Assembly: GCF_000786205.1 (NCBI RefSeq)
Contig: NZ_JROH01000009.1
Span: 1 to 64,000 of the forward strand
DNA: 64,000 nt
Origin: Sphingomonas sp. 37zxx
GTDB lineage: Bacteria; Pseudomonadota; Alphaproteobacteria; Sphingomonadales; Sphingomonadaceae
Direction: 5' to 3'
Below, in pieces: positions 1 to 64,000 of the stretch. Under the pieces are notes generated by a model. It made no database searches. It saw nothing but the letters and a program-made list of their open reading frames with translations, and was not told the origin of the DNA. Position 1 is the stretch's first letter; every line of letters begins with the position of its first letter. The translations under genes and the position numbers were made by a program.

Positions 1-2
1 AA

Positions 3-1265
3 TATGTCGAGGGGTTATTGGAAGTGCCCAATTGGTCCAATGAGTTAATTAAGTTTAAGATTGCAGCCTATCCTGGTCGGATTTACCTTGGAAAGATAGA
101 TCCGACAAAGATAGACGAGATATACTTAGACTTGTTTAAGCTTTACGGCGAGCGCGATGTTTCAACGATGGAGGAAAAGGGTGCAGACTTTATAAGGCGC
201 CTTATAAACAGCCGCTTTAAGCATTTCCTTGACCGTGACTTTTCTGATTTCTGCGACTCTGATGTCGACAGTATATATCGGGAGTTGTTTTACGCTTCTA
301 TGGCAAACCCAAGAATACTGGGACACCTTCTTACCAATATCCGAGATACTGCAGTAGCTTATGGCAAGCCGGTTCAGCGCCGAGTTGTGCAGGACGCATC
401 TACTAGATATTACGAAGAAAAGGTTGAACCGTATTTCGGAATTCACAAATTTGCACTTGAAAGCTTTTCAGAGCGGGCCTCGAATTTCAGCCTAAAAGAA
501 CTCTTGGAATCGCTAGTAAATCGCGCAGTAGAACTTCGCGATTACAAAGGATCTAAAGTTACCTTGGGAATAAAGGGTCGAACGCCTTCTAGTCACTTTC
601 ATGTAGCAACAGCTTTAGAAGCAGCTCTTAGAACTCTAGAGCTAAACTTTTTTGTTACTCTATACTATGAAATGAAGGATAGAGACGGAAATAAGGTTTC
701 TATTTACGCATTGAACCATGGCCTATGTGGTAAATATTCCATCACTTTTGGTAGGCCGGCCGGACATCGCGAATATCGCCTATATTTCGTTGAACGAATA
801 TTTGATAACACGCCAATAGTGCGGAGCTTTCTTGAGTCAAATCAGGAAATTCGTTGCGATACATGCGGGGTGATACACGGCTTGGACCGACTCGATGGCC
901 TTATGATGTTTGACATGATGTGCCCTGCATGTAAGCGCGGCACCTGTGAGGTTATAAATTTATCTAAGAAATATGAAATGGTTTTAAAAAGTGTGGATCC
1001 TGCTCTTTTGCTTCCGCCAACAGACTTAGGAATGCTTGAGGCTCTTTACACGGAAGGCCGTGAGATGGTTGCCGCAGAAATCGCGGGGGAACTGGATTGC
1101 TCCTACCAACTCATTGGCAAGCGCGGTCGTAACTTGGCGGAAAGGGGGCTAGTGCTGAGAGACAAGAACGACGTTCACCGTCGAGTATTTTCGATTACTG
1201 ATGCTGCAAAGAACGATTATTTTCGATATAATCTTGACCGGTCGTTGAACATTAAAGATCCATAA
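3..1265 (+). CDS. 3' part of an AT-rich gene: probable ATPase C-terminal region + zinc ribbon + winged helix (partial)
   Basis: The reading frame is open to the first base of the window, so the 5' end is probably missing. In-window starts (TTG at 18, GTG at 24 behind AGGGG at 10-14) are possible but less likely, because the first ~100 residues read like the lid region of an AAA/STAND-type ATPase (motif YRELFYASMANPRILGHLL) with no P-loop inside the window. A zinc-ribbon-like pair CDTCG...CPACK lies near two thirds of the length. The last ~80 residues look like a MarR-type winged helix (AAEIAGELDCSYQLIGKRGR...FSITDAAK). Base composition is far more AT-rich than everything downstream: the first 60 bases hold 22 G/C. 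This indicates horizontal acquisition. Family not identified; a defence or mobile-island ATPase is an inference only. Confidence 0.6.
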   Translation, partial: YVEGLLEVPNWSNELIKFKIAAYPGRIYLGKIDPTKIDEIYLDLFKLYGERDVSTMEEKGADFIRRLINSRFKHFLDRDFSDFCDSDVDSIYRELFYASMANPRILGHLLTNIRDTAVAYGKPVQRRVVQDASTRYYEEKVEPYFGIHKFALESFSERASNFSLKELLESLVNRAVELRDYKGSKVTLGIKGRTPSSHFHVATALEAALRTLELNFFVTLYYEMKDRDGNKVSIYALNHGLCGKYSITFGRPAGHREYRLYFVERIFDNTPIVRSFLESNQEIRCDTCGVIHGLDRLDGLMMFDMMCPACKRGTCEVINLSKKYEMVLKSVDPALLLPPTDLGMLEALYTEGREMVAAEIAGELDCSYQLIGKRGRNLAERGLVLRDKNDVHRRVFSITDAAKNDYFRYNLDRSLNIKDP

Positions 1266-1325
1266 CGGCTATGACGGTTCGTGTATTTACTTTAACTTCT
1301 AAGATGACTTTGATAAAATCTACAG

Positions 1326-4300
1326 TTAATGAAAATCCCGCGACTTCGGCAGTACCCGCACATCACGCGGGTGGCGGTCATACACCGGCCGCGCGACTTC
1401 GTCGGCGCGCGATAGCGTCGTCGGGGGCGCGGCGTCGCCCAGCGTGTCGAGCAGCGCGGTGCGGTCGATCACGCGGGCGCCCATCAGGTGGACGACGCCC
1501 TCGGGGCTGCGCTGGACCTCACCCTCGACCAGCATCAGCCGCGCGGTCATCACCTCGCGGCGATAGGTTTCGAACAGCCGCGCCCACAAAACGACGTTGG
1601 TGACGCCGGTTTCGTCCTCGATCGTGACGAAGATCGCATTGCCCTTGCCGGGGCGCTGGCGGACCAGCACGATGCCCGCGGTGCGAAGCCTGGTCCCGGC
1701 CTTGGCCGCGCTGGTCTGCGCGCAGGTGGCGACGCCCTCGGCATCGAGCGCCGCCCGCACGAAGGTCATCGGATGATCCTTCAGCGACAGGCGAAGCGTC
1801 TGGTAATCAATCGCGACTTCCTGCGACGCCGCCATGACGGGCAGCGCCATATCGGGTTCGTCCGCGAGCTCGCGCGCGCGCGCGGCGGCGAACAGCGGCA
1901 GCTCGCCATTGGGGGTGCGGCGCGCCTCCCACAAGGCCTGCCGCCGCCCCAGCCCCAGCGAGCCGAAGGCATCGGCATCGGCAAGCAGGCGAAGCGCGCG
2001 CTGCGGCAGGTCGGCGCGGCGCGCGAGTGCCTCGACGCTGTCGAAGCGGCCGTGCGCGCGGGCGGCGACCAGCGCCTGCGCCCAGGCCTGCCGGAAGCCG
2101 TCCATCTGGCGAAAGCCCAGCCGGATCGCGAGCGCGCCCTGCCCCGGCTGTTTGAGCCCGCCTTCGAGATCATTGTCCCAGATGCTGGCGTTGATGTCGA
2201 TCGGTCGCACCTCGACACCATGTTCGCGCGCGTCGCGCACGAGCTGCGCGGGGGCGTAGAAGCCCATCGGCTGCGAATTGAGCAGCGCGCAGGTGAACAC
2301 CGCGGGCTGGTGGCATTTGATCCACGACGAGACATAGACCAGCCGCGCGAACGACAGCGCGTGGCTTTCGGGAAAGCCATAGCTGCCAAACCCCTCGATC
2401 TGGCGATAGCAACGCTCGGCAAAGGCGCGTTCGTATCCGCGCGCGGTCATGCCATCGACGAGCTTGTCCTTCATCTTGTCGATCCCGCCATGGTTGCGGA
2501 AGGTGGCCATCGCGCGGCGCAACTGGTTCGCCTCGCCCGGCGTGAAGCCCGCCGCGACGATCGCCAGCTTCATCGCCTGTTCCTGAAACAGCGGCACACC
2601 ATACGTCTTGCCGAGCAGGGTGCGAAGCTCGTTCGGGTCGTGCGGCGGCGCGGGCGAGGGATAGTCGACCTTCTCGATCCCGCTGCGGCGGCGAAGATAG
2701 GGGTGGACCATGTCGCCCTCGATCGGGCCGGGGCGGACGATCGCGACCTGGACGGTGAGGTCATAGAGCGAGCGCGGTTTCAGGCGCGGGAGCATGTTGA
2801 TCTGCGCGCGGCTTTCGACCTGGAACACGCCGATGCTGTCGCCCTTGTCGAGCATGGCATAGACTGCGGGGTCGTCGGCCTTGATGTCGACGGTGAGGTC
2901 GTGGTCGCCAAGGCCGTGCTCGCGCATCATCGCGAACGCCTTGCGGATGCAGGTGAGCATGCCCAGCGCGAGGACGTCGACCTTCATCAGCCCCAGCGCG
3001 TCGATATCGTCCTTGTCCCATTCGATGAAGGTGCGGTCGGCCATCGCGCCATTGTGGATCGGGACGGTCTCGTCGAGCCGGTTCTGGGTGAGGATGAAGC
3101 CGCCGACATGCTGCGAGAGATGGCGGGGGAATTCGAGGATCTGATCGACGAGGCTGCGCAGCCGCGCGACATGCGGGTTGGCGGGATCGAAGCCCGATTC
3201 GGTGAAGCGGCGCTCCTCCATGCGGCTGGCGAAGCTGCCCCATACGGTGCCGACCAGCCGCGCGGTCGCGTCCTCCGAAAAGCCAAGCACCTTGCCGACT
3301 TCGCGGACGGCGCTGCGCGGGCGGTAATGGATGACGGTCGCGGCGATCCCTGCCCGCTCGCGGCCATAGCGGGCATAGATATACTGCATCACCTCCTCGC
3401 GGCGTTCATGCTCGAAATCGACGTCGATATCGGGCGGCTCGTGGCGCTCCTCGGACACGAAGCGCGAGAATAGCAAGTCATGCTCGGTCGGATCGACCGA
3501 GGTGACGCCGAGCAGGAAACAGACGATCGAATTGGCCGCAGAGCCGCGCCCCTGGCACAGGATCGGCGGATCGCGGGTGCGCGCGAAGCGAACCAGATCG
3601 TGGACGGTGAGGAAATAATAGGCGTAGTTCTGGCTGGCGATCAGCGCGAATTCCTCGGCCAGCCGGCGGCGGACATCGGCGGGCAGATCGGGGCCATAGC
3701 GCCGGTGCGCCGCCTCGACGACCATATGCTCGAGCCATGCCTGCGGCTGCCAGCCCTCGGGCACCGGCTCGTGCGGATATTCATAGCGCAGATCGTCGAG
3801 GGTGAAGGCGATGCGGTTCAGCAGGTTCAGGCTTTCACCCACCGCCTGCGGGCAATCGCGGAACAGCCGCGCCATTTCGGCACCGGGCTTGAGATAGCGT
3901 TCGGCATTGGCGGTGAGCTTGCGCCCGGCGGCGGCGATCGTCGTCTTTTGCTCGATACAGGTGAGGACGTCGTGGAGCTGGCGCTGATCGGGGGTGGCAT
4001 AGAGCGCATCGTTGGTGGCGAGCAGCGGCAGTCCGGTCCGCTCGGCCAAGTCGATGAGCGCGGCAAGGCGGCGGCGATCGCGGCCCGCGCGGTGCATCGT
4101 CGCGCCGATCCAGACGCGCCCGGGGGCGGCGGCGTGGAGGGTGGCGAGGATTGCCTCCACGTCATTCCCGCGCAGGCGGGAATCCATAGTCTCAGGCGCT
4201 GGTGCGGATGGATTCCCGCCTGCGCGGGAATGACGGAAGGGAACGACGTTGGAGGCTTCGACCGGCGGCTCAGGCCGAACGGGGCCGAGCGGTGGCGTGG

Positions 4301-4712
4301 CCATCACGATCAGCAGCAGATCCTCGCTATACGCCAGCAGATCCTCGAGCCGCAGCACGCAGCCGCCCTTTTGCGCGCGCAGATTGCCCAATGTCAGCAG
4401 CCGGGTCAGCCGGCCCCAGCCGTGGCGCGTCGCGGGATAAGCGAGGATGTCGGGGGTATCATCGGCGAACACCAGCCGCGCGCCGACGACCAGGCGGAAG
4501 TCGATCTCGCCCAGCCCCGCCTCGGCAGCCTTGGCGCGCGCCTGTTTGAGCGCGACGTGCGCGCGCACCACCCCCGCCACGCTGTTGCGGTCGGCGATGC
4601 CGATCCCCGCCATGCCGAGCGCGAAGGCCTGCGCGACCATGTCCGACGGTGCCGACGCCCCGCGCAGGAACGAATAATTGGTCGCCGCCCCGAGTTCGGC
4701 GAACTGCGTCAC
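1326..4712 (-). CDS. dnaE2: Error-prone DNA polymerase DnaE2 (ImuC)
   Basis: C-family DNA polymerase that, with ImuA and ImuB, performs damage-induced mutagenic translesion synthesis. Visible are the N-terminal PHP region (ELGAATNYSFLRGAS, GIADRNSVAGVVRAH), the polymerase motif PDIDVDFEHERREEVM, a helix-hairpin-helix/thumb region and a C-terminal OB fold (TAGIVLVRQRPGKG...FVTIEDETG), ending in the family-typical SRDFH. The frame is open up to 4793, but GTG at 4712 gives the canonical N-terminus (MTQFAELGAATNYSFLRG) and lies 28 bp after the imuB stop. No clear Shine-Dalgarno is present, so coupling to imuB is likely. The product is 1128 residues, slightly long for the family. Part of the excess is an in-frame palindromic insertion at about residues 160-185 (4160-4235). 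Catalytic motifs look intact. Confidence 0.93.
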   Translation of the reverse strand: MTQFAELGAATNYSFLRGASAPSDMVAQAFALGMAGIGIADRNSVAGVVRAHVALKQARAKAAEAGLGEIDFRLVVGARLVFADDTPDILAYPATRHGWGRLTRLLTLGNLRAQKGGCVLRLEDLLAYSEDLLLIVMATPPLGPVRPEPPVEASNVVPFRHSRAGGNPSAPAPETMDSRLRGNDVEAILATLHAAAPGRVWIGATMHRAGRDRRRLAALIDLAERTGLPLLATNDALYATPDQRQLHDVLTCIEQKTTIAAAGRKLTANAERYLKPGAEMARLFRDCPQAVGESLNLLNRIAFTLDDLRYEYPHEPVPEGWQPQAWLEHMVVEAAHRRYGPDLPADVRRRLAEEFALIASQNYAYYFLTVHDLVRFARTRDPPILCQGRGSAANSIVCFLLGVTSVDPTEHDLLFSRFVSEERHEPPDIDVDFEHERREEVMQYIYARYGRERAGIAATVIHYRPRSAVREVGKVLGFSEDATARLVGTVWGSFASRMEERRFTESGFDPANPHVARLRSLVDQILEFPRHLSQHVGGFILTQNRLDETVPIHNGAMADRTFIEWDKDDIDALGLMKVDVLALGMLTCIRKAFAMMREHGLGDHDLTVDIKADDPAVYAMLDKGDSIGVFQVESRAQINMLPRLKPRSLYDLTVQVAIVRPGPIEGDMVHPYLRRRSGIEKVDYPSPAPPHDPNELRTLLGKTYGVPLFQEQAMKLAIVAAGFTPGEANQLRRAMATFRNHGGIDKMKDKLVDGMTARGYERAFAERCYRQIEGFGSYGFPESHALSFARLVYVSSWIKCHQPAVFTCALLNSQPMGFYAPAQLVRDAREHGVEVRPIDINASIWDNDLEGGLKQPGQGALAIRLGFRQMDGFRQAWAQALVAARAHGRFDSVEALARRADLPQRALRLLADADAFGSLGLGRRQALWEARRTPNGELPLFAAARARELADEPDMALPVMAASQEVAIDYQTLRLSLKDHPMTFVRAALDAEGVATCAQTSAAKAGTRLRTAGIVLVRQRPGKGNAIFVTIEDETGVTNVVLWARLFETYRREVMTARLMLVEGEVQRSPEGVVHLMGARVIDRTALLDTLGDAAPPTTLSRADEVARPVYDRHPRDVRVLPKSRDFH
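4160..4235. repeat. Palindromic repeat inserted in frame inside dnaE2
   Basis: Two perfect 28-bp inverted arms, 4160-4187 (CGTCATTCCCGCGCAGGCGG...) and 4208-4235, flank a 20-bp spacer. The arm belongs to the widespread CATTCCCGCG(C)AGGCGGGAATCC family of short interspersed palindromes, whose translations (HSRAGGNP, DSRLRGND) are common in high-GC proteobacteria. It is read through in frame in the PHP-domain part of dnaE2 and adds roughly 25 residues without a stop. Confidence 0.9.
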
Positions 4713-4740
4713 GCGAACAGGCGTATGATGGGCCGTTCGC

Positions 4741-6294
4741 TCACGCGAACAGGCCGTGTACGTACCAGCGAGGATCGGCGGCCTCGCGGCCATAGAGGCC
4801 GTGGCGGAACACCCAGAAGCGACGGCCGCGCGCGTCTTCGATCCGGTAATAATCGCGCGTCAGCCCGCCATTGTCGGCGCGCCGCCACCATTCGGGGGCG
4901 ATCCGCTCAGGCCCTTCGAACCGAGTGATATCGTGCAGCGTGCGCCGCCAGCGAAAGCGGTGCGGCGGGCCGTCGGGGACTTCGGCCATCACCTCGATCG
5001 GCTGTGGCGGATCGAACAAGTGGAGCGGGCGAAGCGGCGGCTCACCGGGCTCGGGGGTGTCCCAGGCGGCGCGGGTGCCGGTATCGACCGCGGGCAGCGT
5101 CAGCACGCCTTGCTCGGGGATATGCGTGTCGCGCGTGGCGAAGCGGCGAATCCGCCCACGCCCCAGCCGCGCGCTCAGGCGATCGACCAAAGCCGCCATC
5201 GCCTCCTCACTGATCGTCCCGCCTTCGAGCTGGAGCTGAGTCGGCGCAAGCAGCTCAATCGCGGGAATCGCCAGGCGGATCATGTCGAAGCCGAAGCCGG
5301 GGTCAATCGGATCGGCGAGCGAATCGACCCGCTCGCCAAACAGCCGCACCAGCATCGCGGCATCGCGCAGCGGCTGGCCGCTTTCGACCGCGAGATCGAA
5401 CATCCGCCCATCGCTGCGGAACAGCCGGACAGCAAAGCGGCGACCGCCCATATGGCGCTCCTCAAGCTCGGTCGCAGCCTGTTGCGCCAGATCACCGATC
5501 GCCGCCAGCGCATCCTGCGTCCGCGCGATCGGCTCGGCGAAGCGGCGCTCGAACAACATCGCAGGCGGCGGGCGGCGCGGCGAGATTCGGCTGTCGGAAG
5601 ACCCGAGCACCCGCGCGAGCATGTCGGTGGTATCCTTGCCGAAGCGCGCCGATACCGGGCCAGGCGGGCGCACCGCCAGATCGCCCAGCGTCTTGAGCCC
5701 GGCGCGGCGAAGCGCGGTTTCGGTCTCGTCGTCGAGCCGCAGCGCCTCGACCCCCAGCCGGCGAAGCGCCGCGTCTTCGCTGGCGGCGGGCGCGGTCTGG
5801 AAGCGGGCGAGCGCCTGCGCGCCCTCGGGACTGGCGGCGAAGGCATGGCGCAGATGCCCGGTCCAGCGCGCCATCCGCGCCTCGACATCGGCGAGCAAGC
5901 CGGCCTCGTCGCCGAACAGATGCGCCGCGCCGGTGATGTCGAGCGTCAGCCCATCGGGCGAATCGAGCGCGACCATCGGAGTATAGCGCTCGCACCCATC
6001 GGCCAGCCGTTCGAGCCAGCCGATATCGGCGACCGGATCGGCATCGAACACCGCCAATTCGGGCACGCGCGCGCGGGCATCGGCGAGCGACAGCCCGGCG
6101 GCAAGCCCCAGCCCCTGCGCGCGTGGATCGACCGCGACAATGCGGATCGCGCCGCGATCCTTTTCGACCAGCGCGAACGGCGCGTCATCAGGCACGTCGC
6201 AATCGGGCACCCCCATCCGCACCAGCCGATCGGCCGGCAGGAAGGGAAACCACAGCGCCAGATAGCGCCGGCGCGCGGAAGCTTGTTTGTTCAC
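4741..6294 (-). CDS. imuB: ImuB, Y-family polymerase-like mutagenesis protein
   Basis: Catalytically inactive Y-family polymerase homologue that bridges the beta clamp, ImuA and DnaE2. The N-terminal RRYLALWFPFLPADRL, the palm-like segment (GLTLDITGAAHLFGDEAGL), an HhH segment (GLKTLGDLAVRPPGPVSARFG) and the C-terminal RRADNGGLTRDYYRIED all match ImuB. The frame extends to 6507, but GTG at 6294 has GGAG about 8 bp upstream and gives a 517-residue protein of usual length. It overlaps the end of imuA by 107 bp and is followed 28 bp later by dnaE2: one SOS operon. Confidence 0.9.
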   Translation of the reverse strand: MNKQASARRRYLALWFPFLPADRLVRMGVPDCDVPDDAPFALVEKDRGAIRIVAVDPRAQGLGLAAGLSLADARARVPELAVFDADPVADIGWLERLADGCERYTPMVALDSPDGLTLDITGAAHLFGDEAGLLADVEARMARWTGHLRHAFAASPEGAQALARFQTAPAASEDAALRRLGVEALRLDDETETALRRAGLKTLGDLAVRPPGPVSARFGKDTTDMLARVLGSSDSRISPRRPPPAMLFERRFAEPIARTQDALAAIGDLAQQAATELEERHMGGRRFAVRLFRSDGRMFDLAVESGQPLRDAAMLVRLFGERVDSLADPIDPGFGFDMIRLAIPAIELLAPTQLQLEGGTISEEAMAALVDRLSARLGRGRIRRFATRDTHIPEQGVLTLPAVDTGTRAAWDTPEPGEPPLRPLHLFDPPQPIEVMAEVPDGPPHRFRWRRTLHDITRFEGPERIAPEWWRRADNGGLTRDYYRIEDARGRRFWVFRHGLYGREAADPRWYVHGLFA

Positions 6295-6964
6295 GATCCC
6301 ACTCCACTCGCCAAACCCCGCTTTGAGCGCGGCCACGCTGGCGCAACAATTCGACTTCGAGCGCGGGATGCCCCGGCGCATCGGCGGCCAGCGGCACCGA
6401 TGCCGCCGCGCGCACCGCCCAGCGAGTCTGCGCGGCGCTGGGCGAAGGTTCGGCGGCGATCCGCAGGATGATCGCGGTGACCCCCGATTCCTCCGCCGCC
6501 AGCGCAAGCCGCCGGCTTGCCGTGAGATCGAGCCGGCGCGGATCGCGCCACAATTCGATCAGCGCGATCCCGACATCGGGGCAGCGCACGACATCGGCAG
6601 CGGCGCGCAGCACCGCGAGCGGATCGGGCAACAGCCCCAGGATCAGCCGATCGGGGTCGATACCGATCTCGACCAACCCAGCGGCATGGAGCTGCCCCCC
6701 CTGCCGATCGGCGGTTTCCTCGCGCAGCCACACGATCCCGCCCCCCAGCCGCCGCGCGAGCATCGCCGCGAACCCCGCCGCGCAGCTCGCATCGGCGGCA
6801 TCGAGCGCGAACACCTCGTGCACCCGCCCGCGCGCCAGCCCGCCGCCCAGCGCCAGGTCGATCGCGGCATGGCCGGTCGCCACGCACGTCGACGCGATCG
6901 AGGGCGGTGGCTCGATCGCGGCAATCCTGCGGCGCAGGTCGCTCAAGGCGGACGACTCGGTCAT
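6188..6964 (-). CDS. imuA: ImuA, RecA-like mutagenesis accessory protein
   Basis: First gene of the imuA-imuB-dnaE2 cassette. The 258-residue product has the SulA/RecA-like fold features of ImuA (TGHAAIDLALGGGLARGRVHEVFA near residue 30, GIVWLREE, ESGVTAIILRI), lacks a good Walker A, and ends in the typical basic tail after the WRVEWD segment. In the mutasome it works with ImuB and DnaE2 and binds RecA in characterised systems. The ATG at 6964 lies only 4 bp from a perfect LexA box. The tail overlaps the imuB start region by 107 bp. Confidence 0.88.
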   Translation of the reverse strand: MTESSALSDLRRRIAAIEPPPSIASTCVATGHAAIDLALGGGLARGRVHEVFALDAADASCAAGFAAMLARRLGGGIVWLREETADRQGGQLHAAGLVEIGIDPDRLILGLLPDPLAVLRAAADVVRCPDVGIALIELWRDPRRLDLTASRRLALAAEESGVTAIILRIAAEPSPSAAQTRWAVRAAASVPLAADAPGHPALEVELLRQRGRAQSGVWRVEWDREQTSFRAPALSGAVVSLPAGRSAGADGGARLRRA

Positions 6965-6968
6965 AATT

Positions 6969-6983
6969 GTTCACTATATGTTC
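6969..6983 (-). promoter_or_regulatory. LexA (SOS) box upstream of imuA
   Basis: The minus strand reads GAACATATAGTGAAC, a perfect match to the alphaproteobacterial LexA consensus GAAC-N7-GAAC (GTTC-N7-GTTC on the other strand). It sits immediately before the imuA start codon, where bound LexA would block transcription of the mutagenesis operon. Confidence 0.92.
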
Positions 6984-7060
6984 TTATCGCGCCGATCGCC
7001 GAGCCGAGTCAATCGAACTTGAGATTCGCCTGTCACGGAGCCTTTGCAAACGGCAGAATA

Positions 7061-7074
7061 TTAGCCTAGACTAA
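7061..7074. promoter_or_regulatory. Near-perfect palindrome just upstream of the TonB-dependent receptor
   Basis: TTAGCCTAGACTAA is a 14-bp palindrome with one mismatched pair, ending 6 bp before the ATG at 7081, exactly where a Shine-Dalgarno would be expected (none is visible). It could be a repressor operator or part of a leaderless or weak initiation region. The regulator is unknown. Confidence 0.35.
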
Positions 7075-7080
7075 CATATC

Positions 7081-9189
7081 ATGCCGAAGGTTATTTTGAA
7101 CCCTATCGTCCTGCTGATCGGACTGGCTGCGCCGCTGCCAGCGCACGCGCAAACGCTTGCCGAATCCGCGCCCGGCGAGCAGATCGTCGTCACCGGCACC
7201 CGCACCCCGCGAACCGTGCGCGATGCGCCGATCCGCACCGACATCATCGGCGAAACCGTGCTCACCTCCGCCGCGCCGCGAAACCTTGCCGATGCGCTCG
7301 ATTATCTTGCGGGCGCGCGCACCGAGAATAATTGCCAGAATTGCAACACGACTGAAATCCAGCTGCTCGGCCTGCCGGGGGCGTATAACCAGATCCTGCT
7401 CGATGGCCTGCCACTCGTGTCGGGAGTCGCGGCGGTTTATGGCGTCGAGCAATTTCCGGCGGTGCTGATCGATCGGATCGAAGTGGTGAAGGGCGGCGGA
7501 TCGGCGCTGTACGGCCCCGGCGCGCTGGCGGGCGTCGTCAACCTGCTGCCGATCAAGCCGACGCGATCCGAGTTGCGCGGCCAATTTTATTATGCACGGC
7601 CGGGGGCGAGCGATGCGCTGTCGGGGTCACTCGTCGGCACGCTCGCGCTGCGACCGGGATCGACCATCACCGCTTATGGCCAGGCCGAGGACAGCCCGGC
7701 GGTGGACCTGAATGGCGACGGCTATAGCGAATTGGCGCAGCGCCGTTTGTATACCGCCGGGTTGCGCGCAACCATCGAAAGCGCCGCCGGCAGCATCGTC
7801 GCGCTGGATTACCAGTTTACCGACGAAGCACGGCGCGGCGGCAACCTGCTGGATCAGCCAGCGTATCTTGCCAACATCGCCGAGGAGATCGACAGCCGCG
7901 CGCACCGCGCCAGCATCAGTGTCACCCAGCCACTGGGCGAGGCCACGCTCACCGGCGTCTATGCGCTGTCGGCGCTCGATCGCGACAGCTTTTATGGCGG
8001 GTTGGGCGAGGTCGAGACCGATCCCGCCGCCCCCGGTTTCGACGCCGCCGCGCTGGCCGATGCCGCCGCGATCAGCCGGCGGCAATATGGCACCACCCGC
8101 GACACGCTGCATTTCGGCGAGGTGCGCCTCGCCTCGACCCGCGGCGCGCATGATCTGCTCGGCGGGGTGCAATATCGCACCGAAACCGTAGACGACCGCA
8201 ATGTCGATCTGGACCTCGCGGTGCTGGCCACGCTCAACGCGGGCAGTTTTTCGACACTCGGCGCGTTCGTGCAGGACGAATGGACGCTGACCGAGGGGCT
8301 GCGGCTGCTATTGGGGGCGCGGATCGATAAAAGCTCGGTGCTCGACCGGGCGATCGTTTCGCCGCGCATGGGCTTGTGGTGGTCGCCCTCGCCCGAATGG
8401 GTGGTGCGCGCCAATTATTCGACCGGCTATCGCGCGCCCGAAATCTTCAGCGAAGACGTCCATGTCGCGACGCTGGGGGCCGATCCGATCCGGGTCCGAA
8501 ACGCGGCGGGGCTTCGGCCCGAAAAGGCCGGATCGTTCGCAATCGGCTTCGATTGGCGACCGGCCTGGAGCGACGGCGCGCTGACGATCGATGGCCAGGC
8601 CTATCGCACCGTCATTCGCGACACGTTTTTCCTGGGCGATATTCGCAGCGGCGAGGATGGGGCGTTGTTTCAGCTGCGCGAAAATGCCGGCGGCAGCAAC
8701 GTGACCGGTGCCGAGCTGAACTTCAGCTACCGCGCCAGCGAGCGATTGCAATTGATCGCCGGCGGGGCGTGGCTTCGCGCGCGCTATGATACGGGCCAGA
8801 TCGTGTTCGACGATGGCGCGCGGCAACTGGCCACGCGCGACTATCTGAAAAGCCCGAACTGGAGCGCGGTGGGCCAGGTGATCTGGCGGGTCGACGAGCG
8901 GCTCGATGCCTTTGCGGCGCTGCGCTATACCGGGCCGATGGACGTGCTGAACAACCGCATCGGGGCCATTCGCCGCACACCGTCGTTCGTGGTCGCCGAT
9001 CTCACCGCCACGCGGCATATCCCGCTGAATGCGGCGGGTGACCGCGAGATCGACCTGACCTTCGGGTTGAAGAATGCAACCGATGCGCGGCAACGCGACC
9101 TGGAGGTCGGCGCGGCGCGCGACAGCGATTATGTCTATGGTCCGCGCAACCCGCGCACCTTGTTCATGCAGGCACGTGCGCTGTTCTAG
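7081..9189 (+). CDS. TonB-dependent outer-membrane receptor
   Basis: The 702-residue product has a signal peptide (cleavage after AHA, about residue 22), a TonB-box-like segment (EQIVVTGTR), a plug domain (RNLADALDYLAGA, GLPGAYNQILLDGLPL, RIEVVKGGGSALYGPGALAGVVNL) and a beta-barrel ending in the aromatic terminal strand TLFMQARALF. The plug carries an unusual NNCQNCNT motif with a CxxC pair. The protein takes up an iron complex, vitamin, metal or similar ligand; the substrate cannot be read from sequence. A thioredoxin-like gene overlaps its 3' end. Confidence 0.88.
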   Translation: MPKVILNPIVLLIGLAAPLPAHAQTLAESAPGEQIVVTGTRTPRTVRDAPIRTDIIGETVLTSAAPRNLADALDYLAGARTENNCQNCNTTEIQLLGLPGAYNQILLDGLPLVSGVAAVYGVEQFPAVLIDRIEVVKGGGSALYGPGALAGVVNLLPIKPTRSELRGQFYYARPGASDALSGSLVGTLALRPGSTITAYGQAEDSPAVDLNGDGYSELAQRRLYTAGLRATIESAAGSIVALDYQFTDEARRGGNLLDQPAYLANIAEEIDSRAHRASISVTQPLGEATLTGVYALSALDRDSFYGGLGEVETDPAAPGFDAAALADAAAISRRQYGTTRDTLHFGEVRLASTRGAHDLLGGVQYRTETVDDRNVDLDLAVLATLNAGSFSTLGAFVQDEWTLTEGLRLLLGARIDKSSVLDRAIVSPRMGLWWSPSPEWVVRANYSTGYRAPEIFSEDVHVATLGADPIRVRNAAGLRPEKAGSFAIGFDWRPAWSDGALTIDGQAYRTVIRDTFFLGDIRSGEDGALFQLRENAGGSNVTGAELNFSYRASERLQLIAGGAWLRARYDTGQIVFDDGARQLATRDYLKSPNWSAVGQVIWRVDERLDAFAALRYTGPMDVLNNRIGAIRRTPSFVVADLTATRHIPLNAAGDREIDLTFGLKNATDARQRDLEVGAARDSDYVYGPRNPRTLFMQARALF

Positions 9190-9688
9190 GCGCAGCGTGA
9201 TCGGCGGTGTGCTGGCACTGACGATCGCACCGGCAGGCGCAGCGGCGCAATCAATCGTCGACCCGTTTGCGTTGCGACTGCTGCGCCTGCTGCGCCTGCG
9301 CCAGGGGCGGTTCACCCCGGCGCAAGTGTCGGCGGATACCCAGCGGATCGCGCTGTATTTCGGTGCGAGCTGGTGCGGGCCGTGCCGCGCCTTCGTGCCC
9401 GCGCTGGTGGCCGCCTATCCGCGCCTGCAACGCCAGCAAACCGAGATCATCTTCGTCAGCGATGACAGCGAATGCCGGGCACAGCGCGACTATGTGCTGC
9501 GATCGCGCATGCCCTGGCTGGTAATCGATTGCGCCGATCCGGCGCGGCGGCAGCTTCGCACGCTGGGCGGCGCGGCATTGCCGGGGCTGATCATTGTCGA
9601 TTGTGCGGGGGCGACGCTGATCAATAGCTGGCGCGGCGGGCGCAGCTATCCCGCCGACGCGCTGGCGCAATTGCTGCGCCTTGGCTGA
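9176..9688 (+). CDS. Exported thioredoxin-like protein
   Basis: Thioredoxin-fold protein with the active site FGASWCGPCRAF and the cis-Pro strand AALPGLIIVDCAG. I chose the GTG at 9176 (MRCSRRSVIGGVLALT...), which gives a basic n-region and a signal peptide ending AAAQS; GTG 9197 is an alternative. It overlaps the 3' end of the receptor gene by 14 bp, so the two are probably co-translated. A periplasmic reductase or oxidase acting on the receptor's CxxC plug motif is a possible but unproven role. Confidence 0.78.
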   Translation: MRCSRRSVIGGVLALTIAPAGAAAQSIVDPFALRLLRLLRLRQGRFTPAQVSADTQRIALYFGASWCGPCRAFVPALVAAYPRLQRQQTEIIFVSDDSECRAQRDYVLRSRMPWLVIDCADPARRQLRTLGGAALPGLIIVDCAGATLINSWRGGRSYPADALAQLLRLG

Positions 9689-9741
9689 GCCCGAGGCGTT
9701 GGGTCGAGGGCGTTGACCCGGTGCGCGGCAACGGGCATATA

Positions 9742-9755
9742 GTAACAACTGTTAC
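9742..9755. promoter_or_regulatory. Candidate operator upstream of hpd
   Basis: GTAACAACTGTTAC is a perfect inverted repeat (6-bp arms, 2-bp centre) lying 7 bp before the GGAG ribosome site of hpd. The position suits a repressor of tyrosine/homogentisate catabolism. The cognate regulator is not in the window. Confidence 0.5.
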
Positions 9756-9777
9756 CAGTTTAGGAGCGATGCCGATC

Positions 9778-10845
9778 ATGGATCATATGGACGTGAACCC
9801 GATGGGCCTCGACGGCTTCGAATTTTGCGAATTCACTTCGCCCGACCCCGCGAAGATGGCGGCGCAGCTCGAAGCGATGGGGTTCGTCGCGGCATCGGTG
9901 CATCCGACGCGCGACGTCGTTCGCTACAAGCAGGGGCGGATCAACATCCTGCTCAACCGCGAAGCGACCGGCCATGCCGCCGAATTCCGCGCGGCGCACG
10001 GCCCATCGGCCAGCGGCATGGCGTTTCGCGTGCAGGACGCCAAGACTGCGTTCGACGCGGCGCTGGAGCGCGGCGCGACCGCAGCCGATGCTGCCGAAGG
10101 CGCGCTTGGCGAAGGCTATGCGTTGCAGGGAATCGGCGGGTCGATGCTGTACCTGGTCGACCGCCACGGCGCGCGCGGCAGCCTGTATGACGATTGGACC
10201 CCGGTCGAGGGTGCGGCGGAGGCCGAGGTGGCGAACCATGTCGGGCTCGACCTGCTCGATCACCTCACCCACAATGTCCGGCGCGGGCAGATGTGGGTGT
10301 GGTCGCAATTCTATGCCGCGATCTTCGGCTTCGAAGAGCAGAAATATTTCGACATCAAGGGCAAGGCGACCGGGTTGTTCAGCCAGGCGATGATCGCCCC
10401 CGACAAGGCGATCCGTATCCCGCTGAACGAAAGCCAGGACGACAAAAGCCAGATCGAGGAATATCTGCGCGAATATAATGGCGAAGGCATCCAGCACCTC
10501 GCCTTCACCACCGACGACATCTACGCGACGGTGGAAAAGCTTCGCGCGCGCGGCGTGAAGCTGCAGGACACGATCGAGACCTATTACGAACTGATCGACA
10601 AGCGCGTGCCGGGGCATGGCGAGGATGTCGAGCGGCTGAAGCGCAACCGCATCCTGATCGACGGCGACACCGGCGACGAGGGCATTTTGTTGCAGATCTT
10701 TACCGAGAATATGTTCGGGCCGATCTTCTTCGAAATCATCCAGCGCAAGGGCAATGAAGGCTTTGGCGCGGGGAATTTCCAGGCATTGTATGAATCGATC
10801 GAGCTCGACCAGATCCGTCGGGGTGTGGTGACCGTCGACGCCTGA
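9778..10845 (+). CDS. hpd: 4-hydroxyphenylpyruvate dioxygenase
   Basis: Converts 4-hydroxyphenylpyruvate to homogentisate in tyrosine catabolism; Fe(II)-dependent, cytoplasmic. It has the two vicinal-oxygen-chelate halves, with metal-ligand contexts [15 protein letters not shown] and [13 protein letters not shown], and the C-terminal [20 protein letters not shown] followed by [18 protein letters not shown] 9778 gives the conserved start [19 protein letters not shown] 9769 is also in frame but only 2 bp from GGAG (9763-9766). Length 355 residues, normal. Followed by hmgA, the next pathway step. Confidence 0.96.
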
Positions 10846-10979
10846 TCGACGTGCCAAGCGCAGCTTGGCGCGAGATGCGGCGCGCAGGCGCCGCCGTCGA
10901 CCGGCCGGCACGGCAGAGCCGGCCCATAGGGCACGGCTTTGCCGGGACCGACGGGCCGGCGGGTGATAGAGAGGCGACC

Positions 10980-12266
10980 ATGACCCATTACCTCCCCGGC
11001 TTCGGCAATCATGTCTCGACCGAGGCGATCCCCGGCGCGCTGCCGATCGGGCGCAATTCGCCGCAGCGGTCCGCGTTCGGGCTGTATGCCGAGCAATTAT
11101 CGGGCACCGCCTTCACCGCGCCGCGCCACGAGAATCGCCGCTCGTGGCTGTACCGGATGCGGCCCACCGCCGAACATCCGCCGTTCGTGCGCTACACCGG
11201 CGCGGTCGATTTCGCGCCGGGCACCGCCGACGCCCCGCTTGCGCCCAATCGCCTGCGCTGGGATCCGCTGCCGCTGCCGCTGCCGCAAACCCCGGTCGAC
11301 CTGATCGACGGCATGACGACGATGATGGCCAGCCGCGATCCCGCCAGCCTGAACGGTGTCGCGCTGCACGTTTATGCCGCCAGCCGCGACATGGATGCGC
11401 GGGTATTCATGAACGCCGATGGCGAGATGCTGTTCGTCCCCGAACATGGCCGGCTGACGCTGTTGACCGAACTCGGGCGGATCGACGTCGCGCCGGGACA
11501 GATCGCGTTGATCCCGCGCGGGGTGCGATTTCGTGCGCTGCTACCCGATGGCGCGGCGCGCGGCTATGTCTGTGAAAATCACGGCAGCTTCTTTCGCTTG
11601 CCCGATCTGGGGCCGATCGGGGCCAATGGCCTGGCCAATCCGCGCGATTTCGAGACGCCGGTCGCCTGGTACGAGGATCGCGACGAGCCGTTCGAGGTGG
11701 TGCAGAAATTCATGGGCTCGCTATGGACGACGACGATCGACCATTCGCCGCTCGATGTGGTGGCGTGGCACGGCAATCTTGGCCCCTGGCGCTATGATCT
11801 GGCGCGGTTCAACGCGATCAATACCGTCAGCTTCGACCATCCCGATCCGTCGATCTTCACCGTGCTGACCTCGCCCAGCGACGTGGCGGGCCGCGCCAAT
11901 GCCGATTTCGTGATTTTCCCGCCGCGCTGGATGGTGGCCGAGGACAGCTTTCGCCCGCCCTGGTTCCACCGTAATGTGATGTCAGAGGCGATGGGGCTGA
12001 TCCAGGGGGCGTATGACGCCAAGGCCGAGGGATTTCAGCCGGGCGGCATTTCGCTGCACAATCTGATGTCAGGCCACGGCCCCGATGTCGCGACGTGGAA
12101 GGCCGCGAGCGCTGCCGATCTCAAGCCGCACAAGATCGACGGCACGATGGCGTTCATGCTGGAAAGCTGCTGGCCGTATCGCCCGACACAAACCGCGCTC
12201 GATCGCGCGCAGCTTGATTACGACGCGGTGTGGAACGACTTTCCAAAGGCGAAGCTGCCGCAGTGA
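10980..12266 (+). CDS. hmgA: Homogentisate 1,2-dioxygenase
   Basis: Opens the aromatic ring of homogentisate to maleylacetoacetate. 428 residues with family signatures [27 protein letters not shown], the cupin iron region ([32 protein letters not shown]) and the C-terminal [14 protein letters not shown] 10980 has AGAGAGG upstream. The 134 bp between hpd and hmgA contains GC-rich hairpins (for example 10853-10869) but no gene. The stop overlaps the GTG of the Rieske gene by 3 bases. Confidence 0.96.
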
Positions 12267-12646
12267 GCGCCGCCGATACGCGGGTGTTCGCGACCCCGGC
12301 GGGGGTGACGCTGGGGGCGCTCGACCTGATCGCCGACGGGGCGGCGCGCAGCTTCGTGGTGCAGATGCGCGCCGGGCGCTTCCATGGCTTTGCGGTGCGG
12401 CGTGGGGACAGCGTGGTCGGCTATGTCGATCGCTGCCCGCATATGCAGGTGCCACTGGCGCAAAGCCTCGATGCGTATCTGACCCCCGATGGCGGGTTGA
12501 TCGCATGCGCGTGGCATGGGGCGTTGTTTCGGATCGACGATGGCGAGTGCGTCGGCGGGCCGTGCGTGGGGGCGCGGCTGGGGGCCTGGCCATTAGTGGT
12601 CGAGGCGGGGATGATCGTGACGGGGGCTCCGCCCGAGGCGACTTGA
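12263..12646 (+). CDS. Rieske [2Fe-2S] ferredoxin-like protein
   Basis: A 127-residue Rieske protein with cluster-binding motifs CPHMQ and CAWHG separated by about 20 residues. GTG 12263 overlaps the hmgA stop (GTGA), implying translational coupling. The position after hpd and hmgA is where maleylacetoacetate isomerase or fumarylacetoacetase is often found, so a role linked to tyrosine breakdown or iron-centre reduction is suggested by context only. Confidence 0.85.
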
Positions 12647-12671
12647 TCGGGCATGCCCCCTCCCCATCAAT

Positions 12672-13466
12672 TCACCGCTTCCGCGCGCCCCCCTTGGCAC
12701 CATAGCCCTCGGCGAACACCGCATCATATACCGCGAAGCGCACATCCTCGCCCGCCAGCTCGATCTGCGGCGGTGGTTCGGCCTTTGCCAGCACGCGATC
12801 GTCGGCGCGCGGGCCATTGAGCAGGCCGCGATCGACGATCAGCACCGGCGGCGACAGTGGCGCGGGCGGTGCGGCGCGCGGCAGCATGTCGTCGATCCGC
12901 CGGTCGGTAATCCGCACGACGCCGCCCATGTCGGTCAAATCGAACAGCCGCTTGGCAAAGGCAGCGGGGAAGCGGATGCAGCCATGCGATGCGGGATAGC
13001 CCGGCAAGTCGCCGGCGTGCAGCGCGATCCCGGTCCAGGTCAGCCGCTGCATGTAGGGCATCGGCGCGTTCGAATAGAGGTTTGAGCGGTGAAACACCTT
13101 CTTCTGCAAGATGGTGAACTCACCCACCGGGGTCACCTTGCCACGTTTGCCGGTCGATACGGTCGAAATGCCGATGAGCTGGCCGCTGCGATAGACATAG
13201 GCAAGCTGGCTGGGCAGGCTGATGACCACCGCCACGGTGCCGGTGCGCGGCGCAACGTCGCGCCAGACATATTCGCCGGGCCGGAACAGCGCCGCGCGCG
13301 ATTCGACCGTCGCCTGCGCGCTGGCCGAAGCGGGCAATGCCACCGCGCCGATCAGTGCCAGCCCCATAGCGAGCGGGCCAAGCCAGCCGATGCGCGACGA
13401 CCCGTGGCGCTTACCCGGCAAGCTGCGCGATGCGCTGGTGAAAGTAACGATTGGGTCGGACCGCAT
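12672..13466 (-). CDS. L,D-transpeptidase (YkuD family), exported
   Basis: Contains the YkuD signature HAGDLPGYPASHGCIRFP with catalytic Cys and His. Such enzymes form 3-3 peptidoglycan cross-links or attach proteins to peptidoglycan in the periplasm. A hydrophobic signal segment (WLGPLAMGLALIGAVALP) ends at ASASAQA. The ATG at 13466 has AAAGG upstream but leaves an odd long n-region and only 16 bp to the divergent start at 13483; an internal TTG start closer to the signal is possible. The C-terminal ~60 residues after the catalytic domain are low complexity and basic. Confidence 0.88.
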   Translation of the reverse strand: MRSDPIVTFTSASRSLPGKRHGSSRIGWLGPLAMGLALIGAVALPASASAQATVESRAALFRPGEYVWRDVAPRTGTVAVVISLPSQLAYVYRSGQLIGISTVSTGKRGKVTPVGEFTILQKKVFHRSNLYSNAPMPYMQRLTWTGIALHAGDLPGYPASHGCIRFPAAFAKRLFDLTDMGGVVRITDRRIDDMLPRAAPPAPLSPPVLIVDRGLLNGPRADDRVLAKAEPPPQIELAGEDVRFAVYDAVFAEGYGAKGGARKR

Positions 13467-13482
13467 CTGCTATAGCCTTTAT

Positions 13483-14223
13483 ATGGCTGGAGTGAACGAC
13501 ACGTCGCACGAATTTAACACATTGTTAACCGGACCGACATCGCGCCGCACGCTTTTGCGTGGCGGAATCGTTGCAGGCACGCTGATCGCGGTGCCGGCTT
13601 GTGTGCGCGCGCCGGTGGAAAGCGTCGCGGTTCCCAGGGTCGAGCCCTTGGCGTCGATCACCCCCGCCCCTGCCCCCTTTATCGAGCCGGCGATCAATCC
13701 CGCCCGGATTGGCGGCGTGCGGCGCGCGCTGCTCGAAAAGGCGCTGGCGGCCCGCGACACCCATCGCCGCACCATCACCAAACGCGACCGGATCGCGGTG
13801 GTCGATTTCGGCGCGGGATCGTCGGCACCGAGAATGCACCTGGTCGACATCGCCAATGGCCGGGTCACCGACCTGCTGGTCGCGCATGGCAGCGGATCGG
13901 ACCCTGCCCATACCGGCTATCTGCAATATTTCTCGAACGTCGATGGATCGAACGCTTCGTGCGAAGGCGCGTTTGCCACCAGCGATTATTATGTCGGCAA
14001 ACATGGCCGGTCGCAGCGGCTGCTGGGGCTGGACCCGACCAACAGCAACGCGCTCGCCCGCGCAATCGTGGTGCATGGTGCCTGGTATGCCGAGCCCAAC
14101 ATGCTGGCGACGCATGGTAAATTGGGGCGAAGCCAGGGCTGCTTCGCGGTCGGCGATGCTTTCCTGCAACGCGCATTCGATCATCTGGGCGAAGGCGCGC
14201 TGATCTACGCTGCCAAGGCCTGA
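13483..14223 (+). CDS. Murein L,D-transpeptidase catalytic domain family protein (YkuD_2 type), Tat/lipoprotein-like signal
   Basis: A 246-residue protein of the second L,D-transpeptidase-like family (PF13645 type): HGSGSDPAHTGYLQYFSNV, ASCEGAFATSDYYVGKHG and LGRSQGCFAV with the Cys. The N-terminus TSRRTLLRGGIVAGTLIAVP followed by ACV combines a twin-arginine motif with a lipobox-like Cys. It is transcribed away from the YkuD gene with start codons only 16 bp apart. Likely acts on peptidoglycan. Confidence 0.85.
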   Translation: MAGVNDTSHEFNTLLTGPTSRRTLLRGGIVAGTLIAVPACVRAPVESVAVPRVEPLASITPAPAPFIEPAINPARIGGVRRALLEKALAARDTHRRTITKRDRIAVVDFGAGSSAPRMHLVDIANGRVTDLLVAHGSGSDPAHTGYLQYFSNVDGSNASCEGAFATSDYYVGKHGRSQRLLGLDPTNSNALARAIVVHGAWYAEPNMLATHGKLGRSQGCFAVGDAFLQRAFDHLGEGALIYAAKA

Positions 14224-14304
14224 CGGCCCCGCGTTCGGAATAGGGACGGCGCAGTCGAATCGTTCACGCTTGGCCTGCGCCATCGCCGCGCCTAGACCAG
14301 CGGC

Positions 14305-16350
14305 ATGAGCCACCGCTTTTATTCGCATCACACCCACGGCTTTATCCGCGTTGCCGCCGCGACCCCCGCCGCGATGGTCGGCGATCCGATGGCGAGCGCC
14401 GCCGCAACGATTGCGCTGGCGCAGGAGGCGAATCGCGAGCGGGTCGATCTGGTGGCCTTTCCCGAACTCAACCTCACCAGCTATGCGATCGACGACCTGC
14501 ATCTGCAGGACGCGATGCTGTCGGCCAGCGAGGCGGCGGTGGCAGCAGTGGTGCAGGCGAGCGCCGAATTGCGCCCGGTGCTGCTGGTTGGCGCGGCGCT
14601 TCGTCGCAATGGCCGCATTTATAATTGTGCGGTGGCGATCGCGCGCGGGCGGGTGCTGGGCGTGGTGCCCAAAAGCTTCCTGCCCAATTACCGCGAATAT
14701 TATGAGAAGCGCTATTTCGCGTCCGGCTTGGGGCTTACGGGGCTGACGATTGCGCTGGGGGGACAGGACGTCCCCTTTGGCACCGACCTGATCTTTGCCG
14801 CGAGCGATTTGCCCGATTTCATTTTTCACGCCGAAATCTGCGAGGATTTCTGGTCCCCCACCCCGCCATCGACCGCCGGGGCGCTGGCCGGCGCGCTGAT
14901 CTGTTGCAACTTGTCGGCATCGAACATCGTCATCGGCAAGGCGCGCGAACGCGCGATGCTGTGCGCGGCGCAAAGCGCGCGGGCGGTGTGTGCCTATGTC
15001 TATTCGGCGACCGGACCGGGCGAAAGCACCACCGACGTGGCCTGGGACGGCCAGGGCATGGTGCATGAACTGGGCGAGCAACTGGCGACCTCGGGCCGGT
15101 TCGATCTCGCGACCGAATTGGTCGTTGCCGATGTCGATGCCGGGCGCATCCGGCTCGAGCGGATGCGGATGGGCACCTTCAACGATGCCGCCGCCGCCGC
15201 CGGCCATCCCGAAACCCGCTTTCGCCGGATATGCTTCGATCACGCCCCCGATTTCGCCGATGCCGGCCTGCGCCGCGCGATCCGGCGCTTTCCGTTCGTG
15301 CCCGACACCGCCGAAACGCTCGACGAGGATTGCTACGAAGCCTTCAACATCCAGGTCGAGGGATTGCGCAAGCGCGCGGTCGCTTCGGGCACCAAGCGGC
15401 TGGTGATCGGCGTTTCGGGCGGGCTTGATTCGACCCATGCACTGCTGGTCGCGGCCAAAGCGTTCGACCGGCTCGGTCGGCCGCGCACGGACATATTGGG
15501 CTTCACCCTGCCCGGTTTTGCAACCGGCGAGGCGACCAAGGCCAGCGCCTGGGCGCTGATGCGCGCGCTGGGCATCACCGGCGACGAAATCGACATCACC
15601 CCCGCCGCGCACCAGATGCTGGGCGATATGGGGCACCCCTTTGCCGATGGTCAGCCGCAATATGACGTGACGTTCGAGAATGTGCAGGCCGGGCTTCGCA
15701 CCGACTATCTCTTTCGCCTCGCCAATCAGCGCGAGGGGATCGTTATCGGCACCGGCGACCTGTCCGAACTTGCGCTTGGCTGGTGTACCTATGGTGTCGG
15801 CGACCAGATGAGCCATTATGCGGTCAATGCCGGTGTCCCCAAGACGCTGATCCAGCATCTGATCCGCTGGACCGAACGCACCGGCCAATATGACCAAGCG
15901 ACCAATCGGGTGTTGACCGACATATTGGCGACCGAGATTTCGCCCGAGCTGGTGCCCGCCGGGGCCGATGGCGCGATCCAGTCGACCCAGGATCGAATCG
16001 GGCCATATGAGCTGCACGATTTCTTTCTGCATCACGTCGTTCGGCTGGGCCTTGCGCCGTCAAAGATCGCATTCATGGCGCTGCATGCCTGGCGCGATGT
16101 CGATGCGGGATGCTGGCCGCCGCATTTCCCGCCCGACGGGCGCAATGGCTATGATCTGGCGACCATCGCGAAATGGCTCGAATCGTTCCTCGACCGATTT
16201 TTTCGTACCAGCCAGTTCAAGCGATCGGCAATCCCCAACGGTCCAAAGGTCGCATCGGCGGGCGCATTATCGCCGCGTGGTGACTGGCGCGCGCCTTCGG
16301 ACGGCACCGCGACGGTGTGGATCGACGAATTACGCGGCGCGCTGCCATGA
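14305..16350 (+). CDS. nadE: Glutamine-dependent NAD+ synthetase
   Basis: Last step of NAD synthesis: amidates deamido-NAD using glutamine. The N-terminal nitrilase-type glutaminase domain shows its triad in FPELNL (Glu), PKSFLPNYREYYE (Lys) and AEICEDFW (Cys). The C-terminal synthetase carries the ATP-pyrophosphatase loop GVSGGLDSTHALL and IIGTGDLSELALGW-like motifs. 681 residues, normal for the two-domain form. Confidence 0.96.
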   Translation: MSHRFYSHHTHGFIRVAAATPAAMVGDPMASAAATIALAQEANRERVDLVAFPELNLTSYAIDDLHLQDAMLSASEAAVAAVVQASAELRPVLLVGAALRRNGRIYNCAVAIARGRVLGVVPKSFLPNYREYYEKRYFASGLGLTGLTIALGGQDVPFGTDLIFAASDLPDFIFHAEICEDFWSPTPPSTAGALAGALICCNLSASNIVIGKARERAMLCAAQSARAVCAYVYSATGPGESTTDVAWDGQGMVHELGEQLATSGRFDLATELVVADVDAGRIRLERMRMGTFNDAAAAAGHPETRFRRICFDHAPDFADAGLRRAIRRFPFVPDTAETLDEDCYEAFNIQVEGLRKRAVASGTKRLVIGVSGGLDSTHALLVAAKAFDRLGRPRTDILGFTLPGFATGEATKASAWALMRALGITGDEIDITPAAHQMLGDMGHPFADGQPQYDVTFENVQAGLRTDYLFRLANQREGIVIGTGDLSELALGWCTYGVGDQMSHYAVNAGVPKTLIQHLIRWTERTGQYDQATNRVLTDILATEISPELVPAGADGAIQSTQDRIGPYELHDFFLHHVVRLGLAPSKIAFMALHAWRDVDAGCWPPHFPPDGRNGYDLATIAKWLESFLDRFFRTSQFKRSAIPNGPKVASAGALSPRGDWRAPSDGTATVWIDELRGALP

Positions 16351-16416
16351 TCGCCCGTACCAACGCCCCCACCGATCGTTATCGCAACGCCGCCCCCTGC
16401 GGCACAGGAACCGCAA

Positions 16417-16704
16417 ATGTATAAATGGCCCTATGCCGCATGGACCCAGGCAAGCATCGATGCCTGGACGCTGAGTGCCGAGGCATCGACGGTGATCGGC
16501 ATGCGATTGGCCAAGATGGCGCTGGGTGGCCCCGCCGCCGATCAGGAAGCGCAGTTGATGGTCAGCGAAAAGATGGAGGCGATGGCCGAATTGCAGATGA
16601 AGATGCTCACCGGCGGTCTTGGCACCACGCCATTGTCGGGCACGCAAAAGACGCTGAAGCACTATCGAAAGAAGGTGGCGGCGAACCGCAAGCGGCTGGG
16701 CTGA
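16417..16704 (+). CDS. Small conserved hypothetical protein (95 aa)
   Basis: Starts at ATG 16417 with AGGAA about 6 bp upstream. The helical, Met- and Ala-rich sequence (MYKWPYAAWTQASIDAWTLS..., ending in a basic KKVAANRKRLG tail) recalls phasin-like or small scaffold proteins, but I do not recognise the family firmly. Probably transcribed with nadE, which ends 66 bp upstream. Confidence 0.65.
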   Translation: MYKWPYAAWTQASIDAWTLSAEASTVIGMRLAKMALGGPAADQEAQLMVSEKMEAMAELQMKMLTGGLGTTPLSGTQKTLKHYRKKVAANRKRLG

Positions 16705-16798
16705 TCGCTACACCAGCCGGCGCGTGGGTCGACACCCACGGCAGGTAATGGCGGGCCGCGCCCGACGATGATGAGCACTACGTCTACGCTATAGCCCT

Positions 16799-17242
16799 CT
16801 AATGCCGCATGGCACTGAGGCTGGCGGTGATCACGCCCGGATGGATCGTCACTTGCTTTTCTGCGAGCTGTGACGTGATCCAGTTCGCCGCCTCTTCGAC
16901 ATCGGCAAAGGTCCTGGCAGGGACACCGAACAATTTCTCCGCATTCATCCGGCTCACCTCTTCCAGCCTCTCGGCGGGGACAACCGTCGCCATGCCGACG
17001 ACAAGCGCCTTGATACGGTCCTTGTTGGTTTGCAGCCACATCTTGGTTTCCTTCGCACCGCCTTCCGCGCGAGCGAGCGCATCGGTGCCGGCGAAGACGC
17101 GCAGCGTCGCAAAACGCTCGCCTCGATCAAGCCAACTGGTCCAATCGGCCAAGAAGGCCATCTGCTCATCCAGCGTCACGGTGCCTTGCATCATGGAGGT
17201 AATCAGCGGCCAATGGGTAAGATCGTGGCGTATCATAGGCAT
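16799..17242 (-). CDS. Hypothetical protein (147 aa), possibly STAS/SpoIIAA-like
   Basis: Acidic and Trp-rich N-terminus (RHDLTHWPLITSMMQGTVTL, DWTSWLDRGERFATLRVF) followed by an alpha/beta region. The layout resembles single-domain SpoIIAA-like proteins, but no motif proves it. It lies on the far side of a hairpin (16723-16740) from the nadE cluster and may belong to the recombinase region. Confidence 0.55.
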   Translation of the reverse strand: MPMIRHDLTHWPLITSMMQGTVTLDEQMAFLADWTSWLDRGERFATLRVFAGTDALARAEGGAKETKMWLQTNKDRIKALVVGMATVVPAERLEEVSRMNAEKLFGVPARTFADVEEAANWITSQLAEKQVTIHPGVITASLSAMRH

Positions 17243-17290
17243 GGCTTTCTGTTGCTTTTGGATGGTGGAAGGCGGCTTGGCCCGGGTGTC

Positions 17291-17464
17291 TTACCGGCAG
17301 ATCACATCCTGACCGGCTTCGTCGGGATGGCCGCGCCGCGCCAGCATGGCCGCAGCGCCGTCGAGGATCAGGCCGAGTTTGCGACGCCACCAGTCTTCGG
17401 GGTTTCCCGCGATGACCGCAGACATTAACGCGACATGAGCGGCTGTGATCGGATGAAGCGCCAT
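17291..17464 (-). CDS. Possible small protein (57 aa)
   Basis: From ATG 17464, with GGGAG 6 bp upstream, reads MALHPITAAHVALMSAVIAG...WWRRKLGLILDGAAAML. The ribosome site is good and the C-terminal LILDGAAAM recalls TetR-type C-termini, so it may be a remnant. No family recognised; it could be spurious. Confidence 0.3.
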   Translation of the reverse strand: MALHPITAAHVALMSAVIAGNPEDWWRRKLGLILDGAAAMLARRGHPDEAGQDVICR

Positions 17465-17486
17465 CTGAGTCTCCCATGAGCGCCGG

Positions 17487-17724
17487 ATGCTGTTGCCGAG
17501 CGTATCGCCACCTTCCGTCCGCATGGTCGACGCCCTGGCCGCGCTGACCGGACGGGCAAAGTCCAATCTCTCGCGCACCCTGAAAGCCATGATCGGCTAC
17601 GGCCTGATCCGTATGGAGCGCGACGGCCGCAAGCTCGCGCCGAAACTCATCCATGATCGCGTCGTGCTGGAACTGGCGTTGACCGGCCCGCACCGCCAGC
17701 CGTACCGCCGCAAGGAGACCGACC

Positions 17725-17732
<8 letters not shown>
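17487..17732 (+). pseudogene. Truncated and frameshifted HTH regulator (HVO_A0114-like)
   Basis: The frame carries the winged-helix core VDALAALTGRAKSNLSRTLK followed by MIGYGLIRMERDGRKLAP, typical of HVO_A0114-family (TumA-antitoxin-like) regulators. Upstream homology continues in another frame (17480-17521 reads APDAVAERIATFRP), so a one-base shift near 17521 appears to split the gene, and the N-terminal half of the family is absent. The TAA overlaps the recombinase start by 8 bp. It may still be translated as a short HTH peptide. Confidence 0.45.
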
Positions 17733-19500
<1,768 letters not shown>

Positions 19501-19564
19501 TCGACAATTGCTGGCGGTGCAAGGGCCTGCTTGTGCGCAGCGCAATACGCATTAAATTAGAGGG

Positions 19565-19948
19565 ATGTCGCAAAACCAGTTTCCGCACGATCGTCCACTC
19601 GACCCCGGTGTGCCCCTCCCCCAGATTGCCCATGCGCGCTTCAACGTAGGCGAAGTCGTCCGCCACCGCCTGTTCGATTTTCGCGGCGTGATCTTCGACG
19701 TCGATCCGGTGTTCGCCAATACCGAGGAATGGTATGATTCGATTCCCGAAAGCGTTCGCCCGCGCAAGGACCAGCCCTTTTACCATCTGCTCGCCGAAAA
19801 TGCCGATTCGAGCTATGTCGCCTATGTCAGCCAGCAGAATCTGGTGACCGACGACAGTGAAGAACCGATCGACCATCCGGCGATCGGCGGACTGTTCGAC
19901 AAGCTCGATAATGGCCGTTATCGGTTGAAACAGAGCCATCGGCACTGA
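19565..19948 (+). CDS. hspQ: Heat shock protein HspQ (YccV/hemimethylated-DNA-binding type)
   Basis: A 127-residue protein with the YccV-domain signature FNVGEVVRHRLFDFRGVIFD and QPFYHLLAENADSSYVAYVS. HspQ affects DnaA stability and Lon specificity in enterobacteria. The start ATG 19565 is directly preceded by AGAGGG, closer than usual, but there is no other Met before the domain. Confidence 0.88.
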   Translation: MSQNQFPHDRPLDPGVPLPQIAHARFNVGEVVRHRLFDFRGVIFDVDPVFANTEEWYDSIPESVRPRKDQPFYHLLAENADSSYVAYVSQQNLVTDDSEEPIDHPAIGGLFDKLDNGRYRLKQSHRH

Positions 19949-19967
19949 TTCCTTGGGGCGCTAACGG

Positions 19968-19996
19968 TTGACAGCCGCCGCCCCTTGGCATAACCG
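19968..19996 (+). promoter_or_regulatory. Probable sigma-70 promoter of rplU-rpmA
   Basis: TTGACA at 19968-19973, a 17-bp spacer and TAACCG at 19991-19996 stand about 70 bp before rplU. The -35 is perfect, the -10 weak. Confidence 0.45.
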
Positions 19997-20063
19997 CCAC
20001 TTTCCTTCTCGCGGGGCTTTTGCTTTTCGCGGGGATTACGCATTGAAGAAGAGTCTAGAGCCC

Positions 20064-20402
20064 ATGTTCGCAGTCGTGCGCACGGGCGGCAAGCAGTATC
20101 GCGTTGCCGCCGGAGACAAGATCGTCGTCGAGAAGATCGACGGTGAAGCTGGTGATTCGGTCACGCTGGGCGATGTCCTGCTGGCCGGTGAAGGCGGCGA
20201 TTTGAAAGCTGGCAGCGGTCTGACCGTAGCCGCCGAGATCATCGCGCAGGCGAAGGGTGACAAGGTCATCGTCTTCAAGAAGCGTCGCCGCCACAATTAT
20301 CGCCGCAAGAACGGCCACCGCCAGAATCACACGATCCTGAAGATCGTGGCGATCGGCGGCGAGCGGGCCAAGGCCGACGCCAGCGAAAACGCTGCGGCCT
20401 GA
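20064..20402 (+). CDS. rplU: 50S ribosomal protein L21
   Basis: Starts at ATG 20064 ([20 protein letters not shown]), the universal L21 N-terminus; the longer open frame upstream is ignored. The rRNA-binding stretch [17 protein letters not shown] is present. 112 residues, with a short alphaproteobacterial C-terminal extension ending ASENAAA. First gene of the rplU-rpmA operon. Confidence 0.96.
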
Positions 20403-20425
20403 TCCGAGCACGAGGAGCATAGACA

Positions 20426-20695
20426 ATGGCACATAAGAAAGCAGGCGGCTCGTCGCGCAACGGTCGCGACTCAGAGAGCAAGCGCCTTGGCGTGAAGAAG
20501 TTCGGCGGCCAGTTGGTCGTTCCGGGCAACATCCTGGTCCGCCAGCGTGGCACCAAATTCTATCCCGGCCCGAATGTCGGCATCGGCAAGGACCACACGT
20601 TGTTCGCGTTGGTCGATGGCCATGTGGCGTTCAACAAGGGCAAGCTTGGCCGCACCTTCTGTGCGGTACAGCCGATGGCACAAGCCGCCGAATAA
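20426..20695 (+). CDS. rpmA: 50S ribosomal protein L27
   Basis: Starts [20 protein letters not shown], the conserved L27 N-terminus that reaches the peptidyl-transferase centre. GAGGAG upstream; 89 residues. Followed by an intrinsic terminator. Confidence 0.97.
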
Positions 20696-20756
20696 CGGGC
20701 AACCGGCCGGGTTGCCCACCAGGGTGACCCGGTGTTCCGTCAAGGAACCAGCGAAC

Positions 20757-20790
20757 AAGGGAGACGGGTCGCCCCGGTCTCCCTTTTTTC
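20757..20790 (+). terminator. Rho-independent terminator after rpmA
   Basis: A 9-bp perfect stem (20757-20765 with 20777-20785) around a GC-rich loop is followed by a run of T. Confidence 0.85.
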
Positions 20791-20847
20791 ATGCTCCCTC
20801 CCCTGCCCCGCCGCCCAGCGGCGAAGGCGTTTGCGAGGAGCGTGAGC

Positions 20848-21417
20848 ATGTTCATACGCACGACCAGACTGACATTGCGGCCCGGTTGGCCCGAGGATGC
20901 CCCAGCCTTGTGCGCGGCGATCGCCGATCGCGACATCGTCGAAATGCTGGCGCAGGCCCCCTGGCCCTATACGCTGGACGACGCGCAGGCATTCCTGGCG
21001 CGACCGCCGCGCGCGGGTGAGCCCGATTTCCTGATATTCGAGCATGCCGATCGCATCGTGCGATTGGTCGGCGGCATTGGTGTGCGGCGCGATGCGGTTG
21101 GCGCGCTCGAGCTTGGCTATTGGTTGCGGCGCGATTCGTGGGGACGCGGCTATGCTACCGAGGCGGGCGCGGCGGTGATCGCAACGCTGCACGCCAGTCT
21201 GCGGACCGAGCGGATCGTGTCGGGGCACTTCATCGACAACACGGCTTCGGCGCGGGTGCTGGCGAAGCTGGGGTTCACCTCGACCGGCGCGATCGAGCCG
21301 CGCTGGTCGCGCGCGCGCGGGGTGGACGTGGCGTGCGTGTTGTATGAGCGCGGCGTATTTTCTCCCCTCCCGCTTGCGGGAGGGGTCGGGGGAGGGCTTG
21401 TCGAAGTCGCCGTGTAA
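20848..21417 (+). CDS. GNAT family N-acetyltransferase (RimJ/RimL-like)
   Basis: The product begins RTTRLTLRPGWPEDAPAL, carries the acetyl-CoA loop region (ELGYWLRRDSWGRGYATEA) and the DNTASARVLAKLGF motif of RimL-type acetyltransferases. ATG 20848 has GAGGAG 7 bp upstream. The last ~19 residues (SPLPLAGGVGGGL...) are encoded by an inverted-repeat element, so the native stop was probably displaced. Placed between rpmA and obgE, as in many alphaproteobacteria. Confidence 0.85.
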   Translation: MFIRTTRLTLRPGWPEDAPALCAAIADRDIVEMLAQAPWPYTLDDAQAFLARPPRAGEPDFLIFEHADRIVRLVGGIGVRRDAVGALELGYWLRRDSWGRGYATEAGAAVIATLHASLRTERIVSGHFIDNTASARVLAKLGFTSTGAIEPRWSRARGVDVACVLYERGVFSPLPLAGGVGGGLVEVAV

Positions 21418-21455
21418 CAGGCCCTCCCCTAACCCCTCCCGCAAGCGGGAGGGGG
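21362..21455. repeat. Inverted-repeat (REP-like) element between convergent genes
   Basis: Arms 21362-21397 and 21421-21455 are near-perfect inverted copies built on CCCTCCCGCTTGCGGGAGGG. The element supplies the 3' end and stop of the GNAT gene and ends 8 bp before the convergent gene. It may act as a bidirectional terminator. Confidence 0.85.
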
Positions 21456-21462
21456 ATTTGGC

Positions 21463-22317
21463 TTACGCCGCTACCGGCATCCTCGCCGCAGCATAATCGC
21501 TGTCGACCTTGCCGATCAGCGCGCGGTCGTCATGGTTCCACGGGTGGAAACCCGGCAGGAAGAAGCTCGCCCACGCGCCCATGATCTTGCGCGCCATGCC
21601 GGGGCGGCCAAAGGCGTAGCGGAACAGCCGCCATCGCACTGCCGGCCCGCGCAGCCCGTCTTGGTCGAGCAAGTCGAGAATGCCGGTGGTGCGCCCGCGA
21701 AAGAATTTGGCGGTGACGATCATCATCACCAGCGATTTGACCCACCAGCGCCGCAGCCGGGGCCAGTCGCGCGTGGCGTGCATCCAGGTGTCATAGGCGA
21801 CGCCCTTATGCTCGATCTCCTCGATCGCATGCCAGCGCCACATCGCCACCGCCTCGGCATCGCCGCCCGCCAGATGCGCCGGTGTCGCGACCAGTTCATG
21901 TGCCAGGATCGCGGTGAAATGTTCGAGGCACATCGTCGCGGCAAGATTGGCGACCGGCGGCCGATCCTTGGTCACCGCCAGTTCGTCGTCCACGCGCCGT
22001 TCGAGCCGGACTATATCATATCCCTGATCGGTGACATGACGATTGAACGCGACATGCTCGCGCGTGTGCAGCACTTCCTGCTTTACGAATGCGTTGATTT
22101 CAGCGGCCAGGCGCGGCGGCGCGTCATCGCGGAACTTGCGCACCGAATCGACGAAAAAGCCCTCCCCCTTGGGAAATGTCACCGACAAGGCATTGTAAAA
22201 GGCGGTCGCGATCGGATCGTCGTTCAGCCACCAGCGGCGATACCGATCGCCGTCGCGGCCAAAGCGGCGATCGCGCGGGGTGATCGTCAGATCAGCGGGA
22301 GTCTTTGCTTTCGACAC
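21463..22317 (-). CDS. Metal-dependent hydrolase-like protein (PF10118 family)
   Basis: A 284-residue protein with helices carrying HTREHVAFN, LEHFTAILAHEL and WHAIEEIEHKGVAYD, His/Glu pairs expected of a di-metal centre. This matches the predicted metal-dependent hydrolases of PF10118 (COG3687). Substrate unknown. Divergent from a TetR regulator 54 bp away that probably controls it. Confidence 0.8.
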   Translation of the reverse strand: MSKAKTPADLTITPRDRRFGRDGDRYRRWWLNDDPIATAFYNALSVTFPKGEGFFVDSVRKFRDDAPPRLAAEINAFVKQEVLHTREHVAFNRHVTDQGYDIVRLERRVDDELAVTKDRPPVANLAATMCLEHFTAILAHELVATPAHLAGGDAEAVAMWRWHAIEEIEHKGVAYDTWMHATRDWPRLRRWWVKSLVMMIVTAKFFRGRTTGILDLLDQDGLRGPAVRWRLFRYAFGRPGMARKIMGAWASFFLPGFHPWNHDDRALIGKVDSDYAAARMPVAA

Positions 22318-22371
22318 CGAAATCCTCCACGGAATGCGTCAGATGTTCGGAACTAATCACTACTTACACTC

Positions 22372-22950
22372 ATGTCAATAGAACGCAGGCGGCTCAGCCC
22401 CGAGCAATCGCGCGTGGCCGCGTTGCAGGCAGCGCGCGAGCTGTTGATCGAAGCGGGGCCGCAGGCGGTGACGCTGAAGGCGGTCGCGGCGCGGATCGGG
22501 CGGACCCACGCCAATCTGCTCCACCATTTCGGATCGGCGGCGGGGCTGCAAAAGGCGCTGGCCGAAAGCATGGCCGACACGATCACCGCCAAGATCGGCG
22601 CAGCGGCGCTGCGCGCCCGCGCCGAGCAAGACCCGCGCGAGGTCGTCGAACTGACCTTCGATGCGTTCGACAAGGAAGGCGCCGGCGCGCTGGCAAGCTG
22701 GATGATCCTGTCGGGCAATAACGATGCGCTCGATCCGATCCTCGAGGCGATCCACCGGCTGGTCGATGACCTGTCGGCGGCGGGGCATGGCGATCGGCCG
22801 ATCCACGACGATACGCTGCAACTGGTGCTGATGGCGTTGGGCGACGCGCTGATGGGCGGGCCGATGGCAAAGGCGCTGGGATTGCCGCGCGATACCGCAC
22901 GGCGGCTGGCGTTACAGGCATTGGCACGATCGCAGGGAATGAACGCCTGA
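22372..22950 (+). CDS. TetR/AcrR family transcriptional regulator
   Basis: N-terminal TetR HTH: ALQAARELLIEAGPQAVTLK, then AVAARIGRTHANLLHHFGSA. The helical C-terminal ligand/dimer domain is unlike named subfamilies. Divergent to the PF10118 gene; likely autoregulator and regulator of that gene. Confidence 0.88.
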   Translation: MSIERRRLSPEQSRVAALQAARELLIEAGPQAVTLKAVAARIGRTHANLLHHFGSAAGLQKALAESMADTITAKIGAAALRARAEQDPREVVELTFDAFDKEGAGALASWMILSGNNDALDPILEAIHRLVDDLSAAGHGDRPIHDDTLQLVLMALGDALMGGPMAKALGLPRDTARRLALQALARSQGMNA

Positions 22951-24099
<1,149 letters not shown>

Positions 24100-24121
24100 T
24101 CGCGCCTTTCCGGGGCGGAGC

Positions 24122-25234
24122 GTGAGCTTCTCGCCGGCGGCCTGTCCGCGGCTGATCGTCAAGGTCGGGTCGTCGCTGCTGGTCGATCCAGCGGGCGAAA
24201 TCCGGCGCGATTGGCTGGCCAGCCTGGTCGCCGACATTGCCGGGCGGGTGAGCGCAGGCCAGCAAGTCGCGGTGGTATCGTCGGGTGCGATCGCGCTGGG
24301 CGCGCGGCGGCTGAAGCTGGCCAAAGGCGGGCGGGCCAGCCTGGAGGACGCGCAGGCTGCGGCGGCGACCGGGCAGATCGCGCTGGCGGGCACCTGGGCG
24401 GCGCTGCTGCACGAACAGGGGCTTACGGCCGCACAGATGCTGCTGACGCTCGACGATCTCGAGGATCGCCGCCGCTATCTCAACGCCGCCGCGACGCTCG
24501 ACCGGCTGTTGCGGCTGAACGTCGTACCGATCATCAACGAAAATGACTCGGTCGCGACCGAGGAAATCCGCTTCGGCGACAATGACCGGCTGGCGGCGCG
24601 CGTTGCCGGGGCGGCGATGGCGCAGGGGGTGATCCTGCTGTCCGATGTCGATGGCCTCTACACCGCCAATCCGGTGACCGACCCGGCGGCGACGCTGATC
24701 CCGCGAGTCGAGACGATCGCCGCGATCGAGGGGATGGCCGATGGTTCGTCGCGCTCGGGCATGGGATCGGGCGGCATGCTCGCCAAGGTAGAGGCGGCGC
24801 GGATCGCGACGGCGGCTGGCGCGCATCTGGCCATCGCGGGCGGACATGGGCTGCACCCGTTGCAACGCTTCGCCGACAGCGGCCATGGCACCGTATTCGT
24901 CGCACCGGCGAGTGCGCCTGCGCGTAAGGCGTGGCTGCGCGGCGGGCTTACCGCGCGCGGAGCGATCCATATCGATGCCGGCGCGGTTGATGCCCTGCGC
25001 GCTGGCAAAAGCTTGCTTCCCGCCGGCGCGCAGCGGATCGACGGTAGGTTCGCGCGCGGCGACCTGGTATTGCTGGTCGCGCCCGATGGCAGCCAGATCG
25101 CACGCGGCCTTAGCGAATATGGCGATGCCGATGCGGCGCTGGTGATCGGGCGGCGAAGCGACGAGCTGGGCGATCTGCTGGGCTATGCGCCACGCTCGGC
25201 GCTGGTGCATCGCAACCACATGGCGTTGCTGTGA
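24122..25234 (+). CDS. proB: Glutamate 5-kinase
   Basis: First enzyme of proline synthesis. Amino-acid kinase domain (RLIVKVGSSLLVDPAG, VVSSGAIALGARRL, PIINENDSVATEEIRFGDND, GGMLAKVEAARIA) followed by a C-terminal PUA domain (GAIHIDAGAVDALRAGKSLL). GTG 24122 is preceded by GGGGCGGAG at tight spacing. 370 residues. The putative ceramide reductase gene starts 10 bp after its stop. Confidence 0.96.
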   Translation: MSFSPAACPRLIVKVGSSLLVDPAGEIRRDWLASLVADIAGRVSAGQQVAVVSSGAIALGARRLKLAKGGRASLEDAQAAAATGQIALAGTWAALLHEQGLTAAQMLLTLDDLEDRRRYLNAAATLDRLLRLNVVPIINENDSVATEEIRFGDNDRLAARVAGAAMAQGVILLSDVDGLYTANPVTDPAATLIPRVETIAAIEGMADGSSRSGMGSGGMLAKVEAARIATAAGAHLAIAGGHGLHPLQRFADSGHGTVFVAPASAPARKAWLRGGLTARGAIHIDAGAVDALRAGKSLLPAGAQRIDGRFARGDLVLLVAPDGSQIARGLSEYGDADAALVIGRRSDELGDLLGYAPRSALVHRNHMALL

Positions 25235-25244
25235 GCGCGCCCCT

Positions 25245-26141
25245 GTGACGGTTCTGGCCATCACCGGCGGCACCGGCTTTGTCGGATCGCGGCTGATCAC
25301 CCAGGCGCTCGCCGATGGGCACAAAGTTCGAGCCCTAACCCGCCGCCCGCAACCGCCGCGCGAAGGCGTGACCTGGATCGAGGGCGCGCTCGATCGTCCG
25401 GGAACCCTGTGCGCCGGCGTCGATGCGGTGATCCATGTCGCGGGCGTGGTGAATGCCCGCGACCGCGCCGGGTTCGTCACAGGCAATATCGACGGCACCC
25501 GCACGATCCTCGACGCCGCCGCCTCGGCGGGGATCGAGCGTTTCATCCATGTGTCGTCCCTGGCCGCGCGCGAGCCCGACTTGTCGACCTATGGCTGGTC
25601 AAAGGCGCAGGGCGAAGCGCTGGTGCGCGCAAGCGACCGCGAATGGGATGTCGTGCGCCCGCCGGCGGTATACGGCCCCGGCGACATGGAGATGCGCGAA
25701 ATGTTCCGGCTGGCAACGCGCAGGGTGATGCCGCTGCCGCCACCGGGCAAGCTTTCGATCCTGCATGTCGATGATTTGGTGCGGCTGTTGCTGGCGCTAG
25801 TCCGAGTGAAGAGCGAACGCGCCACCTATGAAGTCGACGACGAAACCCCTGAAGCCTGGACGCATGAGAGCTTCGCGCGCGCGCTTGGCCAGGCGGTCGG
25901 CCAGCGGGTGATGCCGCTGTCGCTGCCGCGCCCGCTGCTTTCGTTTGCCGCAAAGATCGCGCGCGCCTTGCAGGGCGACGAGGCGAAGCTGACCCCCGAT
26001 CGCGTCGCATATTTCTGTCATCCCGACTGGACCGCCCACCCCGATCGCCGCCCGCCAGCGGCGCTGTGGCAGCCCCGGATCAGCGCCGCGCAGGGACTAC
26101 CGGCTACCGCCCAGTGGTATCGCGACAACGCCCTGCTATAG
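25245..26141 (+). CDS. cerR: NAD(P)-dependent epimerase/dehydrogenase, probable ceramide reductase (CerR-like)
   Basis: Extended SDR: Rossmann motif ITGGTGFVGSRL, active-site YGWSK (YxxxK) and the substrate strand RPPAVYGPGDMEMREMF. GTG 25245 fits best; the frame extends upstream into proB. In Caulobacter a gene of this family next to acp and spt encodes the reductase that reduces the keto group of the sphingoid base after N-acylation; identical neighbours here support the same role. No convincing signal peptide is seen, although CerR is reported to act in the periplasm. Generic epimerase remains possible. Confidence 0.7.
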   Translation: MTVLAITGGTGFVGSRLITQALADGHKVRALTRRPQPPREGVTWIEGALDRPGTLCAGVDAVIHVAGVVNARDRAGFVTGNIDGTRTILDAAASAGIERFIHVSSLAAREPDLSTYGWSKAQGEALVRASDREWDVVRPPAVYGPGDMEMREMFRLATRRVMPLPPPGKLSILHVDDLVRLLLALVRVKSERATYEVDDETPEAWTHESFARALGQAVGQRVMPLSLPRPLLSFAAKIARALQGDEAKLTPDRVAYFCHPDWTAHPDRRPPAALWQPRISAAQGLPATAQWYRDNALL

Positions 26142-26206
26142 CAGCGCCGAAAAGCCGCCGCATTTTGCTGGCAGGTCACTACGCAACCGTAACCAGAAAG
26201 CACCGA

Positions 26207-26449
26207 ATGTCCGACCGTCAGGCGATCTTCGACACCGTCACCGCCCAGATCGAACCCTTTAACAAAAAGGGCGTCGCGCTGGAGGAAGGCACCACCTTTG
26301 CCGGCGATCTCGAATGGGACAGCCTGACGGTGATGGATTTCGTCGCGGCGGTCGAGGATGAGTTCGACGTGCTGATCACGATGAACATGCAGGCCGAAAT
26401 CGAAACCGTGGGCCAGTTGGTCGATGCGGTGCAGAAGTTGAAGCAGTAA
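26207..26449 (+). CDS. acp: Acyl carrier protein of sphingolipid synthesis
   Basis: An 80-residue carrier protein with the phosphopantetheine site DLEWDSLTVMDF (Ser in DSL), starting MSDRQAIFDTVTAQI at ATG 26207. Immediately upstream of serine palmitoyltransferase, as in Caulobacter and other sphingolipid producers, where it probably delivers the acyl thioester. Separated from spt by an inverted-repeat element. Confidence 0.9.
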   Translation: MSDRQAIFDTVTAQIEPFNKKGVALEEGTTFAGDLEWDSLTVMDFVAAVEDEFDVLITMNMQAEIETVGQLVDAVQKLKQ

Positions 26450-26452
26450 CCA

Positions 26453-26572
26453 CCGTTCGTCCCAAATAGCCATTGAGCCTGTTGAAATGGCGTATCGAAG
26501 GACCGGGTCGTCTGGGGCGAGCTCCTTGGATACGGGTCTTCGACAAGCTCAGCCCCTACTCAGGACGAACGG
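26453..26572. repeat. Diverged inverted-repeat element between acp and spt
   Basis: Left arm (from CCGTTCGTCC at 26453) and right arm (ending CAGGACGAACGG at 26572) are imperfect inverted copies of about 50 bp, containing TTCGACAAGCTCAG-type sequence. Same family as 55846-56003. It inserts about 120 bp between co-functional genes and may affect transcript stability. Confidence 0.7.
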
Positions 26573-26589
26573 GCCAGGATGGATTTAAA

Positions 26590-27858
26590 ATGACCGAAGC
26601 CGCAACGATTGCCTATGCCCTGCCCGTCGAACCCGCGACCGCGCCGCCCGCGCGTGACCTGTTCAGCAAGTTCGACTCGCTGATCGCCGAGCGTGAGGCG
26701 CTGCTGGCCACCGGCGTGCGCGATCCGTTCGCGATCGTGATGGAGCGGGTCAAATCGCCGACCGAGGCGGTGATCCGGGGCAAGGACACCATCCTGCTTG
26801 GCACCTATAACTATATGGGCATGACCTTCGACCCCGACGTGATCGCGGCGGGCAAGGCCGCGCTCGATCAGTTCGGGTCGGGCACCAATGGCAGCAGGAT
26901 GCTCAACGGCACTTTCCGCGACCATGTCGATGCCGAGGAAGCGCTCAAGGAATTCTACGGTGCCGATCATGCGATGGTGTTTTCGACCGGCTATCAGGCG
27001 AACCTGGGCATCCTGTCGACGATCGCCACCAAGGGTGAGTACATCATCCTCGACGCCGACAGCCATGCGTCGATCTATGACGGCTGCGCGCTGGGCAATG
27101 CCGAAATCGTCCGCTTCCGCCACAATTCGGTCGAGGATCTCGACAAAAGGCTGGGCCGCCTGCCCGCCGATGCCGGCAAGTTGGTAGTGCTGGAGGGCGT
27201 GTATTCGATGCTCGGCGACATCGCCCCGCTTCGCGAAATGGTCGCGGTCGCGCGCAAGCACGGCGCGATGGTGCTGGTCGACGAAGCGCATTCGATGGGC
27301 TTTTTCGGCGAACATGGCCGCGGCGTATATGAAGAAGTCGGGCTCGAACTCGGCACCGATGTCGATTTCGTGATCGGCACCTTCTCGAAGTCGGTCGGTA
27401 CCGTCGGCGGTTTTTGCGTGTCGAACCATCCCAAGTTCGAAGTGATGCGGCTGTCGTGCCGGCCCTATATCTTCACCGCCTCGCTACCGCCCTCGGTGGT
27501 CGCGACCGCGGCGACTTCGATCCGCAAGCTGATGACCGCCGACAAGAAGCGCGCGCAATTGTGGGACAATGCCCGCACACTGCATGGCGGCCTGACCGAA
27601 ATGGGGTTCAAGCTTGGCACCGCGCAGCCCGATTCGGCGATCATCGCGATCATTCTGGAAGACCAGCAGCAAGCGGTGGTGATGTGGCAGGCGCTGTTGG
27701 AAGGCGGGCTGTACGTCAATATGGCGCGCCCGCCCGCGACGCCCGCCGGCACCTTCCTGCTGCGGTGCTCGCTATGCGCCGAGCACACGCCCGAACAGAT
27801 TGCGCGCGTGCTGGCGATGTTCGAGGCGGCGGGTCGTGCAGTGGGCGTGATCGACTGA
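26590..27858 (+). CDS. spt: Serine palmitoyltransferase
   Basis: PLP-dependent alpha-oxoamine synthase that condenses serine with palmitoyl thioester to 3-ketodihydrosphingosine. It closely matches the soluble sphingomonad enzyme as I recall it: SPTEAVIRGKDTILLGTYNY, GSGTNGSRMLNGTF, VDEAHSMGFFG, and the PLP-lysine motif GTFSKSVGTVGG. ATG 26590 gives 422 residues (MTEAATIAYALP...), the family length; the open frame upstream lies in the repeat element. Cytoplasmic. Confidence 0.96.
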   Translation: MTEAATIAYALPVEPATAPPARDLFSKFDSLIAEREALLATGVRDPFAIVMERVKSPTEAVIRGKDTILLGTYNYMGMTFDPDVIAAGKAALDQFGSGTNGSRMLNGTFRDHVDAEEALKEFYGADHAMVFSTGYQANLGILSTIATKGEYIILDADSHASIYDGCALGNAEIVRFRHNSVEDLDKRLGRLPADAGKLVVLEGVYSMLGDIAPLREMVAVARKHGAMVLVDEAHSMGFFGEHGRGVYEEVGLELGTDVDFVIGTFSKSVGTVGGFCVSNHPKFEVMRLSCRPYIFTASLPPSVVATAATSIRKLMTADKKRAQLWDNARTLHGGLTEMGFKLGTAQPDSAIIAIILEDQQQAVVMWQALLEGGLYVNMARPPATPAGTFLLRCSLCAEHTPEQIARVLAMFEAAGRAVGVID

Positions 27859-27966
27859 CCTTGTCGTTTCGCCAACGCGATCGGGGTGGATTTCGATACT
27901 GACGTCGTCGCCCGCTGTCGGTATAGCCGGGCGTTCACCCCGTAGCGAAAGCATGCTTTTCCCGAC

Positions 27967-29157
27967 ATGAAGTCGATCGACCGCTACATGGCACGCCTGA
28001 TCGCGGTGCCGCTGTTTTCGACGCTGGTGATCGCGGCGATGCTGCTGGTGCTCGACCGGATGCTTCGGTTGTTCGACTTCGTCGCGACCGAAGGCGGTCC
28101 GGTGAGCGTCGTTTGGAAGATGCTCGCCAATCTGCTGCCCGAATATCTGGGGCTCGGCATTCCGATCGGGCTGCTGCTGGGCATCCTGCTCGCCTTTCGC
28201 AAGCTTGCCGCTTCGTCCGAGCTCGATGTGCTGCAGGGCGTCGGGATGAGCTATTGGCGGCTGCTGCGCGTGCCGTATTTCTACACCATCGTGCTGGCGG
28301 CGATGAACCTGGCGATCGTCGGCTATGTCCAGCCGACCGCGCGCTATGCCTATGAGGAATTGCGCTTCGAGCTGCGATCGGGCGCGCTGGGCGCGTCGAT
28401 CAAGGTGGGGGAGTTCACCAGTTTCGGCCCCGACATGACGATGCGGATCGAGGAAAGCCGCGACAGCGGGCGTGACCTGTCAGGCATCTTCGTCAATTTC
28501 CGCGACAAGGAAGGCGGCTGGTACGCCGCATCGGCCGAAAAGGGCCAGTTCCTGGCGACCGACGATCCCAACACCATCCTGTTTCGCCTGACGCGCGGCA
28601 CGCTGGTGCATAATTCGCCGGGCTTTGTGCAGCCGCGCGTGCTGACCTTCACCAGCCATGACCTGCCGATCCCGCTGCCCGAATTCGGACGCTTCCGCGC
28701 GCGCGGCGACCGCAACCTCGAGCGCACCTTGCCCGAGCTGGTGCGGCTGGGCGGCGATGCCGGTGCCAGTGCCGAGCTTCGCAATACCAGCCGCGCGGCA
28801 TTCCATTTTCGCGTGGTCGAGGTGGTGACGATGTTCCTGCTGCCGCTGCTCGCGCTGGCGCTGGGCGTGCCAGCCAAGCGATCGAGTTCGGCGCTGGGCG
28901 TATTCCTGTCGATCGTGATGGTCGTCACCTATCACAAGGTGAACGAATATGGCGAAGCCGTCGGCGGCCTGGGTCGGATCGATCCGATCCTGGCGCTATG
29001 GGTGCCGTTTGCCGTCTTCGCCGCGCTGGTCGGCTGGATGTATTATCAAATCGCCTATGTCCCCGGCGGCCAGCCGATCGGCGGCCTGGAGCGGGTGGCG
29101 GGCCAGCTGGTGAAGGCGGTTACCAGCCGCCTGCCCGGCCGTCGCCGCGCCGCGTGA
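27967..29157 (+). CDS. lptF: LptF-type permease (YjgP/YjgQ family)
   Basis: 396 residues: N-terminal membrane helices (LIAVPLFSTLVIAAMLLVLD, YLGLGIPIGLLLGILLAF), a periplasmic beta-jellyroll (about residues 130-270) and three C-terminal helices (VVEVVTMFLLPLLALALGVP...). In the Lpt system LptF and LptG extract lipid from the inner membrane with LptB. It follows spt by 108 bp and is followed by its partner. In an organism expected to carry glycosphingolipids rather than LPS, the cargo may be a sphingolipid (inference). Confidence 0.85.
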   Translation: MKSIDRYMARLIAVPLFSTLVIAAMLLVLDRMLRLFDFVATEGGPVSVVWKMLANLLPEYLGLGIPIGLLLGILLAFRKLAASSELDVLQGVGMSYWRLLRVPYFYTIVLAAMNLAIVGYVQPTARYAYEELRFELRSGALGASIKVGEFTSFGPDMTMRIEESRDSGRDLSGIFVNFRDKEGGWYAASAEKGQFLATDDPNTILFRLTRGTLVHNSPGFVQPRVLTFTSHDLPIPLPEFGRFRARGDRNLERTLPELVRLGGDAGASAELRNTSRAAFHFRVVEVVTMFLLPLLALALGVPAKRSSSALGVFLSIVMVVTYHKVNEYGEAVGGLGRIDPILALWVPFAVFAALVGWMYYQIAYVPGGQPIGGLERVAGQLVKAVTSRLPGRRRAA

Positions 29158-29167
29158 GGAAGCCGAT

Positions 29168-30268
29168 ATGGCAATGAACATCTCTTTCTTTCCGTCGCAC
29201 ACCGTGTCGCTCTACATGGGCAAGATGTTCCTGGTGCGGACCTTCGCCATTCTGGCGGCGCTGGTGATGGTGTTGCAGGCGCTCGACCTGCTCAGCGAAA
29301 GCGGGCGAATCCTTGCCTATGAAGGCAATGGCCAGGCCGAGGTGTGGCGCTATGCGTCGATGCGGACGCCGCAGATCATCTCGCGCTTCCTGCCGTTTGC
29401 GGTGCTGCTGGGCACGATCATCACGCTTTCGACGCTGAACCAGAATAGCGAGATCATCTCGCTCAAGGCGGCGGGCCTGTCAGCGCATCAAGTGCTGGCG
29501 CCGCTGATCGTCACCGCGCTTGGCGTGGCGGCATTGTCGTTTGCGTTCAACGACCGGGTGGTCAGCCGCGCCACGGCGACGCTCAACGCCTGGGAGCGGG
29601 TCGATTTCGGGCCGATGCCGGTCGATCGCGGCGATCGGGCCAATATCTGGGTGCGCGAAGGCGACGATTTGGTGCAGGTGCGCGAAGTGCGCGGACGCGG
29701 CAACGCGGCGCAACTGACCGGCGTCAGCCAATATCAGCGCCAGGGCGGGTCGATCATTTCCGTCGTCACCGGCGAGCGCGGCGTGCGCGACGGCAATGGC
29801 TGGCGGCTGACCAACGCCACCCGTTTCGATGTAAAACGCGGCGAAGTCCGGCAATTGCCGTCGATCGTGATCGGGCGCGGCATCAGTCCCGATCAGTTCA
29901 CCCTGTCGTCGGTCGAGCCCGACGCGCTGTCGTTCGGCGCATTGAAGAGCGCGATCAGCGAACTCGCCCAGGCCGGACGCCCGACCAAGGCGCTGGAAGG
30001 CGCGCTGTGGCACAAGCTTTCGGGACCGCTTTCTTCGATCCTGATGCCGTTATTGGGCGCGGTCGCTGCGTTCGGGATCGCGCGATCGGGCAAATTATTC
30101 ATCCGCGCGGTGATCGGGATGGGGCTTGGCTTTGCCTATTTCGTCGCCGACAATTTCGCGCTGGCGATGGGCAATCTGGGTGCCTACCCCCCGTTCCTCG
30201 CCGCTTGGGCACCGTTCCTGCTGTTCTTTCTGATCGGCGAGGCAGTGCTGGTGCGGACCGAGGAATAA
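29168..30268 (+). CDS. lptG: LptG-type permease (YjgP/YjgQ family)
   Basis: 366 residues with the same topology as the preceding gene: helices at FLVRTFAILAALVMVLQALD and FLPFAVLLGTIITLSTLNQ, a periplasmic beta domain, and C-terminal helices (LSSILMPLLGAVAAFGIARS). GAGGAAG precedes ATG 29168; 10 bp after lptF, so clearly one transcription unit. Pairs with LptF as the inner-membrane half of a bridge transporter. Confidence 0.85.
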   Translation: MAMNISFFPSHTVSLYMGKMFLVRTFAILAALVMVLQALDLLSESGRILAYEGNGQAEVWRYASMRTPQIISRFLPFAVLLGTIITLSTLNQNSEIISLKAAGLSAHQVLAPLIVTALGVAALSFAFNDRVVSRATATLNAWERVDFGPMPVDRGDRANIWVREGDDLVQVREVRGRGNAAQLTGVSQYQRQGGSIISVVTGERGVRDGNGWRLTNATRFDVKRGEVRQLPSIVIGRGISPDQFTLSSVEPDALSFGALKSAISELAQAGRPTKALEGALWHKLSGPLSSILMPLLGAVAAFGIARSGKLFIRAVIGMGLGFAYFVADNFALAMGNLGAYPPFLAAWAPFLLFFLIGEAVLVRTEE

Positions 30269-30284
30269 TCCCCGGTCGCTTGGA

Positions 30285-31382
30285 TCACCGGGCGCGAAAC
30301 GTCCCGCGCACCAGCCGGGTAAGCAGACCCGGCAGCCCGGCATAGCTCGCCTTGTGATAGGGTGAATTGCCATCGAGTGCCGCAGACAGCCGGCGATGTG
30401 CCTCGCCCAGCGAATGATAGGGCAAGCCCGGCAACAGATGATGCAGGGCGTGATAGCGAAGCCCGACGGGTGCCCACAGCACGGGCAAGGTCGCAGGCGG
30501 CGGGACGTTGACCGAATCGAGATACTGCGCGGTCACCGACATTTCCTCGCCTTCATTCTCCCACAGATGCGCGACCAACGTTCGAACCTGGTTGATCGCC
30601 ATCATGCCCGAAATCGTCGCCAGCAGAATGACCAACGCCTTCACCGGCAGCACGCCGGTTGCGGTCGCCGCGATCAGCCCAGTCGCCCAGATGCTGGTCG
30701 CAATTTCAAGCTGCCACCAGCGGCGCATCGCTTCGCCCTCGGTCGGACGGCGGCGGAACTCGGGATTGATGCAAAGCGCCGAAAAGCGCGCCTCGACCGG
30801 CCGGCGAAGCGATGGCACCAGGATCGTCAGCGGCGTCAGCAGCGCATAGCGTACCAGGAAACCGATCGGTGCCAGCGCCGAGACCATCACGAACAGCGGC
30901 ACGCTCCACGGCTTCATGTGCGCCAGTGGCAGATATTCGGGGTCTTCAATCGTGCCATAGCGCGTCTTGGCATGGTGCAGGTTATGCACGCCCTCATAAG
31001 TGAACGAAGGTGCCATCAGCGGCACCCCGACCAGCGCATTCCACGCCAGGCGAAATCCGGGCAGGGCGGCATGCTTCATATGGCTGACTTCGTGGATGAA
31101 GCTGGCGGCGCGATACAGCGCCAGCACCGACACCAGCCACGACACGATCGCCCAATCCAGCGGCTCGATCAGGATCGCCCCGGCAAGCGCCGCGTAACCG
31201 ATGACGACCGACGCCAGCAGGTCGGCCCAATAGATCGCTGGACGCGGCGCGATCAAATCGCGCGTTAGTTCAGCAGCGGCGCGAAGCATCGCCCGGTCAT
31301 CGGCTATCTGGCCGCGCGGGGCAGATACCCGCGCCGAAACCGTACCGTCTGCTGCCAGCCGGTCGAGTGAGAAGCTATTCAT
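30285..31382 (-). CDS. Membrane fatty acid desaturase family protein
   Basis: Three histidine boxes typical of membrane di-iron desaturases/hydroxylases: HEVSH, HNLHH and HALHH, between hydrophobic helices. ATG 31382 (MNSFSLDRLAADG) has GAAGAG 5-6 bp upstream; ATG 31394 and the frame up to 31424 are alternatives. It sits between lptG and the candidate ceramide synthase on the opposite strand, so it may modify the sphingoid base or its acyl chain; ordinary phospholipid desaturation is equally possible. Confidence 0.85.
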   Translation of the reverse strand: MNSFSLDRLAADGTVSARVSAPRGQIADDRAMLRAAAELTRDLIAPRPAIYWADLLASVVIGYAALAGAILIEPLDWAIVSWLVSVLALYRAASFIHEVSHMKHAALPGFRLAWNALVGVPLMAPSFTYEGVHNLHHAKTRYGTIEDPEYLPLAHMKPWSVPLFVMVSALAPIGFLVRYALLTPLTILVPSLRRPVEARFSALCINPEFRRRPTEGEAMRRWWQLEIATSIWATGLIAATATGVLPVKALVILLATISGMMAINQVRTLVAHLWENEGEEMSVTAQYLDSVNVPPPATLPVLWAPVGLRYHALHHLLPGLPYHSLGEAHRRLSAALDGNSPYHKASYAGLPGLLTRLVRGTFRAR

Positions 31383-31467
31383 GATGCTCTTCATTACCGG
31401 CAGATAGTGGCAGTATATGGGCATTCAATAAGTTGACATCGCCCAGCCGACGCGGGACGAGGTCCGC

Positions 31468-32613
31468 ATGATCGCCATTCGCCCCGTCGCCACCCGCGCT
31501 GACCGCGCCAAATTCATCGACATCGCCTATCGGCTGAACGCGCATGATCCCAACTGGATCGCCCCCCTCCGCTCCGAAGTAGCCGAAACGATCAACCCCG
31601 CCAAAAACGGCTGGTTCAGCCATGCCGAGGGTCAATTGTTTCTCGCCGAGCGCGACGGCGAGGTCGTCGGGCGCATTTCGGCGCATGTCGATACGTTGGC
31701 GCTCACCATGCCCGCCGACAAGGGTTTCGGACCGGGTGCCGGCCAATGGGGACTGCTGGAGGCCGAGGACGAATCAGTCGCACACGCGCTGATCGCCACC
31801 GCCGAAACCTGGCTCCGCAATCGCGGGCTAAACCGCGCGCTGGGGCCGATCAGCCTGTCGATCTGGGAACAGCCGGGCCTGCTGATCGAGGGATTTGATC
31901 ATCCCCCCACGGTGATGATGGGTCATAATCTGGCCGAACAGCGTGGCTGGATCGAACGGGCGGGCTACACACCGGCCAAGCAACTGGTCACCTATGACCT
32001 CGACATCGTCCCCGACTTTCCCCCGATCGTCCAACGGATCGTGGCGGCGGGCGAGAAGAACCAGCGGATCGTCATTCGGCGAGTCGATAAATCGCGCTTC
32101 GACGAAGATGCCGCGATCATCCTGGCCATCTTGAACGACGCCTGGCGCGACAATTGGGGGTATGTGCCGCTAACCCCGCCCGAAATCGCCGATGTCGGGC
32201 GCAAGCTGAAGCCGATCGTGTTCGAAGATCTGATCCGAATTGCCGAGGTCGATGGCGAGCCGGTAGCGTTCCTGATCACCCTGCCCGACCTTAACGAAGC
32301 GATCGCGCCGCTCAAGGGCAACCTTTTTCCCTTCGGCTGGGCAAAACTGCTGTGGTGGCTGCGCGCGCCGCAATGCCGGACGGTTCGCGTGCCGCTGATG
32401 GGCGTCGTCAAGCGGTTGCAGGCGTCGCGCATGGCGAGCCAATTGGCGTTCATGATGATCGAATATGTGCGCCGCGACACCATCGCCAAATTCGGCGCGA
32501 CTCGCGGCGAGATCGGCTGGATCCTCGACGACAATCAGGGAATGATCGCCATCGCCGATGCGATCCAGGCCAGGATTAATCGCCGCTACACGATTTACGA
32601 ACGAACCTTGTAA
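31468..32613 (+). CDS. bcerS: GNAT-fold acyltransferase, candidate bacterial ceramide synthase (bCerS-like)
   Basis: 381 residues: TRADRAKFIDIAYRLNAHDP, GQLFLAERDGEVVGRISAHV, GLLEAEDESVAHALIATAE, and a C-terminal second acyltransferase-like half with VAFLITLPDLNEAI. This architecture belongs to the GNAT family containing Caulobacter bacterial ceramide synthase, often annotated as N-acetyltransferase or dATP pyrophosphohydrolase. The enzyme would N-acylate 3-ketosphinganine. Clustering with spt, acp and the reductase supports it; family members without this role exist. Confidence 0.65.
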   Translation: MIAIRPVATRADRAKFIDIAYRLNAHDPNWIAPLRSEVAETINPAKNGWFSHAEGQLFLAERDGEVVGRISAHVDTLALTMPADKGFGPGAGQWGLLEAEDESVAHALIATAETWLRNRGLNRALGPISLSIWEQPGLLIEGFDHPPTVMMGHNLAEQRGWIERAGYTPAKQLVTYDLDIVPDFPPIVQRIVAAGEKNQRIVIRRVDKSRFDEDAAIILAILNDAWRDNWGYVPLTPPEIADVGRKLKPIVFEDLIRIAEVDGEPVAFLITLPDLNEAIAPLKGNLFPFGWAKLLWWLRAPQCRTVRVPLMGVVKRLQASRMASQLAFMMIEYVRRDTIAKFGATRGEIGWILDDNQGMIAIADAIQARINRRYTIYERTL

Positions 32614-32643
32614 CGAGCGACCGGGCATAGACCGCGAACATGC

Positions 32644-32667
32644 CGGGCTGCATCGGGTAGCAGCCCG
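32644..32667. terminator. Hairpin between convergent genes
   Basis: An 8-bp perfect stem CGGGCTGC/GCAGCCCG with an 8-nt loop lies between the stop at 32613 and the convergent stop at 32681. No strong T run, so termination is only suggested. Confidence 0.4.
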
Positions 32668-32680
32668 ACATTTCGACCGA

Positions 32681-32917
32681 TCATCGCGCCGGTGTCTTCA
32701 CGCCCAGCTTGGTCCACTCGGCGCGCGTCTTGCAGTCAGTTCGATAAATGAGCGAGCCGGTGATGAGATCGCGAAAGCAAATCCGCTGATCAGGATGCGG
32801 GGCGGGCTCGGCCTTGACGACACCGATCGATGGGGTGGGTTTGCGGTCTTCGGCCAGGGCCGGAGCAGCAGCGGTGATGGCGCAGATGGCGGCGAACATG
32901 GGGGCGAAACGTGTCAT
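32681..32917 (-). CDS. Small secreted protein (78 aa) with one Cys pair
   Basis: ATG 32917 has a strong GGAGGA 8 bp upstream. Signal peptide MTRFAPMFAAICAITAAAP with cleavage after ALA. The mature part holds ICFRDLITGSLIYRTDCKTR, a two-cysteine segment seen in small exported sphingomonad proteins of unknown function. No further assignment possible. Confidence 0.72.
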   Translation of the reverse strand: MTRFAPMFAAICAITAAAPALAEDRKPTPSIGVVKAEPAPHPDQRICFRDLITGSLIYRTDCKTRAEWTKLGVKTPAR

Positions 32918-33077
32918 GAATTTTTCCTCCGTAGCCGCCCGTTTCGGCGGCATGGAGGTCTTTGCATCATGCGTGCCAAACGCAGCGCTTTAAGGAAATC
33001 AATGACTTAGAAGATTATCGCTCGTCGTTTACACTAGTGGTCAGTGCTGGTCACCAGATTGTGGTGATTTGCACCAA

Positions 33078-33857
33078 TCAGCGAAGCTGCACCCAGGTCG
33101 GCGCATGATCACTGGCTTTCTCGCGCCCGCGATATGCCTTGTCGACACCGGCATCGACCAGCCGGTCGGCCGCCATCGGGCTCAGCAACAGATGGTCGAT
33201 GCGGAACCCGGCATCGCGCTGCCACGCGCCCGCCTGATAGTCCCAAAAGGTCCAGACCCCGCCGCTGGGGAAGCGGGTTCGAAGCGAGTCGGTCCATCCT
33301 TGCGCCAATAGCAGGCGATAGGCTTCGCGCGATTCGGGCTGCATCAGCGCATCGCTCGCCATCGCCTTGACCGAATAGGTGTCGTCGTCATTGGCGATGA
33401 CGTTGTAATCCCCCGCCAGCACCACCGGCTGCTCCTCGGCCAGCAAATCGCGCGCGCGCGCCGACAGTCGCTCGAACCAGCGCAGTTTATAGTCGAATTT
33501 GGGACCGGGCTGCGGGTTGCCGTTGGGCAGATAGATTGACGCGATCACCGTCCCGTCGACCTCGGCCTCCAGATAACGGCTATGCTCATCCTCGGGTTCA
33601 CCGCTCAAACCGCGCTGGCGTTCGACCGGATCGACGCCGCGTGCCAGAATCGCGACGCCGTTAAATCCTTTTTGCCCATGCCACAGCGCGCCATAGCCCG
33701 CGTCGCGAATGTCGCGCTCAGGGAAGGTCTCATCGCTTGATTTGAGTTCTTGCAGGCAAACGACATCGGGCTTGGCTTCGGCCAGATACTCGACCAGCCG
33801 TGGCAACCGCGCCTTGATGCCGTTGACGTTATACGTGACGATCCGCAACGGCTTCAA
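33078..33857 (-). CDS. xth: Exodeoxyribonuclease III
   Basis: AP endonuclease/3' exonuclease of base excision repair. Motifs RIVTYNVNGIKARL, CLQELKSSDE, AGDYNVIANDDD, FRIDHLLLS and the terminal ASDHAPTWVQL. The TTG at 33857 overlaps the erpA stop (TTGA) and gives the standard N-terminus MKPLRIVTYN; an upstream TTG at 33878 is possible. 259 residues. Confidence 0.93.
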   Translation of the reverse strand: MKPLRIVTYNVNGIKARLPRLVEYLAEAKPDVVCLQELKSSDETFPERDIRDAGYGALWHGQKGFNGVAILARGVDPVERQRGLSGEPEDEHSRYLEAEVDGTVIASIYLPNGNPQPGPKFDYKLRWFERLSARARDLLAEEQPVVLAGDYNVIANDDDTYSVKAMASDALMQPESREAYRLLLAQGWTDSLRTRFPSGGVWTFWDYQAGAWQRDAGFRIDHLLLSPMAADRLVDAGVDKAYRGREKASDHAPTWVQLR

Positions 33858-34195
33858 ATCGCGAAGCTGGAACCGCAACCACAGCCCGCGGCAGCCTGCG
33901 GATTGCTCACCTTGAACGCTGCACCGCCCAGGCTTTCGACGAAATCGACCTGCGCGCCGCGCACCAGATCGAGGCTCATCGAATCGACCACCAGCCGAAC
34001 GCCATCGGTTTCGGCGATCGTGTCATCGGCATCGGCTGAATCAGCCAGGCCAAAGCGATATTGAAAGCCCGAACAGCCTCCACCTTCGACCGACAGGCGG
34101 AGAATCGCGGGCTTCGCCTGCTTCTCGGCGATTGCAGCTACGCGCGCCGCCGCCGACGGCGTCAGCGCGATCGCGGATTGTTCGATAATGGCCAT
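33854..34195 (-). CDS. erpA: Iron-sulfur cluster insertion protein ErpA (A-type carrier)
   Basis: 113 residues with the three conserved cysteines of A-type carriers in EGGGCSGFQY and GCGCGSSF. Delivers Fe-S clusters to apoproteins. Overlaps xth by 4 bp. Confidence 0.92.
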   Translation of the reverse strand: MAIIEQSAIALTPSAAARVAAIAEKQAKPAILRLSVEGGGCSGFQYRFGLADSADADDTIAETDGVRLVVDSMSLDLVRGAQVDFVESLGGAAFKVSNPQAAAGCGCGSSFAI

Positions 34196-34260
34196 GTGAC
34201 AGAGATAGGAGAATTAGAGGCTACCGGCAATGGATGCGCCCCCTCCCCCGGTCAATCAGT

Positions 34261-35433
34261 TCACTTCGCCAGAGGTCCGCCGACGCTGGCCTGCTGCCGC
34301 AGTGCCTTGTCCTGCGATGCCAGCAACGTGTCGGCGCTTTGCATATAAGGCATCGGATTGACCGGGCGACCATCGATTCGGACTTCATAATGCAGGTGGC
34401 TGCCGGTCGAACGGCCGGTCGAACCCATCAGGCCGATCAGCTGGCCGCGCTTAACGCGGGTGTTGTCCGACACGATCAGGCGCGACAAATGGCCATAGCG
34501 CGTCTGAATCCCCTTGCCGTGATTAATCTCGACCAGATTGCCATAGGCACCCACCCGCTTGGACCGGCTGACGACGCCGTCCGCAGTCGCATAGACCGGC
34601 GTTCCCACGGGACCAGGAATATCGAGCCCGGCGTGCATCACGGCGGTGCCCCGAAACGGGTCTGAGCGGATGCCGAAGCTGGACGTCAAAGTGAGGTTCT
34701 CAACCGGCTGGAGCGACGGGATCGCGATCACTGCTTGCTCGAGCGTGTCGAGTTTTTTCCAGCTTTGGAATAGTGAACGGAACTGTGCGTCGGCATTGGG
34801 CTCGACTGCGGTCTCTGCTTCGCGATCGAGTGGCTCGAACGGGCCACCCATTGCCAGGCCGGCCTTTGACAGAATGCGTTCGGGGCGCAAGCCCAAGCGG
34901 CGCAGATGCTTTTCGGTGGCGACAATGCGCTGCTGCGCGGTGATGCGCGCCTGGATGGCGAAGGCGACTTGCTGGTTCTCGAGCCGGCGGAGGGGGGCGA
35001 CGATCGAGGCGGCAGCGGGATTGGCGGGAATTTCGGCGAGGGCGGCGAGTTCCTGGGGTTCGCCCTGCCCGCTCAATACCGAAGCGATCAGTATCTGGCG
35101 CTGCTCCAGCTGAGCGGCATGCAATTCGGCGGTCTCTTTGACCGAAGCGATGTCGGCGCGCATCCGGGCGACTTCGGCTTCCATCTGCACCAGATCGGTA
35201 TCGACAGCGGCGAAACCGCTGGTTTCCAATGCGCCATCGACCGTTTGCGCGACACCCAGGGCCGAGAAGGTCAGCGTGACCGCGGCAACCCCGGCCATCA
35301 TCGCCTGCGTACGGGCGGTGATCGAAACGCGGCGGAGAGTGCGGCCATCGTGGAGGATGAATTCACGGTTGGTGAAAAAGCTTCGGAACCTGTCTGACAG
35401 GCCATCGTTCTTGCAATTGGAAAGACTGCTCAT
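34261..35433 (-). CDS. M23 family metallopeptidase (LytM domain), membrane-anchored
   Basis: An N-terminal cytoplasmic segment, one membrane helix (MMAGVAAVTLTFSALGVAQ, about residues 45-63), a coiled coil (VQMEAEVARMRADIASVKET) and a C-terminal LytM domain with zinc ligands in HAGLDIPGPVGTPV and GSHLHYEVRIDG plus RYGHLS. Likely a periplasmic peptidoglycan endopeptidase or EnvC-like activator. ATG 35433 chosen over 35457. The 261 bp upstream to bcp show no gene. Confidence 0.88.
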   Translation of the reverse strand: MSSLSNCKNDGLSDRFRSFFTNREFILHDGRTLRRVSITARTQAMMAGVAAVTLTFSALGVAQTVDGALETSGFAAVDTDLVQMEAEVARMRADIASVKETAELHAAQLEQRQILIASVLSGQGEPQELAALAEIPANPAAASIVAPLRRLENQQVAFAIQARITAQQRIVATEKHLRRLGLRPERILSKAGLAMGGPFEPLDREAETAVEPNADAQFRSLFQSWKKLDTLEQAVIAIPSLQPVENLTLTSSFGIRSDPFRGTAVMHAGLDIPGPVGTPVYATADGVVSRSKRVGAYGNLVEINHGKGIQTRYGHLSRLIVSDNTRVKRGQLIGLMGSTGRSTGSHLHYEVRIDGRPVNPMPYMQSADTLLASQDKALRQQASVGGPLAK

Positions 35434-35694
35434 AATGCCCCGGCGACCATGGTTCACGACGCCGTTATGACGTTCGCGACAAGTTCGTCACGATCGCAGC
35501 CCCTCCGCGCCCTGACGATTTGGTTGTGCGTAAACCATGGTTGTACAGCAATAGCGGCGCGGCGGTTCCGCGCTGGACCGGGTTGGTCGCGGGTTGAGTC
35601 GTTGAACCCGTGGTTAACCATTCGTAAAAATCAGCCGCACCCGGCAAATTTTTCCGCTTATTTCGCAGAATCACGACTCTGCAATCGTTACCGA

Positions 35695-36159
35695 TCAGAG
35701 CGCGCCCGCCGCCGCGAGCACCTCGTCGACATGACCGGGCACCTTCACCTTGCGCCATGCCCGCACCAATCGGCCATCGGGGCCGAACAGGAACGTCGAG
35801 CGGTCGATCCCCATATATTGTTTGCCGTACATGCTCTTTTCGACCCAGGCACCGAATGCCTCGCAGACGCTGTCGTCGGTGTCGCTGCCCAGCGGCACCG
35901 CAAGCGCGTATTTGGCGGCGAATTTCTGGTGCTTGGCCGGGGTGTCCTTGGAAATGCCGATCACCTGCACGTCGGCGGCCTCGAACGCGGGCATCGCTTC
36001 GGAAAAGCCCTGCGCCTCGCGCGTGCAGCCCGGCGTATCATCCTTGGGATAGAAATAGACGACCAGCGCGCGACCGCCGGTGTCGGGCAAATGGCGGGTG
36101 CCGCCATCGGGCAGGGTCACCGTCACATCGGGAATAGGCGCACCGGGTTCCAGCATCAT
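35695..36159 (-). CDS. bcp: Thioredoxin-dependent peroxiredoxin (BCP type)
   Basis: 154 residues with the peroxidatic motif YPKDDTPGCTREAQGF and the C-terminal strand STFLFGPDGRLVRAWRKVK. Reduces peroxides. The ATG overlaps the glnE stop (ATGA), so translation is coupled. Confidence 0.94.
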   Translation of the reverse strand: MMLEPGAPIPDVTVTLPDGGTRHLPDTGGRALVVYFYPKDDTPGCTREAQGFSEAMPAFEAADVQVIGISKDTPAKHQKFAAKYALAVPLGSDTDDSVCEAFGAWVEKSMYGKQYMGIDRSTFLFGPDGRLVRAWRKVKVPGHVDEVLAAAGAL

Positions 36160-38846
36160 GCATCATCTCCGCAAACCGCCGCCCACGCGGCGCGCACTTC
36201 CTGCCGAGTAGCACCCAGCGACGCAAGTACCGCCGCCCAATCCGCCAGGCCGAGCGCGCGTGCGATCAGCGCCTGGGTAGGGGGTGCCGGCGGCTGGGCA
36301 TCGGGGGCGACCAGCCGCAACGTGACGAGCAACCGGGTGAGAAAATCATGCGCCGCGCCGATGGCGGGCGGCAAAAGCCCCGCCGAAGCCAGCGACGCGA
36401 TCGCGGTGGGCAGATCGGGCGAAAACCCCGTGCGATGCACCAATTGCCGGACATGCACCGCAAATTCGAGATCGACCAGCCCGCCGTCGAGCAGCTTGGC
36501 ATCGAGCGGCCCCTGCGCCGGTTTGTGCGCGCGCATGTCGGCACGCATCGCGCTGGCATCGGCGGCGACATCGCGCTCGGGCCGAGCCCCCGCCAGCACC
36601 GTGTCGATCACCCGCTGAGTCGCGGTGCGCGCCGCCGCCGATCCGAATACGGGCCGCGCGCGCGTGAGTGCCATATGCTCCCAGCTCCACGCGCTTTCGC
36701 GCTGGTAGCGCTCAAACCCGTCGAGCGACACCACCAGCGGCCCCTGCGTTCCCGATGGCCGCAGCCGGGTGTCGACCGGATAGAGCGGCCCCGAAGCGGT
36801 CGCGACCGACAGCGCCGCCGTCAGCCGCTGCGCCAGTCGGTTATAATAGAGCACGGTGCCCAGCGGCTTGTCGCCATCGGATTCGCCGCCGTGATCGCCG
36901 GTAAACAGATAGACCAGGTCGAGGTCGGAGGCATGGGTAAGCGCCGCGCCCCCCAGCCTCCCCAGCGCCAGCACCACCAATTCGCTGCCGGGCACCACGC
37001 CATGTTTGCGCGCGAATTCGGCCACCGCCGCCTCGCCCAGCGTAACGATCGCCGCCTCGGCAACCCGCGCATATCCCGCCGCCACTGCCAGCGGATCGGC
37101 GGTGCCCGCGACGATCTGGACCCCCAGCGCAAACCGCTTTTCATTGACGATCCGGCGAACATGATCGAGCTGCCGCTCATACCCATCGCCATCGAACGAT
37201 CGCAGCCGCATCTCGCCCGCCAGCGCATCGACGGTATCGACCGGATCGAGCGCGCTTGCGTCGATCAAGCCGTCGAGCAATTCTACCCGCCGGCCAAGCG
37301 CTTCGGCCAGCGTCGGTGCATGGCTAAGGATCGTCGCCAGCAGGCGAGTGAGCGATGGCTGTGCTTCCAGCAGGCGGAAGAAGTTGATCGCGCTGGGCAG
37401 CCGCGCCAGCATGGTATCCAGCCGCGCCACCGCCGCCGCCGGATCGGGCGCGCCGCCAAATGCCTCGCATAATTGCGGCAGCACCGCTTCCAGCGCCCCC
37501 CGGGCAGGCGGACTACGCAGCGCCGGATAGCTGCCGCTGCGCCAATGCTCGATCCGCCGCACCACGGCTTCGGTCTGGTTGAAGCCGGCGGCGTGCAGAT
37601 GCGCGGTCAGCGCGTCGTCGCTATCGGGCAAGCGGGTGTCGCGTTCGGGCTCGATCGCGTCATAGATCCGCCCTACCCGCTCGACCTGCGGACGCAGCAG
37701 ATCGAGCAGCGCATTGCCATCGGCCAGCCCGTGCAGCCGCGCCACCCGGTCCAGTGCGTCGCCGGTGGGCAGCGCATGAGTCTGGCGGTCGTCGATCATC
37801 TGGACGCGATGCTCGATCGTTCGCAGCAGCCGATATGCCCCGGCCAGATGTGCGGCATCATCGGCGTTGATCCACCCCGCCGCCGCCAGCGCCGCCAGCG
37901 CATCGAGCGTCGCCGGCGCGCGGAGCGCCGGATCGCGGCCACCGTGAATCAATTGATGCACCTGCGCGAAAAACTCGATCTCCCGAATGCCGCCGCGCCC
38001 GCGCTTCAGATCATAGCCCGCGCCAAAGGCCTGACCCTGGGCATGATGATCGCGGATTCGGACGGTGATCTCACGGATTTCGGCGATGGTCCCGAAATCG
38101 AGCGCGCGCCGCCAGACAAAGGGCTGGATCGCCGACAGGAAACGCTCGCCCAGCGCAATGTCCCCCGCCGCCGAACGCGCCCGGATGAAGGCGGCGCGCT
38201 CCCATGCCAGCGCCTGTGATTCATAATAGCCGATCGCGGCTTCGATCGGCAGCGCGATCGGCGTGATCTCGGGCGAGGGACGCAAGCGCAGATCGACGCG
38301 CAGGACATAGCCATCGGCGTCGCGCGCCTGCAGCAGTTCGACGACGCGCTTGCCGATCCGGACGGCGGCGTCCTCCACCGCCTCGCGCGGGCGGCACGGC
38401 AACGTATCGGGATCATAAAGCAGGATCGGATCAATATCCGACGAATAATTCAGCTCGCCGCTACCCTGTTTGCCCAGCGCGATCGCGACGAAGCCGACCG
38501 GCGCGGCTCCCGGTGTCCGCTCCTCGATCGCGGTGCGGATCGCGGTGTCGAGCGCGTGATCGGCAAAGGCGGTCAGCGTTGCCACGACCTTTTCGAACGC
38601 GTAGCTGCCCGACAAATCCCCCAGCGCCACCAGCAACGCCAGCCGCCGCCGGGCGATGCGCAGCCGTTCCGCCACTGGCCTGTCGCCCAAATCACGCAGG
38701 ATCGCCTGCAACGGATCATTGAGATCGGCGGCGGCATTGGCGGCGGTGGCGGGCTCGCGTTCGGCCAGCCACTTCAGGAACGGCGCGTGATCGGTCGCCC
38801 GGCCCAGCGCCTCGATCAACAGGTCGGGATCGGTGGCCTCGCGCAT
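36156..38846 (-). CDS. glnE: Bifunctional glutamine synthetase adenylyltransferase/deadenylyltransferase
   Basis: Regulates glutamine synthetase by adding and removing AMP. Two nucleotidyltransferase domains: GSGELNYSSDIDPILLYD in the N-half and GGAALTHASDLDLVYLF in the C-half. ATG 38846 has AGAGGG about 6 bp upstream; the open frame runs to 38879. 896 residues. Upstream a NepR-like gene diverges. Confidence 0.95.
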   Translation of the reverse strand: MREATDPDLLIEALGRATDHAPFLKWLAEREPATAANAAADLNDPLQAILRDLGDRPVAERLRIARRRLALLVALGDLSGSYAFEKVVATLTAFADHALDTAIRTAIEERTPGAAPVGFVAIALGKQGSGELNYSSDIDPILLYDPDTLPCRPREAVEDAAVRIGKRVVELLQARDADGYVLRVDLRLRPSPEITPIALPIEAAIGYYESQALAWERAAFIRARSAAGDIALGERFLSAIQPFVWRRALDFGTIAEIREITVRIRDHHAQGQAFGAGYDLKRGRGGIREIEFFAQVHQLIHGGRDPALRAPATLDALAALAAAGWINADDAAHLAGAYRLLRTIEHRVQMIDDRQTHALPTGDALDRVARLHGLADGNALLDLLRPQVERVGRIYDAIEPERDTRLPDSDDALTAHLHAAGFNQTEAVVRRIEHWRSGSYPALRSPPARGALEAVLPQLCEAFGGAPDPAAAVARLDTMLARLPSAINFFRLLEAQPSLTRLLATILSHAPTLAEALGRRVELLDGLIDASALDPVDTVDALAGEMRLRSFDGDGYERQLDHVRRIVNEKRFALGVQIVAGTADPLAVAAGYARVAEAAIVTLGEAAVAEFARKHGVVPGSELVVLALGRLGGAALTHASDLDLVYLFTGDHGGESDGDKPLGTVLYYNRLAQRLTAALSVATASGPLYPVDTRLRPSGTQGPLVVSLDGFERYQRESAWSWEHMALTRARPVFGSAAARTATQRVIDTVLAGARPERDVAADASAMRADMRAHKPAQGPLDAKLLDGGLVDLEFAVHVRQLVHRTGFSPDLPTAIASLASAGLLPPAIGAAHDFLTRLLVTLRLVAPDAQPPAPPTQALIARALGLADWAAVLASLGATRQEVRAAWAAVCGDDA

Positions 38847-38884
38847 GTCACCCTCTTCAGGAAAGTTTGGGGACCACACCCCCT

Positions 38885-39109
38885 ATGCCGCAACAATCTG
38901 ACATTTTGGTCGTTATAGCTGACATGGGACAGATGCCGCCTTGTAAAGGACACCTAGAAAACGCGACGCACGTCGTGATTTCGGTGCCCCGTCCTTGCGA
39001 TGCCATTGGTGGCGCGCTTCGCCGCGTCTATGGCCGCGAGCGCGCCCTGCCCGACGACATGCTCGATCTGCTCGCGGCAATCGACGATTGCAAACCCCCG
39101 CACAGCTAA
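38885..39109 (+). CDS. NepR-like anti-sigma factor paralogue
   Basis: The C-terminal 35 residues (AIGGALRRVYGRERALPDDM, then LDLLAAIDD) align with the NepR core of the nearby nepR (AVGDALRAVYRQAVDESIPD, then ELLDLLRKLD). NepR binds EcfG and, under stress, phosphorylated PhyR. The gene converges on ecfG with 7 bp between stops. The start is uncertain: ATG 38885, ATG 38924 or GTG 38975 are in frame, none with a strong ribosome site. Two extra Cys residues distinguish it. Function inferred from similarity only. Confidence 0.6.
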   Translation: MPQQSDILVVIADMGQMPPCKGHLENATHVVISVPRPCDAIGGALRRVYGRERALPDDMLDLLAAIDDCKPPHS

Positions 39110-39116
39110 AGCCCGA

Positions 39117-39755
39117 TCAGCGATCGCGGCTTAGTTCGTCGACCTCGCCCATGATCGTATCCAATGCGCTTCGGCCTCCGGCATCATGTTCGCGCCGTGA
39201 CGGCAACGATCCATCGGTCAACAGATTTTCCAGCGCCACCCGGCCGCGCGCCACCCGGCTCTTGATCGTGCCGACCGCGACTTCACAGATTTCCGCCGCC
39301 TCTTCATAGGCAAAGCCACCCGCACCGACCAGAATCAGCGCCTCGCGCTGGGGGCGCGGCAGATGCAGCAACGCGCGCTGCATATCGGTCAAATCGACAT
39401 GCCGGTCCTGGCTGGCGGGCGCGGCCAGCAGCCGATCGGCAACCAGATCGTCCCATTCGCCCTTGAACCGCGCACGGCGCATTTGCGACAGATACAGGTT
39501 GCGCAGGATGATGAAGGTCCAGGCGCGCATATTGGTGCCCGCCTGGAACCGCTTGCGCGCGGCCCATGCCTTCAGCAGCGTTTCCTGCACCAAGTCGTCC
39601 GCCAGATCGCGGCTGCCCGAAAGCGAGCGGCCAAAGGCGCGAAGATGCGGAATGACCTGGGTCAGTTGCACCTTGAACTCGCTGTCGGACAGCGAGACAT
39701 GTTCGACGATTGCCTCGACCTCGGGTGCTTCGTCTTGCTCGTCGTGCTGCGACAT
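39117..39755 (-). CDS. ecfG: ECF sigma factor EcfG (general stress response)
   Basis: Sigma-70 region 2 (HLRAFGRSLSGSRDLADDLV, QETLLKAWAARKRF) and region 4 (LPRPQREALILVGAGGFAYE, EAAEICEVAVGTIKSRVARG) of the ECF15/EcfG type. The product directs transcription of stress genes from GGAAC-N16/17-cGTT promoters and is held by NepR. ATG 39755 has CGGAA upstream. 212 residues. It lies downstream of phyR on the same strand, separated by a tiny membrane-protein gene. Confidence 0.92.
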   Translation of the reverse strand: MSQHDEQDEAPEVEAIVEHVSLSDSEFKVQLTQVIPHLRAFGRSLSGSRDLADDLVQETLLKAWAARKRFQAGTNMRAWTFIILRNLYLSQMRRARFKGEWDDLVADRLLAAPASQDRHVDLTDMQRALLHLPRPQREALILVGAGGFAYEEAAEICEVAVGTIKSRVARGRVALENLLTDGSLPSRREHDAGGRSALDTIMGEVDELSRDR

Positions 39756-39861
39756 TCGATTCCGTTCAACAGGTGCGGTCGGCCGATGCCGATGCCGCAA
39801 GAATAAGGTATCGGCCGGGTGAAGGCCACTTCGCCCCGGCCACGCATTGCTGCGGCTGGGC

Positions 39862-39996
39862 TTAACTCAGCAGAAGAACGGCGAAGATCACGACCACCAG
39901 CACCAGCGAGATCGGCAGGATATAGCGCGTCATATGCGGGGTCGCGCCCGCACGAGCGCGATCGGTGTCGATGTGCGGTTGCTTCTTGTCAGCCAT
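39862..39996 (-). CDS. Tiny single-span membrane protein (44 aa) between phyR and ecfG
   Basis: ATG 39996 to TAA 39862. A charged N-terminus (MADKKQPHIDTDRARAGATP) is followed by one strongly hydrophobic helix (YILPISLVLVVVIFAVLLLS) at the very C-terminus. The codon use and clean organisation suggest a real gene. No function known; its position inside the stress locus suggests a link to it. No EcfG-type promoter was seen directly upstream. Confidence 0.6.
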   Translation of the reverse strand: MADKKQPHIDTDRARAGATPHMTRYILPISLVLVVVIFAVLLLS

Positions 39997-40046
39997 GGGT
40001 ATGTGTCCCCGAATTGTGCTTTATTGAAAAGATCGATCGAAACCGA

Positions 40047-40847
40047 TCAGTCGGTGGGAACCGATGATTGATCGAAGAAAAGCGCCTGGCTGATCGCCGC
40101 CTTGACCGTGGAGCGTTGAAAAGGCTTGGTGATCAGGAAGGTCGGCTCGGGCCGCTCGCCGGTCAACAGCCGCTCGGGAAAGGCGGTGATGAAGATCACC
40201 GGCACGTTGAATTCGGCCAATATGTCCTTCACCGCATCGATGCCCGAACTGTCATCGGCCAATTGGATATCGGCCAGCACCAGACCGGGGCGATCCTCCA
40301 TCGCCAGCGCGACCGCCTCATCGCGGGTCACCGCAACGCCGGTAACCTCATGCCCCAGATCCCGCACGATCGTTTCGATATCCATCGCGATGATCGGCTC
40401 ATCCTCGATCACCAGCACCCGCGCGCGCGTCTGTTGCTCGATTTCCGACAGCGCATCAGCGACCAGCCGATCGATCTCGTCATCGGACACATCGATCAGA
40501 TATGCCGCATCCTCGACGGTGAAGCCCTCCATCGCCGTCAGCAGCAGTGCCTGACGCGACAGCGGGGCGATCCGCGAAAGCCGGGCGCGGGCAATCGCCT
40601 CGGGATCGGCGGGCACTTCCCCGGGGTTGCGATCATCCTCGATATGCGCCGACGACCAGATCGCCTGGAACGTGCGATACAGACCAAGACGCGGGTCGAC
40701 GTCCTTGGGAAATTCGTCCGGCGCGGAAACGATCGCCTCTAGCGTGGCACGGACATAGCGGTCCCCCTCGGTCTGGCTGCCCGTCAGGGCGCGACCGTAG
40801 CGGCGCAGAAAGGGAAGATGGGGAGCAAGCTGTTGGCCAAGCGACAT
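40047..40847 (-). CDS. phyR: PhyR, sigma-factor-mimic response regulator of the general stress response
   Basis: N-terminal EcfG-like sigma domain (LAPHLPFLRRYGRALTGSQT, LSRIAPLSRQALLLTAMEGF, TVEDAAYLIDVSDDEIDRL) fused to a C-terminal receiver (ARVLVIEDEPIIAMDIETIV, phospho-acceptor Asp in LVLADIQLADDSSGID, FITAFPERLL, Lys in ITKPF). Phosphorylated PhyR sequesters NepR and frees EcfG. ATG 40847 gives MSLGQQLAPHLPF, the standard N-terminus, 266 residues. Divergent from nepR. Confidence 0.96.
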   Translation of the reverse strand: MSLGQQLAPHLPFLRRYGRALTGSQTEGDRYVRATLEAIVSAPDEFPKDVDPRLGLYRTFQAIWSSAHIEDDRNPGEVPADPEAIARARLSRIAPLSRQALLLTAMEGFTVEDAAYLIDVSDDEIDRLVADALSEIEQQTRARVLVIEDEPIIAMDIETIVRDLGHEVTGVAVTRDEAVALAMEDRPGLVLADIQLADDSSGIDAVKDILAEFNVPVIFITAFPERLLTGERPEPTFLITKPFQRSTVKAAISQALFFDQSSVPTD

Positions 40848-40886
40848 GATCGGGGTGGTCTCCGTCCGGTTGAGCGCAAATTTCAT

Positions 40887-40911
40887 AACGCTCAAAGGCT
40901 TTTTTTGGTTC
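40887..40911 (-). promoter_or_regulatory. EcfG-type promoter of phyR
   Basis: Minus strand GAACC, 16 bp, then CGTT; about 40 bp before the phyR start. One base from the GGAAC consensus (TGAACC). Autoregulation of phyR by EcfG is usual. Confidence 0.6.
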
Positions 40912-40955
40912 AAGCGCAATGGCGGGAGACGAGCCCCCGTTTTTGCTTCCTGACT

Positions 40956-40980
40956 GGAACCAACGAGATTGTATTTTGTT
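40956..40980 (+). promoter_or_regulatory. EcfG-type promoter of nepR-phyP
   Basis: GGAACC at 40956-40961 with GTT at 40978-40980 (GGAAC-N16-TGTT), about 165 bp before nepR, within the 295-bp divergent region between phyR and nepR. A good match to the general stress consensus. Confidence 0.65.
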
Positions 40981-41142
40981 TCACTCTCCTACCACGCTTC
41001 CAAAGCACGACCGGAAATGTTGCTATTAAATGGAATGGCGACCGAAACGATCATCGTCGCTGGCCAACCGGCTATGGAAGATGCAGTAGGGGCCCGATCA
41101 TGGAATCGTGCTGCGGAAACCGCGGGATGAAGGGGGAAGTTG

Positions 41143-41310
41143 GTGCGTCCTGGGAATAAACCCACAAACGAAGCGAAAACGACGAAACAATCGTCAAAAG
41201 CACGCCACAGCGAAAAAGCCGTAGGGGATGCGTTGCGTGCGGTATATCGTCAGGCGGTCGACGAGAGCATTCCCGACGAGTTGCTGGACCTCCTCAGAAA
41301 GCTAGATTAG
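41143..41310 (+). CDS. nepR: NepR, anti-sigma factor of EcfG
   Basis: A 55-residue protein from GTG 41143 (AGGGGG 6 bp upstream) to TAG 41310. A Lys-rich N-terminus is followed by the NepR core AVGDALRAVYRQAVDESIPD and ELLDLLRKLD. It inhibits EcfG by binding it and is released by PhyR-P. 10 bp before the histidine kinase gene and divergent from phyR, the classic order in sphingomonads. Confidence 0.88.
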   Translation: MRPGNKPTNEAKTTKQSSKARHSEKAVGDALRAVYRQAVDESIPDELLDLLRKLD

Positions 41311-41320
41311 CCGAACCGAA

Positions 41321-42895
41321 ATGAATAATTCAGATCAGGACGCCCCGGAGCCGCGCAGCACCGGGAGCAGACTGGCGCACATTCCCACCGGTGCCAAAGT
41401 ATTCCTGATTCTCAGTGCGGCGTTGTTGCCGCTCGCGCTGATCGCCTTTTTCGCCTCGCTGCAAACCAACCGTGCATCCGACATCGAAGCGCGAGCGCAG
41501 TTGCGGACTGCCGCGCAGCAAGGGGCACGGGCGCTGACGATCGAACTGGTCGGCAACATGACCGCGCTGCGCGATGCCGCCAATGCCTTGGAGCGCGATC
41601 CGGCCAACAGCCCTGCTTGCGCCCGCGCGCGCGGCGTGTTCGCGCAGCAATTTTCGACTGGCACCAGCTTTGCCATCACCGATCGTAACGGCCGCCTGCT
41701 TTGCGGTGAGCCAATCGATGCTGCACCCGTCACCACCGACGCAGGGCAGGTCGGCTTTCGCATGCGTGATAATGGCCTAGTCCTCGGGATTGCAGCGCGC
41801 AAAGGTGAAGCGGTCGCCACGGCGTTCTTCCCCACCGAGTTTTTGGCGCTTGTCGGTCGCCCCAGCGGCTTCAAGGCGGCCTATGCCAGCAACTTGACGG
41901 CAGGCGAGCAAACGCTTCCGCTGACGGCGTTGCCCAATCGCTCCACCTTGCAACGGCGCGACACCCATATCGCGCCGATCGGCATTAATGACCTGGCGCT
42001 GGCGATGACGATCAGTTCGCCGCCGATCACCTCGCCGCTGTTGATCGCGATGCTGCTGCCGCTGCTGATGTGGGCCGCTGCCGCCGGTATCGGCTGGTTC
42101 GTGGTCGATCGGCTGCTCATCCGCCCGCTTCGCCGGTTGCGCGCCAATGTCGGCACCTATCAGCCGGGCGAAATCCTGCGACCGATCGAATATGGCGCGG
42201 TACCGGCACAGGAAATCCGCGAACTGGGCGATACGTTCGAACAGATCACCCGCACGGTGCAGCTGCACGAGGCCGATCTTGCCCAAGGCCTGGTGCGCCA
42301 GACCAAGCTGACGCGCGAGGTGCATCACCGGGTAAAGAACAATCTGCAGGTCATCGCCAGCCTGATCAATTTCCATGCCCGCGGGGCACCATCGCCCGAC
42401 GCGGTTGCCGCTTATGCCTCGATCCAGCGGCGGGTCGATGCCCTGGCGGTGGTGCATCGCTATCATTTCGCCGAGATGGAAGATAATCGCGGGCTCGAGC
42501 TGCGATCGGTGATCGGCGAATTGGCGTCGAACATCCGGGCGACCGCGCCCGAGCCGGCATCGCGCCTTGGCATCGCGCTGGACATCGAACCGCTTCAGGC
42601 ATCGCAAGACGTTGCGGTCGCCGTCGCCTTTTTGCTGACCGAGCTGATCGAGCTGGCGATGAACGTCGAACCGCAAACGCAGATCCGCCTGACGATGCGT
42701 GCCGCACAGCCCGAGGGGACCGCGACGCTTCGCATCAGTTCCCCGTCGCTGGTAGGCGGTCCCGTTCTCGAAGAATTGCTCGCGACCCGCTACGGTCGCG
42801 TGATCACTGGCCTGGCGCGCCAGCTTCGATCGCCGCTGCACCATGATCCGCTGGTCGGAGCGTATGAAATTTCGATCGCGGTGGTGCGCCCCTAA
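41321..42895 (+). CDS. phyP: PhyP-like membrane histidine kinase/phosphatase (HisKA_2)
   Basis: Two membrane helices (about residues 27-45 and 238-262) flank a periplasmic sensor domain of ~190 residues, followed by a HAMP-like linker and a HisKA_2 domain with TREVHHRVKNNLQVIASLIN (His about 336). The ATP-binding region is degenerate: the N-box reads ELIELAMNVEP instead of a canonical ELxxNAxKHA, and no glycine boxes are seen. This matches Sphingomonas PhyP, reported to act mainly as a phosphatase on PhyR. Co-transcribed with nepR. Confidence 0.85.
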   Translation: MNNSDQDAPEPRSTGSRLAHIPTGAKVFLILSAALLPLALIAFFASLQTNRASDIEARAQLRTAAQQGARALTIELVGNMTALRDAANALERDPANSPACARARGVFAQQFSTGTSFAITDRNGRLLCGEPIDAAPVTTDAGQVGFRMRDNGLVLGIAARKGEAVATAFFPTEFLALVGRPSGFKAAYASNLTAGEQTLPLTALPNRSTLQRRDTHIAPIGINDLALAMTISSPPITSPLLIAMLLPLLMWAAAAGIGWFVVDRLLIRPLRRLRANVGTYQPGEILRPIEYGAVPAQEIRELGDTFEQITRTVQLHEADLAQGLVRQTKLTREVHHRVKNNLQVIASLINFHARGAPSPDAVAAYASIQRRVDALAVVHRYHFAEMEDNRGLELRSVIGELASNIRATAPEPASRLGIALDIEPLQASQDVAVAVAFLLTELIELAMNVEPQTQIRLTMRAAQPEGTATLRISSPSLVGGPVLEELLATRYGRVITGLARQLRSPLHHDPLVGAYEISIAVVRP

Positions 42896-42913
42896 AAAAA
42901 ACTTACATGCGTT

Positions 42914-42938
42914 GGAACCCCGGGCGCACAGCGTTGTT
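42914..42938 (+). promoter_or_regulatory. Candidate EcfG-type promoter of the entericidin-like gene
   Basis: GGAACC at 42914-42919 and GTT at 42936-42938 (GGAAC-N16-TGTT), the same spacing as the nepR promoter, just after the phyP stop and about 210 bp before the lipoprotein gene. Confidence 0.5.
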
Positions 42939-42992
42939 TTACTCTTCGGATAGCGACAATTTGCCCCCCCGCTCTCGCTATCCACGACATGG

Positions 42993-43035
42993 GCCCGGAA
43001 GCGCCACCCTCCCCCCCCCGGAGGCGCTTCCGGGC
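42993..43035 (+). terminator. 13-bp perfect hairpin in the phyP-entericidin interval
   Basis: Stem GCCCGGAAGCGCC (42993-43005) pairs with 43023-43035 around a C-rich 17-nt loop. Downstream CTAATTTCATT is only moderately T-rich. It may be a terminator for phyP, or an RNA structure in the long leader of the lipoprotein mRNA if transcription starts near 42945. Confidence 0.5.
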
Positions 43036-43151
43036 CTAATTTCATTCTGGCCAACCCGCCCCCGCCAGACGCTTGGCACGCACATGGCGGAACGAAACCT
43101 CCCTGCAAACATTCAATTGCCGAAGTTCATGCCGATTAAAGGAGGTTCAGA

Positions 43152-43277
43152 ATGCGCAAGTTTCTAGGTTTGGCCATCGTCGCGAGCGCGCTGATGGTAA
43201 GCGCTTGCAACACGGTTGGCGGCATTGGCCGCGACGTGCAGTCGGCTGGTGAGGCCGTTGAAAAAGTCGGCGACTAA
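43152..43277 (+). CDS. Entericidin-type small lipoprotein (41 aa)
   Basis: ATG 43152 has a near-perfect AAAGGAGG 6 bp upstream. The signal MRKFLGLAIVASALMVSAC contains the lipobox; the mature part CNTVGGIGRDVQSAGEAVEK matches EcnA/EcnB-type lipoproteins. Members are stress-induced in several bacteria. Placed next to the stress locus with an EcfG-type promoter upstream. Confidence 0.88.
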   Translation: MRKFLGLAIVASALMVSACNTVGGIGRDVQSAGEAVEKVGD

Positions 43278-43312
43278 TCCCGGCGCTGACATCGCGTAAT
43301 CGCGGTAATAAC

Positions 43313-43340
43313 AGGGGCTGCGGGAAACCGCGGCCCCTTT
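43313..43340. terminator. Bidirectional terminator between entericidin gene and tatC
   Basis: An 11-bp GC-rich stem (one G-U) with a GAAA tetraloop, followed by TTT on the plus strand, lies between convergent genes. The structure ends 2 bp before the tatC stop. Confidence 0.75.
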
Positions 43341-43341
43341 G

Positions 43342-44124
43342 CTATTCAGCCGGTTTTTCGATCGCGTCGGTGACGTCGCTTACCTTGGCCCGCTTACGTT
43401 CGGTGAACCATATCCCGATCAGAGCCAGCTCGTACAAAAGGATCAGCGGGATCGCGAGCAGGAATTGCGACCCGATGTCGGGCGGCGTCAGCACTGCCGC
43501 AAGCCCGAAAGCAGCCACGATCGCATAGCGCCGCGCGCTCACCAGTTGCTGGCGAGTGACGATCCCGGCGCGCTCGAGCAGCATCAGCAGCACTGGCAAC
43601 AGAAATGAAATGCCGAACGCGAACAGGAACTGCATCACGAAGGACAGATAATTGCCGACCGACGGTAATGCTTCCTGTTCGATGCCGCCGAAATTACCCT
43701 GAAAACTGAGCAGGAAGGTCAGCGCGACGGGAATCGTGACGAAATAGGCGAGCGATGCCCCGGCGATGAACAGCACCGGTGTCGCTAAAATAAACGGAAA
43801 CAACGCCCGCTTCTCGGCCCGATACAGGCCGGGCGCGACAAACTGCCAAAGCTGGTTGGCCAGCACCGGAAACGAAATCATCAGTGCGGCGAATAGCGCC
43901 ACCTTCACCCGGACGAAAAACGCCTCAAACAACTGGGTGAAAATCACCCTTTTCTGCCCCGCAGCCACCAAAGGCTGGACGAGGAACGCGAAAATTTCTT
44001 CGGCAAAGGCATAGCAGACGAAGAAGGCGATCAGCAGCGTCAGCACGCAATATAGCGCGCGCCGGCGCAATTCGATCAAATGGTCGAGCAGCGGTGCCTG
44101 GCTCTGGTCGATCTCGTCGCTCAC
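43342..44124 (-). CDS. tatC: Sec-independent translocase subunit TatC
   Basis: 260-residue six-helix membrane protein: LLDHLIELRRRALYCVLTLL, FAEEIFAFLVQPL, FPVLANQLWQFVAPGLY, then helices to LLYELALIGIWF. TatC recognises twin-arginine signals. Last gene of tatA-tatB-tatC; its ATG overlaps the tatB stop. Possible clients in this window include the Tat-like signal protein at 13483. Confidence 0.97.
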   Translation of the reverse strand: MSDEIDQSQAPLLDHLIELRRRALYCVLTLLIAFFVCYAFAEEIFAFLVQPLVAAGQKRVIFTQLFEAFFVRVKVALFAALMISFPVLANQLWQFVAPGLYRAEKRALFPFILATPVLFIAGASLAYFVTIPVALTFLLSFQGNFGGIEQEALPSVGNYLSFVMQFLFAFGISFLLPVLLMLLERAGIVTRQQLVSARRYAIVAAFGLAAVLTPPDIGSQFLLAIPLILLYELALIGIWFTERKRAKVSDVTDAIEKPAE

Positions 44125-44528
44125 GATGCCGCCTTCTGGTCAGCGCCGGGGCTGTCGATCGAGGGTATCGGCGCGGGCTCGGTCGTGCCGGCATAGGGCT
44201 CTGGCCGGATGTCGGGCTTGGCCACCGTTTCGGCCGGCTGATCTTCATTTGCCGATTCCGTCGCGGCTGGTGCCGTCAGCATCGCTGGTTCAGGCGGATG
44301 CTCGCGCATGATCCGCGCATTCTCGTCGGCCCATTTCTTTTCCATCTCGGCCAATTCGGCCTCGCGTACCATCGCGTCGAAGCCGCTGCGAAACTGGCGC
44401 GCAACGCCGCGCGCCTTGCCGACCCATTGGCCGACAAAGCGCATTGCCTTTGGAAGGTCCTTTGGACCGATGACCAACAGCGCGACGACGGCGACCACCA
44501 TCATCTCGCCCATGTTGAAATCGAGCAT
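44121..44528 (-). CDS. tatB: Sec-independent translocase subunit TatB
   Basis: N-terminal helix MLDFNMGEMMVVAVVALLVI followed by GPKDLP and an amphipathic helix (AMRFVGQWVGKARGVARQF); long acidic and proline-rich tail. 135 residues. Forms the substrate receptor with TatC. Confidence 0.94.
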   Translation of the reverse strand: MLDFNMGEMMVVAVVALLVIGPKDLPKAMRFVGQWVGKARGVARQFRSGFDAMVREAELAEMEKKWADENARIMREHPPEPAMLTAPAATESANEDQPAETVAKPDIRPEPYAGTTEPAPIPSIDSPGADQKAAS

Positions 44529-44587
44529 TCTGCTCCGCCGTTAGCGGCGCGCTACCGTTGCGCGCCGAAAGTCAAAAAGGCGTCGGT

Positions 44588-44821
44588 TCAACGATCGTCG
44601 CGGGTACGATCGGCTTCGGTCTTGAACGCGGGTTCGGCGGCGCGCTGGCCTTCGATCCGGCTCGGCTCCGACTTTACCTCATCGTCCTCGATCATGCCCT
44701 TCTTGAAGTTCTTGATGCCCTTGGCAACGTCACCCATCAGGTTCGAAAAGCGACCGCCACCCAGCAACAGGATCGCGATCACGCCGAACACCAGCCAATG
44801 CATCAGGCTGAAACCACCCAT
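44588..44821 (-). CDS. tatA: Sec-independent translocase subunit TatA
   Basis: 77 residues with helix [20 protein letters not shown] and amphipathic [17 protein letters not shown]. Forms the protein-conducting oligomer. 59 bp upstream of tatB. Confidence 0.94.
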
Positions 44822-44848
44822 GACAATTCTCCTCGTGTCGCGCCCTAT

Positions 44849-45418
44849 CTAGTCGCAGTCGTCGGCAGTTACCACCTCGATCGACAGATCAACCGGATCA
44901 AGCAGCCCGGCGGCCCGCAAATCCTCGATCCCCGGCAAATCGCGGCGGCTGGCCAGGCCGAAATGATCGAGGAACCCCGCCGTGGTGGCATAAGTCAGCG
45001 GCCGGCCGGGCACTTCGCGGCGCCCGGCGGGGCGAACCCAGCCCGCCGCCATCAACACGTCGATCGTTCCCTTGGCCACCTGTACCCCGCGGATCGCCTC
45101 GATTTCGGCGCGGGTGACCGGCTCGTGATAGGCGATGATCGCCAGCGTCTCGATCCCGGCGCGGCTGAGTTTGCGGCTATCCTCGCGGTCGCGCCGCAAC
45201 AGGTGCGCCAGATCGCCCGCAGTCTCGAAATGCCAATGGTCGCCGCGCCGCACCAGCGCGATCCCGCGCCCGGCATAATCGTCCGCGAGCGTACTGAGCG
45301 CACGGCGGACATCGGCACCCTCGCCGACATGCTCGGCAATCTGAGTCGCCGTGAGCGGGGTCGGCGAGGCGAACAGCACCGCCTCGACCGCGCGGACCAG
45401 ATCATCGGGCGGCATCAT
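44849..45418 (-). CDS. scpB: Segregation and condensation protein ScpB
   Basis: 189-residue double winged-helix kleisin partner: DLVRAVEAVLFASPTPLTAT, LSRAGIETLAIIAYHEPVTR, EIEAIRGVQV. It forms the SMC-ScpAB condensin complex. Overlaps the scpA stop by 4 bp. Confidence 0.95.
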   Translation of the reverse strand: MMPPDDLVRAVEAVLFASPTPLTATQIAEHVGEGADVRRALSTLADDYAGRGIALVRRGDHWHFETAGDLAHLLRRDREDSRKLSRAGIETLAIIAYHEPVTRAEIEAIRGVQVAKGTIDVLMAAGWVRPAGRREVPGRPLTYATTAGFLDHFGLASRRDLPGIEDLRAAGLLDPVDLSIEVVTADDCD

Positions 45419-46146
45419 GCCAGTTCGCGCAGATATAGCGGCGCAAACGGCGCCGCCTGCCGCAGTTCGAGCCTGCCCTGCCGCGCCAGTTCAAGCGCGG
45501 CGACGAAGCTGGAGGCAAGCGCCGAGCGACGATACGCCTCGTCGCGACTCGGCGGCAGGAAGCTGGCCAGTGTCGCCCAGTCGATCGCTTCGCCCACCAT
45601 CTGCGAGACGCGCGCAATCGCTTCCTCCAGCGTCATCACCGTGCGTCTGGCGACGACGTGCATCACCGGGCGCGATCGCGCGCTGATTTGGCCATAGGCT
45701 GCGATCAGGTCGTAAATCTCGGCCTCCCAGCGAGTCTGCCGATCGGTCCGAAGGCCTTCGGGGCAGCCGCGCGCGAACACATCGCGCCCCATCCGGTCAC
45801 GCGCCATCAGCCGCGCGCCCGCCTCGCGCATCGCATTCAGCCGTTCGAGCCGAAGCGTCAGCCGCAGTGCCAGTTCCTCGGGGCTTGGCGTTTCCTGTGG
45901 GTCACGCGGCAGCAGCAGCGCCGATTTGAGATAGGCGAGCCAGGCGGCCATCACCAGATAATCGGCGGCCACCTCGAGCTGAAGCGCCCGCGCGCCTTCG
46001 ATAAAGGCCAGATATTGTTCGACCAGATCGAGGATCGAAATCGCCTTCAGATCGACCTTCTGTGCGCGCGCCAGCCCGAGCAACAGGTCGAGCGGCCCCT
46101 CCCATCCCTCAAGCGCGACGGTCAGCGTCGGTTCGACGTCAGCCAT
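45415..46146 (-). CDS. scpA: Segregation and condensation protein ScpA
   Basis: Kleisin subunit: LEGWEGPLDLLLGLARAQKV, DLKAISILDLVEQYLAFIE, AADYLVMAAWLAYLKSALLL, and the C-terminal winged helix with FVAALELARQGRLELRQAAP. ATG 46146 gives MADVEPTLTVALEGWEG, 243 residues; the frame is open to 46188. Confidence 0.95.
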   Translation of the reverse strand: MADVEPTLTVALEGWEGPLDLLLGLARAQKVDLKAISILDLVEQYLAFIEGARALQLEVAADYLVMAAWLAYLKSALLLPRDPQETPSPEELALRLTLRLERLNAMREAGARLMARDRMGRDVFARGCPEGLRTDRQTRWEAEIYDLIAAYGQISARSRPVMHVVARRTVMTLEEAIARVSQMVGEAIDWATLASFLPPSRDEAYRRSALASSFVAALELARQGRLELRQAAPFAPLYLRELA

Positions 46147-46237
46147 CGCGGTACATCGCGCAAGAGGATGCCCTATCCATGCCCGCACGATATGCCACAG
46201 CGCCCCCGCGCACCACGGCTTTCGCCATCACGCCAGC

Positions 46238-46316
46238 GCTAGTGGTCCGATTCTGACATTTGCTACCCCCTTCGGCTCAGTCAGGAGCAAATGTCAGAAT
46301 CTCCAGGACCACTAGC
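46238..46316. repeat. 79-bp inverted-repeat element A (CTAG ends)
   Basis: Left arm 46238-46264 (GCTAGTGGTCC + GATTCTGACATTTGCT) matches the inverted right arm 46286-46316 except for a 4-nt insertion. Ends are CTAG. Same architecture and core (TGACATT) as element B, 13 bp further on. Confidence 0.88.
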
Positions 46317-46328
46317 AATTATGTGATT

Positions 46329-46407
46329 CTAGTGGATTTTATGATTTTGACATTCGCAGCGAGAGCGTGCCGCAGGCGGGATGCGAATGTCAAAATCAAT
46401 CCACTAG
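46329..46407. repeat. 79-bp inverted-repeat element B (CTAG ends), overlapping the nagZ stop
   Basis: Left arm 46329-46357 (CTAGTGGATT...TTTTGACATTCGC) and right arm 46383-46407 are inverted copies with a 4-nt indel. Its right arm encodes the last residues and the TGA of nagZ. Loop sequences of A and B are unrelated. Confidence 0.88.
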
Positions 46408-47400
46408 CAGCGCATCACGCTTGGCGATCAGTTCGGCCAGATCGCCCTCGATCATCGCCGCCTTGCGCAAGGCCATTGCCCGGTCGAGCCGATCGCTTGC
46501 CGCCGCCGAAATCGTCCCCGCCTGGCCGGCAATGTCGATCATCTCGTCCATCCGGCCCCAGCAATCGAGCACCACATCGCATCCGGCGGCCAACGCCCCC
46601 GCCGCCTTGTCGCCGGCGCTGCCGGTCAGCGCCTTCATGTCGATGTCGTCGGTCATCAACAGCCCGTCGAAACCGATGCGGCGGCGAATCACGTCTTCGA
46701 TTACGATCGGCGACAAGGTGGCGGGCCGCGCCGAATCCCAGGCGTCGAACACGCAGTGGCAGGTCATCGCCATCGGCGCATCGGCCAGCGAGCGAAAGGG
46801 TTCGAGGTCGATCTGCAATTCGGCATCCGATGCGGTGACTCGCGGCAATTCATAATGGCTGTCGACGCTGGCGCGGCCGTGGCCGGGCATGTGCTTGACC
46901 ACCCCCACCACCCCGCCCCGCGCCAGCCCGTCGAGCACCGCGCGGCCGATCGCGGCGACCTGCATCGGTTCCTCGCCATAGGTGCGGCTGGTGATCGCCG
47001 CGGTCGCGCCGGGGACGGGCACGTCGAGCAAGGGCATGCAGTCGACAGTGATACCGACTTCGGCCAGCGTCAGCGCGATCGCATGCGCGTTGCAGCGCGC
47101 CGCCTCGATCGCCGAGATCGGCGCGATCTGCCACAAGGCGGCAAAAGCGGGACCGGCGGGAAAGCCAGGCCATTCGGGGGGCCGCATCCGGGCGACCGGC
47201 CCGCCCTCCTGATCGATCAGGATCGGCAGTTCGTCGCGGCCCGACAGCGCGCGAAGCTCGTCGGTCAGCGCGCGCAACTGCACGCGATCCTGCACATTGC
47301 GACCGAACAGGATATACCCCAGTGGATCGGCATCGGTGAAAAAGGCGCGCTCATCGGCGGTCAGCGTCAGGCCGGAAAGGCCATAGATTACGGGTTGCAT
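46396..47400 (-). CDS. nagZ: Beta-N-acetylhexosaminidase NagZ
   Basis: GH3 enzyme of peptidoglycan recycling that removes GlcNAc from anhydromuropeptides. Motifs LIDQEGGPVARMRPPEWPGF, VVKHMPGHGRASVDSHYELP (catalytic His) and LLMTDDIDMKAL (Asp nucleophile region). 334 residues. The final codons and stop lie in repeat element B. Between the SPOR gene and scpA, as in other alphaproteobacteria. Confidence 0.95.
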   Translation of the reverse strand: MQPVIYGLSGLTLTADERAFFTDADPLGYILFGRNVQDRVQLRALTDELRALSGRDELPILIDQEGGPVARMRPPEWPGFPAGPAFAALWQIAPISAIEAARCNAHAIALTLAEVGITVDCMPLLDVPVPGATAAITSRTYGEEPMQVAAIGRAVLDGLARGGVVGVVKHMPGHGRASVDSHYELPRVTASDAELQIDLEPFRSLADAPMAMTCHCVFDAWDSARPATLSPIVIEDVIRRRIGFDGLLMTDDIDMKALTGSAGDKAAGALAAGCDVVLDCWGRMDEMIDIAGQAGTISAAASDRLDRAMALRKAAMIEGDLAELIAKRDALLVD

Positions 47401-47492
47401 GGCCGGGGGGGGTAGCGAACCCCGTCGCTTTTATGAACCCCCGTTCGCGCCGCACTGGTCGCAGGCGCAAAACCGATTTCGCCGACTATGCC

Positions 47493-48233
47493 TTATGAAA
47501 CCACGAAACACGCTTCGCCCGCGACCTTCAGCTTGCCGCAGATTTCGCGCGCCTGTGCGTTGCTGCCGGCATTCACCCGCAAGCGGTGGACGGTGCGGCC
47601 ATTCACCTCGGCTGCCTGAACCGACTGGCCAAGGCCCGCGAGATAGCCGAAGCGCCCCGAAAGCTGCTTCCATGCCGATTGCGCCACCGCGTCGCTCGGG
47701 AACGAACCAAGCTGGACGACGGCACCGCCGCCGCCGGTCGCCGCCGGTGGCGGCGTCGCCGTGGCGGGAGCGGCCGCGCTCAACCGGCCCGAGGGGGGCG
47801 GCACATCCGCCGCGACGCGGCGTGCGCTCGGCGTAGCGGCGGGCGCGGCCTTTGGCTGCGCGATGCCGGCGACCGGCACTTCGGGCACTGCCGACAAATC
47901 GACTCGCGCCTTGGTCGCGCTGCCTTCGCTGGTCTTGAACACGGCGTCGCCTTCGCCCGCCACGCGCATGCCGCCGGGCTCTTCGGGCTTGATCTTGAAA
48001 TCGCCTTCGGGCGCGGCGATCAGTTCGCCCGACCCGCCGACGACCCGGCGATCCTGATACCAATAAATTGCCGCCACCGCCGCCGCGATCACCGCCAGGC
48101 TGACGCCGATCAGCAGAAACAGCCGATACAGTGACGGGCTGTCGTCATAGCCGTCATCGACCGTCTCCAGCCAGGGCAGCCGATCCTCATCGCGCTCGAT
48201 CGCGTCGCCGCCGGTCATCTCGCGCGTATTCAT
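47493..48233 (-). CDS. SPOR domain-containing membrane protein
   Basis: A cytoplasmic N-terminus, one membrane helix (LFLLIGVSLAVIAAAVAAIY), a long Ala/Pro-rich linker, and a C-terminal SPOR domain (VVQLGSFPSDAVAQSAWKQL...VHRLRVNAG) that binds denuded septal glycan. ATG 48233 lies 1 bp after the argS stop. A cell-division protein is likely. Confidence 0.9.
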   Translation of the reverse strand: MNTREMTGGDAIERDEDRLPWLETVDDGYDDSPSLYRLFLLIGVSLAVIAAAVAAIYWYQDRRVVGGSGELIAAPEGDFKIKPEEPGGMRVAGEGDAVFKTSEGSATKARVDLSAVPEVPVAGIAQPKAAPAATPSARRVAADVPPPSGRLSAAAPATATPPPAATGGGGAVVQLGSFPSDAVAQSAWKQLSGRFGYLAGLGQSVQAAEVNGRTVHRLRVNAGSNAQAREICGKLKVAGEACFVVS

Positions 48234-48234
48234 C

Positions 48235-49962
48235 TCAATGCATCTCCTCGACCGCCTCGACACCCATGATGCCAAGGCCGGTACGGATAATCTGCCCTAT
48301 CGCGCCCGCCAGATAAAGCCGTGCCTGCGTAAGCCCGGCATCGTCGGCGATCAGGTAGCGGCGATCGGCGCGCTCATTGCCGACATTCCACGCGGCGTGA
48401 AACTCTGCGGCCAAGTCATAGAGATAAAACGCGATTCTGTGCGGCTCGCGCGCCAGCGCGGCGCTTTCGGCGATTCGTGGGAACTGCGCCGCCAGCTTCA
48501 CCAGCACCAGCTCCTCCGTATCAAGCCGGGACAGATCGGGGCTGGTGGTCGCTTCGATTCCCGCCTCGCGCGCGCGGCGATGCAGCGAAGCAATCCGCGC
48601 ATGGGCATATTGAACATAGAAGACCGGATTGTCCTTCGATGCCTCGACCACCTTGGCGAAGTCGAAATCCATCTGCGCGTCGGCCTTGCGAGTCAGCATC
48701 GTGAAGCGGACAACGTCCTTGCCGACTTCCTCGACCACATCGGCCAGCGTCACGAAATTGCCCGAACGCTTCGACATCTTCACCGGCTCGCCCGCGCGCA
48801 GCAGCCGCACCATCTGCACCAGCTTGACGTCGAACCGCGTCTTGCCCTCGGTCAGCGCGTTGACCGCCGCGACGATGCGCTTGACGGTGCCGGCATGATC
48901 GGCACCCCAGATGTCGATCAACTGATCGGCGCTCTCGGCCTTCTGGAAATGATAAGCGAGGTCGGCCCCGAAATAGGTCCAGGCGCCGTTCGACTTCTTG
49001 ATCGGGCGATCCTGATCGTCGCCGAATTTGGTCGAGCGGAACAGCGGCAGCTCGACCGGCTCCCAATCATCGGCGACTTCGCCCTTGGGGGCTTCGAGCA
49101 CGCCGTCATACACCAGGTCGCGCGCGCGCAGCCAGGCTTCGGCCGCCTCGGGCTTGCCCGCCGCCTGCAATTCGGCCTCGGATGCGAATTTGTCGTGGTG
49201 GATGCCCAGCAGGACGAGATCGGCGCGGATCATCACCAGCATCGCCGCCACCGCTTCGCGCCGGAACAGCGCCAGCCAGTCACCCTCGGGCGCGCCGACG
49301 AACGCCGCGCCATGTTCGGCGGCCAACTTTTCGCCGATCGGCTTGAGATACTCGCCGGGGTACAGCCCCTCAGGAATCGCGATCGTCTCGCCCAGCGCCT
49401 CGCGATAGCGAAGATGCGCCGAACGCGCGAGCGTATCGACCTGGCCGCCGGCGTCGTTGACATAATATTCGCGGATCACGTCATGGCCGACGAACTCCAG
49501 CAGGCTGGCAAGCGCATCGCCCACCACCGCGCCGCGGCAATGCCCCATATGCATCGGGCCGGTCGGGTTGGCCGAGACATATTCGATGTTGACGATGGTG
49601 CCCTTGCCAAGCGCGGAGCGACCATAAAGATCCCCCTCGGCATGGATCGTCGCCAGCTCATCGCGCCACGTCGCGTCGGTCAGCGTCATATTGATGAAGC
49701 CCGGCCCGGCGACCGACACCGCCGAGACCTCGTCGATCTTCTGCAACTCGGCGGCGATCTTTTCGGCCAGCGCGCGCGGATTGGTGCCTGCGGGCTTGGC
49801 GAGCACCATCGCGGCGTTGGTCGCAAGGTCGCCATGCGTGGCGTCGCGCGGCGGCTCAACGGTGACCGCGCGGCGTTCGAGGCCGCCTGGCAAGTCACCC
49901 TTGGCGACCAGGGCATCAAGCGCTGCGTTGAGATGGGCGGCGAAGCGAGTGTAAAGCGTCAT
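48235..49962 (-). CDS. argS: Arginine--tRNA ligase
   Basis: Class I synthetase with ANPTGPMHMGHCRGAVVGDA (HIGH motif), VKMSKRSGNFVTL (KMSKS motif) and the DALR anticodon-binding C-terminus (VQYAHARIASLHRRA...). 575 residues. Start of the argS-SPOR-nagZ-scpAB-tatABC gene order. Confidence 0.97.
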   Translation of the reverse strand: MTLYTRFAAHLNAALDALVAKGDLPGGLERRAVTVEPPRDATHGDLATNAAMVLAKPAGTNPRALAEKIAAELQKIDEVSAVSVAGPGFINMTLTDATWRDELATIHAEGDLYGRSALGKGTIVNIEYVSANPTGPMHMGHCRGAVVGDALASLLEFVGHDVIREYYVNDAGGQVDTLARSAHLRYREALGETIAIPEGLYPGEYLKPIGEKLAAEHGAAFVGAPEGDWLALFRREAVAAMLVMIRADLVLLGIHHDKFASEAELQAAGKPEAAEAWLRARDLVYDGVLEAPKGEVADDWEPVELPLFRSTKFGDDQDRPIKKSNGAWTYFGADLAYHFQKAESADQLIDIWGADHAGTVKRIVAAVNALTEGKTRFDVKLVQMVRLLRAGEPVKMSKRSGNFVTLADVVEEVGKDVVRFTMLTRKADAQMDFDFAKVVEASKDNPVFYVQYAHARIASLHRRAREAGIEATTSPDLSRLDTEELVLVKLAAQFPRIAESAALAREPHRIAFYLYDLAAEFHAAWNVGNERADRRYLIADDAGLTQARLYLAGAIGQIIRTGLGIMGVEAVEEMH

Positions 49963-49971
49963 GCCCGCGCT

Positions 49972-50895
49972 CTAGGCGGCAATGCCCCGATCGGCAACAA
50001 TCGGGCGACGGCGCGGCCACACACTGCTGCCGACATAGAGCACAAGCCCCGTCCAGATGCACACGAAGCAGATGATATGCGCAGTGGTCAGCCGCTCGCC
50101 CAGCCATAGCACCGCCAGCGCGAATTGCAGCGATGGCGCGATATATTGCAGCAGCCCGACGGTGGCATAGGGCAACCGCCGCGCCGAGGCCGAGAACAGC
50201 AGCAGCGGAACAGCGGTGACAATGCCGGTCAGCACCAGCAGGATGGTCACATCGCTGCGATCGCCGAACGCCAGCGCGCCGGTGCTCGCCAGCCAGCCGA
50301 GATAGGCCAGCGCGAAGGGCGTGAGGATCGCGGTTTCCAGCGCCAGCCCCTCGATCGCCTCTACCCGCACCATCTTGCGAACCAGCCCGTACAGCGCGAA
50401 CGATACGGCGAGCGTCAGGCTGATCCACAGCCCCTCGCCCGCCCCCGCCGCCAGCACCGCGACGCCGACTCCGGCGATGCCCACCGCCAGCCCCTGCAAC
50501 CGGGTCAGCCGCTCGCGCAGCACGACGACGCCGAGCAGCACGTTGATCAGTGGATTGAGGAAGTAGCCAAGGCTGCCCGCCAGCACCTGCTGATGCTGGA
50601 CCGCCCAGATATAGACCAGCCAGTTGACCGAAATCAGCGCCGCGCTGGCAGTGAGCGCAAGCATCACGCGGCGGTCGCGCAGCGCGGTGAGCAGCTTGTC
50701 ACGGCGGCGCATCACCAGGACGATGCCGGTCAGCAGCACCAGCGACCAGATGACCCGGCTGGCGACCACCTCGCTCGATCCCACGCCCTTGAGCAGCAGG
50801 AAATAGAGCGGCAACACCCCCCATATCACATAGGCGGTGACCCCCTGGATCAATCCGGTACGATCGAGCGCGGGGGCGGGTTTGGGTGCAGACAT
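49972..50895 (-). CDS. rarD: EamA/DMT family transporter RarD
   Basis: Ten-helix drug/metabolite transporter with the RarD hallmarks GVTAYVIWGVLPLYFLLLKG, ALISVNWLVYIWAVQHQQVL and SLGYFLNPLINVLLGVVVL. 307 residues. Substrate unknown. Ends close to the argS start; probably a separate transcript. Confidence 0.9.
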   Translation of the reverse strand: MSAPKPAPALDRTGLIQGVTAYVIWGVLPLYFLLLKGVGSSEVVASRVIWSLVLLTGIVLVMRRRDKLLTALRDRRVMLALTASAALISVNWLVYIWAVQHQQVLAGSLGYFLNPLINVLLGVVVLRERLTRLQGLAVGIAGVGVAVLAAGAGEGLWISLTLAVSFALYGLVRKMVRVEAIEGLALETAILTPFALAYLGWLASTGALAFGDRSDVTILLVLTGIVTAVPLLLFSASARRLPYATVGLLQYIAPSLQFALAVLWLGERLTTAHIICFVCIWTGLVLYVGSSVWPRRRPIVADRGIAA

Positions 50896-50977
50896 GATCC
50901 GGCCCTAGCCGCCGATGCTGCACCGCGCAAAGCAACCCACCGATCGCACGGCAAATAAATGCTTGGCCGCGCTCAGC

Positions 50978-52708
50978 TCAGCGCCCCGCAGCCGCCGCCG
51001 GATCGCGGGTCAGCGCCTCGGGCACCGGATCCTCGCGGCCGCCGCGCTCGTACATCTTTTGCCCGCCGACCCAGGTTTCGAGCACCACCGTCTGGCGCAG
51101 GTCAGCCGGTGATACCGTGCTGGGGTCACGATCGACGATGATGAAATCGGCGCGCAGCCCCGGTGCCAGCCGTCCGAATTTCTGTTCGGCAAAGCCCGCA
51201 TAGGCAGCGTCGATCGTGAACGCTTTCCACGTTTCCTCGCGGGTCAGCGCCTCTTCGGCGCGCCAGCCGCCCAGCGGCTGACCGTCGGGGCCTTGCCGGG
51301 TGAAGCCAGCCGCCCAGCCGACAAAGGGATTGGGGTTTTCGACCGGATAGTCCGACCCGAACGCAATCCGCGCATTGTTGGTCAGCATCGAACGCCAGGC
51401 ATAGGCACCGCCCAGCCGCTCGGCTCCCAGCCGGGTTTCGGCCATCGCCCGGTCGCTGGTCTGGTGCACCGGCTGCATCGAGGCGATGATGCCGTTGCGC
51501 CCGAAGCGCGGCAGATCGGCGGGGTCGACGATCTGCGAATGCTCGATCCGCCAGCGCCGGTCGCCCTTATAACTGGTCTGCATCTCATCGATCGCGTCGA
51601 GCACCTGCGCGTTGGCGCGGTCGCCGATCGCGTGGATCGCCAGTTGGAAACCGTCCATCGCGCCCCGGCTCATCTGATTGAGCAACTGAGTATCGCTCTG
51701 GAACGCCAGCCCGGTCTGGCCCGCGGCATCGGCATAGGGAGCCTTGAGCCAAGCACCGCGCGACCCAAGCGCCCCGTCGAGATACAGCTTGATCCCGCCC
51801 AGCCGCAATTTATCGTCATACAGCCACGGCGTCGGCCCGCTGCCGCCGACGCGCACCGCCGTATCGACCGAATCGGCATAGATCATCAGGCGGACGCGCA
51901 GGAAGTTACGATCGGCCATCCGGCGATAGGTCAGCCAGTCGTCGAGGCTCGCCCCCATGTCGGCAGTCGCGGTGATGCCGTTGCGCAGCAGTATCCGTTG
52001 CGCTTCGAGGAACGCGGCGTTGCGGTCGCGCGGCGACGGTGTGGGCACCGCCTTTGCCACCAGCGCCATCGCTGCATCGACGAACACGCCGCTCGGCTGG
52101 CCGTTCGCGCCCTTTTCGATCCGCCCGCCGCTTGGCGACACGCTCTTGGCGGTGATGCCCGCCGCCTTCATCGCCGCGCTGTTCGCCCATGCGGCATGGC
52201 CATCGACTCGTTCCAGCCAGACCGGCCGCCCCGGCACCAGCGCATCGAGTTCAGCAGCGGTGGGGAAGCGCCCCAGCCCCCAGCGTTCCTGGTTCCAGCC
52301 GCCGCCGGTGATCCACGGGCGATCGGGATTGGCGGCGGCATAAGCGACGATCTTGGCCTTGGCCTCATCGAAGCTCTGCGTTTCGGACAGGTCGAGCGCC
52401 AGCGCCTGAAAGCCCAGCCCCATGACATGGCCATGCGCGTCGATCATGCCGGGGATCAGGATTCGCCCCTTCATGTCGATCCGCCAATCGAGCTTTTCGG
52501 GCCGCTTGTCGCCCTGCTGGAGCAGCTTGGAAACCTTGCCCTCGCGATCGACCAGCACGCCGGTAAAGCGGATGACCTTGCCATTTTCGTCGAGCGTCAT
52601 GCCATCGACATTCTCGACAAGCGCGTCGGCAAAGGCAGGCGCGGACGACAGCAGCAACAACGCCGCCAGGACGCCTTTCGCCGAAAGCGACGGTAGGATG
52701 CTCTTCAT
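50978..52708 (-). CDS. Exported amidohydrolase (YtcJ-like, amidohydrolase 3)
   Basis: Signal peptide (LSAKGVLAALLLLSSAPAFA) then a metal-dependent hydrolase: IPGMIDAHGHVMGLGFQ (HxH), IHAIGDRANAQVLDAI, IEHSQIVDP and AFGSDYPVENPNPF. 576 residues. ATG 52708 overlaps the stop of the dehydrogenase gene (ATGA). Substrate not predictable; likely an amide or carbamate hydrolase in the periplasm. Confidence 0.88.
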   Translation of the reverse strand: MKSILPSLSAKGVLAALLLLSSAPAFADALVENVDGMTLDENGKVIRFTGVLVDREGKVSKLLQQGDKRPEKLDWRIDMKGRILIPGMIDAHGHVMGLGFQALALDLSETQSFDEAKAKIVAYAAANPDRPWITGGGWNQERWGLGRFPTAAELDALVPGRPVWLERVDGHAAWANSAAMKAAGITAKSVSPSGGRIEKGANGQPSGVFVDAAMALVAKAVPTPSPRDRNAAFLEAQRILLRNGITATADMGASLDDWLTYRRMADRNFLRVRLMIYADSVDTAVRVGGSGPTPWLYDDKLRLGGIKLYLDGALGSRGAWLKAPYADAAGQTGLAFQSDTQLLNQMSRGAMDGFQLAIHAIGDRANAQVLDAIDEMQTSYKGDRRWRIEHSQIVDPADLPRFGRNGIIASMQPVHQTSDRAMAETRLGAERLGGAYAWRSMLTNNARIAFGSDYPVENPNPFVGWAAGFTRQGPDGQPLGGWRAEEALTREETWKAFTIDAAYAGFAEQKFGRLAPGLRADFIIVDRDPSTVSPADLRQTVVLETWVGGQKMYERGGREDPVPEALTRDPAAAAGR

Positions 52709-53562
52709 CACTTCGGCATTCTCCGCACCAGCGCGCTGGTGTCCTGCCGAGCGCCGCCCATTTTCTGCACTTCGGCGTAAAATTGATCGACCAGCGCCGC
52801 GACCGGCAGCGATGCGCCGTTGTGTTTCGCCTCGTCGAGCGCCAGCCCCAGATCCTTTCGCATCCAATCGACCGCAAAGCCGAAATCGAACCGGTCCTCG
52901 CCCATCGACTGCCAGCGATTGACCATCTGCCAGCTTTGCGCCGCACCGCCCGAAATCGCTTCGAACACCTTTTCGAGATCGAGATCGGCGGCCTGGGCGA
53001 AGCGAAGCGCCTCGCTCAATCCCTGCAACACCCCGGCGATCGCGATCTGGTTGACCATCTTGGTCGTCTGGCCGGCCCCGGCATCGCCGACATGCACGAT
53101 CCGCGCGGCATAGGCCTGCATCAGCGGCTCGGCGGCTGCCAGCGCCTCGGGCGTGCCGCCGCACATGATCGACAGCTTGCCATTCTCGGCCCCCGCCTGG
53201 CCACCCGATACCGGTGCATCGACCACCAGCGCGCGCGCACCCGCCAGCCGCCGAGCGATCGACGCCGACACCGTGGTGTGATCGATGAATACCGCATCGG
53301 GGCGCATCGCGGCGAATGCACCACCCTCGCCAAGCGTGACGCCCGCCAGATCATCGTCATTGCCAACACAGGCGATCACCGCGTCCTTGTCGGCGGCGGC
53401 TTCGGCGGGCGTAGCGGCGACCTGCCCGCCATAGGTCGCGGCCCAGGCCTCTGCCTTGGCGCGGGTGCGGTTGAAGACGGTGACCTGGTGCCCGGCCTTG
53501 ACCAGATGTCCGGCCATCGGCGCGCCCATCACGCCGGTTCCGATAAAAGCGATTGCTGCCAT
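52708..53562 (-). CDS. NAD(P)-dependent beta-hydroxyacid dehydrogenase
   Basis: Rossmann motif IAFIGTGVMGAPMAGHL, substrate-binding VVDAPVSGGQAGAENG and catalytic-Lys context GAGQTTKMVNQI of the 3-hydroxyisobutyrate/GlxR family. 284 residues. A second family member (mmsB) lies at 61479; this one pairs with an amidohydrolase, so its substrate may differ. Confidence 0.88.
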   Translation of the reverse strand: MAAIAFIGTGVMGAPMAGHLVKAGHQVTVFNRTRAKAEAWAATYGGQVAATPAEAAADKDAVIACVGNDDDLAGVTLGEGGAFAAMRPDAVFIDHTTVSASIARRLAGARALVVDAPVSGGQAGAENGKLSIMCGGTPEALAAAEPLMQAYAARIVHVGDAGAGQTTKMVNQIAIAGVLQGLSEALRFAQAADLDLEKVFEAISGGAAQSWQMVNRWQSMGEDRFDFGFAVDWMRKDLGLALDEAKHNGASLPVAALVDQFYAEVQKMGGARQDTSALVRRMPK

Positions 53563-53656
53563 TTCCTAGCCTTAGGCGGGCACGGCGCTGCTCGCAACGC
53601 CGACAAAGGGGCAAGCCGGTTTTCATTACGGGCATGATCGGCTAGGCGCTGCGCCC

Positions 53657-54901
53657 ATGGCTACCCAATCCGTCGCATCGCCCGCCTCTTCGCTCGTAAC
53701 CCTGGACGATGTGCGCGCCGCGCATATCCGGATCGCCGATTCAGTCGTGCGGACGCCGACGCTGATCAGCAAGACGCTGTCGGAGTTCACCGGCGCGACG
53801 GTGTATCTCAAGTTCGAAAACCTGCAATTCACCGCCGCCTATAAGGAGCGCGGCGCGCTCAACACGCTGTTGCAGCTCGATGCGGCGGCTCGTGCCAAGG
53901 GCGTGATCGCGGCGTCGGCGGGCAATCATGCCCAGGGCCTGGCCTATCACGGCAATCGCCTGGGCATCCCGGTGACGATCGTGATGCCGCAGAACACCCC
54001 GACGGTGAAGATCACGCAAACCGAAGGTCATGGCGCGACGGTGATCCTCGAGGGCGAAACCTTCGACGCGGCGCACGCCCATGCGCGCAAGCTCGAAGCA
54101 TCGAACGGCTATACCTTCGTCCATCCGTTCGACGATGCGCGGATCATCGCCGGCCAGGGCACGATCGCGATCGAAATGCTCGAGGATGTGCCGGCGATCG
54201 ATACCTTCCTGGTGCCGATCGGCGGCGGCGGGCTGATTTCGGGCGTCGCCACGGTCGCCAAGGCAAGCGCGCGGCCGATCGAAGTGATCGGGGTCGAGGC
54301 CGAGCTGTTCCCGTCGATGTACAACCGGATGAACGGCACCGACTTGCCCTGCGGCGGCGATACGCTGGCCGAAGGCATCGCGGTGAAGGAGCCGGGTGGC
54401 ATCACCGCGCAGATCGTTCGCGAACTAGTCAACGACATCGTGCTGGTGAACGAACGCAGCCTGGAAAAGGCCGTCAGCCTGTTGCTGCAAATCGAAAAGA
54501 CGGTGGTCGAGGGTGCGGGCGCCGCAGGGCTGGCGGCATTGCTCGCGCACCCCGAAAAGTTTCGCGGCAAGACCGTCGGCACCATCCTGTGCGGCGGCAA
54601 TATCGACACCCGGCTGCTGGCCAATGTGCTGCTGCGCGACCTTGCGCGCTCGGGGCGGCTGGCGCGGCTTCGCGTGCGGTTGCAGGATCGGCCGGGTGCG
54701 CTGTTCAACGTCGCAAAGATTTTCCACGAACAGGGCGTCAACATCATCGAAGTGTATCACCAGCGGGTGTTCACCACGCTGCCCGCCAAGGGGCTGATCA
54801 CCGACATCGAATGCGAAACCCGCGACAAGGCGCATCTCGACCGGCTGATGGCGGCGCTGACCGCGGCGCATTACGAGGTCAGCCCGGTCGAACTTGCTTA
54901 A
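53657..54901 (+). CDS. ilvA: Threonine ammonia-lyase
   Basis: PLP enzyme converting threonine to 2-oxobutyrate for isoleucine synthesis or catabolism. KFENLQFTAAYKERGALN contains the PLP Lys, SAGNHAQGLAYHG and IGGGGLISGVATVAKA bind PLP, and a single C-terminal ACT domain (VRLQDRPGALFNVAKIFHEQ). 414 residues: the single-ACT form. Confidence 0.93.
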   Translation: MATQSVASPASSLVTLDDVRAAHIRIADSVVRTPTLISKTLSEFTGATVYLKFENLQFTAAYKERGALNTLLQLDAAARAKGVIAASAGNHAQGLAYHGNRLGIPVTIVMPQNTPTVKITQTEGHGATVILEGETFDAAHAHARKLEASNGYTFVHPFDDARIIAGQGTIAIEMLEDVPAIDTFLVPIGGGGLISGVATVAKASARPIEVIGVEAELFPSMYNRMNGTDLPCGGDTLAEGIAVKEPGGITAQIVRELVNDIVLVNERSLEKAVSLLLQIEKTVVEGAGAAGLAALLAHPEKFRGKTVGTILCGGNIDTRLLANVLLRDLARSGRLARLRVRLQDRPGALFNVAKIFHEQGVNIIEVYHQRVFTTLPAKGLITDIECETRDKAHLDRLMAALTAAHYEVSPVELA

Positions 54902-55044
54902 CGGCAGCTTGGCGGCAGGTTCTTCGAACTTCTTTCGGGGGTTAACCCTCTTTCCTTGGTTAACCGGCTTTTCATCATTGCCGGTCGCTCACATAGTGTA
55001 GCCAGGGTCGCAGCTCGCGGTCTGGTGCTAAGGATATGTGCAGC

Positions 55045-55824
55045 GTGACCGCGCCGTTTCGTTTTCCCCGCTTCTTCGTGACGACGCCGTCGCCCTGCCC
55101 CTATTTGCCGGGGCAGCAAGAGCGGAAGGTGTTTACCGAATTGTCCGGCCAGCACGCCGGCGAACTGAATGATGCGCTCAGCCGGATCGGCTTTCGGCGC
55201 AGCCAGAGCGTCGCCTATCGCCCAAGCTGCCCAAGCTGCAACGCCTGCCAATCGGTGCGAGTCGTCGCCGATCACTTCGAAACCAGCGCCACCCAGCGCA
55301 AGCTGCTTCGCCGCCACGCCGATCTGGAGGTGAGCGCCTGCCGCCCAATGGCGACGCAGGAACAGTTTGATCTGCTGACGCAATATCTGGCGAATCGCCA
55401 TCCCGGCGGCGGCATGGCGGCGATGGACGAGAATGACTATGCCGACATGGTCGAGCATAGCCCGGTGCGAAGCTATGTCGTCGAATATCGCGAACCGTCG
55501 GTCGGCGGTCGTCCGGGGAAATTGGTGGGCGCGTGCATCAGCGACCAGCAGGCCGATGGCCTGTCGATGATCTACAGCTTTTTCGACGCCTCACCCGACG
55601 CGCGGCAGGGGCTGGGCACCTATATCATCCTCGACCACATCCTGCGCGCCCGCGCGACCAAGCTGCCGTATGTCTATCTCGGCTATTGGGTGAAGGGGTC
55701 GGCGCGGATGGAGTATAAGACGCGCTACCAGCCGATGGAGGTGCTCGATCGCAACGGCTGGGGGCCGCTGAAGATCGATTCGGTGGCAGCGCCGTCATGC
55801 GCGCGCCTGACGGAGATGGTTTGA
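55045..55824 (+). CDS. bpt: Aspartate/glutamate leucyl/arginyl-tRNA--protein transferase (Bpt/ATE-like)
   Basis: N-degron enzyme adding Leu (or Arg) to substrate N-termini. [18 protein letters not shown] and [20 protein letters not shown] at the N-end, [20 protein letters not shown] and [20 protein letters not shown] in the catalytic part. GTG 55045 ([15 protein letters not shown]) is preferred, with AAGGA 10 bp upstream; ATG 55036 is only 1 bp from it. The 143 bp upstream hold small GTTAACC repeats and no gene. Confidence 0.9.
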
Positions 55825-55845
55825 GGCATAACGCCTCGCTCCAAA

Positions 55846-56003
55846 CCGTTCGTGCTGAGTAGCTGCTGAGCTTGTCGAAGCCTGTCCTGAGCGCCTGCCT
55901 TAGCAGGCAGTCGAAGGGCAGCGTATCGAAGCATCCGCCCGCGTGACGGCTGCCCTTCGATACGGGCCTTCGCCTTCGCTCAGTCCCTACTCAGGACGAA
56001 CGG
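55846..56003. repeat. 158-bp inverted-repeat element
   Basis: Outer arms CCGTTCGTGCTGAGTAG (55846-55862) and CTACTCAGGACGAACGG (55987-56003) pair with one mismatch. Inner TATCGAAG/CTTCGATA and TGCCTTAGCAGGCA segments form further hairpins. Same family as 26453-26572. Sits between convergent genes. Confidence 0.85.
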
Positions 56004-56015
56004 GGGGGGATGGCT

Positions 56016-56819
56016 TCACGCATTCCCGCCAATTACCGCCACCCGAAGCGCAACGTCGAGTTCTTCCTCACCCGATCCCAACCGTGATCCCGCGACCGGC
56101 GTCGCTTCCCCGGCATCGAGCCCGACCGCCACGCGGACATAACGATCGTCGATCCGCGTCCCCGCCGATGGATCGACCCCGATCCATCCCCGATCGGCCA
56201 GATGCGCCTCGACCCAGCCATGCGGCGAGCAGCGCTCGCTCTGCGCCTGGCGATAGCCGCTGATGTAACGCGCGGGCACCTGGGCGCGGCGCAATCCCGC
56301 CACCAGCATCTGCGCCAACTCGCGCCCGGTGGCGCTGTCACCGTCAAACGCTGCCGCTGCATCGCGCAGCGGTTCGTGGCTGTCCTCGGCCAGCGCGAAG
56401 CGATCGGCCATCGCGCGCACCGCCGAATCGATCCCGGCAACGCCACCCTGCCCGACCGCCGCTGCGACAAACGCCGCCAGCGGATCGCCCGCGCGGGTGC
56501 GATCGGTTTCGCGCAAGTAAAAGGCAGGGGGCAGCGTTTCGGCGGTGCCATGCACGAAACCATCGGCGTTTTCGGTCAGCACCTCGCCCTGCACGCTGAT
56601 CTCAATGCTTTCGAGCGGGCCGTCGGCATAGAGCATCGTCAGCTTGTTGCCCAAACCGTCGCGCGCCTCGCGCAGCCGCGCGTCGCAATCGACGTCGATC
56701 CGCCAGCTCACGATCGTCTGGTCGTTGGTATCGTCGGGCGACAAGCGGAGCGCCTGCACTAGCCGTAATTGCGGCTCGCTAAAGGCATAATGGGTGCGAT
56801 GATCGATGGTGATGCGCAT
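56016..56819 (-). CDS. Transglutaminase-like protein lacking the catalytic Cys
   Basis: Bacterial transglutaminase N-domain (HRTHYAFSEPQLRLVQALRL) followed by the core VPARYISGYRQAQSERC, HGWVEAHLADRGWIGVDPSA. His200 and Asp216 are conserved, but aligning back from VPARYISGY puts Gly165 (in ATGRELAQML) where active relatives have Cys (CQDFAHL-type). 267 residues, probably a non-catalytic member. Last gene of the ATP-grasp/alpha-E/transglutaminase cluster; adjacent to alpha-E with a 1-base overlap. Confidence 0.85.
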   Translation of the reverse strand: MRITIDHRTHYAFSEPQLRLVQALRLSPDDTNDQTIVSWRIDVDCDARLREARDGLGNKLTMLYADGPLESIEISVQGEVLTENADGFVHGTAETLPPAFYLRETDRTRAGDPLAAFVAAAVGQGGVAGIDSAVRAMADRFALAEDSHEPLRDAAAAFDGDSATGRELAQMLVAGLRRAQVPARYISGYRQAQSERCSPHGWVEAHLADRGWIGVDPSAGTRIDDRYVRVAVGLDAGEATPVAGSRLGSGEEELDVALRVAVIGGNA

Positions 56820-57760
56820 CAGATGAACCGGAACTGGCGGGCGATCGCGGCATCGAGCGCCGCATTCTCCGCGATGAAATCGTCGAGATATTCGTGCAGG
56901 CCGCGCAAGATCACCTCATGGGTGCGCGTGCGGCTCATCCGCGCCATGCGGTTTCGCGCCATCCGGTCGGCCTCGCCCTGCAAGCCGGTGCGCTTGCCGA
57001 GCAAGCTGAGCACTTCGACAGTCTCCTCGACGCAAGCCGCCAGCGACCGGGGCAATTCGGGGCGAGTCAGCAGCAGGTCAATCACCAGATTGGGCTTCAG
57101 CCCCTCGGCATAGAGCCAGCGATAGGCGGTCACCGCCGACACCGTCTGCAGGATCGTCGTCCATTGATCGCGATCGACCAAGCCGCCCACCGGCTCCCCC
57201 TCGGGCAGCAGCAGGTGATATTTGACATCGACCAGCCGCGCAGTGTTGTCGGCGCGCTCGATCGCCGCGCCCAGCCGGATCAGCCAGACGGCCTCGTTCC
57301 GCATCATCCGCAGCACCGCGCCCTCGAACCCGCGGGTTTCGGCCTTCACCGCTTCGACCAAGTTCAGCGTAGCCATCGTGTTGCCGGGGCGAAGCCGGCT
57401 GTTGAACAACAGCCAGGCGCGATTGATCGCGGTCCATGCCTCGCGAGTCAGCGCGGTGCGAACCGCCCGCGCATTGTTGCGCGCCATGTCGAGACAACGA
57501 ACCAGCGAACCGGCATTATCAGGATCAATCGTCAGGAACCGCGCGACATTGGCCTGGTCGATCGGCGCGCCGCTATCGGCGTAAAGCTTATCGGTATAGG
57601 TGACGCGAAGCGCGCTTTCCCAGGCCACCTCCCCCGCCGGCGTCGGCGACAGCGCGTCGAGCCGAACCGTCGCCTCGATCAACCGGGCGACAAAATCGGC
57701 ACGTTCGACATAGCGGCCAAGCCAGTAAAGCGAGGCGGCAGTGCGCGAGAGCATCACCAT
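56819..57760 (-). CDS. Alpha-E domain protein
   Basis: All-helical protein of the alpha-E family (COG2307): MLSRTAASLYWLGRYVERAD, FNSRLRPGNTMATLNLVEAV, MRNEAVWLIRLGAAIERADN, and TYRWLYAEGLKP-like C-terminal helices. ATG 57760 or 57754; the open frame begins at 57856. About 313 residues. These proteins always accompany a circularly permuted ATP-grasp and a transglutaminase, and are presumed to form a peptide-ligating or -modifying system. Confidence 0.88.
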   Translation of the reverse strand: MVMLSRTAASLYWLGRYVERADFVARLIEATVRLDALSPTPAGEVAWESALRVTYTDKLYADSGAPIDQANVARFLTIDPDNAGSLVRCLDMARNNARAVRTALTREAWTAINRAWLLFNSRLRPGNTMATLNLVEAVKAETRGFEGAVLRMMRNEAVWLIRLGAAIERADNTARLVDVKYHLLLPEGEPVGGLVDRDQWTTILQTVSAVTAYRWLYAEGLKPNLVIDLLLTRPELPRSLAACVEETVEVLSLLGKRTGLQGEADRMARNRMARMSRTRTHEVILRGLHEYLDDFIAENAALDAAIARQFRFI

Positions 57761-57794
57761 GCGGCAGATCCGCCGACAAATATCTCGATCACGC

Positions 57795-59285
57795 TCATGA
57801 TCCCAATTCCTGCCGCTGCAACATGCTGCCCATCGCCTGCATTTGCTGGCGCGCATCGGGCATCAGGACGAAGCTGTCCTTGGTGCCGCCGCCCTGCGAC
57901 GAATTGACCACCAGCGATCCTTCGCGCAGCGCCACGCGAGTCAGCCCGCCGGGCACCACCTGCACGCCCTCGCGCCCGGTCAGCACGAAGGGGCGGAAAT
58001 CGACATGACGCGGTGCCAGCCCAGCCTCGGTCATCGTCGGCACCGTCGACAGCGCCAGCGTCGGCTGCGCGATATAGCGGTGCGGCTCGGCGATCAGTGC
58101 GGCGCGGAAGGTCTCGATCTCGGCCTTGCTGGCGGTCGGGCCGACCAGCATGCCATAGCCGCCCGATCCATCGACCAGCTTCACCACCAGTTCGGGCAAG
58201 CGTTCGAGCACATATTTCAGCGCCTGCGGCTCGCGGCAGCGCCATGTCTCGACATTGGGCAACCGCGCCTCGCCGCCCGAATAGAAACGAACGATTTCCG
58301 GCATATAGCTATAGATCGCCTTGTCATCGGCGATGCCGTTGCCCGGTGCGTTGATCAGCGTCACATTGCCCGCGCGATACGCCGCCATCAGTCCCGGCAC
58401 GCCCAGCATCGAATCGGCGCGGAACACCAGCGGGTCGAGATAGTCATCGTCGATCCGGCGATAGATCACATCGACCTTCACCCGCCCCGCGATCGTCTGC
58501 ATCCAAACGACATCGTCATCGACCAGCAGATCGGCTGGCTCGACCAGTTCGATCCCCATGCTGTCAGCCAGGAAGCTGTGCTCATAATAAGCGCTGTTGA
58601 AATGCCCCGGTGTCAGCACGACGCATACCGGGCGCATGCCGCTGCCCTCGGGCGCGACCGATCGCATCGTTTCGTGCAGCCGATCGGGATAGCTGTCGAC
58701 CGCCGCCACGCGGAACGATCGGAACAGTTCGGGGCATAACCGGATCATCGCCTCGCGATTTTCGAGCATGTACGACACGCCCGACGGGGTGCGCGCATTA
58801 TCCTCAAGCACATAAAACTCATCCGGCCCGGTGCGGACCAGATCGATGCCACAGATATGCGCGAACACGCCGTGCGGCGGGCGGATGCCGACCACTTCAT
58901 GACGAAACTGGGCATTGCCCAACACCAGTTCGGCGGGCAGCACGCCTTCGGCCAGGATGCGGCGCTCGCCGTAAATGTCGTCGAGAAAGGCGTTGATCGC
59001 CTCTACCCGCTGGATCAGCCCCTGGCTGAGCCTTGCCCATTCATCAGCGAGGAAGACGCGGGGTACGATGTCGAACGGGATGATGCGTTCGCTGGCGTCA
59101 TGGTCGCCATAGACCGCAAAGGTGATGCCCAATTGTCGGAAGGTGTTTTCCGCCGCTTCGGTGCGGCGCTGCAGCTCCTCGCGCGGGGTTTGGTCGATCC
59201 AGGCGGCCAGCGCCGCGAATTCGGGACGGGGGGCCTGTGGTCCGCCCTTCCCCCAGATTTCATCGAACGCGCGCGTGTCTTCCAT
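57795..59285 (-). CDS. Circularly permuted type 2 ATP-grasp protein
   Basis: 496 residues of the COG2308 family: GITFAVYGDHDASERIIPFD, RPPHGVFAHICGIDLVRTG, YVLEDNARTPSGVSYMLENR, LTPGHFNSAYYEHSFLADSM and the ATP-binding VVKLVDGSGGYGMLVGPTAS. Predicted to form amide bonds between peptides or amino acids. First gene of the three-gene cluster. Confidence 0.9.
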   Translation of the reverse strand: MEDTRAFDEIWGKGGPQAPRPEFAALAAWIDQTPREELQRRTEAAENTFRQLGITFAVYGDHDASERIIPFDIVPRVFLADEWARLSQGLIQRVEAINAFLDDIYGERRILAEGVLPAELVLGNAQFRHEVVGIRPPHGVFAHICGIDLVRTGPDEFYVLEDNARTPSGVSYMLENREAMIRLCPELFRSFRVAAVDSYPDRLHETMRSVAPEGSGMRPVCVVLTPGHFNSAYYEHSFLADSMGIELVEPADLLVDDDVVWMQTIAGRVKVDVIYRRIDDDYLDPLVFRADSMLGVPGLMAAYRAGNVTLINAPGNGIADDKAIYSYMPEIVRFYSGGEARLPNVETWRCREPQALKYVLERLPELVVKLVDGSGGYGMLVGPTASKAEIETFRAALIAEPHRYIAQPTLALSTVPTMTEAGLAPRHVDFRPFVLTGREGVQVVPGGLTRVALREGSLVVNSSQGGGTKDSFVLMPDARQQMQAMGSMLQRQELGS

Positions 59286-59374
59286 TCGACCTCAAAAGCT
59301 TCGAGCCGCCGGTTGGTTGCATGCTGCCTTCGATCGCTGCGCTGCACAAGGGTTAACGACGTTGCAGGGGTGGC

Positions 59375-61399
59375 CTATTGCGGCAGCTCGGTCAGCATCG
59401 CCGGCGTGAGCAATTGCGGCAGCACGCGCGGCGCTGTGGCCCCCGGGGCATACCAAAGGTACAGCGGCACGCCGGCGCGGTTATGCCGTTCGATGAAGCG
59501 TCCCAGCGCCGGATCGCCATCGGTCCAATCGCCCACCAGCACGCTGACCTTGCCGTCGCCAAACGCCTTGGCGACACCCGCGGTCTCGATCGCCGCCTTT
59601 TCATTGACCTTGCACGTCACACACCAATCGGCGGTGAAATAGGCGAATACTGGCCGCCCCTCGGCGCGCAAACGTTCGAGTGTCGCCTCGCTAAACGGTT
59701 CAGCCCCCAATGCGGCGACTTGCCGGGTGTCGACGGCGCTGCGCTCGACACTCCCGACCGCGACTAGACCGATAGCGAGCGCGACCCCGGCTGGTGCCCA
59801 TTGCAGCGCCTTGCCCGCGAATTGCCGCCGCCCGGTCCACCACAATGCCAGCGCCAGCACCAACGCCGCCGCCAGCCCCAGCGTCATGCCATCAACCCCC
59901 GCCTGCCGCCCCAGCACCCAGGCAAGCGCGAGCGCGGTCAGGAACATCGGCACCGACAGGATATGGCGGAACGTCGCCATCCACGCGCCGGGCTTGGGCA
60001 ACCGCCGGCGAAGCGCGGGGACGAAGCCGAGCAGCAGGAAGGGCAGCGCGAGGCCAAGCCCAAGCCCGGCAAACACCAGCATCCCCATCCACCACGGCAG
60101 CACCAATGCCGCGCTCAGCGCCGCGCCCATGAACGGCCCGGTGCATGGCGTCGCGACAAAAGCGGCGAGTGCGCCGGTGAGGAAGGCGCTGCCAGTCCCC
60201 TTCGCGCTCATCCGGTTGGCGATGCCCGGCGCACCGACCTCGAACAGTCCGGCAAGGTTCAGCGCGATCGCGGTGACCAGCAGCAACAGGAACAGGATGA
60301 CGCGCGGGTCCTGCAACTGGAACGCCCAGCCAACGCTCGCGCCCGCCGCGCGCAGCCCGAGGAGGACGCCCCCCAGCGCCAGGCACACCAGCACCACGCC
60401 TGCGGTATAGGCCAGCGCCTCGCCGCGCGCCCCGCGCTCATCACCGCCCGCGCGCGCAAGGCTGAGTGCCTTGAGGCTGAGGATCGGGAAGACGCAGGGC
60501 ATGATATTGAGGATCAGCCCCCCGAGCAGCGCGCCGCCGAACGCCAGCAGCGCAGTGGCGACATCGAGCGTCGCCGCCCCCTGCCCCGCCGCGACCGAAC
60601 CCGGCACTGCGGTTACCGCAAAGCCCTTGCCCTCACCGATCGACAACACCCCCTCGACCGCCTGTGGCCCTGCCCCCGGCCCAGTGGTCTCGATGATCAG
60701 CAAGTCGCCCTCGCGGCGCACCGTCTGCGGCGCGGCGTAATTCAGCGCATTGGGCGTCAGCGCGAAGAAATAGGGGTCGGTCGCAGCGGCCTCTGCGGGG
60801 AACGGCACCGCAAGGCGGAACATGCCATCGGCCACCTCGAAGCTCGCCTTTGATCCCAGCGGCTTGGCCAGCCCCGCGCGCCATTGGTCGAACGGCGCGC
60901 GCATGTCGGGGGCAATCGCGCCGTCGCCAATGGTCAGCTTGGTTGCAAGCCTTTGGCTTTCGGGCACGCAAATCTCGTTGGTGCAGACCAGATAATCGGC
61001 CTTCACCGACACTGGCATCACCGTGCCCGGCACGGCATCGGCGGGGATCTTCAGCGTGACAAACTGGGTGAAGCGGCCTTCATAAACATAGTTCATCAGC
61101 CCCGCGATCAGCAGCCGCTGCGGCACCGGATATTGCAGCGGCCCGGCGGTGACCCCGGCGGGCAAGCCCCAATCCAGCGTGGTTTCAAGTCCGGCATCAC
61201 CGGGATTCTTCCAATAGCCATGCCAGCCGGGCTCGGGAGTCGAGACGAACGCCAGCGTCACTTCGCCGCCGGCCGCGGGGGTGGCGGTTTCGGGCACCAG
61301 CTCGATTGCGATGTGCGGCGCGGTCCCCGTGCCTTGCGCGAACGCCGGCATCGCCAGCGCGAGCATCAACAGGGCGGCAAGGATACGCAACATGGGCAT
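59375..61399 (-). CDS. dsbD: DsbD-family thiol:disulfide interchange protein
   Basis: Signal peptide (ILAALLMLALAMPAFAQ), an N-terminal periplasmic domain with the pair YLVCTNEICVPE, a membrane core with the redox Cys in NIMPCVFPILSLK and VATPCTGPFMG, and a C-terminal thioredoxin domain with DWCVTCKVNE. It carries electrons from cytoplasmic thioredoxin to periplasmic partners. ATG 61399 (or 61393) preferred over the frame start at 61456. About 674 residues. The thioredoxin-like protein at 9176 could be a client. Confidence 0.92.
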   Translation of the reverse strand: MPMLRILAALLMLALAMPAFAQGTGTAPHIAIELVPETATPAAGGEVTLAFVSTPEPGWHGYWKNPGDAGLETTLDWGLPAGVTAGPLQYPVPQRLLIAGLMNYVYEGRFTQFVTLKIPADAVPGTVMPVSVKADYLVCTNEICVPESQRLATKLTIGDGAIAPDMRAPFDQWRAGLAKPLGSKASFEVADGMFRLAVPFPAEAAATDPYFFALTPNALNYAAPQTVRREGDLLIIETTGPGAGPQAVEGVLSIGEGKGFAVTAVPGSVAAGQGAATLDVATALLAFGGALLGGLILNIMPCVFPILSLKALSLARAGGDERGARGEALAYTAGVVLVCLALGGVLLGLRAAGASVGWAFQLQDPRVILFLLLLVTAIALNLAGLFEVGAPGIANRMSAKGTGSAFLTGALAAFVATPCTGPFMGAALSAALVLPWWMGMLVFAGLGLGLALPFLLLGFVPALRRRLPKPGAWMATFRHILSVPMFLTALALAWVLGRQAGVDGMTLGLAAALVLALALWWTGRRQFAGKALQWAPAGVALAIGLVAVGSVERSAVDTRQVAALGAEPFSEATLERLRAEGRPVFAYFTADWCVTCKVNEKAAIETAGVAKAFGDGKVSVLVGDWTDGDPALGRFIERHNRAGVPLYLWYAPGATAPRVLPQLLTPAMLTELPQ

Positions 61400-61478
61400 T
61401 GGCGGCTTTCGGGGTGGGCGTGTGCGAACACCATAGCGCGAGCCGCTGCGATTCACATACCACCCTTTCCCCGTTGGG

Positions 61479-62366
61479 TTACGCCTGCTTCAATCCCAGC
61501 ATCTTGATGATCCCCGAAAAGTCGGTCGCCGCGCCGCCTTCATCGACGAAGCGCTGGTACATCTCCGCCGCGCGCGCGCCCATCGGCGTGTCGGCCGAAA
61601 CGCTCGCCGCCGCCTGCATCGCCAGCCGCAGATCCTTGAGCTGGAGCGCGGCGGCGAACCCGCCCTGCCAGTCGCGATCGGCAGGCGTTTCGGGGCCGAC
61701 GCCGGGGACCGGGCAATAGCTGGTCATCGACCAGCTTTGCCCCGACGATACGCTGGCGATGTCGTAGAAGGTCTGGAGGTCGAGCCCCAGTTTCTGCGCC
61801 AGCACAAACGCCTCGCCCGTCGCGACCATCGTCGCGCCGAGCAGCATGTTGTTGCAGATCTTCGCCGCCTGCCCGGCGCCGACCGGCCCGGCATGGATCA
61901 CGGTCTTGCCCATATCGGCCAGGAACGGCTCGGCGCGGCGAAACGCTTCCTCGCTGCCGCCCGCCATGAAGGTGAGCGTACCCGCATTGGCGGCGGCGAT
62001 CCCGCCCGATACCGGCGCATCGACCATCGTCAGCCCCTTCACCGCCGCCGCCTCGGCAACGCGGCGCGCGGTTTCGACGTCAATCGTCGAACAGTCGATC
62101 AGGATCGCGCTAGGTGGCGCGGCGGTGAATACGTCGGTCGCATAGACCGCCTCGACATGGCTGCCCGCTGGCAGCATCGTGATCACCGCCTCTGCCTCGG
62201 CACAGGCGATCGCGGCGGACTCGGCGGGCAGACAGCCGGCGTCTTTGGCGCGGGCGAGCGCGTCGGCCGACAGGTCGAACGCGCGGACGTCGTGGCCGGC
62301 CTTGGCCAGGTTCGCGGCCATGCCGCCGCCCATATTGCCCAGGCCGATGAATGCGATGCGTGCCAT
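61479..62366 (-). CDS. mmsB: 3-hydroxyisobutyrate dehydrogenase
   Basis: RIAFIGLGNMGGGMAANLAK (Rossmann), MVDAPVSGGIAAANAG, catalytic Lys in GAGQAAKICNNMLLGATM. ATG 62366 with GGAGAG upstream. 295 residues. Oxidises 3-hydroxyisobutyrate in valine degradation; the two following genes upstream on this strand encode the preceding steps. Confidence 0.94.
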   Translation of the reverse strand: MARIAFIGLGNMGGGMAANLAKAGHDVRAFDLSADALARAKDAGCLPAESAAIACAEAEAVITMLPAGSHVEAVYATDVFTAAPPSAILIDCSTIDVETARRVAEAAAVKGLTMVDAPVSGGIAAANAGTLTFMAGGSEEAFRRAEPFLADMGKTVIHAGPVGAGQAAKICNNMLLGATMVATGEAFVLAQKLGLDLQTFYDIASVSSGQSWSMTSYCPVPGVGPETPADRDWQGGFAAALQLKDLRLAMQAAASVSADTPMGARAAEMYQRFVDEGGAATDFSGIIKMLGLKQA

Positions 62367-62387
62367 GTTGCTCTCCTGAATATCAAA

Positions 62388-62582
62388 CCTTCTCCCGCTG
62401 GCGGGAGAAGGATACCGAAGCTTGGTCGCGAAGCGGCCTAGCGAAGGTTGGATGAGGGTGGTGCGGCGCTTCGCGTCGCGCGGTCGCAAACGCGACCGCT
62501 GCACCCTCACCCAGCTACGACTAGGCCGTGCTGAAGGAGCACGACCAAGTCTGCGCAACCCTCTCCCGCTCGCGGGAGAGGG
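62388..62582. repeat. Composite nested inverted repeat between mmsB and the enoyl-CoA hydratase gene
   Basis: Two 24-bp hairpins with 11-bp stems (62388-62411 and 62559-62582, core CTCCCGC/GCGGGAG) bracket further inverted pairs: CTTGGTCG with CGACCAAG, GGCCTA with TAGGCC, GAGGGTG with CACCCTC. The whole ~195 bp is nearly palindromic and holds no gene. Confidence 0.8.
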
Positions 62583-62588
62583 AAGAAC

Positions 62589-63362
62589 TCACTTCCCAGT
62601 CCAAACCCCGGCGCGCTTCTCGACAAAGGCCGCCATGCCTTCCTTCTGGTCCTGCGTCCCGAACAGCCCGTGGAACAGCCGCCGTTCGAACTGCACCCCT
62701 TGGCTTAGCCCCATGTCGAACGCAGCGTTCACCATTTCCTTGTTCGCCTTCACCGCCAGCGGGGCCATCCCTGCGATCGTCGCGGCGGTCTTCACCGCTT
62801 CCTCGACCAGATCGGCGGCGGGGATGATCCGGCTGACCAGGCCCGCGCGCTCGGCTTCCTGCGCATCGATCATCCGCCCGGTCAGGCACATTTCCATCGC
62901 CTTGGCCTTGCCCACCGCGCGCGCGAGCCGCTGCGATCCGCCCATGCCGGGGGAGACCGCCAGCTTGATCTCGGGCTGGCCGAACCTGGCGGTGTCGGCG
63001 GCCAGGATGAAGTCGCACATCATCGCCACCTCGCAGCCACCGCCCAGAGCATAACCCGCGACCGCGGCAATCACCGGCTTGCGCGTGCGGGTGAAGGCGT
63101 CCCAGCCGGCGAAGAAATCATGGCCGTACATGTCGGCAAAGCCCTGTGCCTGCATCTCCTTGATGTCGGCCCCCGCGGCGAACGCCTTTTCGCTGCCGGT
63201 CAGTACCGCGCACCCCTGCGAGGGATCGGCGTCGAACGCCGCCATCGCATCGAGCAATTCGGTCAGCACCTGCCCATTGAGCGCGTTGAGCGCCTTGGGC
63301 CGGTTGAGCGTGACCAGCGTCACCGCGCCGCGCTGTTCGACCAGGATGGTTTCGTAATTCAT
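62589..63362 (-). CDS. Enoyl-CoA hydratase
   Basis: Crotonase fold: [34 protein letters not shown] (oxyanion hole), [20 protein letters not shown] and [20 protein letters not shown]. 257 residues from ATG 63362, which overlaps the stop of the upstream gene (ATGA). In this context likely methacrylyl-CoA hydration in valine breakdown. Confidence 0.93.
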
Positions 63363-64000
63363 TTCGGATTCCATTCTTCATCGGCCGGCAGCGGCGCGAA
63401 AATCTGGTCGATCAAATGGCCGGTGACATCCTCCGGCGTGGCGGGTTGCCAGCGCGGGGCGTTGTCCTTGTCGATGATCACCGCGCGCACGCCTTCGATA
63501 AAGTCGTGGCGCTGGACGACATGGCTCGCCACCGCGAATTCCTGCCGCATTTCGTCCTCGAAGGTCGGCATCGTGCGCCCGTCGAGCAGCAGCTTTAGGC
63601 TGACCTTCATCGTCTGCGGCGATTTGGTGTCGAGCGTGGCGAGCGTCTGCGTCGCCCATTCGCCGCCATCCTCGCGCAGCGCGGCGTAGACGTCCTCAAG
63701 CCGATCGCTGGCGAACAGCCGGTCGATCGCCTCGCGCTGCGCCAGGATGCGCGCTTGCGGCGCGGGGGCGGACGCTTGGCTCAGGATCGCCTCGATCGCC
63801 TGCGGGTCTTGCGCGATCCGCTGCTTCACGTCGTCGAGCGCCTCTGCCGGTACGAAATGCGTCGCCAGTCCCAGCGCAAGGCATTCGCCGCCGTCGATCC
63901 GCGCGCCGGTGAGCGCCAGATACTGGCCGATCCGCCCCGGCAGCCGCGACAGATACCAGCCGCCGCCGACATCGGGGAACAGCCCGATCCCGGTCTCGGG
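63359..64000 (-). CDS. 3-hydroxyisobutyryl-CoA hydrolase (partial; 5' end beyond the window)
   Basis: The frame is open to base 64000. The start of the visible part reads [20 protein letters not shown], the HIBYL-CoA hydrolase signature, followed by [20 protein letters not shown] and the C-terminal extension characteristic of the hydrolases ([39 protein letters not shown]). Hydrolyses 3-hydroxyisobutyryl-CoA in valine catabolism. Translationally coupled to the enoyl-CoA hydratase gene. Confidence 0.93.

Follow-up and report, generated by a model that had tools for sequence, protein, structure and literature searches.

The LptF/LptG-type permease pair that lies beside a serine palmitoyltransferase gene (spt) in the window, here the whole 64,000-nucleotide stretch of DNA analyzed, probably constitutes a sphingolipid-dedicated LptFG that feeds a retained Lpt bridge; its cargo, the direction of transport and the use of a shared bridge are inferred. 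The Lpt machine is normally the carrier of lipopolysaccharide (LPS) to the cell surface. Sphingolipid export is considered probable here because the pair sits among sphingolipid genes and belongs to a branch that tracks those genes and not the genes for LPS. This support is purely correlative, with no lipid having been followed and no wet evidence at hand. The new elements are the pattern of LptFG copy numbers, the split of the pairs into clades, the case of an organism that seems to be free of LPS and what looks like a second origin of such pairs.

The cluster comprises seven genes at 25.2-32.6 kb, and its sphingolipid gene content around an LptFG pair is as the original prediction described it, all the named genes being recovered by profile and fold matches. 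The first gene (25245..26141, forward strand, GTG start at 25245) encodes a CerR-type SDR or NAD-dependent epimerase-like protein (PF01370, 83.2 bits), homologs of which precede acpR-spt in many Spt loci, including that of Caulobacter sp. AP07; that it is the ketosphinganine reductase is inferred from this synteny, as is its reaction. A dedicated acyl carrier protein of the AcpR type (26207..26449, forward; PF00550, 34.6 bits), bearing a DSL motif, comes directly before spt, and the function of AcpR has been demonstrated in other species, according to the available part of PMC9386255. The spt gene itself (26590..27858, forward) scores 833.5 bits against NF047603 (cut-off 670) and 747.5 bits against PDB 2jg2, an entry titled as serine palmitoyltransferase, the alignment to which begins at residue 24 of the frame tested and suggests the ATG at 26590 as the putative start. 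The spt-linked, LptF2-like and LptG2-like permease genes follow on the same strand, both with PF03739: lptF (27967..29157) barely exceeds the cut-off of TIGR04407 (231.4 versus 230 bits), and lptG (29168..30268) reaches 298.6 bits with TIGR04408 (cut-off 240) and is matched by PDB LptG chains with E-values down to 3.3e-28.

Convergent to lptG, a gene on the reverse strand (30285..31424) encodes a membrane fatty-acid desaturase or hydroxylase (PF00487, 86.6 bits), which, with its three histidine boxes (HEVSH, HNLHH and HALHH), satisfies the criterion for a DesA-like enzyme. Its type could not be resolved by fold, the only matches at E < 0.001 being chains of the chloroplast Ycf2/Orf2971-FtsHi complex, which are of no use here. 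A desaturase adjoins lptFG at 23 of the 32 loci inspected in the order (best-scoring loci, with about 1.5 kb of flank each) and is mainly a feature of the window's own family, in which it probably modifies the acyl or the long-chain-base part of ceramide by a reaction that remains unknown. The last gene (31468..32613, forward) encodes a protein that PF00583 matches only weakly (21.6 bits) and for which neither NCBIfam nor, up to E 1, the PDB sequences gave a match. Its AlphaFold2 model (m840b4f857c16) is nonetheless confident (mean pLDDT 93.9) and has the tandem GNAT protein 7q3a as its top PDB match (E 1.7e-14). A homolog lies inside 55 of 80 titled Spt loci (counted from the listing; best 80 of 585 confirmed hits) and also adjoins lptFG in many of the loci examined. 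On the predicted fold and this conserved placement, we regard the protein as a candidate bacterial ceramide synthase (CerS), its N-acylation of sphinganine being inferred; next to Spt, such an enzyme would produce ceramide.

LPS status was judged by LpxC alone. No LpxC match was found in the window's own genome (G000) or elsewhere in the sample of its order (0/147 genomes), and the control search detected LpxC in four of 14 genomes, including those of E. coli and Caulobacter. In the same sample LptFG is present in 145 genomes, LptD in 147 and a strong Spt in 146. The spt-side pair is the single LptFG of its genome, so that the prediction escapes the finding that would have refuted it, namely that this were the only LptFG of an LPS producer. 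Elsewhere the genome carries an lptC-lptA-lptB-rpoN operon and lptD, and LptA, B, C, D, F and G are hence all present. Its LptA passes Pfam and falls below the NCBIfam cut-off (52.9 versus 71.7); its LptD reaches 208.8 bits with PF04453 and only 67 bits with the NCBIfam LptD models (cut-off 683).

Across the sampled Alphaproteobacteria, the number of LptFG pairs follows lipid class. At least two pairs occur in all 20 genomes with both LpxC and Spt (dual genomes), and a single pair in 104 of 113 genomes with LpxC only; the 39 Spt-only genomes have one pair in 29 cases, none in seven and another arrangement in three. In terms of PF03739 matches, the class sample (n=143) shows four in 7/7 dual genomes, two in 16/17 Spt-only genomes and two in 104/113 LpxC-only genomes, and among 35 further genomes with Spt, four or more are found in all 13 with LpxC and two over the cut-off in 13 of the 22 without it. 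No dual genome (n=18) has more than one lptD-like or more than one LptA-like ORF. This pattern is uncorrected by a species tree, and the count is not strict, because in the order sample 15 of 147 genomes exceed two PF03739 matches and two Spt-only genomes of one family (f29) carry two pairs. Nor is Spt always accompanied by LptFG, as seen in six LpxC-negative genomes with Spt from one genus (g92), in which neither LptFG nor an LptA/LptD_N match was found, and in G464, which has LptA and LptD matches and no LptFG. No transporter was identified beside spt in that genus among 10 proteins tested at two loci.

Proximity of the pair to spt is likewise widespread. Of 80 Spt loci taken from titled genome records (best 80 of 585 confirmed hits), 50 contain LptFG-like genes, as do 31 of the 38 loci in this subset that span at least 21 kb. 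With a genome size of a few Mb, chance would only rarely bring one pair this close (about 0.5%, our own estimate without a shuffled control). Within the order, spt and lptFG lie within 20 kb of each other in 12/12 genomes of the own genus and 39/40 of the other families, but in only 46/95 of the own family (own genus counted in), and the neighborhood, on which the prediction also depended, is thus widely conserved without being universal. This count covers 135 of the 147 genomes, those in which the positions of both are listed, and omits ten without a listed LptFG place and two without LptFG. Roughly half of the own family has spt elsewhere, and in the one such locus fully examined (G011) lptFG remains with cerS and the desaturase. 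Outside the order, 21 of the 27 Spt-only genomes with a located pair have the two near each other (up to 15 kb), two have them far apart on one contig and four have them on different contigs; the corresponding numbers for the 20 dual genomes are 15, one and four. The distance table itself holds 15 dual and 21 Spt-only genomes; from locus listings we added G304 and G407 (near), G511 (364 kb apart) and, with spt and the pair on different contigs, G203, G226, G248 and G292 as well as G365, G436, G446 and G476; G194 and G271, whose pairs were not listed, are left out. The co-occurrence of pair and spt, which had been put forward as a check, is favorable across the sampled genomes.

A tree of 91 pairs, obtained by a short search, separates an LPS clade (n=38, SH-aLRT 100) from an spt-linked clade (n=48, SH-aLRT 99). 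All 32 sampled pairs from Spt-only genomes group with the second, spt-linked pairs that dual genomes carry, and none of the 32 falls among the lptD-linked LPS pairs. The tree took in 19 of 20 dual genomes (without G403), 19 of 113 LPS-only genomes, 29 LpxC-negative genomes with Spt and S. parapaucimobilis (LpxC status not determined); five single-domain LptF/G loci were excluded (L182-L185, from G160 and G176, with lptF and lptG apart, and L193), and the second pair of G158 (L181) forms a long branch outside the main clades. A second tree, built without the named loci whose LptFG domains were single or short, places the window pair and the Spt-locus pair of Caulobacter sp. AP07 in one clade apart from the LPS-type pairs. 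A single origin of all spt-linked pairs was rejected by an AU test (35 rows, p 1.6e-6), which points to an apparent second origin; this inference is tempered by E. coli being the sole gammaproteobacterial LPS row and by the groups having been defined only once the first tree was known.

At the residue level, the coupling glutamates that dock LptB are kept (LptF E84 in 100/100, LptG E88 in 96/100), and positive charge is mostly lost in spt-linked pairs at two LPS-contact positions of LptG. The equivalents of K40/K41 are both basic in 18/21 LPS-type proteins, 0/56 of the window's spt-linked clade and 0/23 other spt-linked ones, the window LptG retaining an Arg at one of the two. Conversely, at the positions of E. 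coli LptF 29-30, an acidic residue followed by a basic one marks 54/56 of the window's clade (D30-R31 in the window LptF), 0/21 LPS-type and 0/23 other spt-linked proteins, a marker noticed post hoc. The sites of E. coli LptG K34, R133 and R136 were dropped as cargo markers, being acidic in most alphaproteobacterial LPS-type LptG, and for this reason charge must be deemed a weak guide to cargo.

A role in ordinary LPS export, with the location beside spt due to chance, might be argued from both proteins exceeding the curated cut-offs for LPS-export LptF and LptG, but it is largely contradicted already by the lack of an LpxC match in the genome and by the position of the pair outside the clade of the sampled LPS-type pairs, 19 from LPS-only and 19 from dual genomes, and is hardly tenable. 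Lpt carries glycolipids, and the cargo of the window pair is only inferred; the pair might hence export some other surface lipid or lipid-linked glycan (a hopanoid, a sphingan or a capsule anchor), sharing with spt only its service to the outer membrane. This seems unlikely, given that LptFG presence tracks Spt across many families and that its usual neighbors are cerS and spt. A general outer-membrane lipid pump arising after LPS loss, with sphingolipid as one of several cargoes, would fit the sole LptFG of a cell without LpxC, yet genomes with LpxC hold an spt-linked pair beside their LPS pair, which suits a dedicated cargo and makes such a pump very improbable. Taken together, the single pair, the missing LpxC match, the clade and the co-occurrence support the sphingolipid-transport reading originally predicted for these permeases, export itself remaining inferred.

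Under sphingolipid export, a sphingolipid-type LptFG would load its lipid onto the LptA/LptD bridge kept after LPS loss, and cells with both LPS and sphingolipid would use two LptFG pairs on one such bridge. Loss of LPS, apparently independent in several families, would have entailed dropping the lptD-linked pair and keeping the spt-linked pair and the bridge. Besides a recruitment of LptFG to sphingolipid loci in the Alphaproteobacteria, there may have been another in a lineage closer to the E. coli LptFG, and two recruitments would argue against a simple transfer of transport genes from the Alphaproteobacteria to most Gammaproteobacteria. With some reserve, we therefore lean toward a cargo-swappable Lpt system, with one LptFG per lipid class on one LptA/LptD bridge, retention of the spt-linked pair in lineages losing LPS and at least two recruitments to sphingolipid loci. 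If true, this would explain how sphingomonads build an LPS-free outer membrane, imply that LptFG determines the cargo of a shared bridge and provide a marker by which sphingolipid outer membranes could be recognized from the genome.

The transport role had been predicted as not established, which holds for experiments; the idea itself has already been published for Caulobacter. In the available text of PMC11324152, how sphingolipids travel from the inner to the outer membrane is given as not known, and transport of phosphosphingolipids by LptF2G2, in the manner of LPS, is an untested proposal, transport itself not being investigated there. This was the only proposal of a sphingolipid-linked LptFG seen in our searches of openly accessible papers, subscription papers and preprints lying outside our scope; the accessible part of PMC9938171, on the Lpt system of Brucella, contains neither "ceramide" nor "sphingolipid".

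As far as PMC11324152 is available, CC_1168, CC_1156 and CC_1155 of C. crescentus are LptC2, LptF2 and LptG2 in the CC_1168-CC_1152 sphingolipid region, orthologs of these second versions are listed for S. wittichii and Z. mobilis, and mutants of CC_1156, taken to be LptF2 from the order of the names, have a cofitness of 0.60 with a CC_1159 sphingolipid mutant. The Caulobacter pair resembles that of the window in lying in an spt/cerS region. Caulobacter, however, has LpxC and, by the wording "second versions" in that source, another pair, whereas the window genome has its only pair and no LpxC match; moreover, the window cluster yielded no LptC2, flippase or phosphoglycerate gene and has a desaturase between lptG and cerS. 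With the LptB2FGC-A-DE LPS exporter of E. coli (sfLptB2FG structures in PMC6744409, seen in part), the system shares the A, B, C, D, F and G families and the coupling glutamates, but differs in the absence of an LpxC match, the LptFG clade and the mostly non-basic LptG 40/41. Finally, the acpR-spt order is common to the window and the rhodobacterial ceramide pathway (AcpR-Spt, CerR and CerS), and the absence of aasR from the cluster matches what the consulted portion of PMC9386255 reports for the Sphingomonadaceae; in contrast to that pathway, the window cluster encloses a permease pair and a desaturase.

The seven genes lying within 25245-32613 include every component that the original prediction had placed there. 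The first, a CerR-type (reductase-like) SDR gene, runs in the same direction as the genes for an AcpR-type ACP, spt, lptF and lptG; a desaturase gene follows 3' of lptG on the opposite strand, and a tandem-GNAT protein, the candidate ceramide synthase, is encoded last. The identification of Spt from its matches is firm (NF047603, 833.5 bits; PDB 2jg2, 747.5 bits). The Pfam score of the GNAT protein is marginal, and its confident structure model (mean pLDDT 93.9) matches tandem GNATs. Of 80 titled Spt loci, the best of 585 confirmed matches, 55 contain a homologue. An M23 peptidase is encoded downstream, at 34261-35457. The closest relatives put the genome with the sphingomonads: DNA of S. parapaucimobilis is 73.8% identical across 93% of the cluster, and the Sphingomonas montana pair falls near the window pair in the tree with titled loci. 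The S. parapaucimobilis locus resides, together with rplU, rpmA, obgE and proB, on a 385 kb replicon deposited as a plasmid (NZ_CP155753), which could instead be a chromid or part of a chromosome that was assigned wrongly.

LpxC catalyses the committed step in making lipid A. With LpxC alone as LPS marker, no match was obtained in this genome or in any of the 147 genomes sampled from its order, using a search that returned matches in 4/14 control genomes, E. coli and Caulobacter included. LptFG proteins are nevertheless present in 145 of these 147 genomes (130 with exactly two PF03739 matches and 15 with more), LptD in all 147 and a strong Spt in 146, the exception (G013) having only a weak relative. 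In the window genome lptC, lptA, lptB and rpoN are consecutive and lptD sits on another contig; the possibility of a second lptFG pair elsewhere was not borne out by the PF03739 search, which found the cluster pair alone. The Lpt machine is therefore kept where LPS synthesis is not. LpxC was absent from all sampled families of the order (f2-f7 included), not just from the window genome's own, and LPS loss in this order may be old.

The number of LptFG copies follows lipid class, and the proposed check of co-occurrence with spt across LPS-free genomes had a favourable outcome. Of 143 genomes drawn from across the class, 24 encode a true Spt (>430 bits; next best score, 263) and 23 lack LpxC (20 listed; G263, G269 and G271 inferred from the match list). 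Four LptF/G matches, equivalent to two pairs, were found in 7/7 dual genomes (those with both LpxC and Spt), while 16/17 Spt-only genomes have two matches and one has none. LPS-only genomes have two matches in 104/113 cases; the remainder comprise G158 with four, three genomes with three, four with one and one with none. Among the six genomes without LpxC and Spt, four have no match and two have two. At least four matches thus occur in 7/7 dual versus 1/113 LPS-only genomes (Fisher p 1.3e-10, uncorrected for kinship). In a further set of 35 Spt genomes from outside the order (one, G304, with a cut-off Spt of 363 bits), 13/13 LpxC-positive genomes have at least four matches (12 with four, one with six). 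The 22 without LpxC comprise 13 with two matches over the cut-off, two of which carry an extra sub-cut-off match, two with four, one with a single match at a contig end and six with none. The pooled 20 dual and 39 Spt-only genomes stem from 11 and 13 family codes, respectively, and in 6/6 families sampled for both dual and LPS-only genomes (f15, f25, f37, f43, f45 and f100) the dual genome has more matches (in f100, four versus three). One LPS-only and one Spt-only genome were sampled in each of families f21 and f62, and dual as well as Spt-only genomes in f27; this family makeup, without a species tree, therefore suggests several separate LPS losses.

A tree of 91 concatenated LptF and LptG pairs, obtained by a short search, separates an LPS clade of 38 pairs (19 LPS-only, 19 dual; SH-aLRT 100) from an spt-linked clade of 48 pairs (SH-aLRT 99). 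The window pair belongs to the latter, as do all 32 sampled Spt-only pairs (among them that of S. parapaucimobilis, with LpxC untested) and second pairs from 16 dual genomes; the spt-linked pairs of three more dual genomes and a third pair of G518 form a small divergent group. The lptD gene adjoins 32/38 LPS-clade pairs and appears in 0/48 fetched stretches of the spt-linked clade, 45/48 of which contain spt or cerS. When titled loci were added, Caulobacter sp. AP07 and two Phenylobacterium pairs joined the window's clade (99), and spt-linked pairs from Pseudomonas, Serratia and Nitrospirales, among others, clustered, with the divergent group, with E. coli LptFG (100). A single clade for all spt-linked pairs was rejected by an AU test on 35 rows (p 1.6e-6), which points to two putative recruitments of LptFG to spt loci; only one gammaproteobacterial LPS row was included and both trees are short searches. 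In two Spt-only genomes of f29 (G365, locus L137; G449, L172) a second pair of the spt-linked clade adjoins a ceramide-synthase homologue, perhaps reflecting two sphingolipid classes. G158 encodes LpxC and lacks a true Spt; its second LptFG pair (L181) is highly divergent and lies near a PLP-dependent Spt relative.

Conservation of the spt-lptFG neighbourhood is wide but not universal. Among the 135 of 147 order genomes with both places listed, spt lies within 20 kb of lptFG in 12/12 genomes of the same genus and 39/40 of other families, but in only 46/95 of the same family (the genus included). Outside the order, the distance is at most 15 kb in 21/27 Spt-only genomes for which the pair could be placed, and in 15/20 dual genomes; otherwise the two are far apart on one contig (G296, G511 and G309) or on different contigs (the other eight). 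The desaturase adjoins lptFG in 23/32 order loci (best-scoring, with short flanks), and in another set of loci that were read, three from the same family carry it and the sole case from elsewhere is G192. Another DesA-type protein, CC_0202, is reported as a hydroxylase of the amide-linked chain in Caulobacter, as cited in PMC11324152.

Eighteen dual genomes were searched for the LptA/LptD N-terminal domain. Exactly one matching long ORF (at least 700 aa) is present in 15 and none in three, in one of which (G493) lptD adjoins the LPS-type pair; 18/18 have one shorter LptA-like ORF, and 0/18 have two long LptD-like or two LptA-like ORFs. Judging from these ORF counts, which leave out LptB and LptC, LptA and LptD probably serve both pairs. 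The coupling-helix glutamates implicated in LptB docking (E. coli LptF E84 and LptG E88) are kept in 100/100 and 96/100 sequences, as such docking would require. In the sfLptB2FG structure, according to PMC6744409, LptG K40 touches the LPS 4'-phosphate and K41 the inner core. Both equivalents are basic in 18/21 LPS-type pairs, 0/56 of the alphaproteobacterial spt-linked clade and 0/23 other spt-linked ones; the window LptG retains an Arg at the K41 equivalent. No comparable separation of these groups was seen at LptG K34, R133 and R136. The alphaproteobacterial spt-linked clade is characterised by neighbouring acidic and basic residues in LptF (54/56 versus 0/21 LPS-type and 0/23 other spt-linked).

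The sphingolipid cargo of the pair remains an inference, as no evidence here shows it. Moreover, six genomes of genus g92 are Spt-positive and lack LpxC, and profile searches that did not cover PF04453 found in them no LptFG and no LptA/LptD_N match; sphingolipid cells without an LptFG-type machine therefore seem to exist. Their spt loci L190 (G186) and L191 (G373) encode an AMP-binding enzyme, CerR, AcpR, Spt, a metallophosphoesterase and CerS, with no transporter among the proteins tested. In the LpxC-negative G464, LptA and LptD matches were obtained and LptFG was not found; its locus L192 carries two tandem spt genes.

The statement that such a transport role is not established holds for experiments, and PMC11324152 describes the sphingolipid route as unknown and transport as not investigated; the role itself, however, had already been proposed there in 2024, with LptC2, LptF2 and LptG2 helping to move phosphosphingolipids in Caulobacter, and S. 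wittichii and Z. mobilis orthologues are listed. Sphingolipid export is therefore a published proposal, and the copy-number, clade, bridge, residue and neighbourhood tests are the addition made here. PMC11324152 also suggests that A. vinelandii and P. luteola, both gammaproteobacteria, received the cluster from alphaproteobacteria; neither species is in our LptFG trees. Most of the gammaproteobacterial pairs sampled here lie outside the alphaproteobacterial spt-linked clade, whereas that of Solimonas marina lies inside it.
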